The notes beneath the pieces were generated by a model. The model was not told where the DNA came from. It did not search any database and saw nothing but the letters and a program-made list of their open reading frames with translations. This document shows positions 1 through 64,000 of a DNA stretch of 64,000 bases, one piece after another. Origin of the DNA: Nitrospira sp. CR1.2. Lineage in GTDB: Bacteria; Nitrospirota; Nitrospiria; Nitrospirales; Nitrospiraceae. The DNA is taken from the NCBI GenBank assembly GCA_014055495.1, contig WIAG01000007.1, positions 1-64,000 of the forward strand. The letters are read 5' to 3'. The position numbers and the translations under genes were made by a program. How positions within the stretch are numbered: position 1 is the first letter of the stretch; each line of letters opens with the position of its first letter.

Positions 1-400
1 CCTCCACCGGCATGGCATCGGCCATGCCCTTGCGGAATTCCGTGTTGGGTTGAGGATAGCCGAGGTTTGCGGCGACGAGGGGGGCATTCCGGCGGGCGAT
101 CTCCAGCATGGTGTCGGTCATATCGATGCCGATGACTCGACCGGAAGGTCCGATGAGACGCGACGCTTCGAAGCAATCGATGCCGCCTCCCGAGCCGATA
201 TCCAGCACGGTGTCACCGGTCTCCACCGTCTCCAGCCCGGCTGGGGTCCCGCAGCCGTAGGAAATCTTGAGCACTTCCTCCGGGATGAAGGTTTTGAGAT
301 GGCTCATGTCGTAGCTCGTCGGGCAACACATCTGTTCGCCCGTTGAAGCGGCTTTGGCGTAGCGCTCGCTGACTTTTTGTGTAATGTCGTCGGTGGGCAT
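1..400 (-). CDS. ArsM-like SAM-dependent methyltransferase, N-terminal part
   Basis: The reverse strand from an ATG at 398-400 reads 133 codons and runs off the left edge. It contains a class I methyltransferase motif I (VLDIGSGGGID, about residue 66) and the acidic end of strand 2 (GIDM). Upstream are a Cys pair (EQMCCPTSYD) and a YGCGTP motif, which resemble arsenite methyltransferases and their relatives. The likely reaction is methyl transfer from S-adenosylmethionine, possibly to As(III) or another thiol-bound substrate; the substrate is inferred. The C-terminal half, which would carry further Cys ligands, is outside the window. It is read divergently from the tautomerase remnant. Confidence 0.8.
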   Translation of the reverse strand, partial: MPTDDITQKVSERYAKAASTGEQMCCPTSYDMSHLKTFIPEEVLKISYGCGTPAGLETVETGDTVLDIGSGGGIDCFEASRLIGPSGRVIGIDMTDTMLEIARRNAPLVAANLGYPQPNTEFRKGMADAMPVE

Positions 401-779
401 ATCCCTCTCGCGTCTCCCTAGAATGATATGGAATGAACTCTATGTAACATATTTCGCAGGTGTTCGGCCAATGGGAATCAGGTCTGCCCGTGAGTCTGGC
501 GAAGGCTTTCCCGCGCATTGGCTGCAGACACCCACGTTCGCTTCTCAGAGGACGATAGAGCCGCGTCGTCCCGTTCTCTCGTATGGAGGCGGCAAGCATG
601 TGTGCTGACACATCCCACTCTACCGGGCATTTCCCTGCACATCTGTAGTCTGGATTACACACGCACCGTGTGCCGGTTTCCTTTGTCACATGTGAGCTGC
701 CTTACAGATGGATGCCGCATTGGCAGGTAGGATCGTGACTGACAAGGTGTTTCTCTGGACTGAGAAGGGAGGTGAGATC
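401..779. other. Intergenic region, no gene seen
   Basis: This 379-base stretch lies between the divergent methyltransferase and tautomerase remnant. Open frames here overlap and show no family resemblance. It must hold the promoter of the methyltransferase, but I cannot place one with confidence. Confidence 0.4.
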
Positions 780-1112
780 ATGCCGCTCGCACAATTAAGA
801 GGTTCATGCGTCGTGTCGGTATTGCAGTAACCATCAGGACGCGCAAAAAGGTCGTTCAGCAAGGCCGCAGCAAGCGAAGGGGTGAATCGTACTTGCACTG
901 TACGGTGAGCCTCTGAGAGCCGCGAGAACGCCGCTGGCGGACTTTTTTCGCATCCTGTTAGTGGGTATGTCAGCACGGAGCAGCAGACCGAGCTGATTCG
1001 GAAGGTGACGGACGCGATCGTGTCCGTGGAAGGAGAGGGGGTGCGATCCGTGACCTGGGTCATTCTTGAAGAGGTGCCGTCGGGCCAAATGGCGTCGGCG
1101 GAACACCTGTGA
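780..1112 (+). pseudogene. 4-oxalocrotonate tautomerase-like gene, interrupted
   Basis: From 963 to the TGA at 1110-1112 the frame reads GYVSTEQQTELIRKVTDAIV, then a GVRSVTWVILEEVPSGQ segment. This is the helix-1 to strand-2 part of small 4-OT-type tautomerases, whose normal length is 60-75 residues. An ATG at 780 behind a GGGAGGTGA ribosome binding site starts MPLAQ, a plausible 4-OT N-terminus with the catalytic Pro2. Between the two parts lies about 150 bases containing a short repeat element (835-960) and in-frame stops. The simplest reading is a tautomerase gene split by insertion of the repeat. The 3' part is clear; joining it to the ATG at 780 is inference. Confidence 0.6.
835..960 (+). 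repeat. Short form of MITE-like dispersed element
   Basis: The stretch begins CAGGACGCGCAAAAAGG and ends ACTTTTTTCGCATCCTGTTAG, so its ends are imperfect inverted repeats. The same sequence forms the right half of the longer elements at 16048-16322 and 60967-61243, including GCAAGGCCGCAGC and GCGAGAACGCCGCTGGCGG. No transposase is encoded. It lies inside the tautomerase remnant. Confidence 0.75.
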
Positions 1113-1188
1113 CGACGAACGCACTGAGGAAGATGGCCGCGCAAGGCCGCTAACAATCACGTGTCGATGACGACAGAGGAGGGTTCAG

Positions 1189-1752
1189 ATGAAGTTTCAG
1201 GTGCATACACGAGATTCAGCTCCGGAGGCCTCGCGCGCGACGTTGGACAGCACGGCAAAGCAATACGGGTTTCTGCCGAATTTATTCGGCGTCCTCGCAG
1301 AGTCCCCCACGGCGGTGCAGGCCTATGCGGCCATTAACAAGGCGCTTGAGCAGAGTGCGCTGTCCCCGGTGGAGCAACAAGTGGTGACTTTGACGGTCAG
1401 CGCCACGAACGACTGTGCCTACTGCGTGGGGGCGCATTCCACGGTAGCCCAGATGGTCCGTATGCCGGAAGACGTGCTCGCCGCGCTGCGGGATCAACGA
1501 CCCCTGTACGACAAGAAGCTCGATGGGCTCCGCACGCTGGTCCTGTCCATCCTGCAGCATCGCGGCTGGGTACCGGAGGATGAACTTGGGCAGGCGGCGA
1601 AGGCCGGCTATACCCAGCGTCATGTCTTGGATGTCTTGACGATTGTCGCGCTCAAGACCTTGAGCAATTACACGAATCACATCGCGCACACACCGCTCGA
1701 TCCTCAGTTTGCCCAGCAGGCATGGAAGGCGTCGGCTGCGACCGTCGGCTGA
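1189..1752 (+). CDS. Carboxymuconolactone decarboxylase / AhpD-like protein
   Basis: A 187-residue protein with the alkylhydroperoxidase-type signature NDCAYCVGAH (about residues 74-83): two Cys separated by two residues, then a His. Family members are peroxidases or peroxide-linked thiol oxidoreductases in the cytosol. A preceding conserved E (PVEQQVV) fits the proton-relay Glu of the family. The start is fixed by GGAGGG 7 bases upstream. It lies next to broken tautomerase, SDR and HxlR genes, all common in quinone or electrophile detoxification loci, but it is itself intact. The true substrate is not visible from the sequence. Confidence 0.85.
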   Translation: MKFQVHTRDSAPEASRATLDSTAKQYGFLPNLFGVLAESPTAVQAYAAINKALEQSALSPVEQQVVTLTVSATNDCAYCVGAHSTVAQMVRMPEDVLAALRDQRPLYDKKLDGLRTLVLSILQHRGWVPEDELGQAAKAGYTQRHVLDVLTIVALKTLSNYTNHIAHTPLDPQFAQQAWKASAATVG

Positions 1753-1791
1753 AAGGGGCACCACGCTGCGCGGTGAGCTGGTCTAAGCCGA

Positions 1792-1828
1792 AGAGGGGCC
1801 CGTGTCTCCACAGGCGCGGGCCCCCTCT
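1792..1828. terminator. Hairpin between convergent genes
   Basis: AGAGGGGCCCGTG pairs with CGCGGGCCCCCTCT across a 10-base loop. It sits between the AhpD-like gene and the convergent SDR pseudogene and could stop transcription from both sides. There is no long T tract. Confidence 0.55.
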
Positions 1829-1853
1829 GTCTCTGTCGAGCTACGGCATGCAG

Positions 1854-2611
1854 CTAATTGCGCCCCGTCATCACGCCGCCGTCGACGTCCCAGACTGCTC
1901 CGGTCACCCATTGCGCGTTGTCGCTGAGCAGGACATCGATGGTCTGGGCGACATCCTCCGCCGTGCCGATCCGGTGAAAGCTGTCGAAGGTGGCAAGCGT
2001 GGCGTCGATTTGATGTGGGTCGATGAAGGCCCCATACATCGGGGTCTTGACCACTGCCGGCGACACCGCGTTGACACGAATCTTGTGGGCGGCCAGTTCC
2101 GTCGCCATATGCTGCGTCAGCGCGTGCAAGCCGGCCTTCGCCATCGAATAGGCCGACGAAGGGGTCGCCTTGACGGCCTGTTGCGCCCACATCGACCCGA
2201 TATGCACGATGGAACCTCCGCCCTTGGCCGCCATGTTTTGGCCACGGCTTGCGAGATGAAGAAGAGGGCCCGGTCGAGATCCAGGTACGTATCGTAATCT
2301 TCGCCGGTATGATCGAGAAACGGCGTCGGCTTGAAATAACCCGCCGCATTCACCAAATACTTGACGTGGCGGGAGTGATTCCCAATGTATGTGACGAGGC
2401 GCTGCACATCCTGAGGTTCATGCAGGTTCGCTTGGAACGACTCCACTGGATCGTCCGAGGCCAGTTCGCTTCGCGCCTGGTCGAGTTTGTCTGATCGGTT
2501 GCCCACAATCACTGTTGGAATGGTTCACTTGAGCAACAGTTTCGCCGTGGCAAGACCGATTCCGCTGGATCCTCCAACAATGAGTGCGATGGGGTGAGCG
2601 ACTGGTTGCAT
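1854..2611 (-). pseudogene. Short-chain dehydrogenase/reductase, broken
   Basis: Starting at the ATG at 2609-2611 the frame gives the Rossmann motif GGSSGIG, then an in-frame TGA at 2525-2527. It resumes with TVIVGNRS and LVNAAGYF (the NAAG motif) and changes frame near 2235, after FFISQAVAK. The last part, from about 2230, carries the catalytic Ser, YSMAKAG (YxxxK) and the PMYGAF loop and ends DVDGGVMTG. The total length would be about 250 residues, normal for an NAD(P)-dependent SDR. One nonsense and one single-base frameshift make it inactive as read. It is divergent from an HxlR-type gene that is also broken, a classic regulator-target pair. Confidence 0.85.
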
Positions 2612-2745
2612 CGAATGACCTCCTTCTTCGGTTATGGTAGAAAGGCTCCATATCCCGACGCAGCCTACAAAGGGGTGCGGCGTGACGACAGCGGGTACAA
2701 TCCGGTGTGGTAGGTACCAATCGGTCTATCTTGAAGAGCCCGCGC

Positions 2746-3078
2746 GTGAAAAAATCTCTCGATAGTCGGCTCCGGAGCAGAGCGCCAGAAAGGTCGAAAC
2801 GATCTATCGGTGTAAATGGTCGTTGACGGTCTATCGACTGTTGGCGAATGGGATTCATCGGCCGGGTGAAATGGTGCGCGGCGTCGAGGGACTGACGACC
2901 AAAGTGCTGAACGAATGTCTGCGACGAAACATGGCATTCGGGACCGACCATTGCCCGCACCACGTTCAATGAGAGTCCTCCGCGCGTGGAATATGCCGTC
3001 ACCTTCTTCGGCCGGACATTCATCCGCATTCTGGATGCCCTCGAGCCGCTGCAAGACGAAATCGCCACAGAGGCATGA
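2746..3078 (+). pseudogene. HxlR-family transcriptional regulator, broken
   Basis: Three frames together give an HxlR winged helix: VKKSLDSR from a GTG at 2746, then CKWSLTVYRLLANGIHRPGEM and GLTTKVLNE, then, after another shift near 2935, ARTTFNESPPRVEYAVTFFG with ALEPLQ near the TGA at 3076-3078. These are the helix-turn-helix and wing (PPRVEY) hallmarks of the family. At least two frameshifts are needed. It faces the SDR pseudogene across about 130 bases, so it probably repressed that gene in response to an electrophile or quinone. The family call is firm; the effector is inference. Confidence 0.8.
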
Positions 3079-3198
3079 GAGCGGGGTAGGAGCGGGATTC
3101 GACCTGACGGCTCGGGAGGGGAGGGGCCAATAGCCCTGGCAGCTCGCCGGCCCGACCGTTGCTTGCATCGCTGAGGGTTTCGTGATAGCTGAACAGGT

Positions 3199-3639
3199 AT
3201 GAACGCCGACGCTGCAGAGACGCCACGCCAGCATGGACCGAATGCCAAGGTCCTGGCCGCCATTGCCGCAGTCTTGGAACGCCACCCCTCCGTGACCATG
3301 GCCATGCTGTTCGGCTCTCTGGCTGCCGGACGAGAGCGTCCGGACAGCGACCTTGACCTTGCCGTGAGCTCCGCCGTGCCGCTTGCCGCGCATGCCCGCA
3401 TCGAGCTGATCGACGAACTCGCCGAAGCTGTGGGGCGCCCCATCGACCTGATCGACCTTAGCCAGGCGCATGGGCCGCTCCTGCAGCAAGTGCTCACCAC
3501 CGGTCGATTGATCCTCTGCCGGAACCGCACGGAGTACGCCGAGCTCCTGCGACGACTGGCCTATGAGGAGGCCGACGTGATGCCCTATTATCGACGGATC
3601 TTGGCCACGCGAAGGCAAGCATGGATTGGGACCTCATAG
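3199..3639 (+). CDS. mntA: MntA-type nucleotidyltransferase antitoxin (type VII TA)
   Basis: A 146-residue minimal nucleotidyltransferase with the GSX10DXD signature (Gly39-Ser40 and Asp51/Asp53 in LFGS...DSDLDLAV) and a later PIDLIDL that can supply the third Asp. MntA enzymes inactivate the partner HEPN toxin by adding AMP units to its conserved Tyr. The 3' end overlaps the HEPN gene by 19 bases, giving coupled translation and the usual antitoxin-toxin order. It follows the HxlR pseudogene by 120 bases. All catalytic residues are present, so the antitoxin appears functional. Confidence 0.9.
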   Translation: MNADAAETPRQHGPNAKVLAAIAAVLERHPSVTMAMLFGSLAAGRERPDSDLDLAVSSAVPLAAHARIELIDELAEAVGRPIDLIDLSQAHGPLLQQVLTTGRLILCRNRTEYAELLRRLAYEEADVMPYYRRILATRRQAWIGTS

Positions 3640-4040
3640 CCGCCAAGCTCGAATCGCTTCGACGTTCTGCCGAACGAATTGCCGGGAAGACACCTCCTTC
3701 TTCTCAGGAGTTGGCACAGAACGCAGATCTGCAAGACATCATTGCGCTCAATCTCCAGCGAGCCGTCCAGTTGTCTGTGGATGTGGCCTCGCATCTCTTC
3801 GCGGACACCGACATTGCGCCGCCTTCGACAATGGCGGAGCATTTTGATGCGCTCAATCGGTTGCAGGTCATCAGCCCCGCCCTCGCCGATTGGTTGAAGA
3901 AAGCTGTGGGATTCAGAAACCTCGCGGTGCACAGCTACCAAGCCACCGATTGGAATATCGTCTATCAGGTCTGCATTTGCCACCTGGGCGATTTCCGACA
4001 GTTCGCCAAGGCCGTCACCACATGGCGTGCCGCCCCCTGA
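3621..4040 (+). CDS. hepT: HepT-type HEPN ribonuclease toxin (DUF86)
   Basis: A 139-residue all-helical HEPN protein with the catalytic RX4HXY motif (Arg99, His104, Tyr106 in RNLAVHSY). HepT toxins are dimeric RNases, and the Tyr is the site AMPylated by MntA. The start overlaps the end of mntA by 19 bases. The length and motif position near the C-terminus are normal for the family. Together with mntA it forms a complete type VII toxin-antitoxin module. Confidence 0.9.
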   Translation: MDWDLIAAKLESLRRSAERIAGKTPPSSQELAQNADLQDIIALNLQRAVQLSVDVASHLFADTDIAPPSTMAEHFDALNRLQVISPALADWLKKAVGFRNLAVHSYQATDWNIVYQVCICHLGDFRQFAKAVTTWRAAP

Positions 4041-4316
4041 CGGTTCCGCCCCACAGAACTGTTGTGGGTGATGGAGTCCCATCTTTCTTGTATCCAGTGT
4101 CCGTAGTCCATCGGAGGGAGGGGAGCCGATATGGAGAACATGTCATGCGAGTACGTATAAGACCCCGTGATCAATGGTCCCGTAGTTACAACTCATTGAA
4201 ACGAGGGCAGGTAGGGGGCATTGTTCGCGAGTAGTAACGGCGCGTCATATGGGCAGGAAGCAGTCGATCCGGTTCTTGTGCGGACCGGCCTAAACGTTGT
4301 TCGGCGGCATAGAACC

Positions 4317-4859
4317 ATGAAGACTGTGATCATCGGCAACAGTGGTAGCGGCAAAACCTGGTTAGCTCGAGAGCTCGCCAAGAACCTGTTCGTGCCGGTG
4401 GTCCATCTCGATGAGATGTTTTGGGAGCCCGGCGGATTCAACAGAAAGCGCAACATCGAAGAGATCGCGTCTCTTGTTCATAAGAGCAAGTTGAGCACGG
4501 GCTGGATTGTTGAGGGCCTGTTCGGCGATCTCGCCGCGCATTACCTCGAAGATGCCGAAACCCTCGTTTGGCTGGATTTTCCCTGGCCGGTGTGTGAGGC
4601 ACGGCTTGTGCGGCGTGGTTCTGAGAGCAAGCAGCACATGAATCGAGAGCAGTCTGAGCAAGGGCTGAAGGAGCTCTTGGCCTGGGCGTGCAACTACTAC
4701 TCTCGGGAAGATATGCGGTCGCGTGAAGGGCATAAGGCGCTGTTCATCGCCTTCCCGGGAATCAAGGTTCGCCGGGAAGATGAGGCCGCGGTGGTAGGAC
4801 TAGTGAAAGGCGCTCAACAAACCGCCGGAGCCGACGGCTTTGCCGCGGCTCCGTGGTAG
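4317..4859 (+). CDS. FlaR/adenylate kinase-like P-loop protein
   Basis: A 180-residue P-loop protein beginning MKTVIIGNSGSGKT (Walker A at residues 7-14) with the HLDEMFWEP segment typical of the topology-modulation FlaR-like and small adenylate-kinase-like group. A Walker B-type DFPW follows. The ATG at 4317 is preferred over an in-frame start at 4221 because it puts the P-loop near the N-terminus as in the family. The last codons overlap a hairpin (4826-4853). Members probably phosphorylate a small molecule; none has a settled role. It stands alone between two toxin-antitoxin modules. Confidence 0.75.
   Translation: MKTVIIGNSGSGKTWLARELAKNLFVPVVHLDEMFWEPGGFNRKRNIEEIASLVHKSKLSTGWIVEGLFGDLAAHYLEDAETLVWLDFPWPVCEARLVRRGSESKQHMNREQSEQGLKELLAWACNYYSREDMRSREGHKALFIAFPGIKVRREDEAAVVGLVKGAQQTAGADGFAAAPW
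4826..4853 (+). terminator. Hairpin overlapping the 3' end of the P-loop gene
   Basis: CGGAGCCG pairs with CGGCTCCG and CGGC pairs with GCCG around a TTT loop, with one bulged A at 4834. It lies within the final codons of the kinase-like gene. There is no T tract, so it could be a Rho-assisted terminator or an mRNA-stabilising stem. Confidence 0.4.
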
Positions 4860-4888
4860 TGCTAGGCCCAATCAAGGGAGCATCAGGC

Positions 4889-5383
4889 ATGAGATTACGA
4901 ACAGTCGCTCTCTTTGTGAGCCTCGCCATCCTGACATTTGTAACGCCGAGGCTTCTGCCGGCGGAGCCGTCGGTATCGACCCCAAGCCTCAACATGTCTC
5001 CCGACCTACAGCAGCTGTTCCAGGCAGAGATGCGGGAGCTGCTGCTTGGCACGCAGCGTATTGCGGGGGCGCTACCGGTCGCGAATTGGGACGGCATCGC
5101 CGACTCCGCCATGGCCATGCGAAATAGTTACGTGCTTGATCAGAAACTCACGACGGCCCAGAGACACGACCTCGAACAGCTCCCCGAGCAATTCAAGGCC
5201 TTCGATGAAGCCTTTCATCATAGAGCCGAGAAGCTCGCGCACGCGGCCAAGGCCAAGGATGCAGAGGCCGTCTCATTTCACTTCTCCCGGCTTTTGGATT
5301 CCTGCGTTGCCTGTCATGCGACCTATGCCAAGACGAGGTTTCCGAACTTTCGATCCGAGGGAGGAACTGAACACCGTCATTAG
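4889..5383 (+). CDS. Cytochrome c'-type protein, exported
   Basis: A 164-residue protein with an N-terminal signal peptide (hydrophobic VALFVSLAILTFV, cleavage near the first 25 residues) and a single C-terminal haem site CVACH, the layout of class II cytochromes c'. The rest is predicted helical with the long helix before the haem site rich in Lys and Glu (RAEKLAHAAKAKDAE). Such proteins are periplasmic and bind NO or act in electron transfer. The ATG at 4889 follows AAGGGAG by 10 bases. A repeat element begins two bases after its stop. Confidence 0.8.
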   Translation: MRLRTVALFVSLAILTFVTPRLLPAEPSVSTPSLNMSPDLQQLFQAEMRELLLGTQRIAGALPVANWDGIADSAMAMRNSYVLDQKLTTAQRHDLEQLPEQFKAFDEAFHHRAEKLAHAAKAKDAEAVSFHFSRLLDSCVACHATYAKTRFPNFRSEGGTEHRH

Positions 5384-5384
5384 A

Positions 5385-5555
5385 CCGGACTATTCATGAA
5401 TACCTGCTCCGACGTCCGATCCTCTCGCCCAGCGGGGCTGTTCTCGTTTGGCCTCCTCGACGGACTGCAAGTACGCCTGCGTCGGCCTTACGTGCGAGCA
5501 GCCTCGGCGTGCTTCCGTTTCCAACGCCTCACGACGGCATTCATGAATAATCCGG
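5385..5555. repeat. 171-bp element with inverted terminal repeats
   Basis: The left end CCGGACTATTCATGAATA is matched in inverse orientation by TATTCATGAATAATCCGGG at the right end (about 5539-5555). Between them are about 135 bases with no coding signal, including several Nitrospira-like GC-rich palindromic pieces. It resembles a non-autonomous mobile element inserted just after the cytochrome c' stop codon. Confidence 0.55.
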
Positions 5556-5950
5556 GCTAGACCGCAAAGGCGCGAAAAGGGATCGGGAGTCTTTGGGTGG
5601 TGTCAAGCCGAGCGTTGGTGTGCGCGACGTACCAGCACGTCCGCTGCAGGGACGGCATGTTGCGCACCGCCTCGCATGAAAGACTCCCCTTTGTACTCCC
5701 GGCGTGAGGCAGCTCCAATGGGGAACTGACTCGCGAGTGTCGATGGAGGAGCGAAAGATCGTGGAGCGTCTGGCTTGCCGGCCGTGTGAGTTGATCGGAA
5801 GTCCGCTGAAAGCACAACGAAGAGGCGAGGCGGCCGGCCGGTCTCCGTGTTCACGGAACGCGCGCCCTCAGAAGGGCCTCGTTCGACGATGCCGCTCTTC
5901 ACGTAACCATCCGGCTCCATAAGAAGACACGATCTTGCGTGTTGGGATTA
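5556..5950. other. Intergenic region holding one hairpin motif
   Basis: No gene is supported here; several overlapping short frames look random. The only recognisable item is the hairpin motif at 5855-5892. Confidence 0.4.
5855..5892. repeat. Divergent copy of the 47-base hairpin motif
   Basis: GAACG pairs with CGTTC and GCCCT with AGGGC, with the asymmetric internal loop CGC/CT between the two stems. The copies at 24172 and 33885 have the same architecture with CAACG/CGTTG and GGCC/GGCC stems, so base changes are compensatory. This copy is about 95 bases upstream of the TumE-type toxin gene promoter. Confidence 0.55.
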
Positions 5951-5979
5951 TTGACAACAGAGGCGTCTGTTGGCATACT
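5951..5979 (+). promoter_or_regulatory. Sigma-70 promoter of the TumE-type module
   Basis: A consensus TTGACA (-35, 5951-5956) is followed after 17 bases by CATACT (-10, 5974-5979). The GTG start of the toxin gene is only 8 bases after the -10, so the transcript would be leaderless or almost so. Confidence 0.6.
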
Positions 5980-5986
5980 CTCCAAC

Positions 5987-6283
5987 GTGAGGGCTGTCGA
6001 GTTGTTTCGTCGAAGAATCGTCTACTCGGAGAACGCCTTCGCGGAGTTGATTCTCTGGCGAGTCCAGAAACCCATTGCCGGGTCGCAGCACTCATTCAAA
6101 TACCGGCTCGCGTATGTCGTGAACGAAGTGTGTGTGCTGCGGTTTGACAATGAGACGGGCAAAGGGGATCACCGGCATGTCGGCAACAAGGAAAGTCCCT
6201 ATGTCTTCACGACTCCAGAGAAGCTGATTGCTAACTTCCAACGTGAGATTGCGAGGTGGGATCATGAAAACGGTCATACTTGA
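5987..6283 (+). CDS. TumE-like toxin (DUF6516)
   Basis: A 98-residue protein with the family layout: ELFRRRIVYSENAFAEL at the N-terminus, FKYRLAYVV, then FDNETGKGDHRH with clustered His and Asp residues that are likely catalytic. The family is annotated as the toxin half of TumE/TumA addiction modules. The GTG at 5987 is chosen because homologues begin just before this point and because a strong promoter ends 8 bases upstream; the GTG at 5939 would lie upstream of that promoter. It overlaps the antitoxin gene by 20 bases. Confidence 0.8.
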   Translation: MRAVELFRRRIVYSENAFAELILWRVQKPIAGSQHSFKYRLAYVVNEVCVLRFDNETGKGDHRHVGNKESPYVFTTPEKLIANFQREIARWDHENGHT

Positions 6284-6611
6284 AGTGCGGTCTCCGGAGG
6301 AAGGCATGGCTCAGTTTGCGCAGGCCTGGAAATCGGGCAAGTCGAATCAGCCGGCGCGCATCGGCTTTGCGACTCCTGAGCTGCTGTGGAAGGTACTGTC
6401 CGCTAAGCGCTGGGAACTCCTGAGGGCGTTGTGCGGCGCCGGGCCGGTTTCCATCCGCGAAGCGGCACGCCGCGTTCAACGGGATGTGAAGGCCGTGCAC
6501 AGCGATGTCACGGCTCTGTTGTCCGCAGGGTTGTTGAATCGTACGAAAACCGGCGGCATCGAATTTCCTTACCAGGCCATAAAGGTCGAATTCTTACTCC
6601 AGGCTGCCTAA
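6264..6611 (+). CDS. TumA-like winged-helix antitoxin (HVO_A0114 type)
   Basis: A 115-residue DNA-binding protein. The N-terminus (ILEVRSPEEG) is a short strand-helix unit; residues 50-100 form a MarR/ArsR-like winged helix (WELLRALCGAGPVSIREAAR, then VHSDVTALLSAGLL). Such proteins neutralise DUF6516 toxins and repress their own operon. The ATG at 6264 lies inside the toxin gene, giving a 20-base overlap. The antitoxin probably binds near the promoter at 5951-5979. Confidence 0.8.
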   Translation: MKTVILEVRSPEEGMAQFAQAWKSGKSNQPARIGFATPELLWKVLSAKRWELLRALCGAGPVSIREAARRVQRDVKAVHSDVTALLSAGLLNRTKTGGIEFPYQAIKVEFLLQAA

Positions 6612-6914
6612 CCTGCCGGGCGCACGTAGCGAACCCGTCACTCGCACGTGCAGCCCTGAGCCCGGTCAGACGTTGTAGGCTGGCATCGGCGCAGTCAGCG
6701 CGCAATGCTCTCGGAGGCACGTCTTGTATCCTGCAAGGCGCTGAGATCGATCCAGCCGGCGCATGGATCCCGTCACCGCCGACCAGGCCCCTTCTTGGAT
6801 GATCATGCCCACTAGCGGTTTCTCGTCCTTCTGGTGCCTGTCGTCTTCCACGTTCGCTTGTTTCGACACGCCTGGTCGTGCGGGCATGCGACTCCATTGC
6901 CCACAGACGCATGC
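6612..6914. other. Intergenic region, no gene seen
   Basis: About 300 bases without supportable coding sequence. A reverse frame of 73 codons (6666-6887) has no family resemblance and no good ribosome binding site. The region is flanked by gene remnants and is probably decayed DNA. Confidence 0.35.
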
Positions 6915-7034
6915 CTAGCGCCTCTTGATCCCCAGCGCCTCTTGATCCCCAGCGCCTTGATGCGTGACGCGAGCGTCGTCGGTTTCATGCCCGGCAGTGC
7001 TGCTGCCGCGCCATCCGGGCCGAAGATCTTCCCC
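6915..7034 (-). pseudogene. C-terminal fragment of a sigma-54 regulator (Fis-type HTH)
   Basis: On the reverse strand the sequence reads KIFGPDGAAA, then a KPTTLASRIKALGIKR helix-turn-helix and a stop. This matches the C-terminal DNA-binding helix of NtrC/FhlA-type activators; the intact regulator at 43940-45880 ends with KGAAKRLGLNPSTLASRMKALGIRK. Nothing of the AAA+ domain remains. The final residues are duplicated by a 17-bp tandem repeat that shifts frame. Confidence 0.6.
6917..6957. repeat. 17-bp tandem duplication
   Basis: The unit AGCGCCTCTTGATCCCC occurs at 6917-6933 and 6934-6950 and again in part at 6951-6957. It duplicates the last codons of the Fis-type remnant and looks like a replication-slippage event. 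Confidence 0.85.
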
Positions 7035-7128
7035 TAGGTCAATTTGAGCGCATGGGCGATACTCCCCCGTTGCTTTCCAACCAATGGTGTCATGAACCAT
7101 GCAGATGGATGAGCTAGACTCCTTTTGC

Positions 7129-7272
7129 ATGGCCCGACTGTTGCGCTTCGAACATGCGGGGCGCCTATCACGGTACGGCCCGAGGCAATGCCTGCCACGC
7201 CTTCGTTCTCGACGACGAGGACGGGCGGCGGTTCTTGGGCCTGCTGCAGCCTGTCGTCGTCCGCTGCATCTC
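7129..7272 (+). pseudogene. REP-associated tyrosine transposase (RAYT) fragment
   Basis: ATG at 7129 gives MARLLRFEHAG; after a one-base shift near 7160 the frame continues AYHGTARGNACHAF and DDEDGRRFLGLLQPVV. This matches the N-terminal 45-50 residues of Y1/RAYT transposases (pattern MARPLRIE..GA.YH.TARGN). The HxH catalytic motif and the rest are gone. RAYTs are linked to palindromic REP repeats, which is relevant given the repeats in this window. Confidence 0.7.
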
Positions 7273-7392
7273 GTGCTGCATACCTCAAGCGAGGTCTTGC
7301 CATCCCACTATGCGTTTTACTGAAGGATCGATGCAGCCATCGCTCTTGCCCTTCGCAAAGCGGCACCGATACAATCGCCGAGAGAAGACGCC

Positions 7393-8655
7393 ATGACACC
7401 GGACGAAGCCCGAGCGCACTACAATTTCCTTCTGACACTCTGCCTCAGGAAAGCCGAGTCGTTCGGCCCGATGGCGTTCACCTTCATCAAAGACCATACC
7501 TTTCCGACACTGGGGTTGAGCCCGGAAGAACGGTTCAATCTCTTCATCGCGGTCGCCGAAGCCTTTGCCGACGAACCGAAGCGGTACACGCACAAGCTCG
7601 CTTGTCTCCAAAAAGCCGCCGAGACGCTTCCTCGCACGAGGTTCTTTGATCCCCGTCTCCTTCAACAAATTCGTCAGGATATCCAGCGGTTACAAACCGA
7701 AGTGGATCTGTACAACGCGGCAATGAAGTCTGAACGCTCCTTCGATCGGAGTCCTGCCGTGCAGAAGGTCGTCATCGAAACCGACCTGCCGGATTACTTT
7801 CTGAACACCGCGCAGCAACGGGCGTCGACCTACTACCAGGAGAAATATCGCCTCACCAAGGAAGCCAAGGTGGCGCAACATTTTTCCAGTCCCGTACGCC
7901 GATTCGAACCGGACAACCGGCCCGTGCAGAAAGAGTTCCCCGGTGCCTGCGCCCCGTTCGTCGCTGCCCGGACAGGAGCCTGGCACGTCATGCTGCCATT
8001 CGATCTGAAGATCAGTCGCCTGCCGGACGATCCGCTGGATGCCGGTTTGCGAATTTGGTACGCCAAGGTCGGTTACTCATTCCCGCTTCGTTACGAGATG
8101 GGGCACCTTTGCAGCTACTACGACGATCAAGTCGTGGATGTCCGCATGGATGATCCCCACCTGCTCTTTGTATCGGTCTCTCCCTTGAAGGAGCGAAAGC
8201 TCGGCATAGTCGATCGCCCCGTCGATCCGGACGTGCCGTTTGAAATTGGATTGCCGCGCGCCTTCTTGGAGGGAACGACCACATTGGGCCCCTACGTCCA
8301 AGTGGTGTGCAACATCAAGGTCTGGTTCGATGCCGCTGCCGTCAACTTGCTCGTGCAAGGCGCGCCGGATTTGCACGAGTATGGATTGGAAGGCGGCGCC
8401 GGGCTCTTGACCAGAACCTACGCCTCGGAAAAGACCGCGGCCTACGCCGGAATGAGGCAGCAACCGTGGCAACAAGGGCTCAGCTTCAATTTCCTCAACA
8501 TGCACCTCCAACTGCTCCCTGACGTTTCAACGGCATTGGTCCCGGCCAATACGCCGATTTTTTCGCTGTACCCCATCATCGCTCGTGGAGGCTACCAACT
8601 CGCCGACGCCCGTTCGCTCAGTGTTGGCATGAGTCAGCAGGCACAAGGAGAGTGA
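7393..8655 (+). CDS. Hypothetical protein, 420 residues, family not recognised
   Basis: A long uninterrupted frame of clear coding character. Residues 1-130 are mostly helical with charged pairs (RQDIQRLQTEVDLY); residues 180-400 contain strand-rich sequence (WHVMLPFDLKISR, LRIWYAKVGYSFPLRYEMGHL, VQVVCNIKVWFDA). There is no signal peptide and no membrane segment. No catalytic motif is recognisable. It is preceded by the RAYT remnant and followed directly by a CopG-type remnant in the same frame, so it may belong to a mobile or phage-like context. Function unknown. Confidence 0.75.
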   Translation: MTPDEARAHYNFLLTLCLRKAESFGPMAFTFIKDHTFPTLGLSPEERFNLFIAVAEAFADEPKRYTHKLACLQKAAETLPRTRFFDPRLLQQIRQDIQRLQTEVDLYNAAMKSERSFDRSPAVQKVVIETDLPDYFLNTAQQRASTYYQEKYRLTKEAKVAQHFSSPVRRFEPDNRPVQKEFPGACAPFVAARTGAWHVMLPFDLKISRLPDDPLDAGLRIWYAKVGYSFPLRYEMGHLCSYYDDQVVDVRMDDPHLLFVSVSPLKERKLGIVDRPVDPDVPFEIGLPRAFLEGTTTLGPYVQVVCNIKVWFDAAAVNLLVQGAPDLHEYGLEGGAGLLTRTYASEKTAAYAGMRQQPWQQGLSFNFLNMHLQLLPDVSTALVPANTPIFSLYPIIARGGYQLADARSLSVGMSQQAQGE

Positions 8656-8820
8656 GCCCAGGATTGGGGCCCTATTTCGCTTCGCCTGCCTAAGTCACTC
8701 CTAGAGCAACTGAAGGCGCTCGCTCACAGGCGCGACGTGTCCTACCAAACCCTACGCCAGCTGTTCGTACTCGAGCGTGTAGAGTTGGAATTTCATCGCA
8801 AAACCGCGAAAGCCTCGTAG
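8656..8820 (+). pseudogene. CopG-type ribbon-helix-helix antitoxin remnant
   Basis: Directly after the TGA of the upstream gene and in the same frame, the sequence reads WGPISLRLPKSLLEQLKALA, then RRDVSYQTLRQLFVLERVE. This is a complete ribbon (ISLRLP) and two helices of a CopG/BrnA-like antitoxin. It has no start codon of its own and ends at the TAG 8818-8820. No toxin gene is visible next to it. Confidence 0.65.
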
Positions 8821-9175
8821 TATTCGCGACGCACCCGGCATCGCAACCACGAGCGGGGTGAAGCTCGTCTTTCGCAGGTCAGTGACGTAGAGGCGACAGC
8901 CTGGACCATCACCTCCGCATCGAATTCGCCGGGCCTCTCTGGAGTATGGCAAAGGCGGCTTTCGGCATCGCCACTGTTCGGCGATTGATGAGCAATAGAG
9001 GTCAAATCTTGTCTGGTAGGGAGTGTTGAGAGCAATTAAGTCAGCGCACTGTACCCGAGCGGAGAAATAAGTGTCGCCCCAGGGGGGCGGTCGCGACATT
9101 CTCTCCTCGTGCGGTCGCGAGGGGGAACTGCAGCAACGCCAAGAGGGACTGGAGGGCAACCCGACGGGATATCTC
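8821..9175. other. Intergenic region, no gene seen
   Basis: About 350 bases between the CopG remnant and the convergent DUF3047 gene. The reverse frame spanning 8752-9159 lacks any recognisable feature. The segment is lower in GC near 8960-9070 than its neighbours. Confidence 0.35.
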
Positions 9176-9940
9176 TCACGGGTGCTTCTTGAACAGGATG
9201 TCTCCGTAATAGGCCTCTGCCGACTCGCCGGTATTGTCGGTATCGGTCATGATGGCCACGCCGGAAATCGACGGGGGTTCCTCGCCGAACGCGCGCTTGT
9301 AGTCTTCATAGACATTGCGTTCCTCCGTGACCCAGGTATTGAGCTTAGTCGAACCGCTTTCCACGACGATCATGTAGACCTGATCGGTGAAGGGGTTGGG
9401 AACGGTCGTGCCGACCGGCGCGCGGCTTTCCCAGATGTAGTTGATGGCGCCGAGCGGCGGGTAGCGGCCATAGATCAATTTGGCCGTCTCGTATTTCGCC
9501 TTGCCGAAGAGCCCGACTTTCGCGCTGTCGTACTCAAACGTGACATAAATACGGGCGGGATAATCGTCTCCCGCCTTCTTGGCCACATCGCCCGCCTTGA
9601 GCACGTTGGAGACTTTCCACTGCCAGTGAATGATCGGATATTCCTTGGGGTCGATGCGAATTTCTCGCGTCATCCCCGAAGAGGATGCCCGGCTGGACGC
9701 TTTGACGACAACCTGTTCCCCCTCCTTCACAAGACCGTAGGTTGTGTGCTGCGGGATTTTTGGAAAAGTGAGCGGTTTCCAGCCGTCCGGCCAGGGGCCT
9801 CCTGCCGTGGCCGCCGAAAAGGCGCCGATTGTCTGCGTGCCCGGTGAGTTCGCGTCCAGCCGGTTCGGATCGCCGAGCATCAAGCCGACCAAGAAGAACG
9901 ACGCGAGGCTGACGGTCAGGGAAGACGTCGATGGTGTCAT
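9176..9940 (-). CDS. DUF3047 exported protein
   Basis: A 254-residue protein with an N-terminal signal sequence (SLTVSLASFFLVGLML) followed by a DUF3047-type domain: GWKPLTFPKIPQHTTYGLV, then IIHWQWKVSNVLKAGD, DYPARIYVTFEYD, INYIWESRAPVGT and the closing AYYGDILF. The domain looks like a beta-jelly roll; its ligand is unknown. The ATG at 9940 is chosen because AAAGG lies 9 bases upstream, while the ATG at 9949 has it at zero spacing. It is about 85 bases downstream of the flavoprotein gene and may share its transcript. Confidence 0.8.
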   Translation of the reverse strand: MTPSTSSLTVSLASFFLVGLMLGDPNRLDANSPGTQTIGAFSAATAGGPWPDGWKPLTFPKIPQHTTYGLVKEGEQVVVKASSRASSSGMTREIRIDPKEYPIIHWQWKVSNVLKAGDVAKKAGDDYPARIYVTFEYDSAKVGLFGKAKYETAKLIYGRYPPLGAINYIWESRAPVGTTVPNPFTDQVYMIVVESGSTKLNTWVTEERNVYEDYKRAFGEEPPSISGVAIMTDTDNTGESAEAYYGDILFKKHP

Positions 9941-10024
9941 AGTCTGCATCCTTTGAGGCCCGGGGGGTGAACGATGGTTCTTCTGCCGACGATGGGCAAA
10001 GTTAGCCTGCATGAATCGTGCGGG

Positions 10025-11611
10025 TCAGCGCCTCATCCATGCAAACAACTTGCTCAGGAACTCTCGCGTCCTCTGCGTGAAGTGGGCCTTTCGCCAGAGA
10101 TTGATCACCTTTTTGTTGACCTCGGCCTGCGTGGGATAGGGGTGGATGGTGCCCGCGATGGCCTTGGCCCCTGCGCCCGTTTTCATCGCGACCGAGAACT
10201 CGCTGATCATCTCTCCGGCATGGGCCGCCACGATGGTCGCCCCCAGAATCTTGTCGGTTCCCTTTTGAATGTGGACCCGCGCAAAACCTTTGTCTTCCCC
10301 GTCCAGAATCGCGCGATCGACCTCGTCCAACTTGTAGGTATAGGTTTCGACGCCGAGGCCCTTTTCCTGAGCCTCCTTCTCGTACATGCCGACGTGAGCC
10401 ACTTCCGGCTCGGTGAACGTGCACCAGGGCATGACCAAGGCATCGACACTGGCGTAGCCTAACCCGAGAGGATGCGGGAACAAGGCATTCTGGATGACGA
10501 TTTGCGCCATGGCATCGGCGGCATGCGTAAACTTGTAGCGCGAGCAGATATCGCCTGCCGCGTAGATCGAGGGGTTCGTGGTCTGCAATCGGGCGTTTAC
10601 CTTGATTCCGCTCTTGTCGTACTCCACTCCGGCCGTCTCCAGTCCGATCCCGTCCACATTCGGCGTCCGTCCGGCGCCGACCAGGATCTCGTCGACGATC
10701 ACATCGTAGTGCCGACCATGCGAGTCGACGATCAAGCGTTTCCCGCCATCGGACTGCTCCACCCTGAGATCCTTTCCGCAGCAGAGCAGGGTCACGCCAT
10801 CGCGGCGCATCTGTTGCTCGACGATCTCCGCCGCGTCGCGGTCTTCGTTCGGCATGATCCCGTGCATCGCTTCGACGAGGGAGACCTGACTGCCGAAGCG
10901 GGCGAACGATTGTGCTAGCTCACAGCCGATGGGGCCGGCTCCGATCACGCCGAGACGTCGCGGCAGCTCGGTCAATGAAAATACGGTCTCGTTGGTGAGA
11001 TACCCGGTCTCCTGGAGCCCCGGTATCGGAGGGGCCGATGCCCGTGCGCCCGTGCAGACGGCGGCCTTCACGAACGTCAGGGTGCGAGTGCCCGACGGTC
11101 CTTTCACCTGGATCGTCTTGGGATCGAGAAATCGTCCGCTGCCGATATAGACGTCTACGCCCAGCTTGGCATAACGCTGAACGGAGTCGTTCTGACTGAT
11201 GCGCGCCCGCAGTTTTCGCATGCGCGCCATGACGGCGCCGAAGTCGTAGGTCACGCCGGGCGGAACGTGGAGGCCGAAGTCCGTGGCCCGGCGGAGATCG
11301 GCCCAGGCCCTGGCTGCCCGGATGACGCCCTTGGACGGGACACATCCAACATTGAGGCAATCGCCTCCCATCAGATGCTTTTCAATCAACGCCACCTTCG
11401 CTCCCAGGCTCGCGGCGACGACCGCGGTGATCAACCCGGCCGTCCCTGCTCCGATGACCACGATGTTGTAGCGTCCTGTCGGCTCAGGATTGACCCAATC
11501 GGACGGATGCACATTGGCGACCAACTGCTGGTTGTATTCGTCGTGGGGCAGTACCAGGGACTGAGCGTGCCCGGTCATTCCGGAATCGCGTGGAGGCGGC
11601 TGTGTCGTCAT
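10025..11611 (-). CDS. Mercuric-reductase-like FAD/NAD(P) disulfide oxidoreductase
   Basis: A 528-residue flavoprotein of the MerA/lipoamide dehydrogenase class. Features in order: an N-terminal extension of about 45 residues, FAD-binding GAGTAG (54-59), redox disulfide in GGDCLNVGCVPSK (Cys85, Cys90), NAD(P)-binding GAGPIGCE, YAAGDI near 375, and a C-terminal dimerisation domain with HPYPTQAE. The C-terminal Cys-Cys pair that delivers Hg(II) in true MerA is absent (the protein ends WMRR), so mercury is an unlikely substrate. Homologues are often fused to or paired with TVP38 membrane proteins, and a broken TVP38 gene lies just upstream here. Confidence 0.85.
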   Translation of the reverse strand: MTTQPPPRDSGMTGHAQSLVLPHDEYNQQLVANVHPSDWVNPEPTGRYNIVVIGAGTAGLITAVVAASLGAKVALIEKHLMGGDCLNVGCVPSKGVIRAARAWADLRRATDFGLHVPPGVTYDFGAVMARMRKLRARISQNDSVQRYAKLGVDVYIGSGRFLDPKTIQVKGPSGTRTLTFVKAAVCTGARASAPPIPGLQETGYLTNETVFSLTELPRRLGVIGAGPIGCELAQSFARFGSQVSLVEAMHGIMPNEDRDAAEIVEQQMRRDGVTLLCCGKDLRVEQSDGGKRLIVDSHGRHYDVIVDEILVGAGRTPNVDGIGLETAGVEYDKSGIKVNARLQTTNPSIYAAGDICSRYKFTHAADAMAQIVIQNALFPHPLGLGYASVDALVMPWCTFTEPEVAHVGMYEKEAQEKGLGVETYTYKLDEVDRAILDGEDKGFARVHIQKGTDKILGATIVAAHAGEMISEFSVAMKTGAGAKAIAGTIHPYPTQAEVNKKVINLWRKAHFTQRTREFLSKLFAWMRR

Positions 11612-11691
11612 AACGGAGCACCTTCGTTGTCTGTTGGGGAGCAATGAACTATCGCTGTTGTCGATGTGGCCGCGAATGTCTTACAAGTCAT

Positions 11692-12255
11692 TGGCGATGA
11701 GATGTCCTTCAGGGAGGGCATACTGATCAGTTGGCGTCCGGCAGAGGCGCGGACGAACGAACCCGGAACGACGCCGAGCGCCGTGGTTGCGGTATAGGGT
11801 CCGGCGCCCACGCGGATCAATCCGGATACGAGGAACGGACACAGGGGAGCCGATCGCTGGGTCGGCCGATAGCTGAACACGTGCTTCGTCACGTCGTCTC
11901 TCAGGGGCCTGCGGGACTTCCCGACTGTGCGTTCCACCGTATCCTGTACCACATATCGGGCGGTCAAGACGTTAGGGTCGCGCCGGTCGCTGCCACGACA
12001 TGGACAAGCAGCGTTCCCAGGGCAGCACTGAATAGAAAGCCTCCTGCGCGCCTGAGCGTGGCGGTTCCCGAAAACGGCAAGCCCACGACCATCGAATAGG
12101 TGACCATGAATATGCCGATCGTGGCAACGTTCGCCGTACCCGCAACGGTCAGGGGCTTGTCTCGATGGTCTTGCACGGGGCGCAGTGGCAAGAACCCCAA
12201 GATCATAGTGAAAGAAGGCTCCAATGGCCAGTTCGATTACCGGGCTGATGGTCAC
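11692..12255 (-). pseudogene. TVP38/TMEM64 (DedA-type) membrane protein, frameshifted
   Basis: Pieces in different frames assemble into one protein. The first (to a stop at 11964) reads VATIGIFMVTYSMVVGLPFSG, then AGGFLFSAALGTLLV and ATGATL, the conserved first half of TVP38. After a frameshift near 11965 comes ARYVVQDTVERTVGKSRR, then PFLVSGLIRVGAGPYTATTALGVVPGSF and AGRQL, the second conserved block. A further shift near 12200 may separate the start (MTISPVIELAIGAFF). The normal length is about 230 residues. TVP38 proteins are often partners of the mercuric-reductase-like flavoprotein that follows, so this operon has lost its membrane half. Confidence 0.7.
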
Positions 12256-12361
12256 CTTGCCTGAAACCGGTTCCTTGATCGAGGTGCCGGATCAGGTGTG
12301 TCTCACCATGTCACCACGATACCTCGCCTCCCGCTTGTATTCTGTGAGCCAAGTCACAATT

Positions 12362-12433
12362 CGCAGGATGCGGAACGCGTCTTCCGGCGGCGCTCTCGAC
12401 ATCCGTGAAGCGTGAATCGTGAAGCGTATCTCG
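12362..12433 (-). repeat. Composite relic of the MITE-like element
   Basis: Read on the reverse strand it is CGAGATACGCTTCACGATTC followed by further CACG-rich units, then CGAGAGCGCCGCCGGAAG and CCGCATCCTG. The last part is a degenerate right end of the elements at 835, 16048 and 60967. The same order, short CACG repeats then right end, occurs at 48548-48632. The rest of 12256-12556 holds no gene I can support. Confidence 0.5.
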
Positions 12434-12556
12434 TCAGGAGGAACAACAGGGCTGTCACGGGCGACGAACGACGTGTCACGAACGAGGAATGATCAGGACG
12501 TCATTCTTGCCCAGTCTGCGGGCGAGAATGCGTCGTCGCCGATCGTCCCGCCGAGT

Positions 12557-13954
12557 TCAGGACCGTCCGTGAGCAGCCGGGATCACAAGCGTGACGTGAT
12601 TCAACAGCGCGTGGCGCTCGTAACTGAGCAGATAGAGGTGAAGAAGCGACGGATCGTCGGCGTCCCAGTGGAGGAATGGCCCATCGACGCCGACGGCGTG
12701 GTGGTCGAGCCAGCGGTTCTGCGCGTCGAGGTGAAATCCATAGAAGGTGTGCCGAATCGGCGGTGACGCCACGACGTGATCGTAGGATTCAACAAAGCTG
12801 GGGTTGCCGATGCCGAGCGGTGCTCGCCAGCCACGATCGTATTCGCGCCGATCGATCCTGGGCAGCATGGACAGATCGAGTCCGCCGATAATGAGACGTG
12901 TGGCGTCTTGCGTTCGGTTGCTGCGGAAGACCAACTCAAGCTCACTCAGTGGCTTCGGGACACCCGGAATTCCGACAAGTCGAAACGCGGCCCCGGTCAG
13001 TTCGGCCAGGTAGTAGTGCAACTGCGTCTCTCGCGGGTGAGCGCGAGAGTACCGTCCCGGTGGAATGAAACCGGCAAACTGTACCGGCTGGGTGTACCAG
13101 TCGCGAAAGATGGCGGCAACCGGTGTCAGGATGTTCTTGCGCTTCCCGGCCTGCTCGCCCAGAGCCGGCACCGGTTCGTCCCACTGCGCCGTGGCGACGA
13201 CCGGCCATTCCCGCTCGACGGTTCGCAGGCGGTCGAGGCGGATGGTCGTGCCTGCCGGATCGACCCAATGTTCCAGCGACCACCACTAGGACCAATAGGA
13301 CAGGCCGTTGACCTGCTCGAACAGCTGTTTGTAGAGCCCGAGCGGGAAGGTGAACCACAGATGCTTATAGACGTGCTCCTCCCCCTCCTCCTCGGTGAAC
13401 AACAGCAGTTCCCACAGTCCTGCGTTCAGGCAATTGCGCGCGAGATCGATGCGGCTTACGGCGCGCTGTTCAAACCCGTCTCCTCCCTCGTGCACTTGCA
13501 CATGGGAAGAGGTGCGGGGAAACCGGACCTGTTGCCGGTTCCATTCACGGTCGATGAGTCCGACCTGCTTGAGATCCGGATCGACTGTGATCCAAGGAGG
13601 GACGGCTGCGACGAAATGCGCAAGATCGACATCGGTGAGCTCGATCGTTGTCGCTTGAGGGGAGGCCGGCTCCAGGAGAAATCGAAAGCGGGTTGATCCA
13701 ATCGACTCGATGAGCAGGTGTGGGTGCGGATAGCCTCCGAAGACGCGACTCTTGTTCTCGGGATTGTCCGGATACTCCGCCGTGCTGAATGCCTTCAGGG
13801 CGACGGATTGTCGAGGTTGGTCATCGTAGCGATCGACCATCCAGGCAAGCCCGGCAGCCGGCAGGACGAGCAACACAAAGAGCAGGGCATATCGAGCGCG
13901 AATGGCCACGACCTTGATCCTCAGGGCGGATAGGCCGGTACCATACGCCGCCAT
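12557..13954 (-). pseudogene. Membrane-anchored hypothetical protein interrupted by an amber codon
   Basis: The frame from the ATG at 13954 has one transmembrane segment (YALLFVLLVLPAAGLAWMV, about residues 22-40) and a long soluble domain. It meets TAG at 13286-13288 in SYWS*WWSLEHW and continues in the same frame with clear coding character to a stop at 12557, for 465 codons in all. A single base change from TGG or TAC/TAT would explain it. The second part contains RSRAHPRETQLHYYLAELTG-like and SVESYDHVV-type segments but no family I recognise. It may be a recent pseudogene or yield two polypeptides. Confidence 0.7.
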
Positions 13955-14221
13955 CGAGCCCGTCTCAAGGGGGCTGCAGGTGTGTGAGCTGTCTTACCGT
14001 TCGGCAGAGCGGTTTGGGGTAGATGCCGATAGGCGGTGATCCGGATTGCGGCTCACCAGTTATGTTGGATCGTGTGGCGGGGGGCGATCATGGTCGCTTT
14101 TCTGGAAGGATCGGTGGATCGGTGCCGGTTATGAACGGACGGTCGGTGAGGAGCAGCGATCCTTGCATTGATGCCGTCAGTCACGTAGGGTAGCAACCGC
14201 TGCCCCTGCGGAGCCTCAAGA

Positions 14222-14923
14222 ATGGACAGTCCACCCAGGCCCCTGAACAAACTCTGGTACCTCAAGCACATTCGGCTGTTCGACGGTATTTCCCCATCTG
14301 AAATGCAAGAGATGGAGAAAATCACCCGGATGGAAGAGGTTAAGAAGCGGCACCCCTTTTACCTTCCCGGCGATCCGAGCTCCAACGTGTATCTCCTGAA
14401 ACGAGGGCGCGTCAAGCTGGCCAACACCGCCGCCAGCGGCAAGGAGGTGACGTTCGACATCCTGGAGCCCGGGGAGGTGTTTGGAGAGTTGGAGGTGTTG
14501 GAAGGGCTGCCTCGCGAAACCGCCGCCGAAGCGTTGGACGATGCCATGATCTGCGTGATACGCCGGGAAGACTTCGACAGGTACCTCGCCATGCATCCGA
14601 ATATCACCGTGAAGCTGACGAAACTGATCGGCTTGCGGTTGAGGCGCATCCAAAGCCGCATCGAGGACTTGGTGTTCCGCGATGTCCCGGCGCGGTTGGC
14701 CCATTTGTTGGTCGAACTCAGCAAAAGCGACGGTGCGCAAGAGCCCGGCGGAATCCGGATCAAGGCGAAATTAACCCACCAGGAAATGGCCAACCTCATC
14801 GGGTGTAGCCGGGAAACGGTTAGTGCGACGCTGGGACAGTTCCGCGACGACGGGCTGATCAAAATGGACGGGCGCACCGTTATCATCCTCCAGCAGGCCG
14901 CGCTGATCCGAGAGGCTTCATAA
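14222..14923 (+). CDS. Crp/Fnr-family transcriptional regulator
   Basis: A 233-residue regulator. Residues 20-135 form a cyclic-nucleotide-binding-type beta barrel (FYLPGDPSSNVYLLKRGRVKL, then DILEPGEVFGELEVL); a long helix (LTKLIGLRLRRIQSRIEDLVF) leads to a winged HTH at about 165-225 with THQEMANLIGCSRETVSATL. The N-terminal Cys cluster of Fnr is absent, so it does not bind an Fe-S cluster in that way. Phosphate-binding Arg of cAMP receptors is not clearly present (PRETAAEAL). It precedes a thioredoxin-like gene and a haemoglobin on the other strand, so an NO- or redox-related role is possible but unproven. Confidence 0.9.
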   Translation: MDSPPRPLNKLWYLKHIRLFDGISPSEMQEMEKITRMEEVKKRHPFYLPGDPSSNVYLLKRGRVKLANTAASGKEVTFDILEPGEVFGELEVLEGLPRETAAEALDDAMICVIRREDFDRYLAMHPNITVKLTKLIGLRLRRIQSRIEDLVFRDVPARLAHLLVELSKSDGAQEPGGIRIKAKLTHQEMANLIGCSRETVSATLGQFRDDGLIKMDGRTVIILQQAALIREAS

Positions 14924-14984
14924 GGCGTCATCCAGGAACCCTCGCCGCGAACGTGACAGGCTTGGCCCGAGATCCGTTCGGATG

Positions 14985-15224
14985 TCACCCATGCTCCAGT
15001 AGGCGTCGCAACAGCCATTCCGTTTCAGGAAGCCCGGTAGCGACCAACGTTTCGTCAACGAAGAAAGCGGGGAGCACGATGAGCCCCACGGACTCGCCGC
15101 TGACTTCCGCGGGCAGCAACTCAATGGTCCAGTCGGGGAGCTGTTGTCGAATCTCTTGCGTCAGCTTTTGTATGGAGTCGATGGAGATACAGCCGCGATG
15201 CACCAAGATCGTGAGGCGCGCCAT
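14985..15224 (-). CDS. Thioredoxin-fold small protein
   Basis: A 79-residue protein with a beta-alpha-beta start (ARLTILVHRGCISIDSIQKL) and the cis-Pro region LPAFFVDETLVATGLP, the layout of glutaredoxin/thioredoxin-like mini-proteins. Only one Cys is in the active-site position (HRGC), where the second Cys of CxxC is Ile-Ser. It could act as a monothiol redox or metal-binding protein. It lies convergent with the Crp/Fnr gene. Confidence 0.65.
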   Translation of the reverse strand: MARLTILVHRGCISIDSIQKLTQEIRQQLPDWTIELLPAEVSGESVGLIVLPAFFVDETLVATGLPETEWLLRRLLEHG

Positions 15225-15319
15225 GCGGCCACTCTAGCGGAGGAGGGGCCGGCGATCTGTAAGGGGCGTTACATCAGCACTGAATCCAAGAGGTTTGATG
15301 GCCGGTGGCCGTGCGAGGC

Positions 15320-15349
15320 GGCAGGGGCATCCGAGCGGTTGCCCCTGCC
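15320..15349 (-). terminator. Hairpin downstream of the haemoglobin gene
   Basis: GGCAGGGGCA pairs perfectly with TGCCCCTGCC (10 bp) around a 10-base loop, 27 bases after the haemoglobin stop. It is followed in plus orientation by GCATCCTGCTAAC (15351-15363), which resembles the end of the MITE-like element. Confidence 0.55.
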
Positions 15350-15375
15350 AGCATCCTGCTAACGGACCGCAACGG

Positions 15376-15852
15376 CTACTGCATCGAAGCCATCGGTTTC
15401 TCGACGATATCCCCTTTCATGGGGCCGAGCGCGCCCAGCAACTCGTTCTTCTCCCGTTCCGGCACTTTGAATTTGTTGAGTGTCGCCACCAGGTCGCCGA
15501 CCAGCGCATCGAAGTCGCTGCTGCTCACGCTCATGCCGGCGTGCGTACTCTTCATGTCGCGGCCGGTGTAGGCGCAGGGACCGCCGGAGGCCTGGCAGAT
15601 CTGGTCGACCAGCATCGATTTCAGGCGCGGGATGTTGGCATTGGCGAATTTACCGTTGATGCGAGTATCCGCCGCTACGCGACCGACGAAATCATCGACG
15701 ACTGCGGTGATGGCCGTTTTTCCGCCCAGCCGGTCATAGAGGGATGTTTCCATCGAAGTATGACCGGACGGCGTCGAGCCCAGGCTGTTGCACGCTGAGA
15801 CCGTCAAGGCAAGTCCGATGATCATGGCGAATGACGCGATACGCTGAGACAT
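15376..15852 (-). CDS. Lipoprotein truncated haemoglobin (group I)
   Basis: A 158-residue protein with a lipoprotein signal (lipobox TVSAC, Cys21) and a group I truncated globin domain: SLYDRLGGKTAITAVVDDFV, then DQICQASGGPCAYTGRDMKS, THAGMSVSSSDFDALVGDLV. The His in THAGM is the likely proximal-side family residue and GGP-Y-T-G-RDM is diagnostic. It is predicted to be anchored in the periplasm, where it could bind O2 or NO. The start follows AGGAGG. An extracytoplasmic globin is uncommon, but such proteins occur in nitrifier-like bacteria. Confidence 0.85.
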   Translation of the reverse strand: MSQRIASFAMIIGLALTVSACNSLGSTPSGHTSMETSLYDRLGGKTAITAVVDDFVGRVAADTRINGKFANANIPRLKSMLVDQICQASGGPCAYTGRDMKSTHAGMSVSSSDFDALVGDLVATLNKFKVPEREKNELLGALGPMKGDIVEKPMASMQ

Positions 15853-16047
15853 GATGGGTCCTCCTGGTTAAAAGTCTGTGTGGCGGGCCGTCGTGTCGGC
15901 CGCTCTGTCTGTGATTACGAAGGCGGGCGGCGATCGGATCTCCGGGCGGCGAAAAAAGTGTCGTTGCGCCGGCGTGGTCCCGGTGCTACAGTTCCGCCGG
16001 ATTCAGGCAGCGATCAAACATCCAAGCGAAGGGGTGCGTTCGTAGCA

Positions 16048-16322
16048 CTAGCAGGTTGCGGGAAAACTCGATTCTTACCTCATCGCGCGCGGTGAGCTCC
16101 ACATGCCCTCTTGCGTCAGCACGCACTGCAGGATGCGCAAGAAGGGCCGTCCAGCAAGGCCGCAGCAAGCGAAGGGGGGAATCGTACTCTTGCGGTACGG
16201 TGAGTCGCTGAGGTTCACGCCGCGCGGAATAACGTGCGGCACGCTTGTGAACGCCGCCGAGCCGGTGAGGCGGCCGTGTCTTGCGAGAACGCCGCTGGCG
16301 GGATTTTTCCGCATCCTGGTAG
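16048..16322 (+). repeat. Long form of MITE-like dispersed element
   Basis: The left end CTAGCAGGTTGCGGGAAAA and the right end TTTTTCCGCATCCTGGTAG are imperfect inverted repeats. An internal terminus-like sequence, GCAGGATGCGCAAGAAGG, marks where the short form would begin. It is about 275 bases and encodes no transposase. Its right end is 12 bases before the ECF sigma factor start, so it forms that gene's 5' untranslated region. The remaining gap 15853-16047 shows no gene. Confidence 0.75.
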
Positions 16323-16334
16323 ACGAGGGCACCC

Positions 16335-16940
16335 GTGTGTGACACCCAGACCGTGACCCACGTATCATCGATTTACGAACAGGAATGGGCGGGGCTCCTC
16401 GCGCGTATTGCCGTCGGCGATCAATCCGCGCTGTCGGAGCTCTATGATGCCAGCAGCGCAAAGGTGTTCGGCCTGGCGATGAAGATCCTCGGAGATCGTG
16501 CGGCGGCCGAGGAGACGACGCTGGATGTGTATACGCAGGTCTGGCGGCGGATCTCGACCTATGATGCGAAGCGGGGCACGCCGGGCAGTTGGCTCATGAC
16601 GTTGGCAAAACATCGCGCGATCGACCGATTCCGGAGCAGCTATCTGGAGCGGGGTAGGCAAGTGCTGCTCGACGAAGCCGCCGAGTTGCCTGGGCAGGAA
16701 GACACGCCGGAGCAGTATAGCGCGCGTTTGGAGCGGCAACGGTTGGTGCAGGGCGCTCTGGCGACCCTTTCCGTTGAGCAGCGCCAGGCGATCGCCCTGG
16801 CCTACTATTGGGGCTTGAGTCAGAGTGAAATTGCCGATCAGTTGAAGTTGCCGCTGGGGACCGTGAAGACGCGGATGAGGCTGGGGATGATTCGGTTGCG
16901 GGAAGCGCTCGCGCCATACGGGGAGGGGTTGTTGTCATGA
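16335..16940 (+). CDS. ECF sigma factor (SigK-like)
   Basis: A 201-residue ECF sigma factor. Region 2 spans about residues 35-100 (LYDASSAKVFGLAMKILGD, then AEETTLDVYTQVWR and GSWLMTLAKHRAIDRFRS); region 4 spans about 140-195 (LATLSVEQRQAIALAYYWGL, SQSEIADQLKLPLGTVKTRM). There is no sigma 1.1 or region 3. The start is GTG at 16335 with GAGGG 6 bases upstream. The TGA overlaps the ATG of a cupin-type anti-sigma gene by 4 bases, the usual arrangement for this ECF group. Confidence 0.9.
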   Translation: MCDTQTVTHVSSIYEQEWAGLLARIAVGDQSALSELYDASSAKVFGLAMKILGDRAAAEETTLDVYTQVWRRISTYDAKRGTPGSWLMTLAKHRAIDRFRSSYLERGRQVLLDEAAELPGQEDTPEQYSARLERQRLVQGALATLSVEQRQAIALAYYWGLSQSEIADQLKLPLGTVKTRMRLGMIRLREALAPYGEGLLS

Positions 16941-17521
16941 CCGATCCTCGGCACGAACAGGAATTGGCGGAACTCGCGGCCCTCTATGCGTTGGGGGCCC
17001 TCGGAGACGAGGGGCAGAGGGAGTTCTCGCGCTTGTTGGAGACGGCCTCGGCCTCGACACGCGAAGAGGTATCGTCGTTTGAGCATGTCGCGCAGGAGAT
17101 GGCCTTCAGCGGCCCGGCTATCGCGCCGCCAGCCTCGCTCAAGGATCGGCTCATGGCGCGTATTGCGCAGGAACCGCAAGAGCCGGCTGACGCAACGGGC
17201 TTCACCTTTGTTCGGAGCAAGGGCTTGGCCTGGCAGGAATTGGCGCCGGGGTTGTCGATGAAAGTACTGTTTCACAATGCCGCGGCGGCGCGTACGACCA
17301 TGTTGTTGAGGTTGGCTCCCGGCGGCACACTGATCGGCCACCGCCACCCGCAGCTCGAAGAACTGTATGTGTTGGAGGGGAGCTGCATCTGCGCCGGAGA
17401 ATTTCTGCAGGTCGGCGATTACCACCGAGCAGAGGCGGGCACTGTCCACCCCGTCACGTCAAGCGAGGAGGGCTGTCTGGCCCTGGTCATGACCTCGTCG
17501 AAGAACGAGCCGATTCGGTAG
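16937..17521 (+). CDS. Cupin-type anti-sigma factor
   Basis: A 194-residue protein. The N-terminal 75 residues are helical (ELAELAALYALGALGDEGQREF), similar to the sigma-binding domain of RskA/ChrR-type proteins but without the HxxxCxxC zinc motif. The C-terminal part is a ChrR-like cupin with HRHPQLEELYVLEGS, whose His and Glu residues may bind a metal. It probably binds and inhibits the ECF sigma factor encoded just upstream (ATGA overlap) and senses an oxidant or metal. The trigger is not known. Confidence 0.85.
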   Translation: MTDPRHEQELAELAALYALGALGDEGQREFSRLLETASASTREEVSSFEHVAQEMAFSGPAIAPPASLKDRLMARIAQEPQEPADATGFTFVRSKGLAWQELAPGLSMKVLFHNAAAARTTMLLRLAPGGTLIGHRHPQLEELYVLEGSCICAGEFLQVGDYHRAEAGTVHPVTSSEEGCLALVMTSSKNEPIR

Positions 17522-17543
17522 CGGGCCGATCACGAGTCGATCG

Positions 17544-17915
17544 CTACGGCTTCTCACCCGAGGCTCTGAAATAGACCCACCAGTACAGGACCAGGTTCAC
17601 CACCAGCACGAGCAGTCCCAGCAGGATTTGCATCTCGCGCGTCAGTGTTGCGGGGTACAGCAGGGGCGGGAGGGAGCGGCCGATGAAGTCGCCCTCCGTC
17701 AGCGACTCTCCGGCCATGTTGCGCAAGCGCTGTTCGATCGGCGTCAACGGGCAGACCCACCCGCTGAATTCCACCAGGGCGCCCCAGCCCACTGCCGGCA
17801 GATGCAGCCAGGCAAGGCGAGGCCAGTTGAGCAGGAGCAGCCCGCCACCGATCACGAAGAGAACAAAGGCCAGGTGCAGCAACAGGACCAGATCGGCGCC
17901 GATGCGATACCACAT
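17544..17915 (-). CDS. DUF2784 membrane protein
   Basis: A 123-residue integral membrane protein with three to four hydrophobic segments: LVLLLHLAFVLFVIGGGLLL, LHLPAVGWGALVEF and ILLGLLVLVVNLVLYWWVYF. The motif GWVCPLTPIE between helices is diagnostic of DUF2784. The ATG at 17915 is used so that the first helix starts close to the N-terminus; an upstream start at 17951 would add a poorly conserved leader. The gene is convergent with the anti-sigma factor gene. The biochemical role of the family is unknown. Confidence 0.85.
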   Translation of the reverse strand: MWYRIGADLVLLLHLAFVLFVIGGGLLLLNWPRLAWLHLPAVGWGALVEFSGWVCPLTPIEQRLRNMAGESLTEGDFIGRSLPPLLYPATLTREMQILLGLLVLVVNLVLYWWVYFRASGEKP

Positions 17916-17966
17916 TGCCGATAGTCTGCAGCAACTTCTGGACGAACACAATGAGCGGCGGAATGT

Positions 17967-18539
17967 CTAAAACATCCGGAGGGTGGAACTCTGATCAGGC
18001 GGCGCGGGATACATTAGACGTCCATCCCGGAGCAGTGCGAACGTCATCAGTCGGTGTGGCTTGACCCGGCAACCGCCCAGAAGATGGGTGACCTCCCAGT
18101 CGCGTACGACAAGCGCGTCGGCCACCAAGGAACGATGGCAACGCCAGGGCACGGCTTCCGCGCACATGATGGCTGTACGTTCACGCCTGCCCTGGGCGAT
18201 CAACTCGTCGAGTGCCTGGTCAAATTCCTCCGTCTGCATGTAATCGGCATACCCTCGAAAACTCGCATTCTTCCAGCCCTCGTTGGGCGAGTCAGACCGT
18301 GCCGTTCGACGCCCGCCGAGCGTCGGCATTTCTTTGTGCCAAATTCCCGCTCCAGGGAGGCTGTTAGCCAACGCAGCCGAATGAAAATGAGGATATCGCC
18401 GCGAACCGGGATACCGACGGATATCAATCAGTCGTTGGATGTCGTGGGATTGGAGGAGCAGGAGAAACTCTTCGCTTGAACGGGTCGAGTGACCGATGGT
18501 CCAGAGTCGTCGCGGCGGCGTGGTGAGGTCTTGGCTCAT
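17967..18539 (-). CDS. DUF488 family protein
   Basis: A 190-residue cytosolic protein with family motifs WTIGHSTRSSEEFL, LIDIRRYPGSRRYPHF, and, near the C-terminus, AIMCAEAVPWRCHRSLVADAL. The conserved Cys and His in CAE-x5-CHR suggest metal or substrate binding. The family is widespread and its activity is not established. The gene starts within the last bases of the TfoX-like gene (ATGA overlap, 18536-18539), so the two are co-translated. Confidence 0.85.
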   Translation of the reverse strand: MSQDLTTPPRRLWTIGHSTRSSEEFLLLLQSHDIQRLIDIRRYPGSRRYPHFHSAALANSLPGAGIWHKEMPTLGGRRTARSDSPNEGWKNASFRGYADYMQTEEFDQALDELIAQGRRERTAIMCAEAVPWRCHRSLVADALVVRDWEVTHLLGGCRVKPHRLMTFALLRDGRLMYPAPPDQSSTLRMF

Positions 18540-18910
18540 GAGAGGTGCGCGGGCACGTCCCGTCCCGAAGGACCGTCACGAAACGGAAGCAGCAATTGCG
18601 CGGTCGGTGGCGCGATGGCCCGGTGCGCCCAGACGTTCAACTGTTCGGCATCTTCCAGGATATCGACCGGCACTTCGTAATAATGTTTGAGCGTTTGGTT
18701 CGTCTTGGGACGGAACGGGCCCATGCCGCGCGCGCGATAGAGCGCCTGAGTCACGGCGTTGGTTTTGAAATACAGTCGGCCTTTGTGAATGATGCCAAAG
18801 AACGTTTCGCGCTGGTAGAGACCATGCCCGCCGAACATTGCTTTGCAGGTGAGCTGGGGGATCTCGCCGAGTTGGTCCAGGACAAAATCTTTGAAACTGT
18901 CGGCACGCAT
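18536..18910 (-). CDS. TfoX/Sxy N-terminal domain protein
   Basis: A 124-residue protein made of the TfoX N-terminal domain: FKDFVLDQLGEIPQLTCKAMFGGHGLY, FFGIIHKGRLYFKTNA, then the YYEVPVDILED segment. In gamma-proteobacteria the full-length TfoX regulates competence; stand-alone N-terminal domains are common elsewhere and their role is unknown. It overlaps the DUF488 gene by 4 bases and is upstream of it in a two-gene operon. Confidence 0.85.
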   Translation of the reverse strand: MRADSFKDFVLDQLGEIPQLTCKAMFGGHGLYQRETFFGIIHKGRLYFKTNAVTQALYRARGMGPFRPKTNQTLKHYYEVPVDILEDAEQLNVWAHRAIAPPTAQLLLPFRDGPSGRDVPAHLS

Positions 18911-19062
18911 GCGCCACGCATCCTTCGCTATTCCCCCGTGGACGTCGATCGGTCAAGTCTGGCGGCTTGATGGTCCGGCGGGAGCGTCGTGAATCGTTGC
19001 ATCGGCAGGGAGTCATCGAGTCTGGCTCCTCCGCCGTGGCGCACTGTGCAACATTCCGGCAG

Positions 19063-19497
19063 TCATTGCAATGCGTGGAGCGAGTCCCGGAGTTCGCGTA
19101 CTTCCGTGGCAAACAGCTCCAAGTGCTGACTGCGTTGCGGTTGGTCATCTTTAAACTTCCAGGCGCGCTTAAACACGGCCCAGAGTTCCTTGTTGTGCGT
19201 GACAAGCAAGTCGTAGGCCGGCAGAGCACGCTTGTTCTTGTCGACGCAGCAGATCGTGTTGTCGAAGGCATGGAGCTGGTTGTGCAGAGCATCCAACGCT
19301 TGGTCCTTCCCTTTTCCCTGTTGGCCGGCCTTGGCAGTGGCCTCCATCATAGTGGTCAGGTTGATCAAGGTCTCAACCGTCGTGCCGCCCTTCGCCTTCT
19401 CGGTGAAGTCCTTGGCGTGAGGATAGAACAGATAGCTGCATCCGCCGGTTGTGAAGATCACGAATCCTAGAAGGCTGTTCAGAATGAGCTGTCGCAT
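19063..19497 (-). CDS. Small lipoprotein-like exported protein
   Basis: A 144-residue protein with a hydrophobic leader (LILNSLLGFVIFTTGGC) ending in a Cys at residue 20, a weak lipobox. The rest is helical and charged (ALDALHNQLHAFDNTICCVDKN, then KFKDDQPQRSQHLELFATEV). ATG at 19497 is supported by AAGGAGAG 7 bases upstream; the longer frame to 19572 has no ribosome binding site. No family is recognised. It is divergent from the Lys/Glu-rich protein gene. Confidence 0.65.
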   Translation of the reverse strand: MRQLILNSLLGFVIFTTGGCSYLFYPHAKDFTEKAKGGTTVETLINLTTMMEATAKAGQQGKGKDQALDALHNQLHAFDNTICCVDKNKRALPAYDLLVTHNKELWAVFKRAWKFKDDQPQRSQHLELFATEVRELRDSLHALQ

Positions 19498-19701
19498 GAC
19501 CACTCTCCTTTCTAGACGAGTAGGAACACGGGTTCTTGACAGGAGTGTGTCGCGGCAGGGTCGGTCGTTCAACTGGCGGTATCCCTAGTGTCGCTCCATC
19601 AGAAGTCCGACAGTCGAGAACTAGGGGATTGTCCAGTGGGGCCGGAGGCGGGGACCGTGCAGAGTAGGAAAAGCGGTTCACCTATCAGGCGGAGGATGCG
19701 T

Positions 19702-19983
19702 ATGCGTACAGTCATGATGATGGTAGCGATGGTCGGTGTCTGTCTGTCGGCAGGAATGATGGTTTCAGCCGAAGCCGGCGAAACCAAGGCCAAGATGGAA
19801 AAGGCCAAGGGCGAGGTGAAAGGTGAGTTTGAAGAGATGAAGGGTGAGGCCAAGGCCATGCACGAAGAGCTCAAGGGCAACGACACGAAGGCGGAACTCG
19901 AACGCGCCAAAGGCAAGGTAAAAGGGGCCGGCGAGCGGGCGAAGGGAAAGATCAACGAGTTAAAAGAGAAGGCCAAGGAGTAG
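19702..19983 (+). CDS. Exported Lys/Glu-rich helical protein
   Basis: A 93-residue protein: signal peptide (MMMVAMVGVCLSAGMMVSAEA), then a mature part of about 68 residues built from imperfect KGE/KGK repeats (EKAKGEVKGEFEEMKGEAKA and so on). The pattern predicts a single long amphipathic helix, like stress-related LEA-like or YtxH-like proteins. ATG at 19702 has GGAGG at 6 bases; the ATG at 19696 touches it. A second exported Lys-rich protein is at 54213. The likely role is structural or stress-protective; this is an inference from composition. Confidence 0.7.
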   Translation: MRTVMMMVAMVGVCLSAGMMVSAEAGETKAKMEKAKGEVKGEFEEMKGEAKAMHEELKGNDTKAELERAKGKVKGAGERAKGKINELKEKAKE

Positions 19984-20005
19984 GCGGCTACGTCGGTTCG
20001 TCCCA

Positions 20006-20032
20006 GCCCGCCGGCTTCCACAGGCGGCGGGC
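20006..20032. terminator. Hairpin between convergent genes
   Basis: GCCCGCCG pairs with CGGCGGGC around an 11-base loop, between the Lys/Glu-rich gene and the convergent methyltransferase. No clear T tract follows. Confidence 0.5.
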
Positions 20033-20060
20033 GACGGATGGTGGCCTGTGCCCTTCCCTA

Positions 20061-20915
20061 TCAAGGCTTTCTTGCGCTGACAATCCGCACCGCAATGGGC
20101 AGGGCGACGCCCTGCGGTCCACGGTAGTCATTCACGGCTTTGATGATTCCCCGTTCAGCCTCGGCCTGTTGTGCCGGCGTCAGTTTCGTAAACAGATTTT
20201 GAATCGGCGCCGCGATATCCATCAGCCCGCGAAAGAATTCCTCTCCGGACTCGTAGGCCACCTCGGCCGTAAATTCTTCATCATCCAACGGAGTGAGCCC
20301 CGCTCGCTGCAGCATGCCCGCCAGGTCGCCGGGTTTGGCCAGACGAAAAATCCCCGGTGCCTCCGGATCCGGCGGAGGGAGGGGGGTAATCGATTTGATG
20401 ACATCCATGGGAATCCGAATGAAGGGATTTTTCTCAGGAGACGACCAGACTGCGGCCGCCACATACCCGCCCGGCTTCAACACGCGGGCGATCTCCGCAG
20501 CCGCTTTCGGAATCTCCGGTAGGAACATCAGGCAGAATCGGCTGATCACGGCATCGATCGAGCCGGTTTCGAACGGCAACGAGGTCACGTCGCCGGTGCG
20601 AAAACTGACCTGCTGGAGGCCGAGCGTTTTGGCTTTGCGTGCGGCGACGGCCAGCATGGATTCCGCCAGATCGATGCCGACGACCGTGCCTTCTGCGCCG
20701 ACCACCTCGCCGGCCAGGATCGCCGGATATCCCGTTCCCGATCCCAGGTCCAAAACCCGCAGCCCCGGACGTACGCGGGCATCGGCAACCAGGCGGTGGT
20801 TGATGAACGCCATGGTGCGATTGAAGAACTGATCCCATTTGTCCCAGCCCGGTGCGACGCGGTTCCAATCCTGACGCTGGGCTTCGATGACGGCTTCCGG
20901 CGTTTGTGCTGGCAT
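20061..20915 (-). CDS. Class I SAM-dependent methyltransferase (UbiE/Methyltransf_11 type)
   Basis: A 284-residue cytosolic methyltransferase: motif I VLDLGSGTGYPAILAGEVVG, GIDLAESML, the FRTGDVTSLPFETGSIDAVI block and RVLKPGGYVAAAVW. The W-rich N-terminus (DWNRVAPGWDKWDQFF) matches UbiE-like enzymes acting on small aromatic or lipid substrates, but the substrate cannot be assigned. AAGGAG lies 8 bases before the ATG. The next gene downstream on this strand is the exported protein at 20947, which in fact starts upstream at 21453, so the two are in tandem with a 31-base gap. Confidence 0.9.
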   Translation of the reverse strand: MPAQTPEAVIEAQRQDWNRVAPGWDKWDQFFNRTMAFINHRLVADARVRPGLRVLDLGSGTGYPAILAGEVVGAEGTVVGIDLAESMLAVAARKAKTLGLQQVSFRTGDVTSLPFETGSIDAVISRFCLMFLPEIPKAAAEIARVLKPGGYVAAAVWSSPEKNPFIRIPMDVIKSITPLPPPDPEAPGIFRLAKPGDLAGMLQRAGLTPLDDEEFTAEVAYESGEEFFRGLMDIAAPIQNLFTKLTPAQQAEAERGIIKAVNDYRGPQGVALPIAVRIVSARKP

Positions 20916-20946
20916 GTGCGGGACTCCTTGTTGTGTCCGGTATCGG

Positions 20947-21453
20947 CTACTTCACCCGTTCAAATGAAAAGATCTTCGGGATGTCTTTCCCCGCCTTGCT
21001 GAGGGTCCAGGTCTGCGTGATGTGATCGTGGTCTTTCACGTCGATGACGAGTTGTCTCATATGCACATCGGTCGGGTTTTTGAGGTTCGTGACGTCGACG
21101 AAGGCAAAGATGATGCTCTTGTCCCCCTCTTTGATGGCGGCGGCGCGCATGCGCGGTTGATTGTTGAGCGAGCAATAATGCGTCAACATCAGCTGGTCGC
21201 CGTCGCTGTAGTACATGGTCGTCATGGGCGGGCTGTCCGGCGGGGTCAAGGTTTCGGTCAGGGTGGTCCCACCCGAACTGAGGGCAAAGGCGATCTTGTG
21301 CGGCTTTCCTTCGGCATCGGCGCCTTTCCACTCTCCGGCAAGAAACTTCAAAGGAGCGAGGCTGGTGTCGGGCGTCGTGTCGGTGGCTGATGCGGAGATC
21401 GGGGCGAGGAACAGGGCGAGAATCACAAGAAAGCGCAGACTTCCATGCGGCAT
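20947..21453 (-). CDS. Exported protein with FLAGEW motif
   Basis: A 168-residue protein with a signal peptide (LRFLVILALFLAPISASA) and a compact beta-rich mature domain: PLKFLAGEWKGADAEGKPHK, LSSGGTTLTETLTP, then TMYYSDGDQLMLTHYCSLNN. The FLAGEW start and alternating strands resemble DUF1579/lipocalin-like proteins. The ribosome binding site GGAGGAG is 5 bases upstream. It precedes the methyltransferase gene by 31 bases on the same strand and could be co-transcribed with it. Confidence 0.7.
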   Translation of the reverse strand: MPHGSLRFLVILALFLAPISASATDTTPDTSLAPLKFLAGEWKGADAEGKPHKIAFALSSGGTTLTETLTPPDSPPMTTMYYSDGDQLMLTHYCSLNNQPRMRAAAIKEGDKSIIFAFVDVTNLKNPTDVHMRQLVIDVKDHDHITQTWTLSKAGKDIPKIFSFERVK

Positions 21454-21775
21454 GCAACTCCTCCATCAGGGAAGACGATGAACAATAAATTTCAGTCAAG
21501 CATGTCTCCAAGGTCGAGATCAAGACTTTTTCCGTGACTGTTGCAGGACGACACAGATTTCGTCGCGGAGTGAAACGGAAATACACGTATTCTCCCCGTC
21601 CGTGGTGGCGGGAGTGAGAAATTGCTGACAGGATCCTGGTCCGCCGCCAGCGAGAAAGCCCCGTACGATGATCAAGGTGGTGACGAGGTCGGGGCATCAG
21701 TCCGGTGTAAGGATTCTCCCCCACCTCCGTCTGTAGTGGTGACGACAGGCATCACCACAGACATAGGAGGGTCAC
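21454..21775. other. Divergent intergenic region
   Basis: About 320 bases between the divergent exported-protein gene and the DUF4396 operon. It must contain both promoters. A GGAGGG ribosome binding site for the DUF4396 gene ends it. No further gene or clear operator is visible. Confidence 0.4.
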
Positions 21776-22372
21776 ATGCTTCATGCTCACTCAACCGGCG
21801 CAACCTTGTCCCCCCACGGCAGTACCGCCCGACACCATTCCTCTTGCCAAGCCCATGGGGATGGGGAGGCGCCCCAGCATCATCATGACCATCATCACGA
21901 ACAGGCGTCGCAGGCGCAGGGTCATGAAGCGGTCTCACTCAATCGCACCGCGCTCATGGCCACGCTGCATTGCTTGACCGGGTGCACCATCGGCGAAGTC
22001 GCCGGCATGGCACTGGGGACGGCGCTGGGGTGGGGCAATTGGCCTACCGTCGCCCTGGCTATTGCGTTGGCCTTTACCTTCGGGTATGCCATGACGCTGT
22101 ATCCCTTGCGGCGGACCGGCATGGCGTGGGGAAGCGCCATCGGGCTGGCGCTGGCCTCGGATACGTTGTCCATGACCACGATGGAACTGGTGGATAACGC
22201 GATCATGCTGGTGGTGCCGGGTGCGATGGAGGCCGGCTTGCCTGATCCGCTGTTCTGGGGCAGTTTAACTCTGTCGCTGATCCTGGCCGGTGCAGCCGCC
22301 TTTCCGGTCAACCGCTGGCTGATCGCTCGTGGGCGCGGGCATGCGTTGGTGCATGGGCACCACTGCCACTGA
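21776..22372 (+). CDS. DUF4396 membrane protein with His-rich N-terminus
   Basis: A 198-residue protein. Residues 1-52 are soluble and very His-rich (HHHDHHHEQ and other clusters), likely to bind a transition metal. From about residue 60 come four membrane helices with the DUF4396 pattern: TLHCLTGCTIGEVAGMALG, VALAIALAFTFGYAMTL, MAWGSAIGLALASDTLSM and a final LTLSLILAGAAAF. The C-terminus is again His-rich (HALVHGHHCH). It leads a three-gene operon with a lipoprotein 25 bases downstream and an outer-membrane protein. A role in metal handling is inferred from composition. Confidence 0.85.
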   Translation: MLHAHSTGATLSPHGSTARHHSSCQAHGDGEAPQHHHDHHHEQASQAQGHEAVSLNRTALMATLHCLTGCTIGEVAGMALGTALGWGNWPTVALAIALAFTFGYAMTLYPLRRTGMAWGSAIGLALASDTLSMTTMELVDNAIMLVVPGAMEAGLPDPLFWGSLTLSLILAGAAAFPVNRWLIARGRGHALVHGHHCH

Positions 22373-22397
22373 GGTTCATGGAGTTGAACAGACGAAC

Positions 22398-23351
22398 ATG
22401 ATACCTGCCGGTACCATCATCCGCAGCATCGCGATCGTGGCCACGGCCACGGTCGCCCTCGCGCTCACGGCTTGCAGCCAATTCGAGCCGCGTGACAAGC
22501 GGTTCTACTATCGCGCGATGTGGAATTTCGCCCTGCGGGAGGACCTGGCTGAACTCGACAGTGAGTTCAACGGCGTCGATTTCGGGCATTCCAATTTGTA
22601 CGAGAATCTGTTGCTGACCGGCGGCCATGACGTGCCGGCCATTGAAGAGCAGGCCCGCAGGGAGACGCTCGCGTTTATTGCGACCAAACCCCGGCTGAAT
22701 CCGAACGAGGAGGCGATCGCGCCGACGTACATGAAATTGGCCTGGCGCGCGCAAAACACCTTCGACGAAGCCCATGCCCTGCATCGGGCCACCTACGACG
22801 TCGTGGTGTCGGACGAACCGGACAAGGACCGCGCCATTCGTGACGTGCTGGCTTATTACCGGAACAGCGCCTATGCGATCACGTCGAAGCGGTTGGACCA
22901 TCGACGGTTGGACCGGTTTCCCTATTCGAAGGCGTTCCGGACGCGGTTCCCGCTGTTCAATGCGACGATCTGGTCGTATCACTACTTGCAAGTCGCTGTG
23001 TACGATCCCTTGCAGGCGGCGACGGACCTGGCCGCCAAGACCAAGGCCGTGCGGCCGATCCTGACGACCTATCGGCGGTATCTTGAGCATCCGCCGGTGC
23101 AATGGACGTTCATGCCGCTCACCGCGGAACTGAGTCCGCAGTTTGCCGCGCGGTATCCGGACGTGGCGAATATTTTCGACAATCTCCATATGCTGCACGA
23201 CAACATCAGCGACATCCTCACCAGCGAGCGCCTGCCGACCTGGGAGGCCAAGCGGCAGGAAATCTATCGTGTGGTGGATCACTATTACCTGGCCAGTGCG
23301 GATGAGACCAATCCCATGATCGTGAAGAGCGAACAGGAACATCGCCATTGA
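22398..23351 (+). CDS. Lipoprotein of unknown function
   Basis: A 317-residue predicted lipoprotein (leader ending LTAC, Cys26). The mature part is rich in Arg, Tyr and Trp and mostly helical: RFYYRAMWNFALREDLAELD, YMKLAWRAQNTFDEAHALHR, then NIFDNLHMLHDNISDILTSE. No known domain is recognised. ATG at 22398 is preferred over the start at 22329, which lies inside the upstream gene. It is the middle gene of a DUF4396 / lipoprotein / outer-membrane-protein operon, and its TGA overlaps the TTG start of the next gene. Confidence 0.8.
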   Translation: MIPAGTIIRSIAIVATATVALALTACSQFEPRDKRFYYRAMWNFALREDLAELDSEFNGVDFGHSNLYENLLLTGGHDVPAIEEQARRETLAFIATKPRLNPNEEAIAPTYMKLAWRAQNTFDEAHALHRATYDVVVSDEPDKDRAIRDVLAYYRNSAYAITSKRLDHRRLDRFPYSKAFRTRFPLFNATIWSYHYLQVAVYDPLQAATDLAAKTKAVRPILTTYRRYLEHPPVQWTFMPLTAELSPQFAARYPDVANIFDNLHMLHDNISDILTSERLPTWEAKRQEIYRVVDHYYLASADETNPMIVKSEQEHRH

Positions 23352-24133
23352 ATTGTGTGGGACGACAGGTCAGCGGATTGGTGGCCCTGATTCTACTGCT
23401 GTGGCAGCCGATGCCCGCGCGGGCGTTGGATCATGACAATCTGGACCCCAACCGTCCGATCGGGATGGAAGATGCCTATGCCATTCCCAAAGGAGAAATC
23501 GGGCTGGAAGGCGGGGTGCGGTTCAATGACCGCCGGGAAGGCCGCACGCAGGTGACGTTTCAACCGCAAATCATCTACGGTGCGTTCGACAATACGCAGA
23601 TTGAAATTCAAGGCGACCTGTTCACCGATCCGCGCTCCATCGTGGGCGCGAACAAGTCCGGGGATTTCCACCTCGGTGTGCTCTACAACTTCAATACCGA
23701 GACCCTGATCCTTCCGGCTATGGCCGTGCGTGTGGAGGTCGATCTGCCGACCGGCGTGAATTCAAAGGGAGTGGATACGCAACTCACCGGGATCGTGACT
23801 CGTTCATTCGGGAGGCTCCGGGTGCATCTCAATGCGGGGTACACCGTGATGGGATCGCCGGCAGGGCAGGAGCGTCCCGGCGCCTATCGAGCGGTGGCGG
23901 CAGTCAGTTATCCGTTGGGGTATCCGTACAGCTTCCGCGATACGCTCATCGCCAGCCTCTACACCAGACAATCGGACTTGCGTGGGCAACAGAATCACAC
24001 CGGAATCGAGGTGGGCATCCGGCATCAACTGACCTCGCGGCTGGTGGTGGACGGCGGCCTCGGCACCGAATTCCTTGGGCCCTCCGAGCGGGCGGCGTTG
24101 CTGGGAACGATGGGGCTCTCCGTGGGGTTTTAG
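23348..24133 (+). CDS. Outer-membrane beta-barrel protein
   Basis: A 261-residue protein with a signal peptide (VALILLLWQPMPARA) and alternating amphipathic strands ending in an aromatic residue (TMGLSVGF), the mark of an outer-membrane barrel. It resembles MetA-pathway or transporter-type porin-like proteins (GEIGLEGGVRFNDRREGR; VRVEVDLPTGVNSKG). The start is TTG at 23348 in a TTGA overlap with the lipoprotein gene, indicating coupled translation. The 3' end is followed after 20 bases by the hairpin element at 24154. Confidence 0.8.
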   Translation: MNCVGRQVSGLVALILLLWQPMPARALDHDNLDPNRPIGMEDAYAIPKGEIGLEGGVRFNDRREGRTQVTFQPQIIYGAFDNTQIEIQGDLFTDPRSIVGANKSGDFHLGVLYNFNTETLILPAMAVRVEVDLPTGVNSKGVDTQLTGIVTRSFGRLRVHLNAGYTVMGSPAGQERPGAYRAVAAVSYPLGYPYSFRDTLIASLYTRQSDLRGQQNHTGIEVGIRHQLTSRLVVDGGLGTEFLGPSERAALLGTMGLSVGF

Positions 24134-24153
24134 GGTAGGGATTAGCCGGGCAA

Positions 24154-24234
24154 CCTGAGTGAGTCCCCTTACTCGCGCAACGCGCGGCCTCGGAAGGCCC
24201 TCGTTGGACGCGCGCAGTTGGGGGCTCACTCAGG
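24154..24234 (+). ncRNA. Nested hairpin: conserved 47-base core inside a 15-bp stem
   Basis: The outer stem CCTGAGTGAGTCCCC (24154-24168) pairs with GGGGGCTCACTCAGG (24220-24234), with one G-T pair. Inside is the core 24172-24218 (CTCGCGCAACGCGCGG and so on), itself a two-stem hairpin (CAACG/CGTTG and GGCC/GGCC, internal loop CGC/CT). The core is 45/47 identical to 33885-33931, but the outer stem there is a different sequence. It begins 20 bases after the outer-membrane-protein stop, so it can act as a terminator or structured 3' RNA. I call it ncRNA because of the conserved structure; transcription is not shown. The rest of 24235-24500 has no gene. Confidence 0.55.
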
Positions 24235-24508
24235 CCGCCCCTTGAGGGAGTGAGGGGGAACTGGAAGGAGCATTCGATTGGGCTGCGCAGAGGTAAGAAT
24301 ACAGAAGGAGCAGCCGCCCCGTCCTTTTTGCTCGCAGACTGCGCAGGATCGGCATGCGTTCGCCTCATGCGCGCAATGAAGGCCGATGCGGCTACGAGAA
24401 GGAAAAATGAAGGAAGTAAGTAAATAGGCTATTCGAGTATCTTAAAAAGGTCGTCGTTGACAGCAGTCTTCACCGATCGGTAGGCTAGGAAAAACGGGAG
24501 GGTTGGTG

Positions 24509-24805
24509 ATGGCACTTCTTCTCGCATTCTTTCTCATCTTTTCCGCAGTCATACCCGCAGCAGCTGTTGAAGGCACGCAGGCCACCTCCGCATTGGTGAT
24601 CAAGGCCGATGTCTTGTATTGGGACGAGGGTGAGCTGGTCGTGAAGGAATTCTCCGGTCACGAGGAGCGGCTGAAGGTGACGCCTGAGACCAAAATCGAG
24701 GGCGTGCCAGGTGGGCGGTTGAAGACCGGCGACAAGATTGTGGCCCAAATTACCGAGGACCGCACAGCGGTCTCCATCAAGTTGCAGGTTCCCGACGGCC
24801 GATAG
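24509..24805 (+). CDS. Small exported protein, OB-like
   Basis: A 98-residue protein with a signal peptide (ALLLAFFLIFSAVIPAAAV) and a beta-rich mature part of about 75 residues (ALVIKADVLYWDEGELVVKEF, GHEERLKVTPETKI, GDKIVAQITEDRTAVSIKL). The pattern resembles small periplasmic beta-barrel proteins that bind cations or copper, but no ligand residues are obvious. ATG at 24509 has GGGAGGG at 6 bases. Function not known. Confidence 0.7.
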   Translation: MALLLAFFLIFSAVIPAAAVEGTQATSALVIKADVLYWDEGELVVKEFSGHEERLKVTPETKIEGVPGGRLKTGDKIVAQITEDRTAVSIKLQVPDGR

Positions 24806-24979
24806 GAACCTTTTGTCAGCCACACGCTCGCCCAATGCCGATCGTGCATCGGCTCCACATCTATTTCCGGCCACCCGTTTCGGCCTTACACCCCGGAGCG
24901 CGGAACTTCATCCTGGCCGGCCTTCACGACGAACATGTCGTAATCGTAGATTGAGTGGTGGTGGACGATATCCCGCTTG

Positions 24980-25696
24980 CTAATCGAGGATGGAGAAGGC
25001 GCCGATGAAGTACGGCCCGTTTGCCGCCTGTGCTCCCCGAATCCGCACTTCGATCACATCTTGTACCCATCCGCCCACTAACCAAGGATTGGGGGCGAGG
25101 TTGGACCAGTACCACCAGCTGCCGTTCGATTTTTTGAACCAGAATTGAATCGGTTCTGTGCCGGCGACCCTGACGATCGGCATGTCGAAGACCCGGGGCT
25201 GATGCGTCACCCGATCTTCCATCCAGATCTTGATCCAGTGATCCTTCCCATGCGTACCGAGCGTTCTCGGCTCATGAATCCAATCGGCGGCGATGCAGTC
25301 ATCACCGACCTTTCTGCCGTAGCCCGCGCCAGGCCCGTCGCCAGGATCGACGAAACAGGGCGCGAGCAGGCTCGGGCTATCAAACACCAGGTGAATATGG
25401 CCATAGGTCATATCGTCCACATTGATGTAATTGCCAAAGCAGCGATGACGATAGGTCCAGCAAGCCTGGTGGGTGGCATTGCAGGGTTGCAACTCGCCTG
25501 AATTGTCGATGCCCGTAGGGTATCCGAAGTTCCCTCTGGCCTGTCCGTAGATATAGGTCAAGGCGAATGTATTGTCGAAATCCACGACGCAGTCACCGAG
25601 CCATTCGTGGGCGTCAGCCGCTGTGGAGGCCAGTGCTAGTCCGCCCAGGATGATGGTTGCGCTGAGTATCATCGTGCCAAGCTGTATCCGCTTCAT
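24980..25696 (-). CDS. Exported Cys/Trp-rich protein, function unknown
   Basis: A 238-residue protein with a signal peptide (TMILSATIILGGLALASTAADA) and a mature domain with seven or more Cys (CVVDFDN, PCNATHQACWTYRHRCFGN, APCFVDPGD, DDCIAADW), which suggests disulfides, and Trp-rich strands (FWFKKSNGSWWYWSNLAPNPW). The ATG at 25696 follows AAAGGAA. It is clustered with other secreted orphans (25765, 26541, 27313, 28390). No family recognised. Confidence 0.75.
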   Translation of the reverse strand: MKRIQLGTMILSATIILGGLALASTAADAHEWLGDCVVDFDNTFALTYIYGQARGNFGYPTGIDNSGELQPCNATHQACWTYRHRCFGNYINVDDMTYGHIHLVFDSPSLLAPCFVDPGDGPGAGYGRKVGDDCIAADWIHEPRTLGTHGKDHWIKIWMEDRVTHQPRVFDMPIVRVAGTEPIQFWFKKSNGSWWYWSNLAPNPWLVGGWVQDVIEVRIRGAQAANGPYFIGAFSILD

Positions 25697-25764
25697 GGCC
25701 CGTTCCTTTCTTGTTCCTATGGGCATTGCGCGGGACTGTGAGTCGGAACTGTCCTTCTTCCCGG

Positions 25765-26124
25765 TCAATGTCCGGTTGCATTCTGTCCTACGGCATCTCG
25801 TAACCGCTGAATTGCCTGAGCACGCTCGGCTTCCGGCAGAAGCAGGGCTGCATGGTGATACCGATCCACCAAACGCTGCTTCTGCCGAAAGTGTGTGGCT
25901 TGGGTAATCTGGGTGAGCAAGCCGTTCACATCGACAGGCCCGGCTGAGTCCCGCTGATGCAACGACGATTCTGCCAACATGGCGCGCACTTCTTCATCAC
26001 TCGCCCGGCGAGGGCCTTGCACCGTTTGTCCGGCTTCGCCGAGCGGTCCTCCCGGGACGAATTGGTGGGGAGGAGGTGGGACACAGCCGCAGAGAAACAG
26101 TATCAAGAGGGTGGGTCGTAGCAT
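25765..26124 (-). CDS. Small lipoprotein
   Basis: A 119-residue protein with a very short leader ending in FLCGC (Cys14 is the likely lipidation site), a Pro-rich spacer and a helical C-terminus (THFRQKQRLVDRYHHAALLL, then EAERAQAIQRLRDAV). AAGGAGG precedes the ATG at 26124 by 5 bases. It is upstream of and on the same strand as the Cys-rich gene at 24980, with 68 bases between. Function unknown. Confidence 0.75.
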   Translation of the reverse strand: MLRPTLLILFLCGCVPPPPHQFVPGGPLGEAGQTVQGPRRASDEEVRAMLAESSLHQRDSAGPVDVNGLLTQITQATHFRQKQRLVDRYHHAALLLPEAERAQAIQRLRDAVGQNATGH

Positions 26125-26540
26125 TGTGTCCTCCTTGGCTTCCGCGATCGATCCTGGAAGCGTGGACAACAGGTCTGCCCGATTGGAGAGTTGGCCGACA
26201 GCCATACAGGACGCAATCTTTGCACCATGGAACTCGGAACGCACCGTTGCGCGTAATAACAATCGCTTGGGTGCAGTGGCTGAGTGTGCTGGTATTTGGA
26301 GAAGGGTGAGACAGTATCGCATCGGATACTGTCCCGTATCCCATCCGATACCACTACGTAGTGTTGTTCGCACGGCGTGAATTCGTGGAGCAACAGATCC
26401 TGACGATTGATGGAATCGACAGTGGCATGTGGTTCGGAACGGACCGCACCCATTGACAGAATGATCTGAGTTACGTAGCCTAATGTACCATTCACTCCAC
26501 CCTCCGACCCATGGCAGTTGCTGCTCGTCAGGAGGCGTCC
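26125..26540. promoter_or_regulatory. Divergent control region with palindromes
   Basis: This region separates the small lipoprotein from the metzincin-like gene. It contains ACAGTATC-6-GATACTGT (about 26310-26332) and the perfect palindrome CACTACGTAGTG (about 26352-26363). The second shares CTACGTAG with a palindrome at about 38277-38292. They could be binding sites of a dimeric regulator. No gene is supported here. Confidence 0.35.
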
Positions 26541-27296
26541 ATGTTTACTCCCTCGTTTCGTGTCCTCCTGTCGATCGTGGTTCCGGTGTTCGCCTGCCTG
26601 CTCGTCTCCTGCGTGTCACTTGAGTTCGACCGTATGACGGGAACGACATTCCCTCCTGCCCAGACGGTCAATGGCCAGGCGGTCACACTCGGGACGGTCT
26701 TCAACGATGCGGGTATCAGCCTCGATGTCGAAGAGGACGACACGGCAATTCAGCCGCTCAATATCGCCCAAGACGAGTGCATCAGCGATGCCGAACTCTC
26801 GACATTGGAAAACGGCCACCGCCATCTCTCGTTGTTTCCCGCGTCTGCCTGTCCCTTCGCCTTCTGCAATACGTACCACCTCTACGGCGCGGTGGTGGAT
26901 CATTACGGCGAGGTACTGGATGTCTGTGTGCCTGAATTCATCCTGGGCAAGATGTGGCAGGGACACACCAGGTCGGCCTTCGCCGTTTTTTATCGCGCGA
27001 ACACGATCCGGACCGACGGGGCCGCCTACTTTCGCACGACGGCCCATGAGATCGGCCATGCCTTCAATCTTCACCACAGCGACGGGGACGGTACGTCGAT
27101 CATGACGCAATCCGACGATCTGACGGGCGATCCGGTGTACCGTTTTTCCGAGCAAAGCCGAGACCATTTGGCCAACCATCCGGGGCAGTGCAAATTCCCC
27201 GGCGCCGTCGCCGCTGCGCCCTTTACATGGGTCATCAATGATCATGCGGCCTGGGCCCATCCTCAGGAAGAACTCACGATTACCGACTGCCAGTAA
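26541..27296 (+). CDS. Metzincin-like zinc metalloprotease lipoprotein
   Basis: A 251-residue predicted lipoprotein (lipobox LVSC, Cys24). The zinc site is HEIGHAFNLHH (His169, Glu170, His173, His179), followed by a Met-turn-like GTSIMTQ, which is the metzincin arrangement HExxHxxxxxH plus Met. The usual Gly of HExxHxxG is Asn. Six or more Cys in the mature part suggest disulfides. AGGAGG lies 5 bases before the ATG at 26541. It is followed after 16 bases by another exported protein and then a double cupredoxin. The substrate is unknown. Confidence 0.8.
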   Translation: MFTPSFRVLLSIVVPVFACLLVSCVSLEFDRMTGTTFPPAQTVNGQAVTLGTVFNDAGISLDVEEDDTAIQPLNIAQDECISDAELSTLENGHRHLSLFPASACPFAFCNTYHLYGAVVDHYGEVLDVCVPEFILGKMWQGHTRSAFAVFYRANTIRTDGAAYFRTTAHEIGHAFNLHHSDGDGTSIMTQSDDLTGDPVYRFSEQSRDHLANHPGQCKFPGAVAAAPFTWVINDHAAWAHPQEELTITDCQ

Positions 27297-27312
27297 CACG
27301 AGAGGGCGACGT

Positions 27313-28305
27313 ATGCGCCTCGATCCTGCCACGCAACTGCCTCGGAAGATGTTTCTCGTGTGCATCGTCGCGTGTCTGTTCCTGGCGGCGCGGGCGTCCG
27401 TTGGACTGACGCAGGAATCTCCTGGCTCGGCCACGCTTGAGCTCACCCTCGACATGGGCACCTCGTCGCTGAGTCTGGGCGAGCCGGCCTATGCCACCGT
27501 TCGGCTCGTCAATGTAGGCGCGAAGCCGGTGGAGGTGTCCAAGCTGCTCGACCCGCAAACCGGCGCGATTCAGATTGCAGTGTCGAGCTCGATTCGGCCC
27601 CGGTTCGTGTTTCTGCCGTTGTTCTACACAGATGCGGTGCATACCAGGACCGCCTTAGCTCCGGGCGAGTCGGTCGCGGCGGTGTTTCCGGTCTTTTATG
27701 GCGCGTTGGGATGGACGTTCGATCGACCGGGGGCCTATCGCGTGACGGCTGAATACCGACCTCAGGGGGGGGCTCAAGCGGAGTGGATCCGCTCGCGCGC
27801 GGCAAGCGTGACGGTGGTCGACGAACATGGAGTCGGCGCCTCCCTCCTGACCGGCTCGTCTGCGAGTGAGGAAGCATCCAAATTTTTGCTCTGGCAGCGG
27901 GGGGACCAATTGCAGGCAGGCCAGGCGCTGTTGACCGGGCTGGTGACGCAACATCCCGAGTCGCCGCTGGCCGATTATGCGCTGCTGGCGTTCGGGAGAA
28001 ATCTGAGCCGGAGTTTTCGTAACTATGCCGTCGGTAAGATCCGTGAAGCGGACTGTGAGCCGGCAATGAGCTATTTTCAGAGGGTCCGAACGGAGTGGTT
28101 ACCGCTCTTTTTGCAGATCCAACAACGTCTGGATGAAGCCCGATGTCTGATCAGACTGTCTCGTCCGGCCGAGGCGCGAGTCTCGATGGCGCGGGCCGAG
28201 CGGTTACGCGCCGGTCGGCCTGAATTCACGCTCCTCTTCCAACAAGCGATACGGTTGGAACCGGCCCTGGGTCAGAGCGTCGACCGCAATACATCGTCCC
28301 CGTAA
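27313..28305 (+). CDS. Exported protein with N-terminal beta domain and helical C-terminus
   Basis: A 330-residue protein with a signal peptide (MFLVCIVACLFLAARASVG). Residues 40-180 look like an immunoglobulin-type beta sandwich (LELTLDMGTSSLSLGEPAYATVRLVN, PVFYGALGWTFDRPGAYRVTAEY); residues 190-330 are helical with TPR-like spacing (ADYALLAFGRNLSRSF, ARVSMARAERLRAG). ATG at 27313 is 16 bases after the metalloprotease stop, so the genes are probably co-transcribed. No family assigned. Confidence 0.75.
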   Translation: MRLDPATQLPRKMFLVCIVACLFLAARASVGLTQESPGSATLELTLDMGTSSLSLGEPAYATVRLVNVGAKPVEVSKLLDPQTGAIQIAVSSSIRPRFVFLPLFYTDAVHTRTALAPGESVAAVFPVFYGALGWTFDRPGAYRVTAEYRPQGGAQAEWIRSRAASVTVVDEHGVGASLLTGSSASEEASKFLLWQRGDQLQAGQALLTGLVTQHPESPLADYALLAFGRNLSRSFRNYAVGKIREADCEPAMSYFQRVRTEWLPLFLQIQQRLDEARCLIRLSRPAEARVSMARAERLRAGRPEFTLLFQQAIRLEPALGQSVDRNTSSP

Positions 28306-28389
28306 TCCTCCTCAGTGAATCGCGACCACTCCCTTTTTTTCTGCAACCCGCTGGGAACCGGCTTGGCGTCGGAGTATGCTCACGAAGAG

Positions 28390-29268
28390 ATGTCTGCTCA
28401 ATGTCTCAAGCACATGCCGTTCCGGTCCCTGAGCCGCCGACTGGCGGTCTCGGCTCTCTTCATCACCCTGTGCTGGTCGCCCGTCTCCGTCGGGGCAGCA
28501 GTCACGACGTTCATCGCAGAAGAGAATGCCTTCACCGGTCCGGAGCAGCTCGAAGCCGGTCGGCGCAGGGTGCGGCTTATCAATCGCGGCACAGACGTGC
28601 ACCAGATCCAGTTCCTGGCCCTGCCTTCGGGTAAAACTATCGCGGCCGTCGAACGAGCCTTGGCTTCCCGGTCGCCAAGCTTGCCGAATTGGCTGCGGCG
28701 CCATGGGGGAGTGAATAGTGTCGCTCCCGGCAACGAGGCGTCCGTCGACATTGAGCTTGAGCCGGGAGACTATCTCTTGCTGTGCGGCATTCCCGACGTC
28801 GCGGGTCGTCCCCACGCCATGCGCGGCATGGTGCGGGCTCTTCGGGTGGTGGCGGCCGCGCCGTCCGGCGAACCGGCGCCGCGAGCCGATGCGACGCTCC
28901 GTCTGACCGATTTTGCATTTGCAGTGAGTGGTCCGCTGCAGGCGGGGGCTCGAACCGTGCATCTCCTGAATGATGGCGGGCAGGCTCACGAAGTGGTGAT
29001 GATTCGTCTCGCAGAGGGCGCATCGGCGCGAGACTTCATTGAACGGTATCGACCCGGCGGACTTCTCAATTCCGCCGGTCGGGAAGCCGGCGGGGTGACC
29101 GGCATCGATCCCGGTCGTCAGGCCTTCATGCATCTCGATCTGGAGCCGGGGCGTTACGGGCTGCTGTGTTTTCTGGCAGACCCGGTAACGGGGGCTCCCC
29201 ATTTTTCCCGTGGGATGTGGATGGACATCGAGGTGAAGCCGGTGCCGGTTCCACCGGAAGGTTCGTGA
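28390..29268 (+). CDS. Double cupredoxin-like exported protein
   Basis: A 292-residue exported protein (signal about residues 15-36). Two similar domains of about 115 residues follow. Domain 1 has His71 (DVHQIQFL), Cys132 (YLLLCGIPD), His142 and Met147 (PHAMRGM); domain 2 has His200 (AHEVVMIR), Cys260 (GLLCFLAD), His271 and Met276 (PHFSRGM). The order His, Cys, His, Met with a longer Cys-His spacing is compatible with type 1 copper sites. It would be a periplasmic electron carrier or copper-binding protein. ATG at 28390 is used; 28414 is an alternative. Confidence 0.75.
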   Translation: MSAQCLKHMPFRSLSRRLAVSALFITLCWSPVSVGAAVTTFIAEENAFTGPEQLEAGRRRVRLINRGTDVHQIQFLALPSGKTIAAVERALASRSPSLPNWLRRHGGVNSVAPGNEASVDIELEPGDYLLLCGIPDVAGRPHAMRGMVRALRVVAAAPSGEPAPRADATLRLTDFAFAVSGPLQAGARTVHLLNDGGQAHEVVMIRLAEGASARDFIERYRPGGLLNSAGREAGGVTGIDPGRQAFMHLDLEPGRYGLLCFLADPVTGAPHFSRGMWMDIEVKPVPVPPEGS

Positions 29269-29344
29269 CCGGTCGGGAGGTGAGGCGACCGGCGACGGGC
29301 GGTGCGGAGTTCACAGGGCTACTGCGGGCCCATGAGCTCGGTTC

Positions 29345-29473
29345 TCACTTCCGCCTGCGCAATCGCGCCGGTTGTTTGCGCTGAAGCCAATCACGGATGA
29401 GAGTTCCGATGACAAGAGCCGGTACCGCCAGCAGCCAGAGGTACCAGCTTGCCCAGAGCGCGGGGTCGTGCAT
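29345..29473 (-). CDS. Small membrane protein, 42 residues
   Basis: The reverse frame from the ATG at 29473 gives a short N-terminus (MHDPALWASW), one hydrophobic helix (YLWLLAVPALVIGTLI) and a basic C-terminus (QRKQPARLRRRK), the classic layout of an inner-membrane miniprotein with its C-terminus inside. AGGAGG precedes the start by 7 bases. Coding character and the ribosome binding site make it likely real. It lies between the double cupredoxin and the AEC transporter genes. Confidence 0.65.
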   Translation of the reverse strand: MHDPALWASWYLWLLAVPALVIGTLIRDWLQRKQPARLRRRK

Positions 29474-29740
29474 GATCATGCCTCCTGTGTCTGCCTGACG
29501 AGAAAAGCAAGCCTCATACCGTTCTGCCGCATGCCGACAAAGAACGCCGTTCCCCGCTCAACGCCTCTCCAAATGCGGCGATCGTGAGTTCATGCGGAAC
29601 GATGCCGCATAGCCATCTGCGCTAGGCAATTTTTGCCGTCGCAAAAACCTCACAACGCGTGATGCGGTTCCCACAGATGAGGAGTCAGAGGGACAGACGT
29701 CTTGCGGCACGGGGACAACGGGAGTGGAGTCATGGATCTG

Positions 29741-30655
29741 TCAGGTCACCAGCAGGCGCATTAGGTATGGCAGCCAGGGCAGCAGGGCGACGCCGCAACA
29801 AATCGAGAGCGCCACGATCGAGGTGACCAGATCTTCATCGAGCCCTGTGTTGGCGGCGAAGATCACGGCGGTGACGGCCGACGGCATCGCTGCGATCAGG
29901 ATGACGATCGATCGCTCCATCCCTGTGAGACGTAAGACCGCAGCGACGGCCAGTCCCAAGAGCAGGCCGCCGCCTATTCGCATGGCCACGCCGATCAGTG
30001 CCAGGGACCAGGTACGGCGGAGGGCGGTGAAATTGATCGACAGCCCCAGGACCAGACTTGCCAGAGGTGTCGTCGTCCAATGAAGGGGCGTCAACACCGT
30101 AAGGAGCCAGGTCGGGAAATGCCACTCCGCCAGCGAACAGAGGAGACTGAAGCTGAGTGCCCATAACGGTGGCGAAGAGATGAATCGAACCAGTGCATAT
30201 CGAAGGGTTGCCTCCTTGGTTCCGTGCCAGACGGCAATACCGTAGAGGATGGTGAGTGTCAGCGTGGTTTGTCCCAAGTCGAAGAGAATCGCGTGTGCAA
30301 GGCCGCGCTCGCCGAACGTGGCCAGCGCCACGGGATAGGCGAAGTAGACCGAATTGATGCAGCCGGTGCCGAGCAGGAATCCCCCGTGCGACGCGCGCGG
30401 CAGGTGGAGGAGGCGCGCCAGCGGCCAGGCGCACAGCAACATGGAGACGGTGACGAGGCAGGCTGCAATGGGCAGTTTCCACGCGCTGGGAGCCACAACG
30501 ATGTGATCGAGCGACACGACAATGGTCGCCGGGAGGCTGATCGAGAACACGAACGCGGCGAGCCGCTCCGCATGGGGTTTTCCCAACAGTCCCGAGGACC
30601 GGAGCACGGCGCCGACCACAAAGATGGCGATGAAGGCTTGGAGCGTGGCGGGCAT
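29741..30655 (-). CDS. AEC-family transporter
   Basis: A 304-residue integral membrane protein of the auxin efflux carrier family: about ten hydrophobic helices, with LQAFIAIFVVGAVLRSSGLL at the start, LGTGCINSVYFAYPVALATFG (the family NxxYxxxP-type signature) and PSAVTAVIFAANTGLDEDLV near the end. Family members export or import small organic acids or related compounds. It is divergent from the MFS transporter gene with a gap of about 70 bases. The substrate cannot be predicted. Confidence 0.9.
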   Translation of the reverse strand: MPATLQAFIAIFVVGAVLRSSGLLGKPHAERLAAFVFSISLPATIVVSLDHIVVAPSAWKLPIAACLVTVSMLLCAWPLARLLHLPRASHGGFLLGTGCINSVYFAYPVALATFGERGLAHAILFDLGQTTLTLTILYGIAVWHGTKEATLRYALVRFISSPPLWALSFSLLCSLAEWHFPTWLLTVLTPLHWTTTPLASLVLGLSINFTALRRTWSLALIGVAMRIGGGLLLGLAVAAVLRLTGMERSIVILIAAMPSAVTAVIFAANTGLDEDLVTSIVALSICCGVALLPWLPYLMRLLVT

Positions 30656-30723
30656 CGGAGGCAGGGTAGCAGAAAACCGCGCGCAAGAGGAGGCATGGCC
30701 GATGGGGCGCCGGGCCTGGTACC

Positions 30724-31962
30724 ATGGCCCCGTTTATGACTCATGCACAGCCCTCACCTCACCCGCGACAAGCGGCGATGGCGTTTATTCTCGTCACGGT
30801 CGTGCTCGACATGCTGTCGTTCGGGATCATCATTCCCGTCCTTCCGAAACTGGTGGAGGAGTTCCTGGGGGGTGACACGCCGCGAGCGGCCGAAGTCTAC
30901 GGCCTTATGGGCACGGCATGGGCGCTGATGCAATTTGTCTGTTCGCCGATCCAGGGCTCGTTGTCCGATCGATTCGGTCGACGCCCGGTCGTCCTGCTCT
31001 CGAACCTCGGGTTGGGCCTCGATTTCATTCTCATGGCGTTGGCGCCGAATGTGTCGTGGCTCTTCGCCGGACGGGTGATTTCCGGCATCGCCTCATCGAG
31101 CTTCAGCACAGCGGGCGCGTACATCGCCGACGTGACGCCTCCGGACAAGCGGGCGGCGGCGTTCGGCATGATGGGCGCGTCCTTCGGACTCGGTTTCGTC
31201 CTGGGCCCGGCCGTAGGAGGGCTTCTGGGCGCCGTCGATCCACGCTGGCCGTTTTGGGGAGCGGCGGCGACCAGTGTGCTCAATGCCTGCTACGGGTTTT
31301 TTGTGTTGCCGGAATCGCTTCCGGTCGACAGACGGGCTCCGTTCCAGTGGCGCCGGGCCAATCCGGTCGGCGCGTTGAGCCTACTGCGCTCCCATCACGA
31401 ACTCTTTGGGTTGGCGACGACCAATTTCCTGATGAGCTTGGCGCATGTGGTGTTGCCCAGCGTGGCGGTGCTGTACCTGGGATATCGCTATGGGTGGGGA
31501 CCCTCGGCGGTGGGCTTCACGTTGGCCGGCGTCGGCGTCTGTGCCATGATCGTCCAGGGGACGTTGGTGCGGCCGATTACGGCGCGCCTGGGAGAACGGC
31601 GGACGCTGCTCCTCGGGCTTCTGGCCGGGGCGACTGGGTTTGCGATTTACGGGCTGGCCCCCACACCGCTCATTTACTGTCTCGGCATTCCGGTGATGGC
31701 ATTCTGGGGGCTTGCTGCGCCGTCAGCCCAAGTGTTCATGACGCGCCGTGTGCGCCCGTCCGAGCAGGGGCAGTTACAGGGCGCGATCGCCAGCCTCACC
31801 GGGATCGCCGGGTTGCTCGGCCCCACGCTGTTCACCCAAACCTTTGCGGCCTTCATTGGTCCACAAGCCGACTGGCACCTCCCCGGTGCGCCCTATCTGC
31901 TCTCGACGCTGTTGCTGCTGATCGGGGCAGTAACCGCCTGGCGCGCGACCAAGGGGGCTTGA
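30724..31962 (+). CDS. MFS transporter, TetA-type
   Basis: A 412-residue major facilitator with twelve predicted helices. The loop 2-3 signature is GSLSDRFGRRPVVLLSNLG; helix 5 motif C is ASFGLGFVLGPAVGGLLG, diagnostic of drug/H+ antiporters of the TCR/Tet group. It likely exports a hydrophobic compound across the inner membrane. ATG at 30724 is kept; 30736 is equally possible. It is divergent from the AEC transporter and ends before an AT-rich palindromic region. Confidence 0.9.
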   Translation: MAPFMTHAQPSPHPRQAAMAFILVTVVLDMLSFGIIIPVLPKLVEEFLGGDTPRAAEVYGLMGTAWALMQFVCSPIQGSLSDRFGRRPVVLLSNLGLGLDFILMALAPNVSWLFAGRVISGIASSSFSTAGAYIADVTPPDKRAAAFGMMGASFGLGFVLGPAVGGLLGAVDPRWPFWGAAATSVLNACYGFFVLPESLPVDRRAPFQWRRANPVGALSLLRSHHELFGLATTNFLMSLAHVVLPSVAVLYLGYRYGWGPSAVGFTLAGVGVCAMIVQGTLVRPITARLGERRTLLLGLLAGATGFAIYGLAPTPLIYCLGIPVMAFWGLAAPSAQVFMTRRVRPSEQGQLQGAIASLTGIAGLLGPTLFTQTFAAFIGPQADWHLPGAPYLLSTLLLLIGAVTAWRATKGA

Positions 31963-31971
31963 TAGATCAGG

Positions 31972-32050
31972 AATATTCGGCCTGTGCCCGGCCCGCCGAT
32001 GTTCAATGTTCAATGATGCATGTTCAATTGAACATGGAGAACCGAATATT
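31972..32050. terminator. AT-rich palindrome cluster between convergent genes
   Basis: AATATTCGG (31972-31980) pairs with CCGAATATT (32042-32050). Between them are the perfect 16-base palindrome ATGTTCAATTGAACAT (32020-32035) and direct repeats of GTTCAAT. It separates the convergent MFS and TPR genes and is much lower in GC than its surroundings. A terminator role is likely; the internal repeats suggest a further function. Confidence 0.5.
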
Positions 32051-32106
32051 GAACATTCGCGAAGGCCCCCGCCTCGTGGACGTGTGCTGGCGGCCAGGCT
32101 CTCTGC

Positions 32107-33063
32107 CTACCGGATTCCATGCACGAACAACTCGCGGCTGCGATAGATCGCGATGGCCCGCGCATCGGCTTGGTCGGCTTCGGCCTGTTGTCCCAACTGC
32201 CGGTGGAGATCGGCGATGAGTGACCAGGCATCGGCCTCGCCGGAGGGGTCGCGGATGGACTGCGCAATCAATAGAGCCCGTTTCGCCAGCGCGAGACGAT
32301 CGTTGAGCGAGTCCTTCCCCACGTCAAGCCGGGCAAGCCGGAGCTTGAGCATGCCTTCGAACGGCAGGTGATGTTCCGCTTCGGCGAGGGCCAGTGCCTC
32401 GAGGTAATGGGTCTGCGCGTCACCCATGTGCCCCAGCAGCCAGTGGGCGTCGCCGAGCGCGACCGTGGCGGTGAATTGTTGCTCGACATGCCGCCGGGTG
32501 CGGGCCTCCTCTGCCGCTTGTTGCAACGCGGAAAGCCCGGCGTCGGCTTCGCCGTCCACCACTTGCAAGAGCCCCAATTGCACCAGCGTGTCGTTCCGCC
32601 CCCTGGCGTTGCGCACGCGCGTAAAGAGCGCGGCGGCTTGGGTCAGGGCCTCGCGTGAGGCCTCGCGCTGCCCCAGCTGGGCCGCCACGCGTCCCGTGGC
32701 CAGCAACCCTTCGGCATGTGCGGAGCGATCGGCTGTCTGCGCAAACAAGGGCACCGCTTCCTGCAACGAGGCATAGGCCTCCTGGAGCTTGCCCTGGCGC
32801 TCGAGGACGCGGGAAATCTTCATCAGGGCCGTGGCGATGCCCTGGGACTGTTTCTTCTCCCGGAACTTCGACAGTGCCAGGCGGTAATAGGTCAGGCTTT
32901 CGGGGAAGTGTTCCTGCTGGTCGTGGACTTCGCCGATGCGCAGCAGTTCATGGCCCGAGAGCTGGTTGGGAGAGGCGGTCGGTAGATCCTGTGTCGGAGA
33001 CGTCGCGAACGCCGGGAGCGTGGGCGGCAGGAGCCACAATAGAAGCAACCAGAAACCGATCAT
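32107..33063 (-). CDS. Exported TPR-repeat protein
   Basis: A 318-residue protein with a signal peptide (FWLLLLWLLPPTLPAFA) and about six tetratricopeptide-like helical repeats (HELLRIGEVHDQQEHFPESL, ALMKISRVLERQGKLQEAYA, DTLVQLGLLQVVDGEADAGL, VALGDAHWLLGHMGDAQTHY). It probably acts as a periplasmic scaffold. ATG at 33063 is used because it places the leader at the N-terminus. It is convergent with the MFS gene. Confidence 0.8.
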   Translation of the reverse strand: MIGFWLLLLWLLPPTLPAFATSPTQDLPTASPNQLSGHELLRIGEVHDQQEHFPESLTYYRLALSKFREKKQSQGIATALMKISRVLERQGKLQEAYASLQEAVPLFAQTADRSAHAEGLLATGRVAAQLGQREASREALTQAAALFTRVRNARGRNDTLVQLGLLQVVDGEADAGLSALQQAAEEARTRRHVEQQFTATVALGDAHWLLGHMGDAQTHYLEALALAEAEHHLPFEGMLKLRLARLDVGKDSLNDRLALAKRALLIAQSIRDPSGEADAWSLIADLHRQLGQQAEADQADARAIAIYRSRELFVHGIR

Positions 33064-33240
33064 GACGATATCCCGTTGATAGGAGGAGCAACCCGCAGAA
33101 TCACGCAGTCGATGCATCGCCTAACCTTGCACTCGCGTCGCACCGACGTCAAGTGAGACGAATGGCAGTGGGACGGTGGCTTGCCTGGTCCGCGTGAGAG
33201 GCATAAGATCGAACGTCCCACCCTATCGAGAGGAGGTGCT

Positions 33241-33519
33241 ATGTCTACGACACGTGCAACTCTCACCCCGATGTCTCTCTCTACGCCGTCGTATCGAATG
33301 CATGCGGGGCCGTCGTCCGGGCGGACCATCGATCGTGGCCGAAGACGTCCGACCCGCAGGCCTGGTGGATATGAGCGACGAAGCCTCCAAGAGGGCCGGC
33401 CACGTGAGTCGGCTGTACGCCGTTCGCTTCTGAGCTGGCCGGGTCGGTTTGGACCGGCGAGCAGGTTGGTCTCCGAAGCCGTGGGAGGTGACATATGGGT
33501 CCGACCAAGGCAATCGTGA
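33241..33519 (+). CDS. Possible small basic protein (uncertain)
   Basis: ATG at 33241 follows a strong GAGGAGGTGCT ribosome binding site and opens a 92-codon frame (MSTTRATLTPMSLSTPSYRM...). Its composition after residue 30 is Arg-rich and unlike normal proteins, and it overlaps the next gene by 25 bases. Either a short real N-terminus followed by a frameshift, or a chance frame downstream of a good Shine-Dalgarno sequence. Confidence 0.25.
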   Translation: MSTTRATLTPMSLSTPSYRMHAGPSSGRTIDRGRRRPTRRPGGYERRSLQEGRPRESAVRRSLLSWPGRFGPASRLVSEAVGGDIWVRPRQS

Positions 33520-33854
33520 AAGAGCAGGCGCTCTATGACGCTGTGAGCGGCAAATTGATACAGGATGGGTTTCCGAGTGATCGGGCACTGGCAGAGTATG
33601 TGAAGCAACACTACCTTGTGCTGCCCGTGCATGACCATGCCGGCAGGCCCTGGGAGCTTGATGGGAAACCGGTGTACTGCCTGCACGGCGTGCACTACGA
33701 GACGGTGGATGATCGTCGGGTGCATCTGGCTCGATGCCCCGATTGCGGCGGCATGGCGGCCAGAACGGAGGAGTTCACCGTCGAATCCGATTGTCTTCGA
33801 TGTGCCGCCTGCGGGCATGAGTTTGATGCGCGTCTGGAAATGATGGAGACGTAG
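33495..33854 (+). CDS. Small protein with C-terminal zinc ribbon
   Basis: A 119-residue protein. Residues 1-75 contain charged helices and HDHAGRPWELDGKPVYCLHG; the C-terminus has CPDCGG (about 80-85) and CLRCAACGHEF (about 98-108), a four-Cys zinc ribbon. GGAGG is 6 bases before the ATG. No named family is recognised; a nucleic-acid-binding or regulatory role is plausible. The nested hairpin element begins 5 bases after its stop. Confidence 0.75.
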   Translation: MGPTKAIVKEQALYDAVSGKLIQDGFPSDRALAEYVKQHYLVLPVHDHAGRPWELDGKPVYCLHGVHYETVDDRRVHLARCPDCGGMAARTEEFTVESDCLRCAACGHEFDARLEMMET

Positions 33855-33858
33855 GAGA

Positions 33859-33954
33859 GGGGCCTGCCTGCTCAATGTCTTTTGCTCGCGCAACGCGCGG
33901 CCTTCGAAGGCCCTCGTTGGACGCGCGCAGTGAGATACCGAGCAGGCAGGCCCC
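33859..33954 (+). ncRNA. Nested hairpin: conserved core inside a perfect 15-bp stem
   Basis: GGGGCCTGCCTGCTC (33859-33873) pairs perfectly with GAGCAGGCAGGCCCC (33940-33954). The loop holds the core 33885-33931, 45/47 identical to 24172-24218. The outer stem is unrelated to the one at 24154. The element starts 5 bases after the zinc-ribbon gene, in terminator position. Downstream, 33960-34185 has CACG-type short repeats (CGAGATACGGTTCACG near 34008) but no gene. Confidence 0.55.
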
Positions 33955-34185
33955 AGAAAGAGAGGGCTATCTGCGATACGCCTCAGCCATACGCTCTGAC
34001 CCCGACGAGATACGGTTCACGTCTTACGTGCGACGCCCCACGTTCGACGCTCTACGATTGACCTGCCTTTCGGAGGAGCAAGAAGAAATTCAGCGACAGG
34101 AATGAGAACCGGTTATACTCGGTGCTTCCCCTTCTCATGGGGGGAGACCCGTGGGTCATACTAGAACTGGAAAGGGACGAAGGTT

Positions 34186-34752
34186 ATGGCAGGTGCAACG
34201 GTGACTCGGCGACGCAAGAACGTTCCGCAGCAGAACACAAAGGCGCCTGCGAAAAGACCCAGGAAGGCTCGTGCGCAGGAGCCTTCCGGCGCGGTGATCG
34301 TGCTGTCGGGGGCCACGCCGCTGCGACGGCAGAAAGCGGCGGAAGTGTTGGCGGACGAACTGCAACTTCATCTGGCCAGCGTGGATCTGGCGGCAGTCGT
34401 CAGCAAACATGTGCGTGAAACGGAAAAGAATGTGAATCGCGTGTTCGACATGGCGAATCGCCACGGGTCCATTCTCTTCTTCGACGAAGCAGATGCGTTG
34501 TTCGGGACCGGCAGCCGAGTACAGGATGCGCGCGATCGGTTTGCACAGACCGACGTGTCGTATCTACTGCAGAGTATCGAAAAGCATCAAGGGCTCGTCA
34601 TCCTTGCGTCGAACGGCAAAAGCCGGATCGAGGAGGCCTTTTCGCCGGAGAAGCCGGTGATCGTGTTGGGTGGGACCGCAAAAAGGAAGCCGTCGAAGAC
34701 ACCGGCTAAGGCGGCGGTGAAACCGAAGAAGAGGGTGGTGAAAAAGAAATAA
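34186..34752 (+). CDS. AAA-like protein without P-loop, basic tails (paralogue 1)
   Basis: A 188-residue protein. Residues 36-150 match the core of an AAA+ ATPase: VIVLSGATPLRRQKAAEVLA sits where Walker A (GPPGTGKT) should be, but Gly, Lys and Thr are replaced (Arg48, Gln49); Walker B is intact (ILFFDEADALFG, Asp100-Glu101); sensor-1-like VILASNGKSRIEEAF follows. The N-terminal 32 residues and the last 30 are Lys/Arg/Pro-rich like histone H1 tails. It probably binds nucleic acid and no longer hydrolyses ATP in the usual way. A paralogue is at 47878. Confidence 0.8.
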   Translation: MAGATVTRRRKNVPQQNTKAPAKRPRKARAQEPSGAVIVLSGATPLRRQKAAEVLADELQLHLASVDLAAVVSKHVRETEKNVNRVFDMANRHGSILFFDEADALFGTGSRVQDARDRFAQTDVSYLLQSIEKHQGLVILASNGKSRIEEAFSPEKPVIVLGGTAKRKPSKTPAKAAVKPKKRVVKKK

Positions 34753-34790
34753 GGTGGGTGGGCACAATACTGCCTGTTCGGCTGATCTGA

Positions 34791-35039
34791 CTACGGAGCG
34801 GCTGCCAGCAGCGCGTGCTTTGCCGTTCGATCCAGTGATTTGATCGCGGCTTCACGCTGTAAGGCGGCACCCTTGCTGTCCAAGCGTTCGGTATATCGCA
34901 CCGTAAAGGGCCCTCGGCGTTTCGTGTATTTCGCGCCCCTCCCGCTGGCGTGTGCCCGCAGGCGACGAGCCAAGTCGTTCGTGATGCCCGTGTAGAGGCT
35001 CCCGTCGGCACATTCCAAGATATAGACGATCCACGTCAT
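34791..35039 (-). CDS. GIY-YIG domain protein (UPF0213/YhbQ-like)
   Basis: An 82-residue single-domain GIY-YIG protein: WIVYILECADGSLYTGITND carries the two motif halves (YIL and YTG), LARRLRAHASGRGAKYT contains the catalytic Arg, and AALQREAAIKSLDRTAK includes the Glu. Related stand-alone proteins are putative structure-specific endonucleases. ATG at 35039 fits the family start; an upstream start at 35111 would add 24 poorly conserved residues. Confidence 0.85.
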   Translation of the reverse strand: MTWIVYILECADGSLYTGITNDLARRLRAHASGRGAKYTKRRGPFTVRYTERLDSKGAALQREAAIKSLDRTAKHALLAAAP

Positions 35040-35135
35040 GTGTGGTGAGGGTGAGGCAATCCGTTCGATTCCTTGGATGCGATGGGTCGATTGCGGAGCC
35101 GGCTCGATCATACCTGAAAGAGCGGTGGGTCGCGA

Positions 35136-35282
35136 CTACTTGACGGCGGGGTTGAACACATCCAGGCCTAGGCTTGAGAGCAGGGCCGCGAGGAGGAGGG
35201 CTGCGAGAAGCAGGGCTGCGGCCATAAACTTCCGGTCTTTACGAGCCGAATCGTGGAAGCGGTAGATGTCGGATTTGCGCAT
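35136..35282 (-). CDS. Small membrane protein, 48 residues
   Basis: The reverse frame from the ATG at 35282 reads MRKSDIYRFHDSARKDRKF, then a hydrophobic helix of about 22 residues (MAAALLLAALLLAALLSSLG), then LDVFNPAVK. A charged N-terminus followed by one helix suggests an inner-membrane miniprotein. No strong ribosome binding site is visible, which lowers confidence. It is upstream of the GIY-YIG gene on the same strand. Confidence 0.55.
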   Translation of the reverse strand: MRKSDIYRFHDSARKDRKFMAAALLLAALLLAALLSSLGLDVFNPAVK

Positions 35283-35509
35283 AGGATGAGTTGGTACGAT
35301 CCGTTCGGGTGTTGTTGCGGACGGCGTCGATGACGGGCTGTCGATGCCAATGGAGCTCGAATCGTTCCCGCACTATGCATGGTCGGCGTGGGAAAAGGAA
35401 TAGGAGATTCCCTGAAACGGGTAAAATTCTCCCGGCTCTGAATGAACACCTGCGCCGCGGCTGCCCGCGCGTTGACAGGTCCGACCTCACAGCCGTAGCG
35501 TGGTGATGC

Positions 35510-35743
35510 ATGTCCGATTTTGTACGCATCGATCGAGAGCTCTCAGCGGCGAGGGCGGCTTGGGAGCAGGGGGTAGAAGGCAAAGCGCGGGTCTGTGCGA
35601 GGCGGGCGGTGGCGTTGGCCGATCAAGCCTGGTTGGTGGCTGCAGGTGACCCGGTGTGGCAAGGAGATGCGATGGCACATCTGCGACGGATTCAGCAGCA
35701 GGCGGAGTTTTCGCTGCCGGTCAGGCAGCGGCTGAACGCCTGA
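35510..35743 (+). CDS. Small helical protein, 77 residues
   Basis: A short frame with coding-like composition: FVRIDRELSAARAAWEQGVE, KARVCARRAVALADQAWLVA and LRRIQQQAEFSLPVRQRL predict three helices. There is no signal peptide. No family recognised; likely cytosolic. Confidence 0.5.
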   Translation: MSDFVRIDRELSAARAAWEQGVEGKARVCARRAVALADQAWLVAAGDPVWQGDAMAHLRRIQQQAEFSLPVRQRLNA

Positions 35744-35879
35744 CAACCTCGGTCACTCGCCGGCACGACACCCCGTTTACCAACGATCCGGCCAGGGATG
35801 CCGGTCTTATCATCGCCCACCTGACCGGCCATCGCCCGAGCGGGGGGGCTCTCCTGAGTCCGGCCTCGGCGGTCGCCTC

Positions 35880-36140
35880 TTCCTTCGCATCGTGCAGGCG
35901 GACGGTTTGGAGCAGACTTTCCTCGTTGCCCGTCCTCATTTCAGCCGCCGGCAGCCCCTGAACACTTCGATACTACAGGACCAGATTGCCCATTCCCGGC
36001 AGGACGCGGATGAGGTCGAACTGCAGCTCCGGATAGGCGGTCAGTCCCTTGTGAACATAGGTCCGCCATGCGTCGTGGCCTCGGGTCGTACCGGATACAT
36101 CCGCGGATAGCGCCGTGACAAAGGGACTGGTACACTCAAC
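35880..36140 (-). pseudogene. NTF2/SnoaL-like protein remnant
   Basis: The reverse frame reads SPFVTALSADVSGTTRGHDAW, RTYVHKGLTAYPELQFDLIRV and LPGMGNLVL, meets TAG at 35973-35975, and continues YRSVQGLPAAEM in the same frame. The GHDAWRTYV...AYPELQFDL pattern is that of SnoaL-like polyketide-cyclase/NTF2 proteins. The N-terminal part is missing and the C-terminus loses similarity. The remainder of 35744-36201 has no other gene. Confidence 0.5.
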
Positions 36141-36201
36141 GTCCGATGTGTAGTGACGAAGAGCAAGGGCCCATCGTCATCGTGCGGCTGGAAACAACCT
36201 T

Positions 36202-36672
36202 ATGGCGGTAGACGCCCCGATGCCGCACCAGATCAGCCTGGCGCCCATCGCCCTCTTCAAGCTTGTGAAAGGGTTGCTGGTCTTACTGGCCGGGTCAGGC
36301 TTTCTCCGGTGGATCGATCCTGAGATCGAGACCCTGCTCTCTCCCGTTCTGGACGCGCTTCATTTAAGCACGCACACCCAGTTTCTGCAGGCACTGGCCC
36401 TCACGGTGGATTCGTCGCCACGCCATAGTCTATTCCTGATGAGCCTCGTCAGCTTGTCCTACGCGACGTTGCTGTTCGTCGAGGGGTTCGGCCTGTGGAG
36501 CGAAACTTCGTGGGCAGCCTATCTGACGGTCATCTCCACCTGCCTGCTCCTGCCCAATGAGCTTCACGAGGTGGTTCGCGCTTGGTCGCTGTCCGGGCTG
36601 GCGGTAGTGGCGGTGAATATCGCCATCGTCGGCTATCTTGTGCGCCGTGTGGCAGAAGAGACCTTGCGTTGA
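36202..36672 (+). CDS. DUF2127 membrane protein
   Basis: A 156-residue membrane protein with four helices: APIALFKLVKGLLVLLAGSG, RHSLFLMSLVSLSYATLLFVEGFGLW, WAAYLTVISTCLLLPNEL and a final LAVVAVNIAIVGYLV. The FKLVKGLLV start, VEGFGLW and LPNELHEVVR motifs are typical of DUF2127. Its function is unknown. It precedes the hypothetical gene at 36790 on the same strand. Confidence 0.85.
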   Translation: MAVDAPMPHQISLAPIALFKLVKGLLVLLAGSGFLRWIDPEIETLLSPVLDALHLSTHTQFLQALALTVDSSPRHSLFLMSLVSLSYATLLFVEGFGLWSETSWAAYLTVISTCLLLPNELHEVVRAWSLSGLAVVAVNIAIVGYLVRRVAEETLR

Positions 36673-36789
36673 GGCGCACGGGAAATCCGACCACCTCCAC
36701 CGTTGTCCCCGGCCGCTCGGGACATTCCTAGCTGGCATCGTGCCCGTGCGGAGGTATACCAGCCACAGGACACAAGAGGAGGTCACGCC

Positions 36790-37182
36790 ATGGCGGACGT
36801 CAATTCCATGTATCAGGCTCGAATGAGGAGCGACGACATCAAGGGTCACATCGAGAAACTCGAAGGGTTGGCCCACGCTCCCGTCGTGCAGTCGACCTTC
36901 GAAGCCTTCGATGCGGAGGTAGAGGCGATGCTTGCGACGATTTTCGGCAGTACGCACCAATACGTTGAGTCGTATAAGTACGCCACGTTGGGGGAGGCCG
37001 AAGCGATCGTGAACTTGCCTGAATCGGCGCAAGAGCCGCAGGCGCGGGATATCCCGAAGAAGGGTCTGCAACAGCGCCGCCAGCTCCTGCAAAGCATTCT
37101 GACCGAATTGCAGGAACTAGAAGCACAAGAGGCCGATGTGCTCACGGGAGAAGATCGCGAAGATCCTCCCGGTCCTAGCTAG
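36790..37182 (+). CDS. Hypothetical helical protein, 130 residues
   Basis: A charged, mostly helical protein: MRSDDIKGHIEKLEGLAHAP, TFEAFDAEVEAMLATIFGST, then a coiled-coil-like RRQLLQSILTELQELEAQEA. AGAGGAGG lies 6 bases before the ATG at 36790. There is no signal peptide or membrane segment. No family recognised. Confidence 0.7.
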   Translation: MADVNSMYQARMRSDDIKGHIEKLEGLAHAPVVQSTFEAFDAEVEAMLATIFGSTHQYVESYKYATLGEAEAIVNLPESAQEPQARDIPKKGLQQRRQLLQSILTELQELEAQEADVLTGEDREDPPGPS

Positions 37183-37243
37183 CTGTCGTACGACGGACGT
37201 TTCGGGCGCGGAGCCGGTGGTCCGTTGGGCTACCTGGACTGGA

Positions 37244-38059
37244 CTACCGGCCTCTTTCCAGAAGCGTAGCCAGATAGGCCACAAGGTCGCGAATATCGTC
37301 GTCGCGCAGGAGCGTTTTCGGGTACATCGCCGTGCCGGGGTGCCCCCGTTTGATCGAGAGAAAACGATCTTCATCGGTCTGCGATTTCAGGGCGGCAGGG
37401 TCCCGGAGATTGGCGGGCGGTGCAGGGAGTGCGTCCAACCGTTGAGCCAGGTCTTTCGAGATCGAGGGCCGTCGGTCGAGGTGGCCTTCAATGCCGTGGC
37501 AGATGGCGCACCCGCCGAGTTCATGAAAGAGTTGCCGCCCCTGTGCCGCGTCGCCTCGCAGGGGGGTAGCAGGCGCAGGCGTGGGATCGGCACGCGTGAA
37601 GGGGCCACGGATTGAAGCCAGGTAAGGAAGCAGCGCAAGAATGTCTTCGTCGGAGAGGGCACCCTTCGAAAGGGGGTACATGGCGGTACGGAGATGCCCG
37701 TGTCGGATGGCCTCGAATCGCTGCTTGTCCGTGGTCAATGTCAGTGTGTCCGCCCGTCTTAGGTCTGTAGGGGCGGGACTCAACCGCTGAATGTTCTCCC
37801 GGATATGCGAGCTGAGTTCAGGGGGGAATTGGTCTCTGTGGCCGTCCACTCCGTGGCAGGTTGAGCAGAGGCCCTTGCCGTTGAAGATCGCTCTACCCTG
37901 TTCGGCATCCGCCTGTCTGTTGTGCGGATTGGTCTGTGGCGGCGATCCGGCCCAGAGATGTGAACCGGCCACCAACCACGCTGTGAGACAAACTATCCCG
38001 CCGAGGGCCGTTCCAGTGCCGCTGCTTCGAATCGGCCGCTGACAGGGGAAGATCGGCAT
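37244..38059 (-). CDS. Di-haem cytochrome c, exported
   Basis: A 271-residue protein with a signal region (GGIVCLTAWLVAGSHLWAG) and two class I cytochrome c domains: haem sites CSTCH (about residue 68) and CAICH (about 184). Each has a downstream Met-containing segment as sixth ligand (TAMYPLSKGALSDEDI and TAMYPKTLLRDDDI). Both domains end in DEDI/DDDI-LPYLA-type helices, so the protein is an internal duplication. It would carry electrons in the periplasm. It is in a reverse-strand unit alone. Confidence 0.85.
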   Translation of the reverse strand: MPIFPCQRPIRSSGTGTALGGIVCLTAWLVAGSHLWAGSPPQTNPHNRQADAEQGRAIFNGKGLCSTCHGVDGHRDQFPPELSSHIRENIQRLSPAPTDLRRADTLTLTTDKQRFEAIRHGHLRTAMYPLSKGALSDEDILALLPYLASIRGPFTRADPTPAPATPLRGDAAQGRQLFHELGGCAICHGIEGHLDRRPSISKDLAQRLDALPAPPANLRDPAALKSQTDEDRFLSIKRGHPGTAMYPKTLLRDDDIRDLVAYLATLLERGR

Positions 38060-38456
38060 GGTCAGTGTCGGGTTAGTGTGACTGTCGAACCTTCTTCTTT
38101 CATCATAATCGAGGAAAGGGGTGGAGTGCCATGCCGGATTGAGGCGAATCGCGCTCCCCGCTGCCCCCGCGTGACTTCTCCGCGTCGGTCGATCCGGTCC
38201 GGCCCGCTACCTGTCCCCTAGCCCTTCGCCGCTCCTGTCCGCTCAGGGCGAAAGAGCCTTCCGGTTGAATTGATCAATACTACGTAGTACTGGTTTTACT
38301 CCGATGCCGCTATCTGAGCGTTCATTGTGTTTCAGTTTGCGACAATATTTGGAACTATTTTGTCTTGGGGGAGCGAGCCGCTTTGTCTTGAAACCGGGAA
38401 GGCCACTTGCGTAGAGTGCACGCCGTAGTTTGTTTCACCTTGATTAGGAGGATGCT
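38060..38456. promoter_or_regulatory. Divergent control region with CTACGTAG palindrome
   Basis: This region separates the di-haem cytochrome from the beta-barrel gene. TACTACGTAGTA, a perfect 12-base palindrome (about 38278-38290), shares CTACGTAG with the one near 26356. The sequence from 38260 to 38360 is lower in GC, as expected for a promoter region. No gene is seen. Confidence 0.35.
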
Positions 38457-39041
38457 ATGCGTCGGAATCGCGAACGGTCTGTGTTCAGAAGAGCTATGGT
38501 CTTGGCCTTGCTGGTGAGTGTTGCTCCCGCTTTCGCGGCGGCTGCCGAGTGGGTGCATGAGGGCATGGCCGACGAAGGCAAGATGACGTTTGGTTTCCGG
38601 GTGGGCCCGAGTTTTATGACGCAGAGTTCCGGGTTATCCACGACCGGTCCGGCGCTCAACTTTCAGGGCATGTATGGCATCAACAAATGGTTTCGTTTCG
38701 GCATGATGCTGGAGTGGGAAAACCATGGGATTGATTCGCCCCGGAACGGCTCGCTCAATACGATTACCCTGTTGCCCGTGAATTTGGAATATCGCCCGGG
38801 ACATATCGGCGCTCTTGTTCCTTATGTCACCAGCGGGATCGGGGTGAACATCAATACGAAGGATCAAGCAGATTCCTTCGCCTGGCGGTTCGGCGCGGGA
38901 TTGGACTATCCGATGACGAGTCTCTTCCAGGGGGCGCCGAAAGGCCTGATGCTCAATATGGAAACCGCCTGGAAGCGGAATTCCGCCGACGGTGACGGTT
39001 CCTCGATGGGCTTGCTCTTCGGTGTACGCCACACCTTTTAA
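38457..39041 (+). CDS. Outer-membrane beta-barrel protein
   Basis: A 194-residue protein with a signal peptide (MVLALLVSVAPAFAAAA) and eight or so amphipathic strands (KMTFGFRVGPSFMT, WFRFGMMLEWEN, LVPYVTSGIGVNIN, FAWRFGAGLDYPM), ending with a C-terminal Phe (GVRHTF), the outer-membrane insertion signal. It resembles OmpW/OmpA-like small barrels. AGGAGG is 6 bases upstream. Confidence 0.8.
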   Translation: MRRNRERSVFRRAMVLALLVSVAPAFAAAAEWVHEGMADEGKMTFGFRVGPSFMTQSSGLSTTGPALNFQGMYGINKWFRFGMMLEWENHGIDSPRNGSLNTITLLPVNLEYRPGHIGALVPYVTSGIGVNINTKDQADSFAWRFGAGLDYPMTSLFQGAPKGLMLNMETAWKRNSADGDGSSMGLLFGVRHTF

Positions 39042-39323
39042 GCCACCTCTCGAACGTTCCCACAAATTTCAGGATGAGAATAGGCTAGACTTGGACGGTC
39101 AGCAGCGGCGCAGCCGTTGCTGGCCGGGCGGGCACTCGCCTGCTGACTCTCGCTGCCCCGTATGCGAGCGATCGCCGCTGGTCATTCCCGAACCAAATGG
39201 CGCACCCTGCCATCCTGACTGCTGAGCATGTGAATGGTGTGAGTAAGGGCTGAGGAGGAGGTTGTCCGGTTTTGCGTGAACGGGAGGTCCGAAGTGGGGG
39301 CTACGGACGGAATCGCCTCGCGA

Positions 39324-39815
39324 TCAGCCGCCGGTGGGACCCTGCCGAAGGTAGGCGCGGAGCAGGTCTCGCCAGGTCACGATGCCTTCGAGAGCCCCAT
39401 TCGCGGTGACGATAGGGAGGCAGGACACGCGATGCTCGAGCAGCAGTCGTGCCGCGACTTCGACGGTCGTATCGGCGGTGATCGTGATCAGCTTCCGGCT
39501 CATGATCTGGTGGGCCCGTTTGTTCAATGTCGCCCGGTCGCGATCGGTTTCGGACAGTGTCCCGACATGAGGGCTCACGGCCTTCAGCAGGTCGCGGTCT
39601 GAGATGATGCCGAGCAGGGTCTTGCCCTGCACAACCAGCAGGTGATGGAAATGGTGTTCATGAAAGAGCTCCCGGGCACGGGCAAGGGAGTCGTCCATGG
39701 TGACGGTCACGGTTCGTGTCGACATGATGGCACGAATCGCCGGTTCTGCGATGATCTCGGAGAGCGTTCCCGAGCAAGGCAGGTGAGGGGACTCGGTGAA
39801 ACCTGGTTGGGCCAT
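39324..39815 (-). CDS. Two-CBS-domain protein
   Basis: A 163-residue protein of two CBS domains: IMSTRTVTVTMDDSLARARE with LLGIISDRDLLKAV, and IMSRKLITITADTTVEVAAR with GIVTWRDLLRAYL. CBS pairs bind adenosine nucleotides and regulate partner proteins. CGAGGT 6 bases before the ATG at 39815 supports this start. The region 39042-39323 downstream shows no supportable gene. Confidence 0.9.
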   Translation of the reverse strand: MAQPGFTESPHLPCSGTLSEIIAEPAIRAIMSTRTVTVTMDDSLARARELFHEHHFHHLLVVQGKTLLGIISDRDLLKAVSPHVGTLSETDRDRATLNKRAHQIMSRKLITITADTTVEVAARLLLEHRVSCLPIVTANGALEGIVTWRDLLRAYLRQGPTGG

Positions 39816-40182
39816 GGACGGACCTCGGGAACGGGCAGCGAACGTGGGCTGCGGGGTGCATTCCTGTCCTGATTCCTGTATCGGCAGCCGGGAGACCATT
39901 CTTGAGACACAGTGGAGCGGCTCTCGTCGAAACCGGGAGATCAGACCGCCCATGGTGAATCACTCGTGTGCCATGCGATCGAGCCCGGGCCGCAGGGTTC
40001 TTCCGCCGGCTGGAGTCTCCTTGCTGTTTCCTTCCACCGCGATGTGTTATAAGCTGTCTATTTCTCTGCCGGATACGCTTGCCTTTGTGCGGGTGTGTCA
40101 TCGAATTAATCCAGACCTTGCCGGATCGTACGATCGTCAGACCGTCAATTCCGAAGGCATGTACAGGGGGGACTGAAGCAGG
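39816..40182. promoter_or_regulatory. Intergenic region before the pyrophosphatase gene
   Basis: No gene is supported. TTGCTG at 40021-40026 and TGTTAT/TTATAA at 40045-40052 give a weak sigma-70-like promoter about 130 bases before the pyrophosphatase start. Confidence 0.3.
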
Positions 40183-40869
40183 ATGAGCAAGAAGGAAATC
40201 GATGCGGCGCGACGACTGATGAGCCTGATGTTCAAAGCGCATCCCTGGCACGGAGTGTCGATGGGAGACCAGGCCCCGGATCTGGTGACGGCCTATATCG
40301 AAATCGTGCCCAGCGATACGGTGAAATATGAGGTGGACAAGGCCACGGGCTTTCTGAAGGTCGATCGTCCTCAGCGGTTTTCCAACTTCTGTCCGGTGTA
40401 CTACGGCCTCATTCCGCAAACCTATTGCGGCGAGCGGGTGGCGAAACTGTTCGGCGCGCGCGCTGGTCGGCCGGATATGATCGGCGACGGCGATCCCCTC
40501 GATATCTGCGTGCTCACGGAGAAGGCGATTCCCCACAGCGATATCTTGTTGACCGCCCGGCCGATCGGAGGGTTCAGTATGGCGGACGGCGGCGAGGCGG
40601 ACGACAAGATCATCGCGGTCATGCGCGACGATGCCGTCTACGGGACGCTGACCGATCTCAAGGAATGTCCCATGACCCTCCTCGATCGGTTGCAGCATTA
40701 TTTTCTGACTTACAAGCAGGCGCCGGGGTCCACCCTGCACAACAAGGTAGAGATCACGAGCATGTACGGCCGGGACGAGGCCATCAAGGTCATCCATGCC
40801 AGCCACGACGACTACAAAGCGAGATTCCCTGAGTTGGAATTTATGTGGCCCCCCAGCATGAACAGCTAG
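40183..40869 (+). CDS. ppa: Inorganic pyrophosphatase (family I)
   Basis: A 228-residue soluble pyrophosphatase. It hydrolyses PPi to two phosphates and pulls biosynthetic reactions forward. Landmarks: YEIVPSDTVKYEVDKATG-like substrate loop, FCPVYYGLIPQTYCG, and the metal-binding DGDPLDICVL (three Asp), then DDKIIAV. It is longer than the E. coli enzyme (175 residues) owing to an insertion around residues 100-115 and a C-terminal extension, as in some other phyla. The DEAD-box RNA helicase gene follows by 29 bases. Confidence 0.9.
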   Translation: MSKKEIDAARRLMSLMFKAHPWHGVSMGDQAPDLVTAYIEIVPSDTVKYEVDKATGFLKVDRPQRFSNFCPVYYGLIPQTYCGERVAKLFGARAGRPDMIGDGDPLDICVLTEKAIPHSDILLTARPIGGFSMADGGEADDKIIAVMRDDAVYGTLTDLKECPMTLLDRLQHYFLTYKQAPGSTLHNKVEITSMYGRDEAIKVIHASHDDYKARFPELEFMWPPSMNS

Positions 40870-40898
40870 CATTACCAAGAAAGGTTTAGTCCCTCCTC

Positions 40899-42626
40899 AT
40901 GAAACACACCACGACGCCATCGCCGACAGAGCCGGCCGCCAAGGGATTCTCCCCCGGTTTTGCCGCGCTCGGATTAGAAGCCTCCCTGTTGACCACCCTG
41001 GAAGCGCTGGGCTACGAAGAGCCGACTCCGATTCAACGTGAAGCCATTCCTCCGTTGCTGGAGGGACGAGACTTGCTGGGGCAGGCCGCCACCGGTACCG
41101 GAAAAACAGCGGCGTTTGCCTTGCCGCTCCTGCAGCGGATCGCCCACGGGCCACGGCAGCGCCCCACCGCGCTGGTGTTGGTGCCCACCCGGGAACTGGC
41201 CGTGCAAGTGAGCGAGGCGGTGCAACGCTACGGCAAGGAGTTGCGCATCGGTGTGCTGGCGTTATATGGCGGCCAAGCGATGGGGCCGCAGCTCCAGGCC
41301 CTTAGGCGTGGGGTGGAAGTGATCGTCGCGACGCCCGGCCGGGCGCTGGATCATCTTCGGCGCAAGACGCTGAAACTGGCTGACCTGCAAGTGGTGGTGT
41401 TGGACGAGGCCGACGAAATGCTCGATATGGGCTTCGCCGACGACCTCGACGCCATTCTTGAGGAAACCCCGGCGACCAAACAGACCGCCTTGTTTTCAGC
41501 GACCATGCCGCCGCGGATTGCGTCCATCGCGCGACGGCATTTGAAGAATCCCACTGAGGTCACGATCGCCCGCGAACCGGTGAAAGCCGGTGCCACGCCG
41601 CGCGTCCAGCAAACCGCCTACGTCGTGAACCGTCCCTATAAGGTGGCCGCGCTGGCCCGGGTGCTGGATATCGGCTCGCCCAAGTCGACCCTCGTCTTCT
41701 GCCGGACGCGGTTGGAGGTCGATGAGGTGACGGCGGCGCTGAACGGTCGCGGGTACCGGGCCGAGGCGATTCATGGGGGCATGAGCCAGGTGCAGCGCGA
41801 TCGCGTCATGCAGGCCTTTCGCTCAGGGCAGACCGAACTCCTGGTGGCGACCGATGTGGCGGCCCGCGGACTGGATATTCCGTCCGTGTCCCATGTGATC
41901 AATTACGATCTGCCCTCGTCTCTGGAGGTCTACGTCCACCGGATCGGCCGGACCGGCCGGGCCGGCCGGGAAGGCACGGCAATCACGATCATCGAACCCC
42001 GCGAACAGCGGTTGCTGCGCGCGGTGGAACAGCATACCAAGGCCAGAATCACGATCGCGCCGGTGCCCTCGTTGGGCGATCTGCTGGCCAAACGGTTGGA
42101 GCGAACGAAGGCATCCATTCAGACCACCTTGGGCGCGGGTGGGCTCGAAGATTTTCGGCGAGTTGTCGATGCCCTGTCCGCCTCGGCCGATCCGGCGGAT
42201 ATTGCGGCCGCCGCCATCAAGCTGGTGTATGGTTCGCACGGGGGTGATCAAGCGGACGAGGAAATTCCGGCGGTGCAGGTCAGGGCGCCAGAGCCCTACC
42301 GGACGTCACGCCCATCCTACGGTTCGGCCCCTCAGTCGGGGGATCGCGGGCGCGCACCGAGAGGCGGATCCGGACGTGGGCGCGCAGCGGGAGCGGTGCG
42401 GGTGTATATCGGAGCCGGTCGAGCCATGGGAATCCGGCCGGGTGATCTGGTCGGCGCCATCGCCAATGAAGCCGGAGTGCCGTCGCGCCTGATCGGGGCC
42501 ATTGAAGTCGAGGAGCGATTTTCCCTCGTCGATGTACAAGAAGAGGCGGCCCGACAGGTCATCGAAGCCTTAAGCCGGACCAGGATCAAAGGCCAGAAAG
42601 TGGCCGTGCGGTTGTTTCGAGACTGA
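40899..42626 (+). CDS. deaD: DEAD-box ATP-dependent RNA helicase with DbpA-type RNA-binding domain
   Basis: A 575-residue RNA helicase. Q motif GYEEPTPIQ, Walker A ATGTGKT, PTRELAVQ, VLDEADEMLDMGF, SAT, then the second RecA domain with RGLDIPSVSHVINYDLP and HRIGRTGRAG. After a linker rich in Arg/Gly (about 470-500) comes a DbpA/CsdA-type RNA-binding domain (VRVYIGAGRAMGIRPGDLVG). It unwinds structured RNA, probably in ribosome assembly or mRNA turnover. The gene symbol follows architecture. It lies 29 bases after ppa, and a strong hairpin follows the stop. Confidence 0.9.
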   Translation: MKHTTTPSPTEPAAKGFSPGFAALGLEASLLTTLEALGYEEPTPIQREAIPPLLEGRDLLGQAATGTGKTAAFALPLLQRIAHGPRQRPTALVLVPTRELAVQVSEAVQRYGKELRIGVLALYGGQAMGPQLQALRRGVEVIVATPGRALDHLRRKTLKLADLQVVVLDEADEMLDMGFADDLDAILEETPATKQTALFSATMPPRIASIARRHLKNPTEVTIAREPVKAGATPRVQQTAYVVNRPYKVAALARVLDIGSPKSTLVFCRTRLEVDEVTAALNGRGYRAEAIHGGMSQVQRDRVMQAFRSGQTELLVATDVAARGLDIPSVSHVINYDLPSSLEVYVHRIGRTGRAGREGTAITIIEPREQRLLRAVEQHTKARITIAPVPSLGDLLAKRLERTKASIQTTLGAGGLEDFRRVVDALSASADPADIAAAAIKLVYGSHGGDQADEEIPAVQVRAPEPYRTSRPSYGSAPQSGDRGRAPRGGSGRGRAAGAVRVYIGAGRAMGIRPGDLVGAIANEAGVPSRLIGAIEVEERFSLVDVQEEAARQVIEALSRTRIKGQKVAVRLFRD

Positions 42627-42630
42627 GCTG

Positions 42631-42655
42631 GCCTGGGCATCCAGGGATGCCCAGG
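42631..42655. terminator. Bidirectional terminator-like hairpin
   Basis: GCCTGGGCATC pairs with GATGCCCAGGC around a 3-base loop, 4 bases after the helicase stop and just before the convergent OsmC stop. An 11-bp perfect stem between convergent genes is a typical two-way terminator. Confidence 0.7.
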
Positions 42656-42664
42656 CCCTGGTTA

Positions 42665-43225
42665 TCACTTCGCCTGTACGTGAATAGTGACCGGCACCGG
42701 GTTCGCAATCGTGTCGTGAATCGGTGAGAATTTCGCCAACTCCCGCAACTGCTCGGGGTTCGCGTCCGATTGGACGGTGAACGTGACCCGAATGGCTTGA
42801 TACCCGGGGCGAACTTGGTCGGACAGGCCGAGAAAACCCTGCAGATCCAGATCCCCTTCCAACGTCGATTCCAGCGACTCAATGTGAATACCGCGCGCGG
42901 CGGCATGGTAGACCATGGATGTGGTCAGGCATGCCGCCAGCGCGTGCAGCAGATACTCCGCCGGGTTCGCCCCATGGTCTTCACCCAAGAGCAGGGGCGG
43001 CTCATCCGCATCGAGCACGAAGGGCTTGGTGCGCCCCTCGTCCTCCTGCCCTGCGCCGTAGAAACTCTTGATCGTCGAGCGGTTGTGGCCGCCGTTGATC
43101 CATTGGTTCTTCGCGCGAAACTGAAACGTGGCCAGACTCGGTTGTTGTTGCACCGCCTGTGCGGTCGCCCCCATTCGGTCGACATCCACGCCGTTGACGG
43201 TTGCGGTGATGGTTGTTGGTGACAT
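42665..43225 (-). CDS. OsmC-family protein
   Basis: A 186-residue OsmC/Ohr-like peroxide-reductase-fold protein: GANPAEYLLHALAACLTTSM carries the conserved Cys, and RPGYQAIRVTFTVQSDANPE follows. The second Cys of typical Ohr is not evident in the C-terminal half (IHDTIANPVPV has none), so classic two-Cys peroxidase activity is doubtful. ATG at 43225 follows a GGAGGG-type site. It is convergent with the RNA helicase gene. Confidence 0.85.
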   Translation of the reverse strand: MSPTTITATVNGVDVDRMGATAQAVQQQPSLATFQFRAKNQWINGGHNRSTIKSFYGAGQEDEGRTKPFVLDADEPPLLLGEDHGANPAEYLLHALAACLTTSMVYHAAARGIHIESLESTLEGDLDLQGFLGLSDQVRPGYQAIRVTFTVQSDANPEQLRELAKFSPIHDTIANPVPVTIHVQAK

Positions 43226-43308
43226 GGAATCCCTCCTTGTTTGTGAGTGAGCGATGATGGCTTGCCGAATCAACAGCCGGTCGGCATTCCGGCATAGTCT
43301 TTCCCAAT

Positions 43309-43743
43309 TCATTGCGGCACCCGTTCCAGCGAGAGTCGGCCGAAAATCGCCCCGCAGGGCGGTACGGCCGTCTGCTGCGAGAAGAAGGTTCGGTGCAGCA
43401 TCGCCCAGGTCAGCGGCTGCCGACGATTCCACGGCGCCAGGGAGAGGGTGCGGGCCAACAGGCAGTACCCGACCAGCACCCGTGCCGTCGTGCCGACGAG
43501 CTGGATGAGGTGTATCCACTGCAGCGGCGCCCACAGCCCGGCCGCGAGCAGCATCACGTAGGCGACCCGGACCTGCAGTGGAAACGCCGTCACGTGACCG
43601 ACCAGGCGACACACGTGCACGATCTGGATGAGGCAGAGCGCCATGGCCAACCAGATGCCGGGTGCCCATCCCAGCAGACTGCTTCCCAGCAGTGCGACGG
43701 TGGTCAACCAGTACCACCACCCGATGTCCTGCCTCCTATTCAT
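43309..43743 (-). CDS. Membrane protein of unknown function
   Basis: A 144-residue protein with four hydrophobic segments (WWYWLTTVALLGSSLLGWAPGIWLAMALCLIQ as one long stretch, VRVAYVMLLAAGLWAPLQWI, LVGTTARVLVGYCLLA). It ends with a soluble tail (PPCGAIFGRLSLERVPQ). GGGAGGGACAGG precedes ATG 43743. It is 83 bases upstream of the OsmC gene on the same strand. No family recognised with certainty. Confidence 0.75.
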   Translation of the reverse strand: MNRRQDIGWWYWLTTVALLGSSLLGWAPGIWLAMALCLIQIVHVCRLVGHVTAFPLQVRVAYVMLLAAGLWAPLQWIHLIQLVGTTARVLVGYCLLARTLSLAPWNRRQPLTWAMLHRTFFSQQTAVPPCGAIFGRLSLERVPQ

Positions 43744-43939
43744 CCTGTCCCTCCCGCCATGTGGGTGCATCGTGATCGATGCCAGGCCTATCAGCAGGAG
43801 TGATGCCAGAGGGTGACCGGAGCGGTTGCGTAGATAAATCAGCTGGTTATGCAGGAGAGGCTTGGAACGTGGGATGCGGGATTTCGTGTCTTGCCAAATG
43901 TCACGAGGCTCGTCGCGAGATTTCGCGATGAGGCAATGG

Positions 43940-45880
<1,941 letters not shown>

Positions 45881-46233
45881 GGCGTAGTGTCGTGAGTATG
45901 CGACCACGGCGGGGGCGTTTCAAGAGTGGCGGCGGCTCCGTCGGCCTCTTGTTGCCCGTCTGGTTTTGCGATACCATCCCGCACAGATATGATGTGTCTC
46001 TCCCATGCCGTGGGCGGCTGCCTCCGTGACGTGAGGCCCTGTCGGCCGCGTGTGCGCCACACCTCATCTTCATCGTCGTGACAAGCGGATCGTCCTCGTG
46101 GAAGCCCCCGGCTACGGACCACTGCGGATAGGAAATCAATGAAACGAGTAACGGTCGGACAGATGCGCGGGATGGCGCGGATGCGGCACAACGTGTTGAT
46201 CGAGGTAAGAAGCCGGAAGAGACTGGTGGTGTC
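45881..46233. other. Divergent intergenic region
   Basis: About 350 bases separating the sigma-54 regulator and the SF2 helicase gene. Frames here belong to no recognised gene. It should contain both promoters, which I cannot place. Confidence 0.35.
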
Positions 46234-47796
46234 GTGGCGGTAACCCTCGCTCCCTGGAAAGCCGTGCTGCGTGACTGGCAGGCTCGCGCCGTGGCCGATG
46301 TGTTGGCACAGCCGCGCGAGGACTACCTCGTGACGGCCACGCCGGCGGCAGGCAAAACTCGCTTTGCGCTGCGCATTGCCCATCACTATCTGGCTGCTCG
46401 CATCGCCGGACGTGTGCTGGTGGTCTGTCCGACCAACCATTTGCGGACACAGTGGGCCTCCGCCGCCGGTCAGGTCGGCATTCAGCTCGATCCGGCCCTG
46501 TCGAACGAGCAGGCGATGGAGGCACGGGACTATCACGGCGCGGTCGTGACGTATCAACAAGTCTGCTTGGCGCCGGACGTGTTTCGCCGTGCCTGTCGGA
46601 GCCGCAAGACGCTGGTCATTCTCGATGAGCTGCACCATGCCGGGGACGGCAAGGATTGGGGCAAGGCCCTGCGCGAATCATTCGGAGAAGCCGTGTTCCG
46701 CCTCGCTCTGTCCGGCACGCCGTTTCGGTCCGACAATAATCCCATTCCTTTTGTCCGGTACGAGCAGGGTGAAAGTCAGGCGGATTTCACCTATGGCTAT
46801 TCCCATTCCATCCGTGACGGAGTGTGCCGGCCGATTCTCTTTCCGAGTTATGAAGGGGAACTGACCTGGTTGTCCGATGGACGTGAGCATCGTGCCACGT
46901 TCGAGGATGGGTTGACGTTCGAGCGTCAGCGAGAGCGGCTCAAAACGGCGTTGCTTCAGGAGAGCTGGCTGGGGCCGGTGTTGAGCGATGCCCATGCCGA
47001 ACTGCAACGACTCCGCAAACAAGAGCAGGCGGACGCGGGCGGCTTGATCGTGACGATGAGCCAAGATCATGCACGGCAGGTGGCCGAGCTCGTGCAGAAG
47101 ATCACGGGCGCACGCGCGCTGGTGGCCGTGTCGGATGATCCCTCCGCCTCCAAAACCATCGAGACCTTCGCCCATCACAAGCAGCAGCAATGGTTGGTGG
47201 CGGTGAACATGGTGAGTGAAGGCGTCGATATTCCGCGTCTCAGGGTCGGCGTGTATGCCACCAACGTCTTGACCGAGATGTATTTTCGCCAGGTGGTCGG
47301 GCGGTTCGTGCGTATGCAGGAGAAGGTGCCGAAACCTCAGCGGGCCTGGCTCTATTTGCCCAAGGATGCGACGCTGGTCCATTACGCCAAGCGCATCAAG
47401 GTTGAGCGGGACCATGTGCTTGAAGACATCATGCCGGCCGTCCAGCGGACCCTCTTCGGGACGGCCGCGACGTCCTTGAAGGAATACATCCCACTCAATG
47501 GTGTCGCTCGTCTCGATGCCTTGATCGGTGCCGATGAGGGCGAGCTGTCGGGCGAGGGCAAGGGGCAGCCGGAACCGGCAGTGGCGCTACACGACCAGAA
47601 GAACAGCCTGCGGGACAGGCATCGTTTGCTGGTCGGCGCCGTGGCGCGAAAGTGCGGCGTGGATCATCGGCAGCTCAATGCGGAGCTGATCAAGCGGACC
47701 GGTGGACGAGTCGATCAGGCCACGATTCCGCAGTTGGAGCGGCGTATTGCCCTCCTCGAAAAATGGCGCGATTCCGGCTTCGATAAGAAGCGATAG
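46234..47796 (+). CDS. SF2 DEAD/DEAH helicase, type III restriction-like
   Basis: A 520-residue SF2 helicase. RecA1: ATPAAGKTRFA (Walker A with Ala in place of the first Gly), VVCPTNHLRTQW (Ia), VILDELHHAGD (II, DELH), LSGTPFRSD (III). RecA2: VNMVSEGVDIPRLRVGVYAT (V) and YFRQVVGRFVRM (VI). The C-terminal 100 residues are charged and helical. It starts with GTG at 46234. Such lone SF2 proteins occur in defence islands and DNA-repair contexts. The AAA-like gene at 47878 follows by 81 bases and may be a partner. Confidence 0.85.
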   Translation: MAVTLAPWKAVLRDWQARAVADVLAQPREDYLVTATPAAGKTRFALRIAHHYLAARIAGRVLVVCPTNHLRTQWASAAGQVGIQLDPALSNEQAMEARDYHGAVVTYQQVCLAPDVFRRACRSRKTLVILDELHHAGDGKDWGKALRESFGEAVFRLALSGTPFRSDNNPIPFVRYEQGESQADFTYGYSHSIRDGVCRPILFPSYEGELTWLSDGREHRATFEDGLTFERQRERLKTALLQESWLGPVLSDAHAELQRLRKQEQADAGGLIVTMSQDHARQVAELVQKITGARALVAVSDDPSASKTIETFAHHKQQQWLVAVNMVSEGVDIPRLRVGVYATNVLTEMYFRQVVGRFVRMQEKVPKPQRAWLYLPKDATLVHYAKRIKVERDHVLEDIMPAVQRTLFGTAATSLKEYIPLNGVARLDALIGADEGELSGEGKGQPEPAVALHDQKNSLRDRHRLLVGAVARKCGVDHRQLNAELIKRTGGRVDQATIPQLERRIALLEKWRDSGFDKKR

Positions 47797-47877
47797 GCGC
47801 CGGTGGAACATAATGAGACGAAGCCGTCACGCGGGCGAACGACGTCCTCGCCGGTGAATGGGAAAGAAAGGGAGCCA

Positions 47878-48423
47878 ATGGTTGAGATCAGAGCGAAGAA
47901 GGCGGCCAGGAAGCCTGTAACGAAACGAGCGACGAAGACGGTGACCCCATCGGTGACGAAAACGGCCGCCCCTGCGCGGCGCAGCCGGTCCGCTCGCGCG
48001 AAGCGGCCGAGCGTGTCCGTGGTCGTGCTCTCCGGCTCGACCCCGCTTCGCCGGAATACAGCCGCGGAATTGGTGGCGGAGGAGTTGCGACTCGACCTGT
48101 CGAAAGTGAATCTGTCCTTCCTGGTGAGTCGGCGGGTCGGGGAAACGGAAAAGAATATCAATCGGGTCTTCGACGACGCGGAGCGCAGCGGTTCCATCCT
48201 GTTCTTCGACGGGGCCGATGCGTTGTTCGGTCTGCGGCGCAGTGGCGCACATCAGCATGCGGATGCCGGTGCTGCACATCTGCTGCAACGCATCGAAGAT
48301 CATAACGGACTGGTCATTCTGACCACCAACGGGAAAAGCCGGATCGATCAAGCCTTGTCGCGGCAAGCACAGGTATCCGTGATGGTGGGCATCAAGAAGC
48401 AGCCAAAGAAGAAGACGGGCTGA
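47878..48423 (+). CDS. AAA-like protein without P-loop, basic tails (paralogue 2)
   Basis: A 181-residue protein and close relative of the one at 34186. Where Walker A is expected it has VVVLSGSTPLRRNTAAELVA (Arg59, Asn60 in place of Lys, Thr). The Walker B position is ILFFDGADALFG with Gly112 in place of the catalytic Glu, so ATP hydrolysis is doubly unlikely. The first 45 residues (KKAARKPVTKRATKTV...) and the last 10 are Lys/Arg-rich. ATG at 47878 follows AAAGGGAG; an earlier GTG at 47803 lacks one. It follows the SF2 helicase gene and may act with it on DNA. Confidence 0.8.
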   Translation: MVEIRAKKAARKPVTKRATKTVTPSVTKTAAPARRSRSARAKRPSVSVVVLSGSTPLRRNTAAELVAEELRLDLSKVNLSFLVSRRVGETEKNINRVFDDAERSGSILFFDGADALFGLRRSGAHQHADAGAAHLLQRIEDHNGLVILTTNGKSRIDQALSRQAQVSVMVGIKKQPKKKTG

Positions 48424-48547
48424 GGAGTCGCCTGTCCGATAGCCACCTAAAGGACGGGCCCAAAGAGCCTATCGCGTATAGTGGAAGGCAGGAAATCGAG
48501 CGGAGGCGTATGTGCCCTCAGCCATCAGCCATTCGCTCTTAACACCA

Positions 48548-48632
48548 CGAGATACGTTTCACGAATCACGCTTCACGAATCGGCGAGCGATGCGAGGACG
48601 CGGCTGACAGAATTTTTCAGCATCCTGTGAGG
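48548..48632 (+). repeat. Composite relic of the MITE-like element
   Basis: CGAGATACGTTTCACGAATC and further CACG units are followed by GCGAGGACGCGGCTGACAG and TTTTTCAGCATCCTGTGAG. The second part is a degenerate right end of the long element. The same order occurs, inverted, at 12362-12433. It ends two bases before the stop of the zinc-binding miniprotein gene. Confidence 0.5.
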
Positions 48633-48633
48633 A

Positions 48634-48804
48634 CTACTCCGTTTCTTCACTGGCCTCCAGGCACTTCGTGCATTGCTCCAAGTCCGGCACGCCATGGGCA
48701 CTGCAGAAGTGCCGGTGGCAGAGGCCGCAGAGCATAAAGGTCATCTTGATGCGGTCTTCCGCTTCGCAGTAGTAACAGTTTTTTGCGGTTCTTGCCTTCG
48801 GCAT
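48634..48804 (-). CDS. Zinc-binding miniprotein, 56 residues
   Basis: From the ATG at 48804, with AAGGAGAAGG 6 bases upstream, the frame encodes NCYYCEAEDRIKMTFMLCGL, then CHRHFCSAHGVP and QCTKCLE. Four CxxC-type pairs and interleaved His (CHRHFC) can bind two zinc ions, like a small cross-brace (ZZ/AN1-like) finger. Such proteins usually mediate protein or nucleic-acid contacts. It is downstream of and opposite to the helicase/AAA-like pair. Confidence 0.8.
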   Translation of the reverse strand: MPKARTAKNCYYCEAEDRIKMTFMLCGLCHRHFCSAHGVPDLEQCTKCLEASEETE

Positions 48805-49119
48805 AGTCCTTCTCCTTGAAACCGGTGTCGGCCTCAGTGTGTCTCGTGAATATCCGGCAGACCGATCGCCGATCGCGTCGATATGCCCCTCTTCATCCGC
48901 GGCGGTCTCGCTGCACGGCAGGCGCGGGAACCTCGATCCCTATGTGGGCGGGCAGGGCACCTAGGCCGAGTGAACCTGAGGCGCTAAGAGCAACAAAAGG
49001 TGTGATCGTGCTCGCGTCAGCTTTCCGGAGTTCGCCGGGGTGTTCCGGGGGATGCTGCATCCTTATAACACATTCGAAGATTGCCGTGACGGCTGGGGTC
49101 GAGGCAGGAGACGATAGTG
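48805..49119. other. Intergenic region, no gene seen
   Basis: About 315 bases between two reverse-strand genes. No frame shows family resemblance. It carries the promoter and AAGGAGAAGG ribosome binding site of the zinc miniprotein near 48806-48818. Confidence 0.35.
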
Positions 49120-50460
49120 TCACATGGGGGGTGGAACACCAGTGGGGGAGGTCTGTTGTAACGCGTGGTGGATTGCCTCAGCCGCCGCGCGATTGCCCTC
49201 ATCCGTCCAATGCGTGTCGTCCGGCAGGTATGTCGGAATGCCGGAGTGCGCCGCGGCTTTCAGAGCCGGGGTCAGATCGACAGACTCGATGGGTGGATCC
49301 GATTCCGTCAACAGCTGCTGTAAGCGGGCGGGTACATCGCTGACATGCCATCGGCGAATCGCGGCGGTCGAAAAGGATACGTTGGGGAGGTCATGGTAGA
49401 CGCGGAACTTTTCCGGCACAAACGCCACCAGGAACCGGATATTCCGGTCGCGGCAGAGTTGCGCTGCGCGGATGATGGGCGCAATGGCTTTGTGCAGGGC
49501 CGTATCTGATACGCGCTCCACTTCGGCGGAGGCAAAAAATACAGTGCTTGTCCGGTGCGTGGCGTCGAGAAACTCGGCTCGGAGTTCCTTCAAGGAGTCG
49601 TCCGGTGTGCATTGGTCATCCGAACGGAACAGCAGCGCCGAGACATTTCGGCTCAATGATCGAAACCAGAAATCCTGCCACCAGTCGTTGCCCGACCTCA
49701 GCACCTTCTCCTCGTAACTCTCCGCATCGGAGAAATCGTTGCCTTCGAAAAAGGCCCAGACTACGACTTTGGGTGCGAGTGGGAAGCCGAATCGCTGTAG
49801 GACGAGCAGTTCCTGCTGGGGACCGTATCCTGAGTGTCCCAGATTGGCGACCGATTTGCCTTGCAGTTCACTGAGCCGCGTGGTGATCAATTGTTCGTCC
49901 GGCGTGAAGTAGCCTTCCATGTAGGAGTCCCCGACCACGACGATCTCGGCCGAGTCGAGGTCGCGGGCATTGCGAAATCCGTCACGGTCGTAACGGACGG
50001 CGACCCTTCGGGCGGGATCCGGAGGGATGCAGAGTGCTCGACCGATGTTTCCCTGGTACGGTGCTTCGTACTGGTAGTGCGGATCGTGTCGCCACAAGAG
50101 TTCCTTGTCGAACCGTCGCCCCGCCACGCTCAGCGCCGTGCCGGATTCGTATGAACCGAAGAGGGCGCGATAATCGACGAGGTCGAGCAGGACGGCTCCT
50201 TCGGCGAGCACCCAGCAGAGGACGAGAGAGCCCGTTGTCAGCAGGAAGCGTGTTCCTGTTTCCGAAAGCGGCATGCGGCTGAACATGCCGTACACCGCCC
50301 AGCCGAGCAGATAGGCCGAGAGGACATTGTCGAGGAGGTGCCGGATCGTCGTCACCCCTGTGAGCAGGAGGATGGCATATCCGGCAACGAAGACGGCCAG
50401 TGTCGCGAGGGCGATGATGCTCCGGCGATCGTCGTGTTTCGTGACCACGTGCTGCGTCAT
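49120..50460 (-). CDS. Membrane-anchored SGNH/GDSL-like hydrolase
   Basis: A 446-residue protein. Residues 15-105 contain three hydrophobic helices (SIIALATLAVFVAGYAILLL, VLSAYLLGWAVYGMF, FLLTTGSLVLCWVLAEGAVLL). The soluble part has SGNH landmarks: VVVGDSYMEGYF (GDS block I with nucleophile Ser), NLGHSGYGPQQEL (block II/III Gly and Asn), and DDTHWTDEGNRAAAEAI (block V Asp/His). The family includes O-acetyl or lipid esterases and polysaccharide acyltransferases. It is likely periplasmic-facing. It is downstream of prfC beyond a strong terminator. Confidence 0.8.
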   Translation of the reverse strand: MTQHVVTKHDDRRSIIALATLAVFVAGYAILLLTGVTTIRHLLDNVLSAYLLGWAVYGMFSRMPLSETGTRFLLTTGSLVLCWVLAEGAVLLDLVDYRALFGSYESGTALSVAGRRFDKELLWRHDPHYQYEAPYQGNIGRALCIPPDPARRVAVRYDRDGFRNARDLDSAEIVVVGDSYMEGYFTPDEQLITTRLSELQGKSVANLGHSGYGPQQELLVLQRFGFPLAPKVVVWAFFEGNDFSDAESYEEKVLRSGNDWWQDFWFRSLSRNVSALLFRSDDQCTPDDSLKELRAEFLDATHRTSTVFFASAEVERVSDTALHKAIAPIIRAAQLCRDRNIRFLVAFVPEKFRVYHDLPNVSFSTAAIRRWHVSDVPARLQQLLTESDPPIESVDLTPALKAAAHSGIPTYLPDDTHWTDEGNRAAAEAIHHALQQTSPTGVPPPM

Positions 50461-50534
50461 GATGGTGCGCGCAAAAACCGAGTGCCTGATGGTGCATCGA
50501 CCGGTGAACGGTCATTCATGGCATGTGTAAAGAG

Positions 50535-50577
50535 CACCGGCAGGAGTGTCCAGTCATACTGGACACTCCTGCCGGTG
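50535..50577 (-). terminator. Perfect 19-bp hairpin after prfC
   Basis: CACCGGCAGGAGTGTCCAG (50535-50553) pairs perfectly with CTGGACACTCCTGCCGGTG (50559-50577) around the loop TCATA. In the direction of prfC it is followed by CTCTTTACAC. It lies 74 bases after the prfC stop and before the SGNH gene. Confidence 0.75.
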
Positions 50578-50650
50578 TCAAGAGACAGGCCGCCGCGCAT
50601 GGTTGCGGGTACGACGATGCCGGATCGTGAATTGGAGTGGCGTTCGGCCG

Positions 50651-52276
50651 TCAGCCTTCCTGGCCGGCGACTTCTTCCCGCAGGAGAAACTTGATGGAGG
50701 GATTCGATTTGATGCAATAGGCCAGCAAATGTTCGGTGGTAAACAACATGACGCCGCGACCCTGCTGATCCACAAGGCGAACGGTGTCGGAAGGCCAATA
50801 GACTGCGGCGATCGCGGCGGGATCGCCGACGATCCAGCGGGCCATGGTGTGGGGCATGCGCTCGACGGAGGTTTTGACGCCGTATTCGTGCTCCAGGCGA
50901 GACATGACGACATCGAACTGCAATTCGCCCACCGCGGCCAGTACCGGTTCGCGGCGCACGTGGTCCGGTGAATAAAAAATCTGCATGACCCCTTCTTCTT
51001 CCAGCTGCTTCAGACCCTTTTGAAACTGCTTGTGCTTGGAAATGTCCTGGGTGCGTAGGAGGCCGAAACATTCCGGGGCAAAATGCGGAATGGGATCGAA
51101 ACTGAGCTTGGGATCGGAGGTCAACGTATCGCCGATGGTGAATAGGCCGGGATTCACCAGGCCCACCACATCGCCGGGGTAGGCCTCGTCGATCGTTTCG
51201 CGGTCGCGACCGAACAGCCGGTGCGGGCGTGTCATCCGGATTTTCCGGCCCAGGCGGGCATGATGGACCATCATGTCTTTTTCGAAGCGCCCGGAGCAGA
51301 TGCGGAGGAAAGCCATGCGGTCGCGATGTTGCGGGTCCATGTTTGCTTGAATCTTGAACACGAAGCCGGAGAAGGTCTCATCCGTGGGTTGGACCATGCC
51401 TTGGGCGCTGTGCCGCGGGCCGGGAGGGGGCGCAAGGGTGGTGAAGGCGTCGAGGAAGGGGCCGACCCCGAAGTTGGTCAGCGCGCTGCCGAAGAACACC
51501 GGCGTGAGTGCACCGGCCAAGAAGCGGTCGCGATCGAACGAGGTTCCTGCGCCCGTCAGCAGACCGATCTCTTCTTGCAGCGGACCGTAAGCCTCGCCGA
51601 GGGTTTCCGCCAGTTTTGGGTTGGGGAAGGCCTCCACTGTCATCGGGGCGCGCCGTTGGTTGTGCGAAGTGCGCTGAAAAAATAATACCTGGCGTTGTTG
51701 GAAATCGTAGACGCCCTGAAAGCCGGACCCTTCGCCGATCGGCCAATTGAACGGGACTGCCGTCATGCCCAACGTGCGCTCGATCTCATCGAGCAGGTCG
51801 AAGGGGTGACGTCCGGGCTGGTCCATTTTGTTGATGAAGGTCAGGATCGGAATGCCGCGTTTGCGACAGACGGCGAAGAGTTTCTTGGTCTGAGGTTCGA
51901 TACCCTTGGCCCCGTCCAGCACCATGACGGCGCTATCCACCGCCATGAGGGTCCGATAGGTGTCTTCGCTGAAGTCCTGGTGTCCCGGCGTATCGAGCAA
52001 ATTGATGCGTGCGCCGCGATAGTCGAACTGCAGCATCGTGGAGGTAATCGAAATACCGCGCGCCTGTTCGAGTTCCATCCAGTCCGATTTGGCTTGACGT
52101 TGGGTGGAACGGGCCTGCACGGCACCGGCCAGGTGGACCGCCCCGGCATACAGCAGCAGTTTTTCGGTCAGCGTGGTCTTTCCGGCGTCCGGATGGGAAA
52201 TGATGGCGAACGTGCGCCGACGCAAGACCTCGCGCCGCAATTCGTCGGCTGCGGAATGCTCAACCGGCAGGGACAT
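50651..52276 (-). CDS. prfC: Peptide chain release factor 3
   Basis: A 541-residue translational GTPase. Landmarks: HPDAGKTTLTEKLLLYAGAV (G1), RGISITSTMLQFDY (switch I/G2), DTPGHQDFSEDTYRTL (G3), NKMDQPGRHPFD (G4). It then has domain II and the RF3 C-terminal domain (GRKIRMTRPHRLFGRDRETI, AVGELQFDVVMSRLEHEYGV). RF3 recycles RF1/RF2 from the ribosome after peptide release. ATG at 52276 is used because it starts the family sequence (SLPVEHSAADELRREVLRRR). The terminator hairpin at 50535 follows. Confidence 0.95.
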   Translation of the reverse strand: MSLPVEHSAADELRREVLRRRTFAIISHPDAGKTTLTEKLLLYAGAVHLAGAVQARSTQRQAKSDWMELEQARGISITSTMLQFDYRGARINLLDTPGHQDFSEDTYRTLMAVDSAVMVLDGAKGIEPQTKKLFAVCRKRGIPILTFINKMDQPGRHPFDLLDEIERTLGMTAVPFNWPIGEGSGFQGVYDFQQRQVLFFQRTSHNQRRAPMTVEAFPNPKLAETLGEAYGPLQEEIGLLTGAGTSFDRDRFLAGALTPVFFGSALTNFGVGPFLDAFTTLAPPPGPRHSAQGMVQPTDETFSGFVFKIQANMDPQHRDRMAFLRICSGRFEKDMMVHHARLGRKIRMTRPHRLFGRDRETIDEAYPGDVVGLVNPGLFTIGDTLTSDPKLSFDPIPHFAPECFGLLRTQDISKHKQFQKGLKQLEEEGVMQIFYSPDHVRREPVLAAVGELQFDVVMSRLEHEYGVKTSVERMPHTMARWIVGDPAAIAAVYWPSDTVRLVDQQGRGVMLFTTEHLLAYCIKSNPSIKFLLREEVAGQEG

Positions 52277-52493
52277 AGTATTTCTCTTGGTGTGTGAGAG
52301 CGGCCAGCGGGCAGGGGATGGAGTATCGCCCCGCGTCGCTGGAAGTGAACGCTCTCTTTTAGCAGTCGGAATGGGGCGGGGGCAAGGAGGGGGAGGAGCG
52401 AGCGCCCGACTGCACGCCCCCGGGAAGGAGGAAGGCGTCGGGCGAGAATACGCGCGATCGGCATGTGCCGGCTCGCGGGCGCGAGTCCACGAA

Positions 52494-53825
52494 TTACGAA
52501 TCACGAGAGGTGCTGGGTTCAACGAGAGAACGCAGTGTCTGCCCGGTAAGGGCCTGCTGGACGGCGGCATCCCGTCGTCGCAGCAGTTCGCCAATCTGAT
52601 CGCCGGCGAGCAGCGGGACAATCCTGTCGGTGGCTGGTCCTCGGTAGGAGCTATCCAACACCTCTTTGACTGTGATCAGTTCTGGGGGTTTGGTAAGACT
52701 GATCCCTTCGGGTTTTGCCATGAGACCGAGCAGTCCTGCCTCCTCAAGGTGTTCTACCTGTTCCTCCACAAGTGATACGGGGAGATGGAGTTCGACGGCC
52801 AACTCATCTACTCGCAATGGGCCGTCCCCCTTCACATATCGGCGAGTTAGAACCACTAGCAGACTCAAGGCCAAGCGCTCTCGAAACGAAGGGGTGCCTT
52901 GCTGCCAAAGGAGACGGGATAAATATGCGGTGGGATATTGATGAAAAAACGAGAACTGCGCTCCGATGAGCAGGATCAACCATCCGACGTAGAGCCACAG
53001 TAAAAACAGGATCATCACCGCGAACCCTGAATAGATTGCGCTATAGTTGGCCGATCGCGTCACGAATGTGGCGAAGAGGTCTCCAGCGAGTCCCCAGAGC
53101 AGTGCGGCCGTGATGCCCCCGACTAACGCCGAATCGATTCGTACCTGTGTGTGGGGTATAAATTTATATAGGAATGTGAACAGCGTGGTCAGAATGGCAA
53201 CAGGCAACAATTGACTAGCCCACACTACCAAATAGCCGAACGGTTGGATCTCCAAGACGCGCTGCACCAAGGTATGACTATGGATCGATGCCAGCAAGCC
53301 GAAAGCGGTGGCGACCAGTAACGGGCCGACCAAGACGACGCTCAAGTAATCGGTGAACTTCCTCCCCCACGACCGTCCTTCCCGCACCAGCCAAATGGCA
53401 TTCAACGCCTCCTCGATTTTGTCGATGAGCGAATAGGTGGTGTAGAAAAGCCCCGCCACGCCGACAATGCCCAACACGCCGATCTTGAGGTTGTCCACAA
53501 AGCCGATGATCTTGCCCGTGATTTCCTCCCCGTTCGTGCCCAGTGGTTCCAATGCCTGGGCCAGGACCGGTTCAATTTGCTGGTGGACTCCGAAGGCTTT
53601 TAATACCGAAAACATGACGGCGAGAAAGGGGACGAGGGAGAGGAGCGTTGTGTACACCAATCCGGCGGCCCGGGCATCAAGTAGTCGATGGCGAAACTCC
53701 AGTGCCACGGCGATCACCAACCGCAAGGCATGAATGCCGATGCGCTGGAGGGTGGGCACGGAGGCGGGATCGATTGTCCACAGGTCTGCCTTGAAGAACT
53801 GTGGGATTCGTGACAGTTTCGTCAT
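52494..53825 (-). CDS. YihY/BrkB family membrane protein
   Basis: A 443-residue protein. Six membrane helices (AAGLVYTTLLSLVPFLAVMFSV, IGVLGIVGVAGLFYTTYSLIDKI, VVLVGPLLVATAFGLLASIH, LVVWASQLLPVAILTTLFTFLY, VGGITAALLWGLAGDLFATF, MILFLLWLYVGWLILLIGA) with the BrkB/YihY signature GLVYTTLLSLVPFL. The C-terminal 110 residues form a cytosolic winged-helix domain (RVDELAVELHLPVSLVEEQV). The family was once called RNase BN; its role is not settled. It is upstream of prfC on the same strand. Confidence 0.9.
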   Translation of the reverse strand: MTKLSRIPQFFKADLWTIDPASVPTLQRIGIHALRLVIAVALEFRHRLLDARAAGLVYTTLLSLVPFLAVMFSVLKAFGVHQQIEPVLAQALEPLGTNGEEITGKIIGFVDNLKIGVLGIVGVAGLFYTTYSLIDKIEEALNAIWLVREGRSWGRKFTDYLSVVLVGPLLVATAFGLLASIHSHTLVQRVLEIQPFGYLVVWASQLLPVAILTTLFTFLYKFIPHTQVRIDSALVGGITAALLWGLAGDLFATFVTRSANYSAIYSGFAVMILFLLWLYVGWLILLIGAQFSFFHQYPTAYLSRLLWQQGTPSFRERLALSLLVVLTRRYVKGDGPLRVDELAVELHLPVSLVEEQVEHLEEAGLLGLMAKPEGISLTKPPELITVKEVLDSSYRGPATDRIVPLLAGDQIGELLRRRDAAVQQALTGQTLRSLVEPSTSRDS

Positions 53826-54212
53826 TGTGTATCGAGCGCCTGTGGAACGCCACTGTACCGCAAACCACTGTGACTGTGCACGTCGCGTGCGTGGGCGGGT
53901 TGCTCGTCGGCCGGCCTGTTGAGATGAGCACGGTAGGTCGTATCGCTTGTGATATCGTCCGGTTCTCGGTGCGGATGGAGGCGTCGAATGGCGACAACGG
54001 ATCCACGCGCCTCGCTCAGATCGTCAGCGGCTGCCTCAGCGCGTGCAGGCCTGCCACGCTGGTAGTCTTGGTGAGAGTCGAGGCAGTCGGAACTTGTGGT
54101 ATGGGCTGGTTCGCTGCAATCGTGCACCTCGCTCAGCGTCAAGAGGCTGCCGCGGAATGAGGAAGCGATGACCAAGGAGCAATGCCAAGAACTACACAAC
54201 ATCGTCAAGACG
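53826..54212. other. Intergenic region, no firm gene
   Basis: About 385 bases upstream of the BrkB gene. A short forward frame from 54168 (MTKEQCQELHNIVKTLRHLA) has GAGGAAG in front but runs antisense into the next gene and turns into non-coding-like sequence, so I do not annotate it. Confidence 0.3.
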
Positions 54213-54626
54213 CTACGGCATCTTGCCGTCGATATGATGACCCCGGCGCAGTCGATTTCGTTCAAACCCACTTCTAAGTTGGATCAGCAGGGCCCTCTGT
54301 TGTCGGCACCGAGCAGTGCGGTATTTGCTCAGTGGATTGGTCAGCGTGCCTTTCGGGCTTTCCTTGACTCCTTTGACGTCTTCTTTCACTTGACCGACGC
54401 CCTGCTTGGTCTTGTCGATGTCCAACTTTTTAGTGTCTTCTTTCGTTTGGGTCGCATCGGTTTTCAGTTTACCGGTGGTTTCTGTCAGCGACTTACCCGT
54501 GCCCGTCATGGCTTCTTTGCCTTCCGCAACCAGACTGTCGGCATGGGCCAATGGCAAAGAGGACGAAACCGCGCCGGCTCCGAGACCGGCGGCAACCGCG
54601 ATGGGGAGGATTAATGACTTCTGCAT
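54213..54626 (-). CDS. Exported Lys/Thr-rich protein
   Basis: A 137-residue protein with a signal peptide (ILPIAVAAGLGAGAVSSSLPLAHA), then a low-complexity helical stretch of repeats of K-x-D/E (LTETTGKLKTDATQTKEDTK, KQGVGQVKEDVKGVKESPKG). The last 40 residues (RTARCRQQRALLIQLRSGF...) have a different composition and may follow a frameshift that removed the natural stop. AAGGAGGAG is 5 bases before the ATG. It resembles the exported KGE-repeat protein at 19702. Confidence 0.65.
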   Translation of the reverse strand: MQKSLILPIAVAAGLGAGAVSSSLPLAHADSLVAEGKEAMTGTGKSLTETTGKLKTDATQTKEDTKKLDIDKTKQGVGQVKEDVKGVKESPKGTLTNPLSKYRTARCRQQRALLIQLRSGFERNRLRRGHHIDGKMP

Positions 54627-54941
54627 GACACTCCTCCTTGGTGAGCGGACACGATGTACTGCATGGGGATGCGTGGCCTGCGCAGATGGTCGGCCTGCTC
54701 AGGCCGAGGCCAGGCTGCCCCTCAGCACTATAGCAGGATCGCTGAAGTCTTGTTTCGCGATTATGTTTAAGCAGGTAAAACATGGACCTGCTGCCTCCGG
54801 AAACGTAGAATGCAACCGTTCATTCATCTGGCGATGGATCAATGGGCATTTTGAATGGGAATCGCGATCAAATCTCTTGGTAGAAACATTTTTGATCAGC
54901 TCATCGCGTATCCGTAGCGTTCCGCAAGACTGCTATCAGCC
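54627..54941. other. Intergenic region before the PLD-helicase gene
   Basis: About 315 bases with lower GC than the surroundings from about 54740 onward, marking the left border of an apparent acquired island. No gene is supported. Confidence 0.4.
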
Positions 54942-57900
54942 ATGCAATTACCCGATGGGCTCTACGACCAACTAGTGACTGAATCGGTGGCGCAGTTAAT
55001 TGCTGGCCTTCCAGGCGCGTCTGGGCATACATGCTCAACACTTCCGTTGGAAGAAGCATCAGAGAGAATTGCGGATGCTCTTGCTAGACAAATGACACGC
55101 TTGTTAGATGACCTCGGCGGGCAAGGGGCAGAGAAGGCAAAACGTCAGCTAGATTTCGTGAACGCCCTACTGGTTCACCTTAGGCGGCAGGTCTCAGCAG
55201 GTGTGGACCCGCTGGTCGAGCCACCTCAGATACTCCGAGCCATTCATAGCATCGGTGCCACACCGGAACTTCCAGCGACTGGACTTGCCATTCCTTGGCT
55301 GTTTACCGCGGGCAAAGGTTCCCCATCCCTCCTGACCGAGCTTCGCCGTGAGATCGCTTGCTGCGACCAGGTGGACATCTTAGTCAGCTTCATCACAGTA
55401 GCGGGTGTTCGAAAGTTGTTTGACATTCTCCAGGTGGTCACAGCTGTGAACGCTGTAGGCCTGCCACGAACGCGTCTTCGAATCCTCACGACCACATACA
55501 CTGGCGCGACCGAGATGGAAGCGCTGGATTATTTCGCACGCTTGCCAGGCTGTGAAATCAAGGTTTCCCTCGATGGAAGACGGACACGCCTCCACGCAAA
55601 GGCATGGATATTTCATCGCAAAACGCGGTTTGGTTCCGCGTATGTCGGCAGTGCCAATCTATCAGGCTCGGCGCTGCTCGGCGGACTGGAGTGGACGGTC
55701 AAATTCACGGAGCAAGGACAGGCTGGACTCTTTGCTCGCGCCCAGGCGCACTTCGAGACACTTTGGAACGACGGTGAATTCCAGCAATATGATACCGAAA
55801 ACCCGGACCATCGCTCTGAACTCTCGCGCGCCCTCAAGCGGGAGGCGGGTGACCAGATTTGTGCCTCAACCACATTCTTCGACCTTCAGCCGAAGGACTA
55901 TCAGAAGGACATGCTGGAGCAACTCACGCTGGAGAGGGAGCATGGTAGGTTTCGCAACCTCATTGTTGCCGCGACGGGCACCGGCAAGACAGTAGTTGCG
56001 GCGTTTGACTACCGTGCAGCATGCCAAGCTATGGGCGGACGTCCCAGGTTGTTATTCGTCGCCCATCGTAAAGAGATTCTGATGCAAGCTCAGCGAACTT
56101 ATCGGGAGGTGCTGCGGGACCATTCCTTTGGTGAGTTGTTGGGGGGTGGTTCTGAGCCGCAGAGCTACAATCACATATTCGCCACTATCGACAGTGTGTG
56201 TGCACGCGATCTGGTGGCAAGATGCGGACCAGATTATTGGGACACGGTTGTGGTTGATGAATGTCACCGGTTGGCGGCGGACCGCTTCGATATGTTCGCG
56301 AAGGCGGTTTCCCCCAAAGTGATGCTTGGCCTAACTGCCACACCCGAACGTTCAGATGGAAAACCCATTTTCCCCTACTTCGACAATCGCCCCGATGGTT
56401 CGCCTGCCGTTGAGTTACGTCTCTGGCATGCCCTGGATCTCCAACTACTCAGCCCGTTCGAGTATTACGGCTGCGACGATGATACCGATTTTTCGGAGGT
56501 GCCTTGGGATAAACCTGGTGAGCGAGAAGTCATTGATAACCTTGTGACGGGGAATGACACCCGTGCGAGACTCATCGTTAACGAATGGCGGCGACTGACT
56601 GGCAACCCCAGACGGAGCAAGGCCCTTGTCTTCTGCGTGAGCGTGGCACATGCCGAATTCATGGCGCGGAAGTTTAACGAGGCCGGGCTGCCTTCGCTCT
56701 GCATCGTTGGCTCAACCGATGCAGATGCCCGCCGCCAAGGGCCAGAATGTTTAGCGCGTGGCGAACTCTGTGCACTCGTGACGTGCGACCTCTACAACGA
56801 GGGCGTAGACTTGCCTGCGGTTGACACACTCTTGTTGCTTCGCCCCACACAAAGTCCCGTGCTCTTCCAGCAGCAGATTGGACGTGGCCTACGTCTTCAT
56901 GAGGGCAAGCAAAGCTGCCTTGTCTTGGACTTTGTTGGCCGATACCGCGAAGAATTCCGGTTCGATCGGTTACTTTCGGCGATTACCGGACTATCGCGCG
57001 GCCAGTTGAGTGACTCAGTGGAGAAAGGATTCAGTTCCCTTCCACCTGGCTGCCTCATTCAGCTACAACAATTCACCAAAGAGCAAATCCTTCGGAACCT
57101 GCGGACAGCCATGACCCAGTCGTGGCGACGACTTCGCGGGGAGCTTCTGAGTTATGCTGCCCTGCGTGGACGGACGACTGTCAATCTTGGGGATTTCCTG
57201 CGAGAGCAGGCAGTGCAGCTCCATGAAATTTATCGCAGCCATGGCCGTAGCGGCTGGACTGCCTTGCAACGCGACGCTGGGCTAGTAACCACACCGGAAG
57301 GTCCAGAGGACGAATACTTGGGCCGCCGCTTCTCGGAACTGTTGCACTGCGATGACCCCGAACAAACGGACCTTCTTGTTCGCGTCAGCGAACCTACCGT
57401 GCAATATCATGCCCTCAGTGACCGCGAGCGTTGTCGACTTCAAATGCTCGCATATCAGATCGACGGTCAGCATCACCAGGTGGGTGCTGGAAACGCCTTC
57501 CTCGCCAGACTCTCACGGGCGCCAGAAGTCCATGCTGAACTTGGTGTACTGGGTGCTATTCTTCGGGCTAAAGGCACTCTACGCTTCCGCCCGGTACCCG
57601 GGCTAACCGATCTGCCGTTGTGCCTTCACGCGAGTTACGGCATTCGTGAAATACTAACCGCAGTCGGTTGGCTGACCGCAGAAAAAAGAATTCCATTCCA
57701 AGCGGGTGTACTTCCCTTGCAAAACCGGAAGGTGGAACTGCTGTTTGTTACTCTCGATAAGTCAGAGGGTTTTCACGATCGAATCGCCTACCGTGATTAC
57801 GCTATCAGCAGCGAACGATTTCACTGGCAAAGCCAGAATTCGGCCGGGCCCGATACGCCAGCCGGTCGGCGTTATCTTGAGAGCCCCGGAAATGGGTGGA

Positions 57901-58067
57901 CATTCCAACTCTTCGTCCGTCGAAGAAAAGGGGAGGCCTATCGGGCTTGTGGTCCGGTCACAATCGAGAAGGCGGAAGGAGAAAAACCGATGTCCATAGA
58001 ATGGGAACTCGGGGTGCTTCTGCCGATCCATCTGTTTCAAGAATTCAGCATCCTTAGAGGACAGTAA
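54942..58067 (+). CDS. PLD nuclease - SF2 helicase - DUF3427 fusion protein
   Basis: A 1041-residue protein. Residues 110-275 form a phospholipase D-type nuclease domain with a single HxK motif (His218, Lys220 in RLHAKAWIF) and the following VGSANLSGSAL. Residues 315-720 form an SF2 helicase: Walker A ATGTGKT (344-350), VVDECHRL (DECH at 439-442), LGLTATPERSDG, CDLYNEGVDLPAVD and QQQIGRGLRLHEGK. The last 300 residues match DUF3427. One HxK implies that a dimer makes the nuclease site. Such fusions lie in bacterial defence islands and are thought to restrict foreign DNA; this is inference. Codon use and lower GC differ from neighbours. Confidence 0.85.
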   Translation: MQLPDGLYDQLVTESVAQLIAGLPGASGHTCSTLPLEEASERIADALARQMTRLLDDLGGQGAEKAKRQLDFVNALLVHLRRQVSAGVDPLVEPPQILRAIHSIGATPELPATGLAIPWLFTAGKGSPSLLTELRREIACCDQVDILVSFITVAGVRKLFDILQVVTAVNAVGLPRTRLRILTTTYTGATEMEALDYFARLPGCEIKVSLDGRRTRLHAKAWIFHRKTRFGSAYVGSANLSGSALLGGLEWTVKFTEQGQAGLFARAQAHFETLWNDGEFQQYDTENPDHRSELSRALKREAGDQICASTTFFDLQPKDYQKDMLEQLTLEREHGRFRNLIVAATGTGKTVVAAFDYRAACQAMGGRPRLLFVAHRKEILMQAQRTYREVLRDHSFGELLGGGSEPQSYNHIFATIDSVCARDLVARCGPDYWDTVVVDECHRLAADRFDMFAKAVSPKVMLGLTATPERSDGKPIFPYFDNRPDGSPAVELRLWHALDLQLLSPFEYYGCDDDTDFSEVPWDKPGEREVIDNLVTGNDTRARLIVNEWRRLTGNPRRSKALVFCVSVAHAEFMARKFNEAGLPSLCIVGSTDADARRQGPECLARGELCALVTCDLYNEGVDLPAVDTLLLLRPTQSPVLFQQQIGRGLRLHEGKQSCLVLDFVGRYREEFRFDRLLSAITGLSRGQLSDSVEKGFSSLPPGCLIQLQQFTKEQILRNLRTAMTQSWRRLRGELLSYAALRGRTTVNLGDFLREQAVQLHEIYRSHGRSGWTALQRDAGLVTTPEGPEDEYLGRRFSELLHCDDPEQTDLLVRVSEPTVQYHALSDRERCRLQMLAYQIDGQHHQVGAGNAFLARLSRAPEVHAELGVLGAILRAKGTLRFRPVPGLTDLPLCLHASYGIREILTAVGWLTAEKRIPFQAGVLPLQNRKVELLFVTLDKSEGFHDRIAYRDYAISSERFHWQSQNSAGPDTPAGRRYLESPGNGWTFQLFVRRRKGEAYRACGPVTIEKAEGEKPMSIEWELGVLLPIHLFQEFSILRGQ

Positions 58068-58222
58068 CGTGCATTGTGATTTAAGGGGCGAGCGAGTCTT
58101 CTGGCAGACGGGCTTGTCTTTAAGCGTACAGGAGGGGTGTGGCCTTCTGGCGAGTTCTTCGTGAACCTAGCCGCGCTCACATGATAAACAGGCGGATCAT
58201 TATCTTTACCAAGAGAGACATC

Positions 58223-58447
58223 TTGCCAACTAATGACGAACGGGCAGAACGTGCCAGGGAAGTTCTAGAAATGTACGCGGTACAGTTTGGTGATCCTTAC
58301 GATCCACGCGGGACTTTGATCGATGTGCTGACAGATCTTATGCATCTGGCAGCCCAAGAGCCTGGGGTAGCCCTGGAATTTGACAGCAGCTTAAAAATGG
58401 CCCAATTTCACTTTGAGGCTGAAGCGGAGGAATGCCTGGATACTTGA
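58223..58447 (+). CDS. Small acidic protein after the PLD-helicase gene
   Basis: A 74-residue frame from a TTG at 58223 with AAGAGAG 6-12 bases upstream: NDERAERAREVLEMYAVQFG, then LIDVLTDLMHLAAQEPGVAL and MAQFHFEAEAEECLDT, a helical acidic protein. Similar small proteins (start NDERA-x-RARE) are common near mobile or defence genes, but their function is unknown. An upstream ATG at 58181 would add 14 residues. It follows the 1041-residue gene by about 155 bases and shares its lower GC. Confidence 0.55.
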   Translation: MPTNDERAERAREVLEMYAVQFGDPYDPRGTLIDVLTDLMHLAAQEPGVALEFDSSLKMAQFHFEAEAEECLDT

Positions 58448-58525
58448 CTAGTTGAAATTTGGTAACCCTCTCCGCATGGAAATGTTGCTGAACCTTCATC
58501 TTCTAAGATGGTCTGACATACGCCT

Positions 58526-58744
58526 ATGCCCACCTCCCATCCCCGCGATCCGTTGCACGGCATTACGCTGGAGACTATCCTCACGACGCTCGTTGAGCGC
58601 CACGGGTGGGCTGAACTCGGCCGTCGTTTGCCGGTACGTTGCTTCCTGAATAATCCAAGCGTCAAATCGAGTCTGACGTTTCTGCGCAAGACGCCTTGGG
58701 CGCGCGAGCGGGTGGAGGGGATGTATATCGCGGAGCAGCCCTGA
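58526..58744 (+). CDS. VF530-family DNA-binding protein (DUF2132)
   Basis: A 72-residue protein matching VF530: [33 protein letters not shown], then [20 protein letters not shown]. The structurally known member binds double-stranded DNA. The family is small and often stands alone. It starts 78 bases after the small acidic protein and has the higher GC typical of the resident genome. Confidence 0.9.
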
Positions 58745-58818
58745 TTCTGAGCCGTCCGCTTCTGCCGGTTACCTAGCGTCTGCAATCCGATCGCATCATA
58801 CAAGGACATCACACTGAC

Positions 58819-59370
58819 ATGGCCCCGAACGCGACGATCTTCAAAGCAGTCCTCCACATCGCCGATGTGGATCGCCACTATTACGAAGACCATACGGTGA
58901 CCCTTGCCCGGCATCCGTCGGAAACCGACGAACGTATGATGGTCCGCCTGCTGGCCTTCGCGCAACACGCACATGCGGATCTGTCGTTCGGCCGTGGAGT
59001 GAGTGCCGAAGACGAGCCCGCGCTGTGGCGGAAGGATGTGACAGGTCTGATCGAGTTATGGATCGAGGTGGGATTGCCGGATGAGAAAACGCTGCGCCAG
59101 GCCTGCGGTCGCGCCAGGCAGGTGTGGGTCTATACGTATGGAGGTCGCGCAGCGGATCAGTGGTGGAAGGACCATGCGGCCGGGCTTGAGCGGTTGAAGA
59201 ATCTCACGGTCATGAATCTCTCGATCGAGGGAAGTCGTGTATTGGCCGGGCTGGCGCGACGCCAGATGGACCTGCATTGCACCATTCAAGACGGGCAGGT
59301 GCTGATAGGGGACGGGACGAATGCCGCGCAGGTGGAGGTGACGGCGTTAACAATGCCTCAATCGCCGTGA
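58819..59370 (+). CDS. YaeQ-family protein
   Basis: A 183-residue YaeQ protein with the family pattern ATIFKAVLHIADVDRHYYED, RMMVRLLAFAQHAHADLSFG, then DEPALWRKDVTGLIELWIEVG. YaeQ belongs to a nuclease-like fold (PD-(D/E)XK superfamily) but its activity is unknown. After its stop, at 59368-59395, lies a short repeat (GTGAATCGTGAAG) of the CACG family seen at 12410 and 48548 (inverted). Confidence 0.9.
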   Translation: MAPNATIFKAVLHIADVDRHYYEDHTVTLARHPSETDERMMVRLLAFAQHAHADLSFGRGVSAEDEPALWRKDVTGLIELWIEVGLPDEKTLRQACGRARQVWVYTYGGRAADQWWKDHAAGLERLKNLTVMNLSIEGSRVLAGLARRQMDLHCTIQDGQVLIGDGTNAAQVEVTALTMPQSP

Positions 59371-59437
59371 ATCGTGAAGTGTATCTCGCGAACGACGACA
59401 TACGAGCGACGAACGACGAGTTTTGGAGCATGAGAGC

Positions 59438-59830
59438 ATGAACGAGAAAAAACGCATTCCCACCGACGGTGAGCCGGTTCAGTGGAACAGTCCGTTTGCG
59501 ATCTTGAAGAATCGTGAACTGTCGCCGACTCCGGCACGTGAGAAGGTCGATCGGCCTGCCGTGCCGCAACCGTCTCCGGCGAAGAACCGCGGGCGGGTGG
59601 ATATCGTCCGGCAGACGGCGCATCGCGGAGGCAAGACGGTGACGGTGGTCACGGGCTTTGTCGGCATCGGCCAGGTGGAGAAGGAACGATTGGCCAAGGA
59701 GATGCAGAAGGCCTGCGGCGTCGGGGGCACGGTGAAGGAAGGACGGATCGAGATTCAGGGGGATAAACGTGAGGACGTCGCCCGCATCCTCACCAAGGCC
59801 GGATTCCGGCCGGTCTTTGCGGGCAGGTAA
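59438..59830 (+). CDS. SUI1/eIF1-like translation factor (YciH type)
   Basis: A 130-residue protein. The first 50 residues are low-complexity; the C-terminal 80 form a SUI1 domain: DIVRQTAHRGGKTVTVVTGF, EKERLAKEMQKACGVGGTV, and GRIEIQGDKREDVARILTKA. In bacteria YciH improves start-site selection. ATG at 59438 has GGAG 10 bases upstream. It is followed after 6 bases by the DNA alkylation repair gene. Confidence 0.9.
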   Translation: MNEKKRIPTDGEPVQWNSPFAILKNRELSPTPAREKVDRPAVPQPSPAKNRGRVDIVRQTAHRGGKTVTVVTGFVGIGQVEKERLAKEMQKACGVGGTVKEGRIEIQGDKREDVARILTKAGFRPVFAGR

Positions 59831-59836
59831 CGGGCC

Positions 59837-60952
59837 ATGGCGGAACCGCTCAAGAATCGTTTCGGCGCCGAAGTACCTCGTGCCATCGCCCGGATGATCG
59901 CGGCCGTCTTTCCTCGATTTGACGAGAAGGCGTTCGTCCGGTCGACGTTGGCCGGGTATGACGATCTCGAACTCATGCCGCGTGGGTGGAAAATCGCGCA
60001 TGAACTGCGCCGCTTCATGCCGGACGACTATGAGAAGGCGGTCGAGATTCTGCTGGCGTCACTCGACCAACAATCGGAACGAACCGTAGCCCCGGGCATG
60101 GGTGGTTTCCTCTTTCTCCCGCATGTCTTCTTTGTGGCCGAATACGGACTCGACCACTTCGAAGCCTCCATGCGCGCGCAATATCTGCTGACACAACGTT
60201 TCACCGCGGAATTCAGCATCCGCCGGTATCTCGAACGGCATCAGGAGGCCACGTTGGCCCGCCTGGCTGAATGGGCCACCGATCCCAGCGAGGATGTCCG
60301 GCGGCTGGTGTCGGAAGGTACACGCCCCCGGTTGCCCTGGGCCTCAAGACTTCGCGCCTTCCAGGCTGATCCGCGACCGGTGCTGGCTCTCTTGGAGTGG
60401 TTGAAGGACGATGTCTCGCTCTACGTGCGGCGGAGCGTGGCCAACAATCTCAATGACATCGGCAAGGACCATCCTGCCGTCTTGGTCGAGACCGCTCAGC
60501 GATGGCTGGTGGATGCGACAGAGGAGCGCCGCTGGATCGTTCGCCATGCCTTGCGGTCGGCGGTGAAGCGGGGGGAAGCAGGGGCGCTTGGTCTGCTGGG
60601 ATTCGGGGCGGCGGCACGTGTCTCGGTGGAAAGGGTGCGCATCACGCCGCGTCGCCCGGCGATCGGTTCGGCTGTGACGCTGACCTTTGACATTGCCGGC
60701 CGCGCCGTTCGTGTGCAACGGCTTCTGGTGGATCTGCGCGTCCACTATATGAAGGCAAACGGTACGACCAGTGCCAAGGTGTTCAAGTTGAGGGAACTGG
60801 ATTTGGCTCCGCGCGGTGTGGGGTCGTTCAGCAAACGGCTCTCCCTCGCGCAACTGACGACGCGGAAACACTACGCCGGAATGCATCGAGTCGAGGTGCT
60901 GGTGAACGGACGCGCCTATCCCCTGGGGGCCTTTCAGCTGGTCGGGAAATAG
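59837..60952 (+). CDS. DNA alkylation repair protein, AlkD-like
   Basis: A 371-residue protein of the HEAT-repeat glycosylase family. HEAT-type helices run through about residues 20-240 (GWKIAHELRRFMPDDYEKAV, SFSIRRYLERHQEATL-like and DDVSLYVRRSVANNLNDIGK). A C-terminal extension of about 110 residues (VTLTFDIAGRAVRVQRLLVDL) is a beta domain not present in AlkD itself. Members excise N3- and N7-alkyl purines. It lies 6 bases after the SUI1 gene and is followed by a long MITE-like element. Confidence 0.85.
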   Translation: MAEPLKNRFGAEVPRAIARMIAAVFPRFDEKAFVRSTLAGYDDLELMPRGWKIAHELRRFMPDDYEKAVEILLASLDQQSERTVAPGMGGFLFLPHVFFVAEYGLDHFEASMRAQYLLTQRFTAEFSIRRYLERHQEATLARLAEWATDPSEDVRRLVSEGTRPRLPWASRLRAFQADPRPVLALLEWLKDDVSLYVRRSVANNLNDIGKDHPAVLVETAQRWLVDATEERRWIVRHALRSAVKRGEAGALGLLGFGAAARVSVERVRITPRRPAIGSAVTLTFDIAGRAVRVQRLLVDLRVHYMKANGTTSAKVFKLRELDLAPRGVGSFSKRLSLAQLTTRKHYAGMHRVEVLVNGRAYPLGAFQLVGK

Positions 60953-60966
60953 GCTGTCCGGGCGCG

Positions 60967-61243
60967 GTTAGCAGGTTGCGGAAACAGTCGCTCTTTGCAT
61001 CGTTGCGCGCGCCGGGCGACACGTGCCGTCCCGCGTCACCACGCACCGCAGGATGCGCAAAAAGGCCGTCCAGCAAGGCCGCAGCGAGGTCCGCGACGCG
61101 AAGAAGAATGAGCGCACGTTTGCGGACGGGCGCGAGTCGGTGAGCGCCCAGTGTCCGCCAGGGGCGAATCGTACCCTTGCGGTACGGTGAGCCGTTGAGT
61201 GACGCGAGAACGCCGCTGGCGGACTTTTCCCGCATCCTGTTAG
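60967..61243 (+). repeat. Long form of MITE-like dispersed element
   Basis: The left end GTTAGCAGGTTGCGGAAAC and the right end ACTTTTCCCGCATCCTGTTAG are inverted repeats. An internal terminus-like sequence, GCAGGATGCGCAAAAAGG (about 61050), marks the border of the short form. It encodes no transposase. The stop codon of the SDR gene at 61240 (TAA on the reverse strand) lies inside its right end. Confidence 0.75.
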
Positions 61244-61848
61244 GATCGGGCGATCTGTCGGGGGTCCATGGTCTGCCCCGTCATCGTCCCCTCTACGCTC
61301 GCCAGATACGCCTGCGCGACCATGTCGGCAGGGATACCGATCGACGGATCCATCCCTCTGGCGATCAGCGTTTCCGTCACCCAAGGCGGGCTCACGACAT
61401 TGACGCGCAGGCTTCGCGGCAGATCGAGCGCGGCGGCGCGGGCAAACCCCTCCAGGCCCGCATTCGCCATGCTGATGGCGCAACTACCTTTCATGGGTTC
61501 CCGGCTGAGCACGCCACTGGTGAGCGTGAATGAACCGTGGTTGGTCACGTAGGCCTTCCCGATGCGCACCAGATTCGCCTGGCCCATCAGTTTATTCTTT
61601 AAGCCGATGAAGTAGTCGTCGTAGGTGAGGTCGTCCAGGCTCGCGAACTTGGCAACCCCTGCGGTGCTCACGACGGCATCACAGCTGCCGACGGCCTTGA
61701 ACAGGCTGGTGATGGAATCCGGCGAGGCCAGATCCACCTGATACGTACCTCGTGTGTGTCCCACCGTGACGACATCGTGCCGCGTCGCAAGCCGCTTCAC
61801 GACGGCCGATCCGATGGTGCCCGTTCCTCCGATGACGATCACGCGCAT
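61240..61848 (-). CDS. Short-chain dehydrogenase/reductase-like protein
   Basis: A 202-residue protein with a Rossmann start (VIVIGGTGTIGSAVVKRLA) and SDR-like order (AVVSTAGVAKFA; SFTLTSGVLS; RVNVVSPPWV). The YxxxK catalytic pair is replaced (SCAISMANAGLEGF), so standard ketoreductase chemistry is doubtful, as in a subgroup of small SDR proteins. ATG at 61848 has AGGGAG 6 bases upstream; the TTG at 61854 is an alternative. Its stop codon is supplied by the adjacent repeat element. Confidence 0.85.
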   Translation of the reverse strand: MRVIVIGGTGTIGSAVVKRLATRHDVVTVGHTRGTYQVDLASPDSITSLFKAVGSCDAVVSTAGVAKFASLDDLTYDDYFIGLKNKLMGQANLVRIGKAYVTNHGSFTLTSGVLSREPMKGSCAISMANAGLEGFARAAALDLPRSLRVNVVSPPWVTETLIARGMDPSIGIPADMVAQAYLASVEGTMTGQTMDPRQIARS

Positions 61849-61921
61849 GTGCAACTCCCTTGTTCGCGTTTGTGCACATGGTAGTCAGTCGGCGATGCCG
61901 GACGCAAGCGGCAGGTGTCGC

Positions 61922-62236
61922 TCACTCCGGACTATCGATCACATATTGCGGTCGGGCCGACGGGTCTGTGGCTGGTTGAACGTAGCGGCAAGGGGGAATG
62001 TCCGCCTGTAATCGCCGCAGGAGTACCGTGATTTTCATAGTGGACGGGACGTCACAGAGCCAGACGTGCATGCCGGATTCGAGATCGTCGAAATGCCGCT
62101 GCACCACAAAACCCGGCTTCTCCATGAAATAGGCCGAGAGAAAGCCGTTGATGGCCTGGACGGTCCAGGGATGTTCTGTGATGTACCGGGAGGTGAGCCG
62201 AAGTTCGACGACCTGATTCGCCTGTCCTGCATCCAT
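61922..62236 (-). CDS. Small hypothetical protein, 104 residues
   Basis: A compact protein with alternating strands and helices: VVELRLTSRYITEHPWTVQA, INGFLSAYFMEKPGFVVQRHFDD, LESGMHVWLCDVPSTMKI. It looks like a complete soluble domain but I do not recognise the family. AAGGAG lies about 11 bases before the ATG. It is divergent from the aldo/keto reductase gene. Confidence 0.65.
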   Translation of the reverse strand: MDAGQANQVVELRLTSRYITEHPWTVQAINGFLSAYFMEKPGFVVQRHFDDLESGMHVWLCDVPSTMKITVLLRRLQADIPPCRYVQPATDPSARPQYVIDSPE

Positions 62237-62404
62237 CTCGACGCTGCTCCTTCTTGAAGGTGACGGCGCACTCTAACAGGTTGGGGCGAACGGTCGCCAG
62301 CGGCCGACACACTGAGTCCATGTCAGCGCGCCAGGATTGGCTGGGTGGAGCATTGAGACCGCCGCGAGAATCTGTGTAAGGTACGGGATGGAGGACTTCA
62401 CGTC

Positions 62405-63241
62405 ATGCTGACTGCTTACAATCAGGTGTCGATTCCCTCGTTCATGTACGGAACCGCCTGGAAAAAAGACGCGACGACACCATTGGTGCAACAGGCCGTG
62501 GCTGCCGGATTTGCCGCGATCGATACGGCCAATCAGTTGATCCATTATCAGGAAGCGCTGGTCGGCGGGGCGTTGTTGGAGTTGGCCAAACAGGGCACGC
62601 CGCGTGAGCGGTTGTTCGTGCAGACCAAGTTCACGCCGGTGAACGGTCAGGACCACCGCACGCCCTACGATGCCCAAGCCGATCTCACCACCCAGGTGAC
62701 GCAATCGTTCGACAGCTCGTTGGCCCATCTTCACACGGACTATCTGGACTCCTACGTCTTACACGGGCCCTATTACCGGCGTGGGTTAGGAGCGGAGGAT
62801 TGGGAGGTTTGGGCGGCCATCGAAGCGCTGTACGATGCGGGCAAGACCAAGATGATCGGCATCAGCAACGTGTCCGCCGAACAACTGGCTCTCCTCTGCG
62901 CCAAAGCGAGACATAAGCCGATGGTTGTTCAGAATCGTTGTTATGCCGCGCTGGGTTGGGATCAGGACGTACGGGAGATTTGCCGCGAACAGGCCATCAT
63001 CTATCAAGGGTTCTCGTTGCTCACCGCCAATCGCGAGATCTTCGCCGAGCCGGAGGTACGGGCCATGGCGGCCAAATACGGGGCAGGGCCGGCGCAACTG
63101 GTGTTCCGCTTCGCCATGCAAATCGGTATGCTGCCGCTCACCGGCACGACCAATCCGCAGCACATGAAGGACGATCTCCAATCCGACCGGTTCACGATCG
63201 AGCCGGACGATCTGCGGCGACTTGAGACGATCGGGATCTAG
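62405..63241 (+). CDS. Aldo/keto reductase
   Basis: A 278-residue (beta/alpha)8 oxidoreductase. The catalytic tetrad is visible: Asp in AAIDTANQL, Tyr in LIHYQEALVG, Lys in VQTKFTPVNG, His in DSYVLHGPYY. The C-terminal cofactor-binding loop includes MLPLTGTTNPQHMKDDL. It reduces aldehydes or ketones with NADPH. GGAGGA is 9 bases before the ATG. Substrate unknown. The antiporter gene follows on the same strand by 66 bases. Confidence 0.9.
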   Translation: MLTAYNQVSIPSFMYGTAWKKDATTPLVQQAVAAGFAAIDTANQLIHYQEALVGGALLELAKQGTPRERLFVQTKFTPVNGQDHRTPYDAQADLTTQVTQSFDSSLAHLHTDYLDSYVLHGPYYRRGLGAEDWEVWAAIEALYDAGKTKMIGISNVSAEQLALLCAKARHKPMVVQNRCYAALGWDQDVREICREQAIIYQGFSLLTANREIFAEPEVRAMAAKYGAGPAQLVFRFAMQIGMLPLTGTTNPQHMKDDLQSDRFTIEPDDLRRLETIGI

Positions 63242-63307
63242 TCAACCGCCGGCGCCGACGATCTGCGGGGCGGCGTGCGATCGGCGGAAGAGGACTCTTG
63301 TTGCGAG

Positions 63308-64000
63308 ATGGAAGGGCTGCACCAACTCGAAATCATCATCATGCTGTTGGCGGTGGTGCTCGCGTTGACCACCGTCGCGCAGAAGATTGGTATTCCCTAC
63401 CCGATTTTCCTGGTGCTTGGCGGACTGGTGTTGGGGCTCATGCCTGGCCTTCCGAGGGTGACCCTCCATCCAGACCTTGTGTTTCTCGTCTTTCTCCCGC
63501 CGATCCTGTGGGCGGCTGCCTATTTCACCTCCTTTCGTGAGTTCCGGCGGAACCTCCGGCCGATTTCCCTCCTGGCCATCGGCTTGGTGTCGGCGACCAC
63601 CGCCGGCGTGGCGGTGGCTGCGCATGCGCTCTTGCCCGGCATCGGCTGGGCGGAAGCGATTGCGCTGGGTGCGATCGTCTCGCCGCCCGACGCCGTGTCC
63701 GCGACGGCCATCGGTAAACGGTTAGGGATCCCGCGTCGTGTCGTCACCATTCTGGAAGGTGAAAGTCTGGTCAACGACGCCACGGCGCTGGTGTTGTATC
63801 GGGCGGCCGTGGGCGCGGCGATGAGCGGATCGTTTGCGCTCGGCCATACGCTGTACGAGTTCGCTTTCGCCGCACTGGCCGGTGTGGTCATCGGGATCGG
63901 CGTAGCCTGGATCACGCGGTGGGCGCTCTGTGCGATGGAGGATGGGTTTTCTCAGATCGGCGTGACGCTGCTTGCGCCCTACATCGCCTGGGTGTGCGGA
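63308..64000 (+). CDS. Cation/proton antiporter (CPA1 type), N-terminal part
   Basis: The frame from ATG 63308 runs off the right edge (231 codons seen). It is strongly hydrophobic with the NhaP-like features VLGGLVLGLMPGLP, LVFLVFLPPILWAAAYFTS, and GAIVSPPDAVSATAIGKRLG (the DA of the cation site) followed by LEGESLVNDATALVLY, the ND motif of electroneutral Na+(K+)/H+ exchangers. It likely exports Na+ or K+ in exchange for protons at the inner membrane. Confidence 0.9.
   Translation, partial: MEGLHQLEIIIMLLAVVLALTTVAQKIGIPYPIFLVLGGLVLGLMPGLPRVTLHPDLVFLVFLPPILWAAAYFTSFREFRRNLRPISLLAIGLVSATTAGVAVAAHALLPGIGWAEAIALGAIVSPPDAVSATAIGKRLGIPRRVVTILEGESLVNDATALVLYRAAVGAAMSGSFALGHTLYEFAFAALAGVVIGIGVAWITRWALCAMEDGFSQIGVTLLAPYIAWVCG

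Follow-up and report, generated by a model that had tools for sequence, protein, structure and literature searches.

A probable REP/BIME-like family of structured palindromes at gene ends in Nitrospira and its relatives, with outer stems that differ from locus to locus

Two hairpin-forming elements found in a contig of Nitrospira sp. CR1.2 are members of a repeat family that is best described as a set of dispersed structured palindromes, confined to the Nitrospira-like family, which probably resemble REP/BIME elements and supply hairpins at gene ends. The elements share a defined anatomy, are spread across one bacterial family, are placed behind stop codons, and evolve by compensated changes in their stems. 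In addition, units of type B are nested within units of types A and E, and gene ends are occupied recurrently across species.

The window analyzed here is the whole stretch of 64,000 nucleotides, positions 1 to 64,000 of contig WIAG01000007.1, and its elements and the genes directly upstream of elements 1 and 2 lie on the forward strand. Element 1, of type A, spans 24140..24248 and is matched by the covariance model R1 with 92.9 bits (E 3.6e-26), and element 2, also of type A, spans 33852..33961 (R1, 108.6 bits, E 4.9e-31). Their conserved cores, at 24172..24218 and 33885..33931, agree at 45 of 47 positions, as a preliminary description of this DNA had reported. The same description had enclosed each core in a 15-bp outer stem. 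This is exact for element 2, in which the left arm GGGGCCTGCCTGCTC (33859..33873) and the right arm GAGCAGGCAGGCCCC (33940..33954) form a perfect inverted repeat, and is slightly overstated for element 1, in which the left arm CCTGAGTGAGTCCCC (24154..24168) and the right arm GGGGGCTCACTCAGG (24220..24234) form 14 of 15 pairs with a single T.G mismatch. The outer stems of the two elements are unrelated to each other in sequence. The reported placement at gene ends is also correct, as the upstream stops end at 24133 and 33854, leaving gaps of 20 nt for element 1 and 4 nt for element 2. The open reading frame adjoining element 1 (23348..24133) encodes a Phenol_MetA_deg-like protein of the outer-membrane type (PF13557, E 9.9e-6), and that adjoining element 2 (33495..33854) encodes a protein of 119 aa with weak zinc-ribbon similarity (PF09723, below cut-off) and has orthologs in 26 of 37 genomes. 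When folding of the two element regions was compared with shuffled sequences, z-scores of −4.9 (element 1) and −6.7 (element 2) were obtained, and none of 200 shuffles reached the native values. The window also holds two diverged elements, one of type B that follows element 1 in tandem (24303..24402; R1, 44.6 bits, E 3.7e-11, with a match to the B core) and one of type E at 5821..5927 (R1, 45.4 bits, E 2.1e-11). A search of the window and five element loci against Rfam returned no matches at the gathering score.

The complete unit measures ∼110 nt and consists of an imperfect hairpin core of 47 to 50 nt, which occurs as types A, B, and E, and an outer stem. When 52 elements (types A, B, and E variant) were aligned, a common structure emerged with 18 pairs in the core and 22 pairs in the outer stem, and 32 of these 40 pairs have changed on both sides. 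None of 500 shuffles reached the observed covariation values, and pairing fell from 78% to 40–53% when the partners were shifted by one to three columns. Within the core, pairs 39-71, 40-68, and 42-66 alternate between G-C, A-U, and C-G, and the unpaired bases T5, C15, C17, A26, T33, the bulge G39 A40, and C45 (50-mer core numbering) are each 91–99% conserved among 237 distinct elements. A further module of two small hairpins, module C, is located between the left arm and the core in 20 of 255 copies, and another module is present on the 3′ side of some elements. On the gene strand, a polypurine stretch of at least 14 nt (A+G ∼80%), the left foot, lies just before the outer stem.

The core gave 22 matches in the CR1.2 genome, counted without regard to strand, and was found in 35 of 61 relatives, which represent seven genera, all within one family. 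Covariance-model searches returned 47 matches in the complete genome G006 and 51, 21, 15, and 7 in four other genomes. The exact core pattern had no match in the GTDB contig collection, a result of little weight because near relatives were possibly left out. None of 255 elements lies inside a gene called by our home-made gene caller; like REPs, the elements are thus extragenic palindromes in high copy number. Of 136 elements in five complete genomes, 100 are co-directional with replication, and only 12 are located in the chromosome quarter closest to the terminus. A full-text search turned up no account of such repeats in Nitrospira, and in a 2025 survey the REPs of N. moscoviensis appear only as a count (PMC12306157). 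Arrays of three (G000:C97:1-420) and two (G000:C53:200-440) elements, spaced 100 to 170 bp apart, were observed at contig ends of the CR1.2 assembly, which suggests that the assemblies are probably broken by these repeats.

The position of the elements relative to gene ends is not random. For the 158 of 255 elements with a sense neighbor upstream, the core begins 10 to 50 nt after the sense stop in 98 cases, with a peak at 20 to 30 nt (distances based on the home-made gene caller), which places the start of the left arm at the stop. No antisense gene start was found within 60 nt of any of the 255 elements. Of 76 copies near a stop for which a next gene was called, 68 have that gene in the same direction, within 100 nt in 26 cases. 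Operon-internal copies separate atpD-atpC, nuoA-nuoB, purS-purQ, and glmS-gatC, where atpC, nuoB, purQ, and gatC were identified from N-terminal sequences. Many copies stand between genes of one operon, a place where a terminator is unexpected. Orthologous gene ends are occupied in 33 ortholog groups, and a gene end that carries type A in one species may carry type B or E in another; these different versions at the same gene end in many species provide a direct test of paired change in a long stem. A T-run behind the stem was found neither at the two window elements nor behind the sampled copies. Based on the missing T-runs and the copies within operons, we rejected the proposal that the elements are a family of intrinsic terminators.

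The locus-specific outer stems had led the preliminary description to propose a mobile core that inserts into the loops of existing terminator hairpins, such that the outer stems would be host terminators. The variation of the stems between loci and the placement just after stops are what this model would predict, and the conditions under which the description would have given it up, other copies without flanking stems or placed randomly around gene ends, did not arise; however, the properties of the arms argue against it. In the 235 copies without module C, a strong stem is formed by a copy's own arms in 67% of cases vs 4% when arms are cross-paired between loci, so about two thirds of the copies are enclosed by a strong stem, and stem length is held to 18 to 26 pairs with a median of 22. 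The duplex of a copy's own arms averages −30.9 kcal/mol, as compared to −20.0 kcal/mol for cross-pairs. Moreover, arms from unrelated loci share a soft consensus, GGCCTGGTGGTCTCC for type A and GGGAGCAGCC..GTCCTTC for type B. The tight stem length and this common consensus are unlike the outcome of insertion into unrelated terminators.

Nested units lead to the same assignment. Three B units in G006 are located inside an A or E core; each has its own arms and tail, and all are found at one position, immediately after the apical GAAGG. At the ortholog of the 24154 locus, the A loop of G001 contains a B unit, and G006 and the window have an uninterrupted A element. Units have thus been moved or copied, arms included, into loops of their own kind, and the tight length, the shared consensus, and the arms of the nested units together indicate that the outer arms are part of the element. 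The proposed insertion into hairpin loops survives in this form, with the apical loops of A and E units as targets rather than terminators. In addition to the stems that lack a T-run and the many operon-internal copies, no empty hairpin was found at the orthologous sites of the two loci examined, those of elements 1 and 2. The model of insertion into terminators is thus largely refuted, and we regard it as very improbable. Tandem A/B/E units joined by recurrent linkers, e.g., AAGCTTGG and GAAGGAGC, form BIME-like mosaics, of which 24140-24402 is the example in the window.

No clean pre-insertion site for an A element and no mobilizing enzyme were found. As in REPIN populations that depend on a RAYT, the elements are non-autonomous bacterial repeats and some of the genomes have Y1 transposases. 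They differ from REPINs in that the Y1 genes of the CR1.2 genome are not flanked by elements and that several element-rich genomes (G008, G010, G024, G027, G032, and G036) have no Y1 transposase. The two RAYT-like Y1 genes of CR1.2 (G000:C50:27880-28227 and C107:3670-3969) have no element motif beside them. A link to RAYTs was rejected, as Y1 genes are present but non-adjacent and not required, and neither an HUH nor an integron recombinase follows the distribution of the elements.

To follow the stems through evolution, 29 independent ortholog pairs were compared. They contain 21 compensated pair changes, where about two are expected if the sides change independently; a further 73 changes are single, and three are double but uncompensated. 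One comparison, L047 with L225, shows four compensated pairs within one stem. Selecting pairs with recognizable arms inflates the absolute conservation but not the excess of compensation. Transitions account for 18 of the 21 compensated changes, which fits stepwise compensation. Together with the double-changed pairs of the alignment, these results support the second reading of the preliminary description, a structure with an outer stem that co-evolves with the locus, and it is likely that the pairing is held by selection through compensated changes.

An alternative that requires no host function is that the symmetry is kept by template switching during replication or by strand-specific repair of hairpin mismatches. 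Template switching is able to create and maintain hairpins (PMC8794818), and one copy carries its footprint: in L111 (G007, positions 1887-1937), a single multi-base change has turned the core into the perfect 13-bp palindrome CAACGCGCGGCCTTCGAAGGCCGCGCGTTG. Such a conversion is seen in only one of 255 cores, however, and on this basis we rejected template switching as the chief means by which pairing is kept. Neither process would readily account for the preponderance of transitions among the compensated changes, the nearly invariant mismatches and bulges of the core, or the better conservation of elements than of synonymous sites, and the placement behind stop codons would require a separate cause. 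We therefore consider this alternative unlikely, although repair deserves mention again below.

The locus of element 2 illustrates conservation across species. An ortholog of the element is present in G007, G018, G019, G022, and G006 and absent in G005 and G012, and we read the G014 locus as a partly deleted copy. Element 2 is 92–95% identical to its orthologs in G007, G018, G019, and G022, as compared to 58% identity at third codon positions of the adjacent gene. The spacer behind element 2 is likewise 88% identical between species (L107 vs L111 of G007), with 59% at third positions of the gene. This similarity suggests that the intergenic region may have recombined between the two species, which may explain part of the conservation of element 2.

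The unexpected part of the analysis is a strand bias in the mismatches of the outer stem. An initial count of 73 G.T vs 104 A.C included the fixed innermost positions, and their exclusion revealed the bias. Isolated mismatches in otherwise paired outer stems, scored by a single rule that treats all mismatches alike and with related stems removed, comprise 41 A.C vs 10 G.T when read on the gene strand (p 1.5e-5). Control hairpins with T-runs from the same genomes show the reverse, 12 G.T vs 4 A.C (Fisher p 9e-5, 2.5e-5). A hairpin in sense RNA should tolerate G.U, as the control hairpins do, and the A.C excess thus speaks against selection in the sense mRNA. Consistent with this, the arms are on average 3.3 kcal/mol more stable when folded as the opposite strand, and of the 63 cases with a difference between the strands, 49 favor that strand. 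The core has no such strand bias in mismatches or stability. A transcription-linked mutation bias was rejected as the cause, as fourfold sites are G-rich rather than G-poor on the gene strand and show no G-to-A bias. A replication-strand cause was also rejected: co-directional elements have 79 A.C and 24 G.T mismatches and head-on elements 22 A.C and 14 G.T, a weaker bias without a flip.

The mismatches suggest that the folding strand is the one opposite the gene. The bias would result from folded DNA of the opposite strand, from an antisense RNA, or from repair that clears a sense DNA hairpin of G.T; the last of these is how the repair alternative above would also leave an excess of A.C. It is conceivable, if still a minority view among our readings, that the selected form is the folded opposite strand, either as single-stranded DNA that serves as a substrate for transposition or recombination or as an antisense RNA. 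The reversal in control hairpins, the more stable opposite-strand arms, and the failure of mutation bias and replication direction to explain the pattern all favor this proposal, whereas the unbiased core, the lack of an antisense promoter at the one locus examined, and the lack of a recombinase that tracks the elements weigh against it. A more specific version, which we offer tentatively and rate somewhat lower, is a gene-end element in which the outer stem is selected on the opposite strand, the tip is recognized by sequence, and the base drifts freely with compensation, such that the element would be a structure-recognized site or RNA of an undescribed system.

Integron attC sites are also located directly behind stops, are imperfect palindromes recognized by structure, and fold as the opposite strand. 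If the elements were attC-like recombination sites of integron cassettes, the gene-oriented placement behind stops and the opposite-strand folding would be explained, and the GTTGGAC of type A fits the R-box GTTRRRY. This box is missing in B and altered in E, however, and the box order is inverted relative to attC, the boxes are not conserved, and the variable part is at the base rather than the tip. Furthermore, copies lie behind housekeeping genes chromosome-wide, and among the genus members searched, an integron integrase above the cut-off occurs only in G006, G013, and G014, with none in the CR1.2 genome. With integrase and box absent, the attC reading is refuted and its chance of being correct is negligible.

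The closest likeness is to the REP/BIME elements of E. coli, which are also multi-copy intergenic palindromes near stops and between cistrons. E. coli REPs are found between cistrons and at most 15 nt from stops (PMC12306157), and earlier work cited in that survey indicates that REPs near stops can stall ribosomes. Both systems form multi-unit mosaics with linkers and diverse sequence classes with the pairing kept, and both are targets of nested insertion, as REPs receive IS1397/IS621 (PMC1525189). The differences are considerable. REPs measure 20 to 40 nt (PMC3733652) as compared to ∼110 nt for the Nitrospira element, which has a conserved tip, a locus-specific base, and no fixed GTAG/CGTC tag: among 157 left feet, GTAG occurs in 12 and CGTC in one. 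GGAG, seemingly enriched and tried as a REP-like tag, occurs in 58 of 157 left feet, where it derives from the polypurine foot, and was rejected since its distance is not fixed. Unlike REPs, the elements have no associated RAYT, and their orientation relative to the abutting gene never varies. The Nitrospira element is accordingly filed as of the REP/BIME kind and not as a REP, as it departs from the tagged super-family in size, tag, and transposase. Among other large intergenic palindromes, ERIC sequences are of similar size (∼120 nt), transcribed, and conserved throughout; the Nitrospira element, in which only the tip is conserved, differs in this last respect, and the Rfam search, which served as the sequence comparison with ERIC, gave no match.

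We propose that the units, each a core closed by a 20–22-bp outer stem of its own, would spread through insertion or gene conversion, landing directly behind stops in the sense of the gene, either alone or as tandem mosaics. Each outer stem would then drift while being kept self-complementary, which would give each locus its own stem sequence. The job of the unit may be that of a gene-end hairpin in the mRNA, for 3′-end protection or cistron separation, as has been proposed for E. coli REPs. By analogy this role is plausible, at slightly less than an even chance, and it is weakened by the opposite-strand mismatch bias. If it is correct, the central operons of nitrite oxidizers (ATP synthase, complex I, and purine synthesis) carry hairpins between cistrons. 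The routes by which the stem is maintained, namely stepwise selection, template switching, and repair, are testable, as is the strand on which it folds.

Two other repeats were noted in the window. A second, unrelated family of ∼270 bp with the ends GCGAGAACGCCGCTGGCGGAnTTTTTCCGCATCCTG is located at 16049-16322, 835-961, 48592-48631, and 60969-61243 and has 56 matching pieces in the genome; its mosaic pieces suggest another intergenic repeat. Lastly, the AAA-domain genes at 34186-34752 and 48013-48423, 13.7 kb apart, share DNA stretches that are 70–81% identical and form a duplicated pair.
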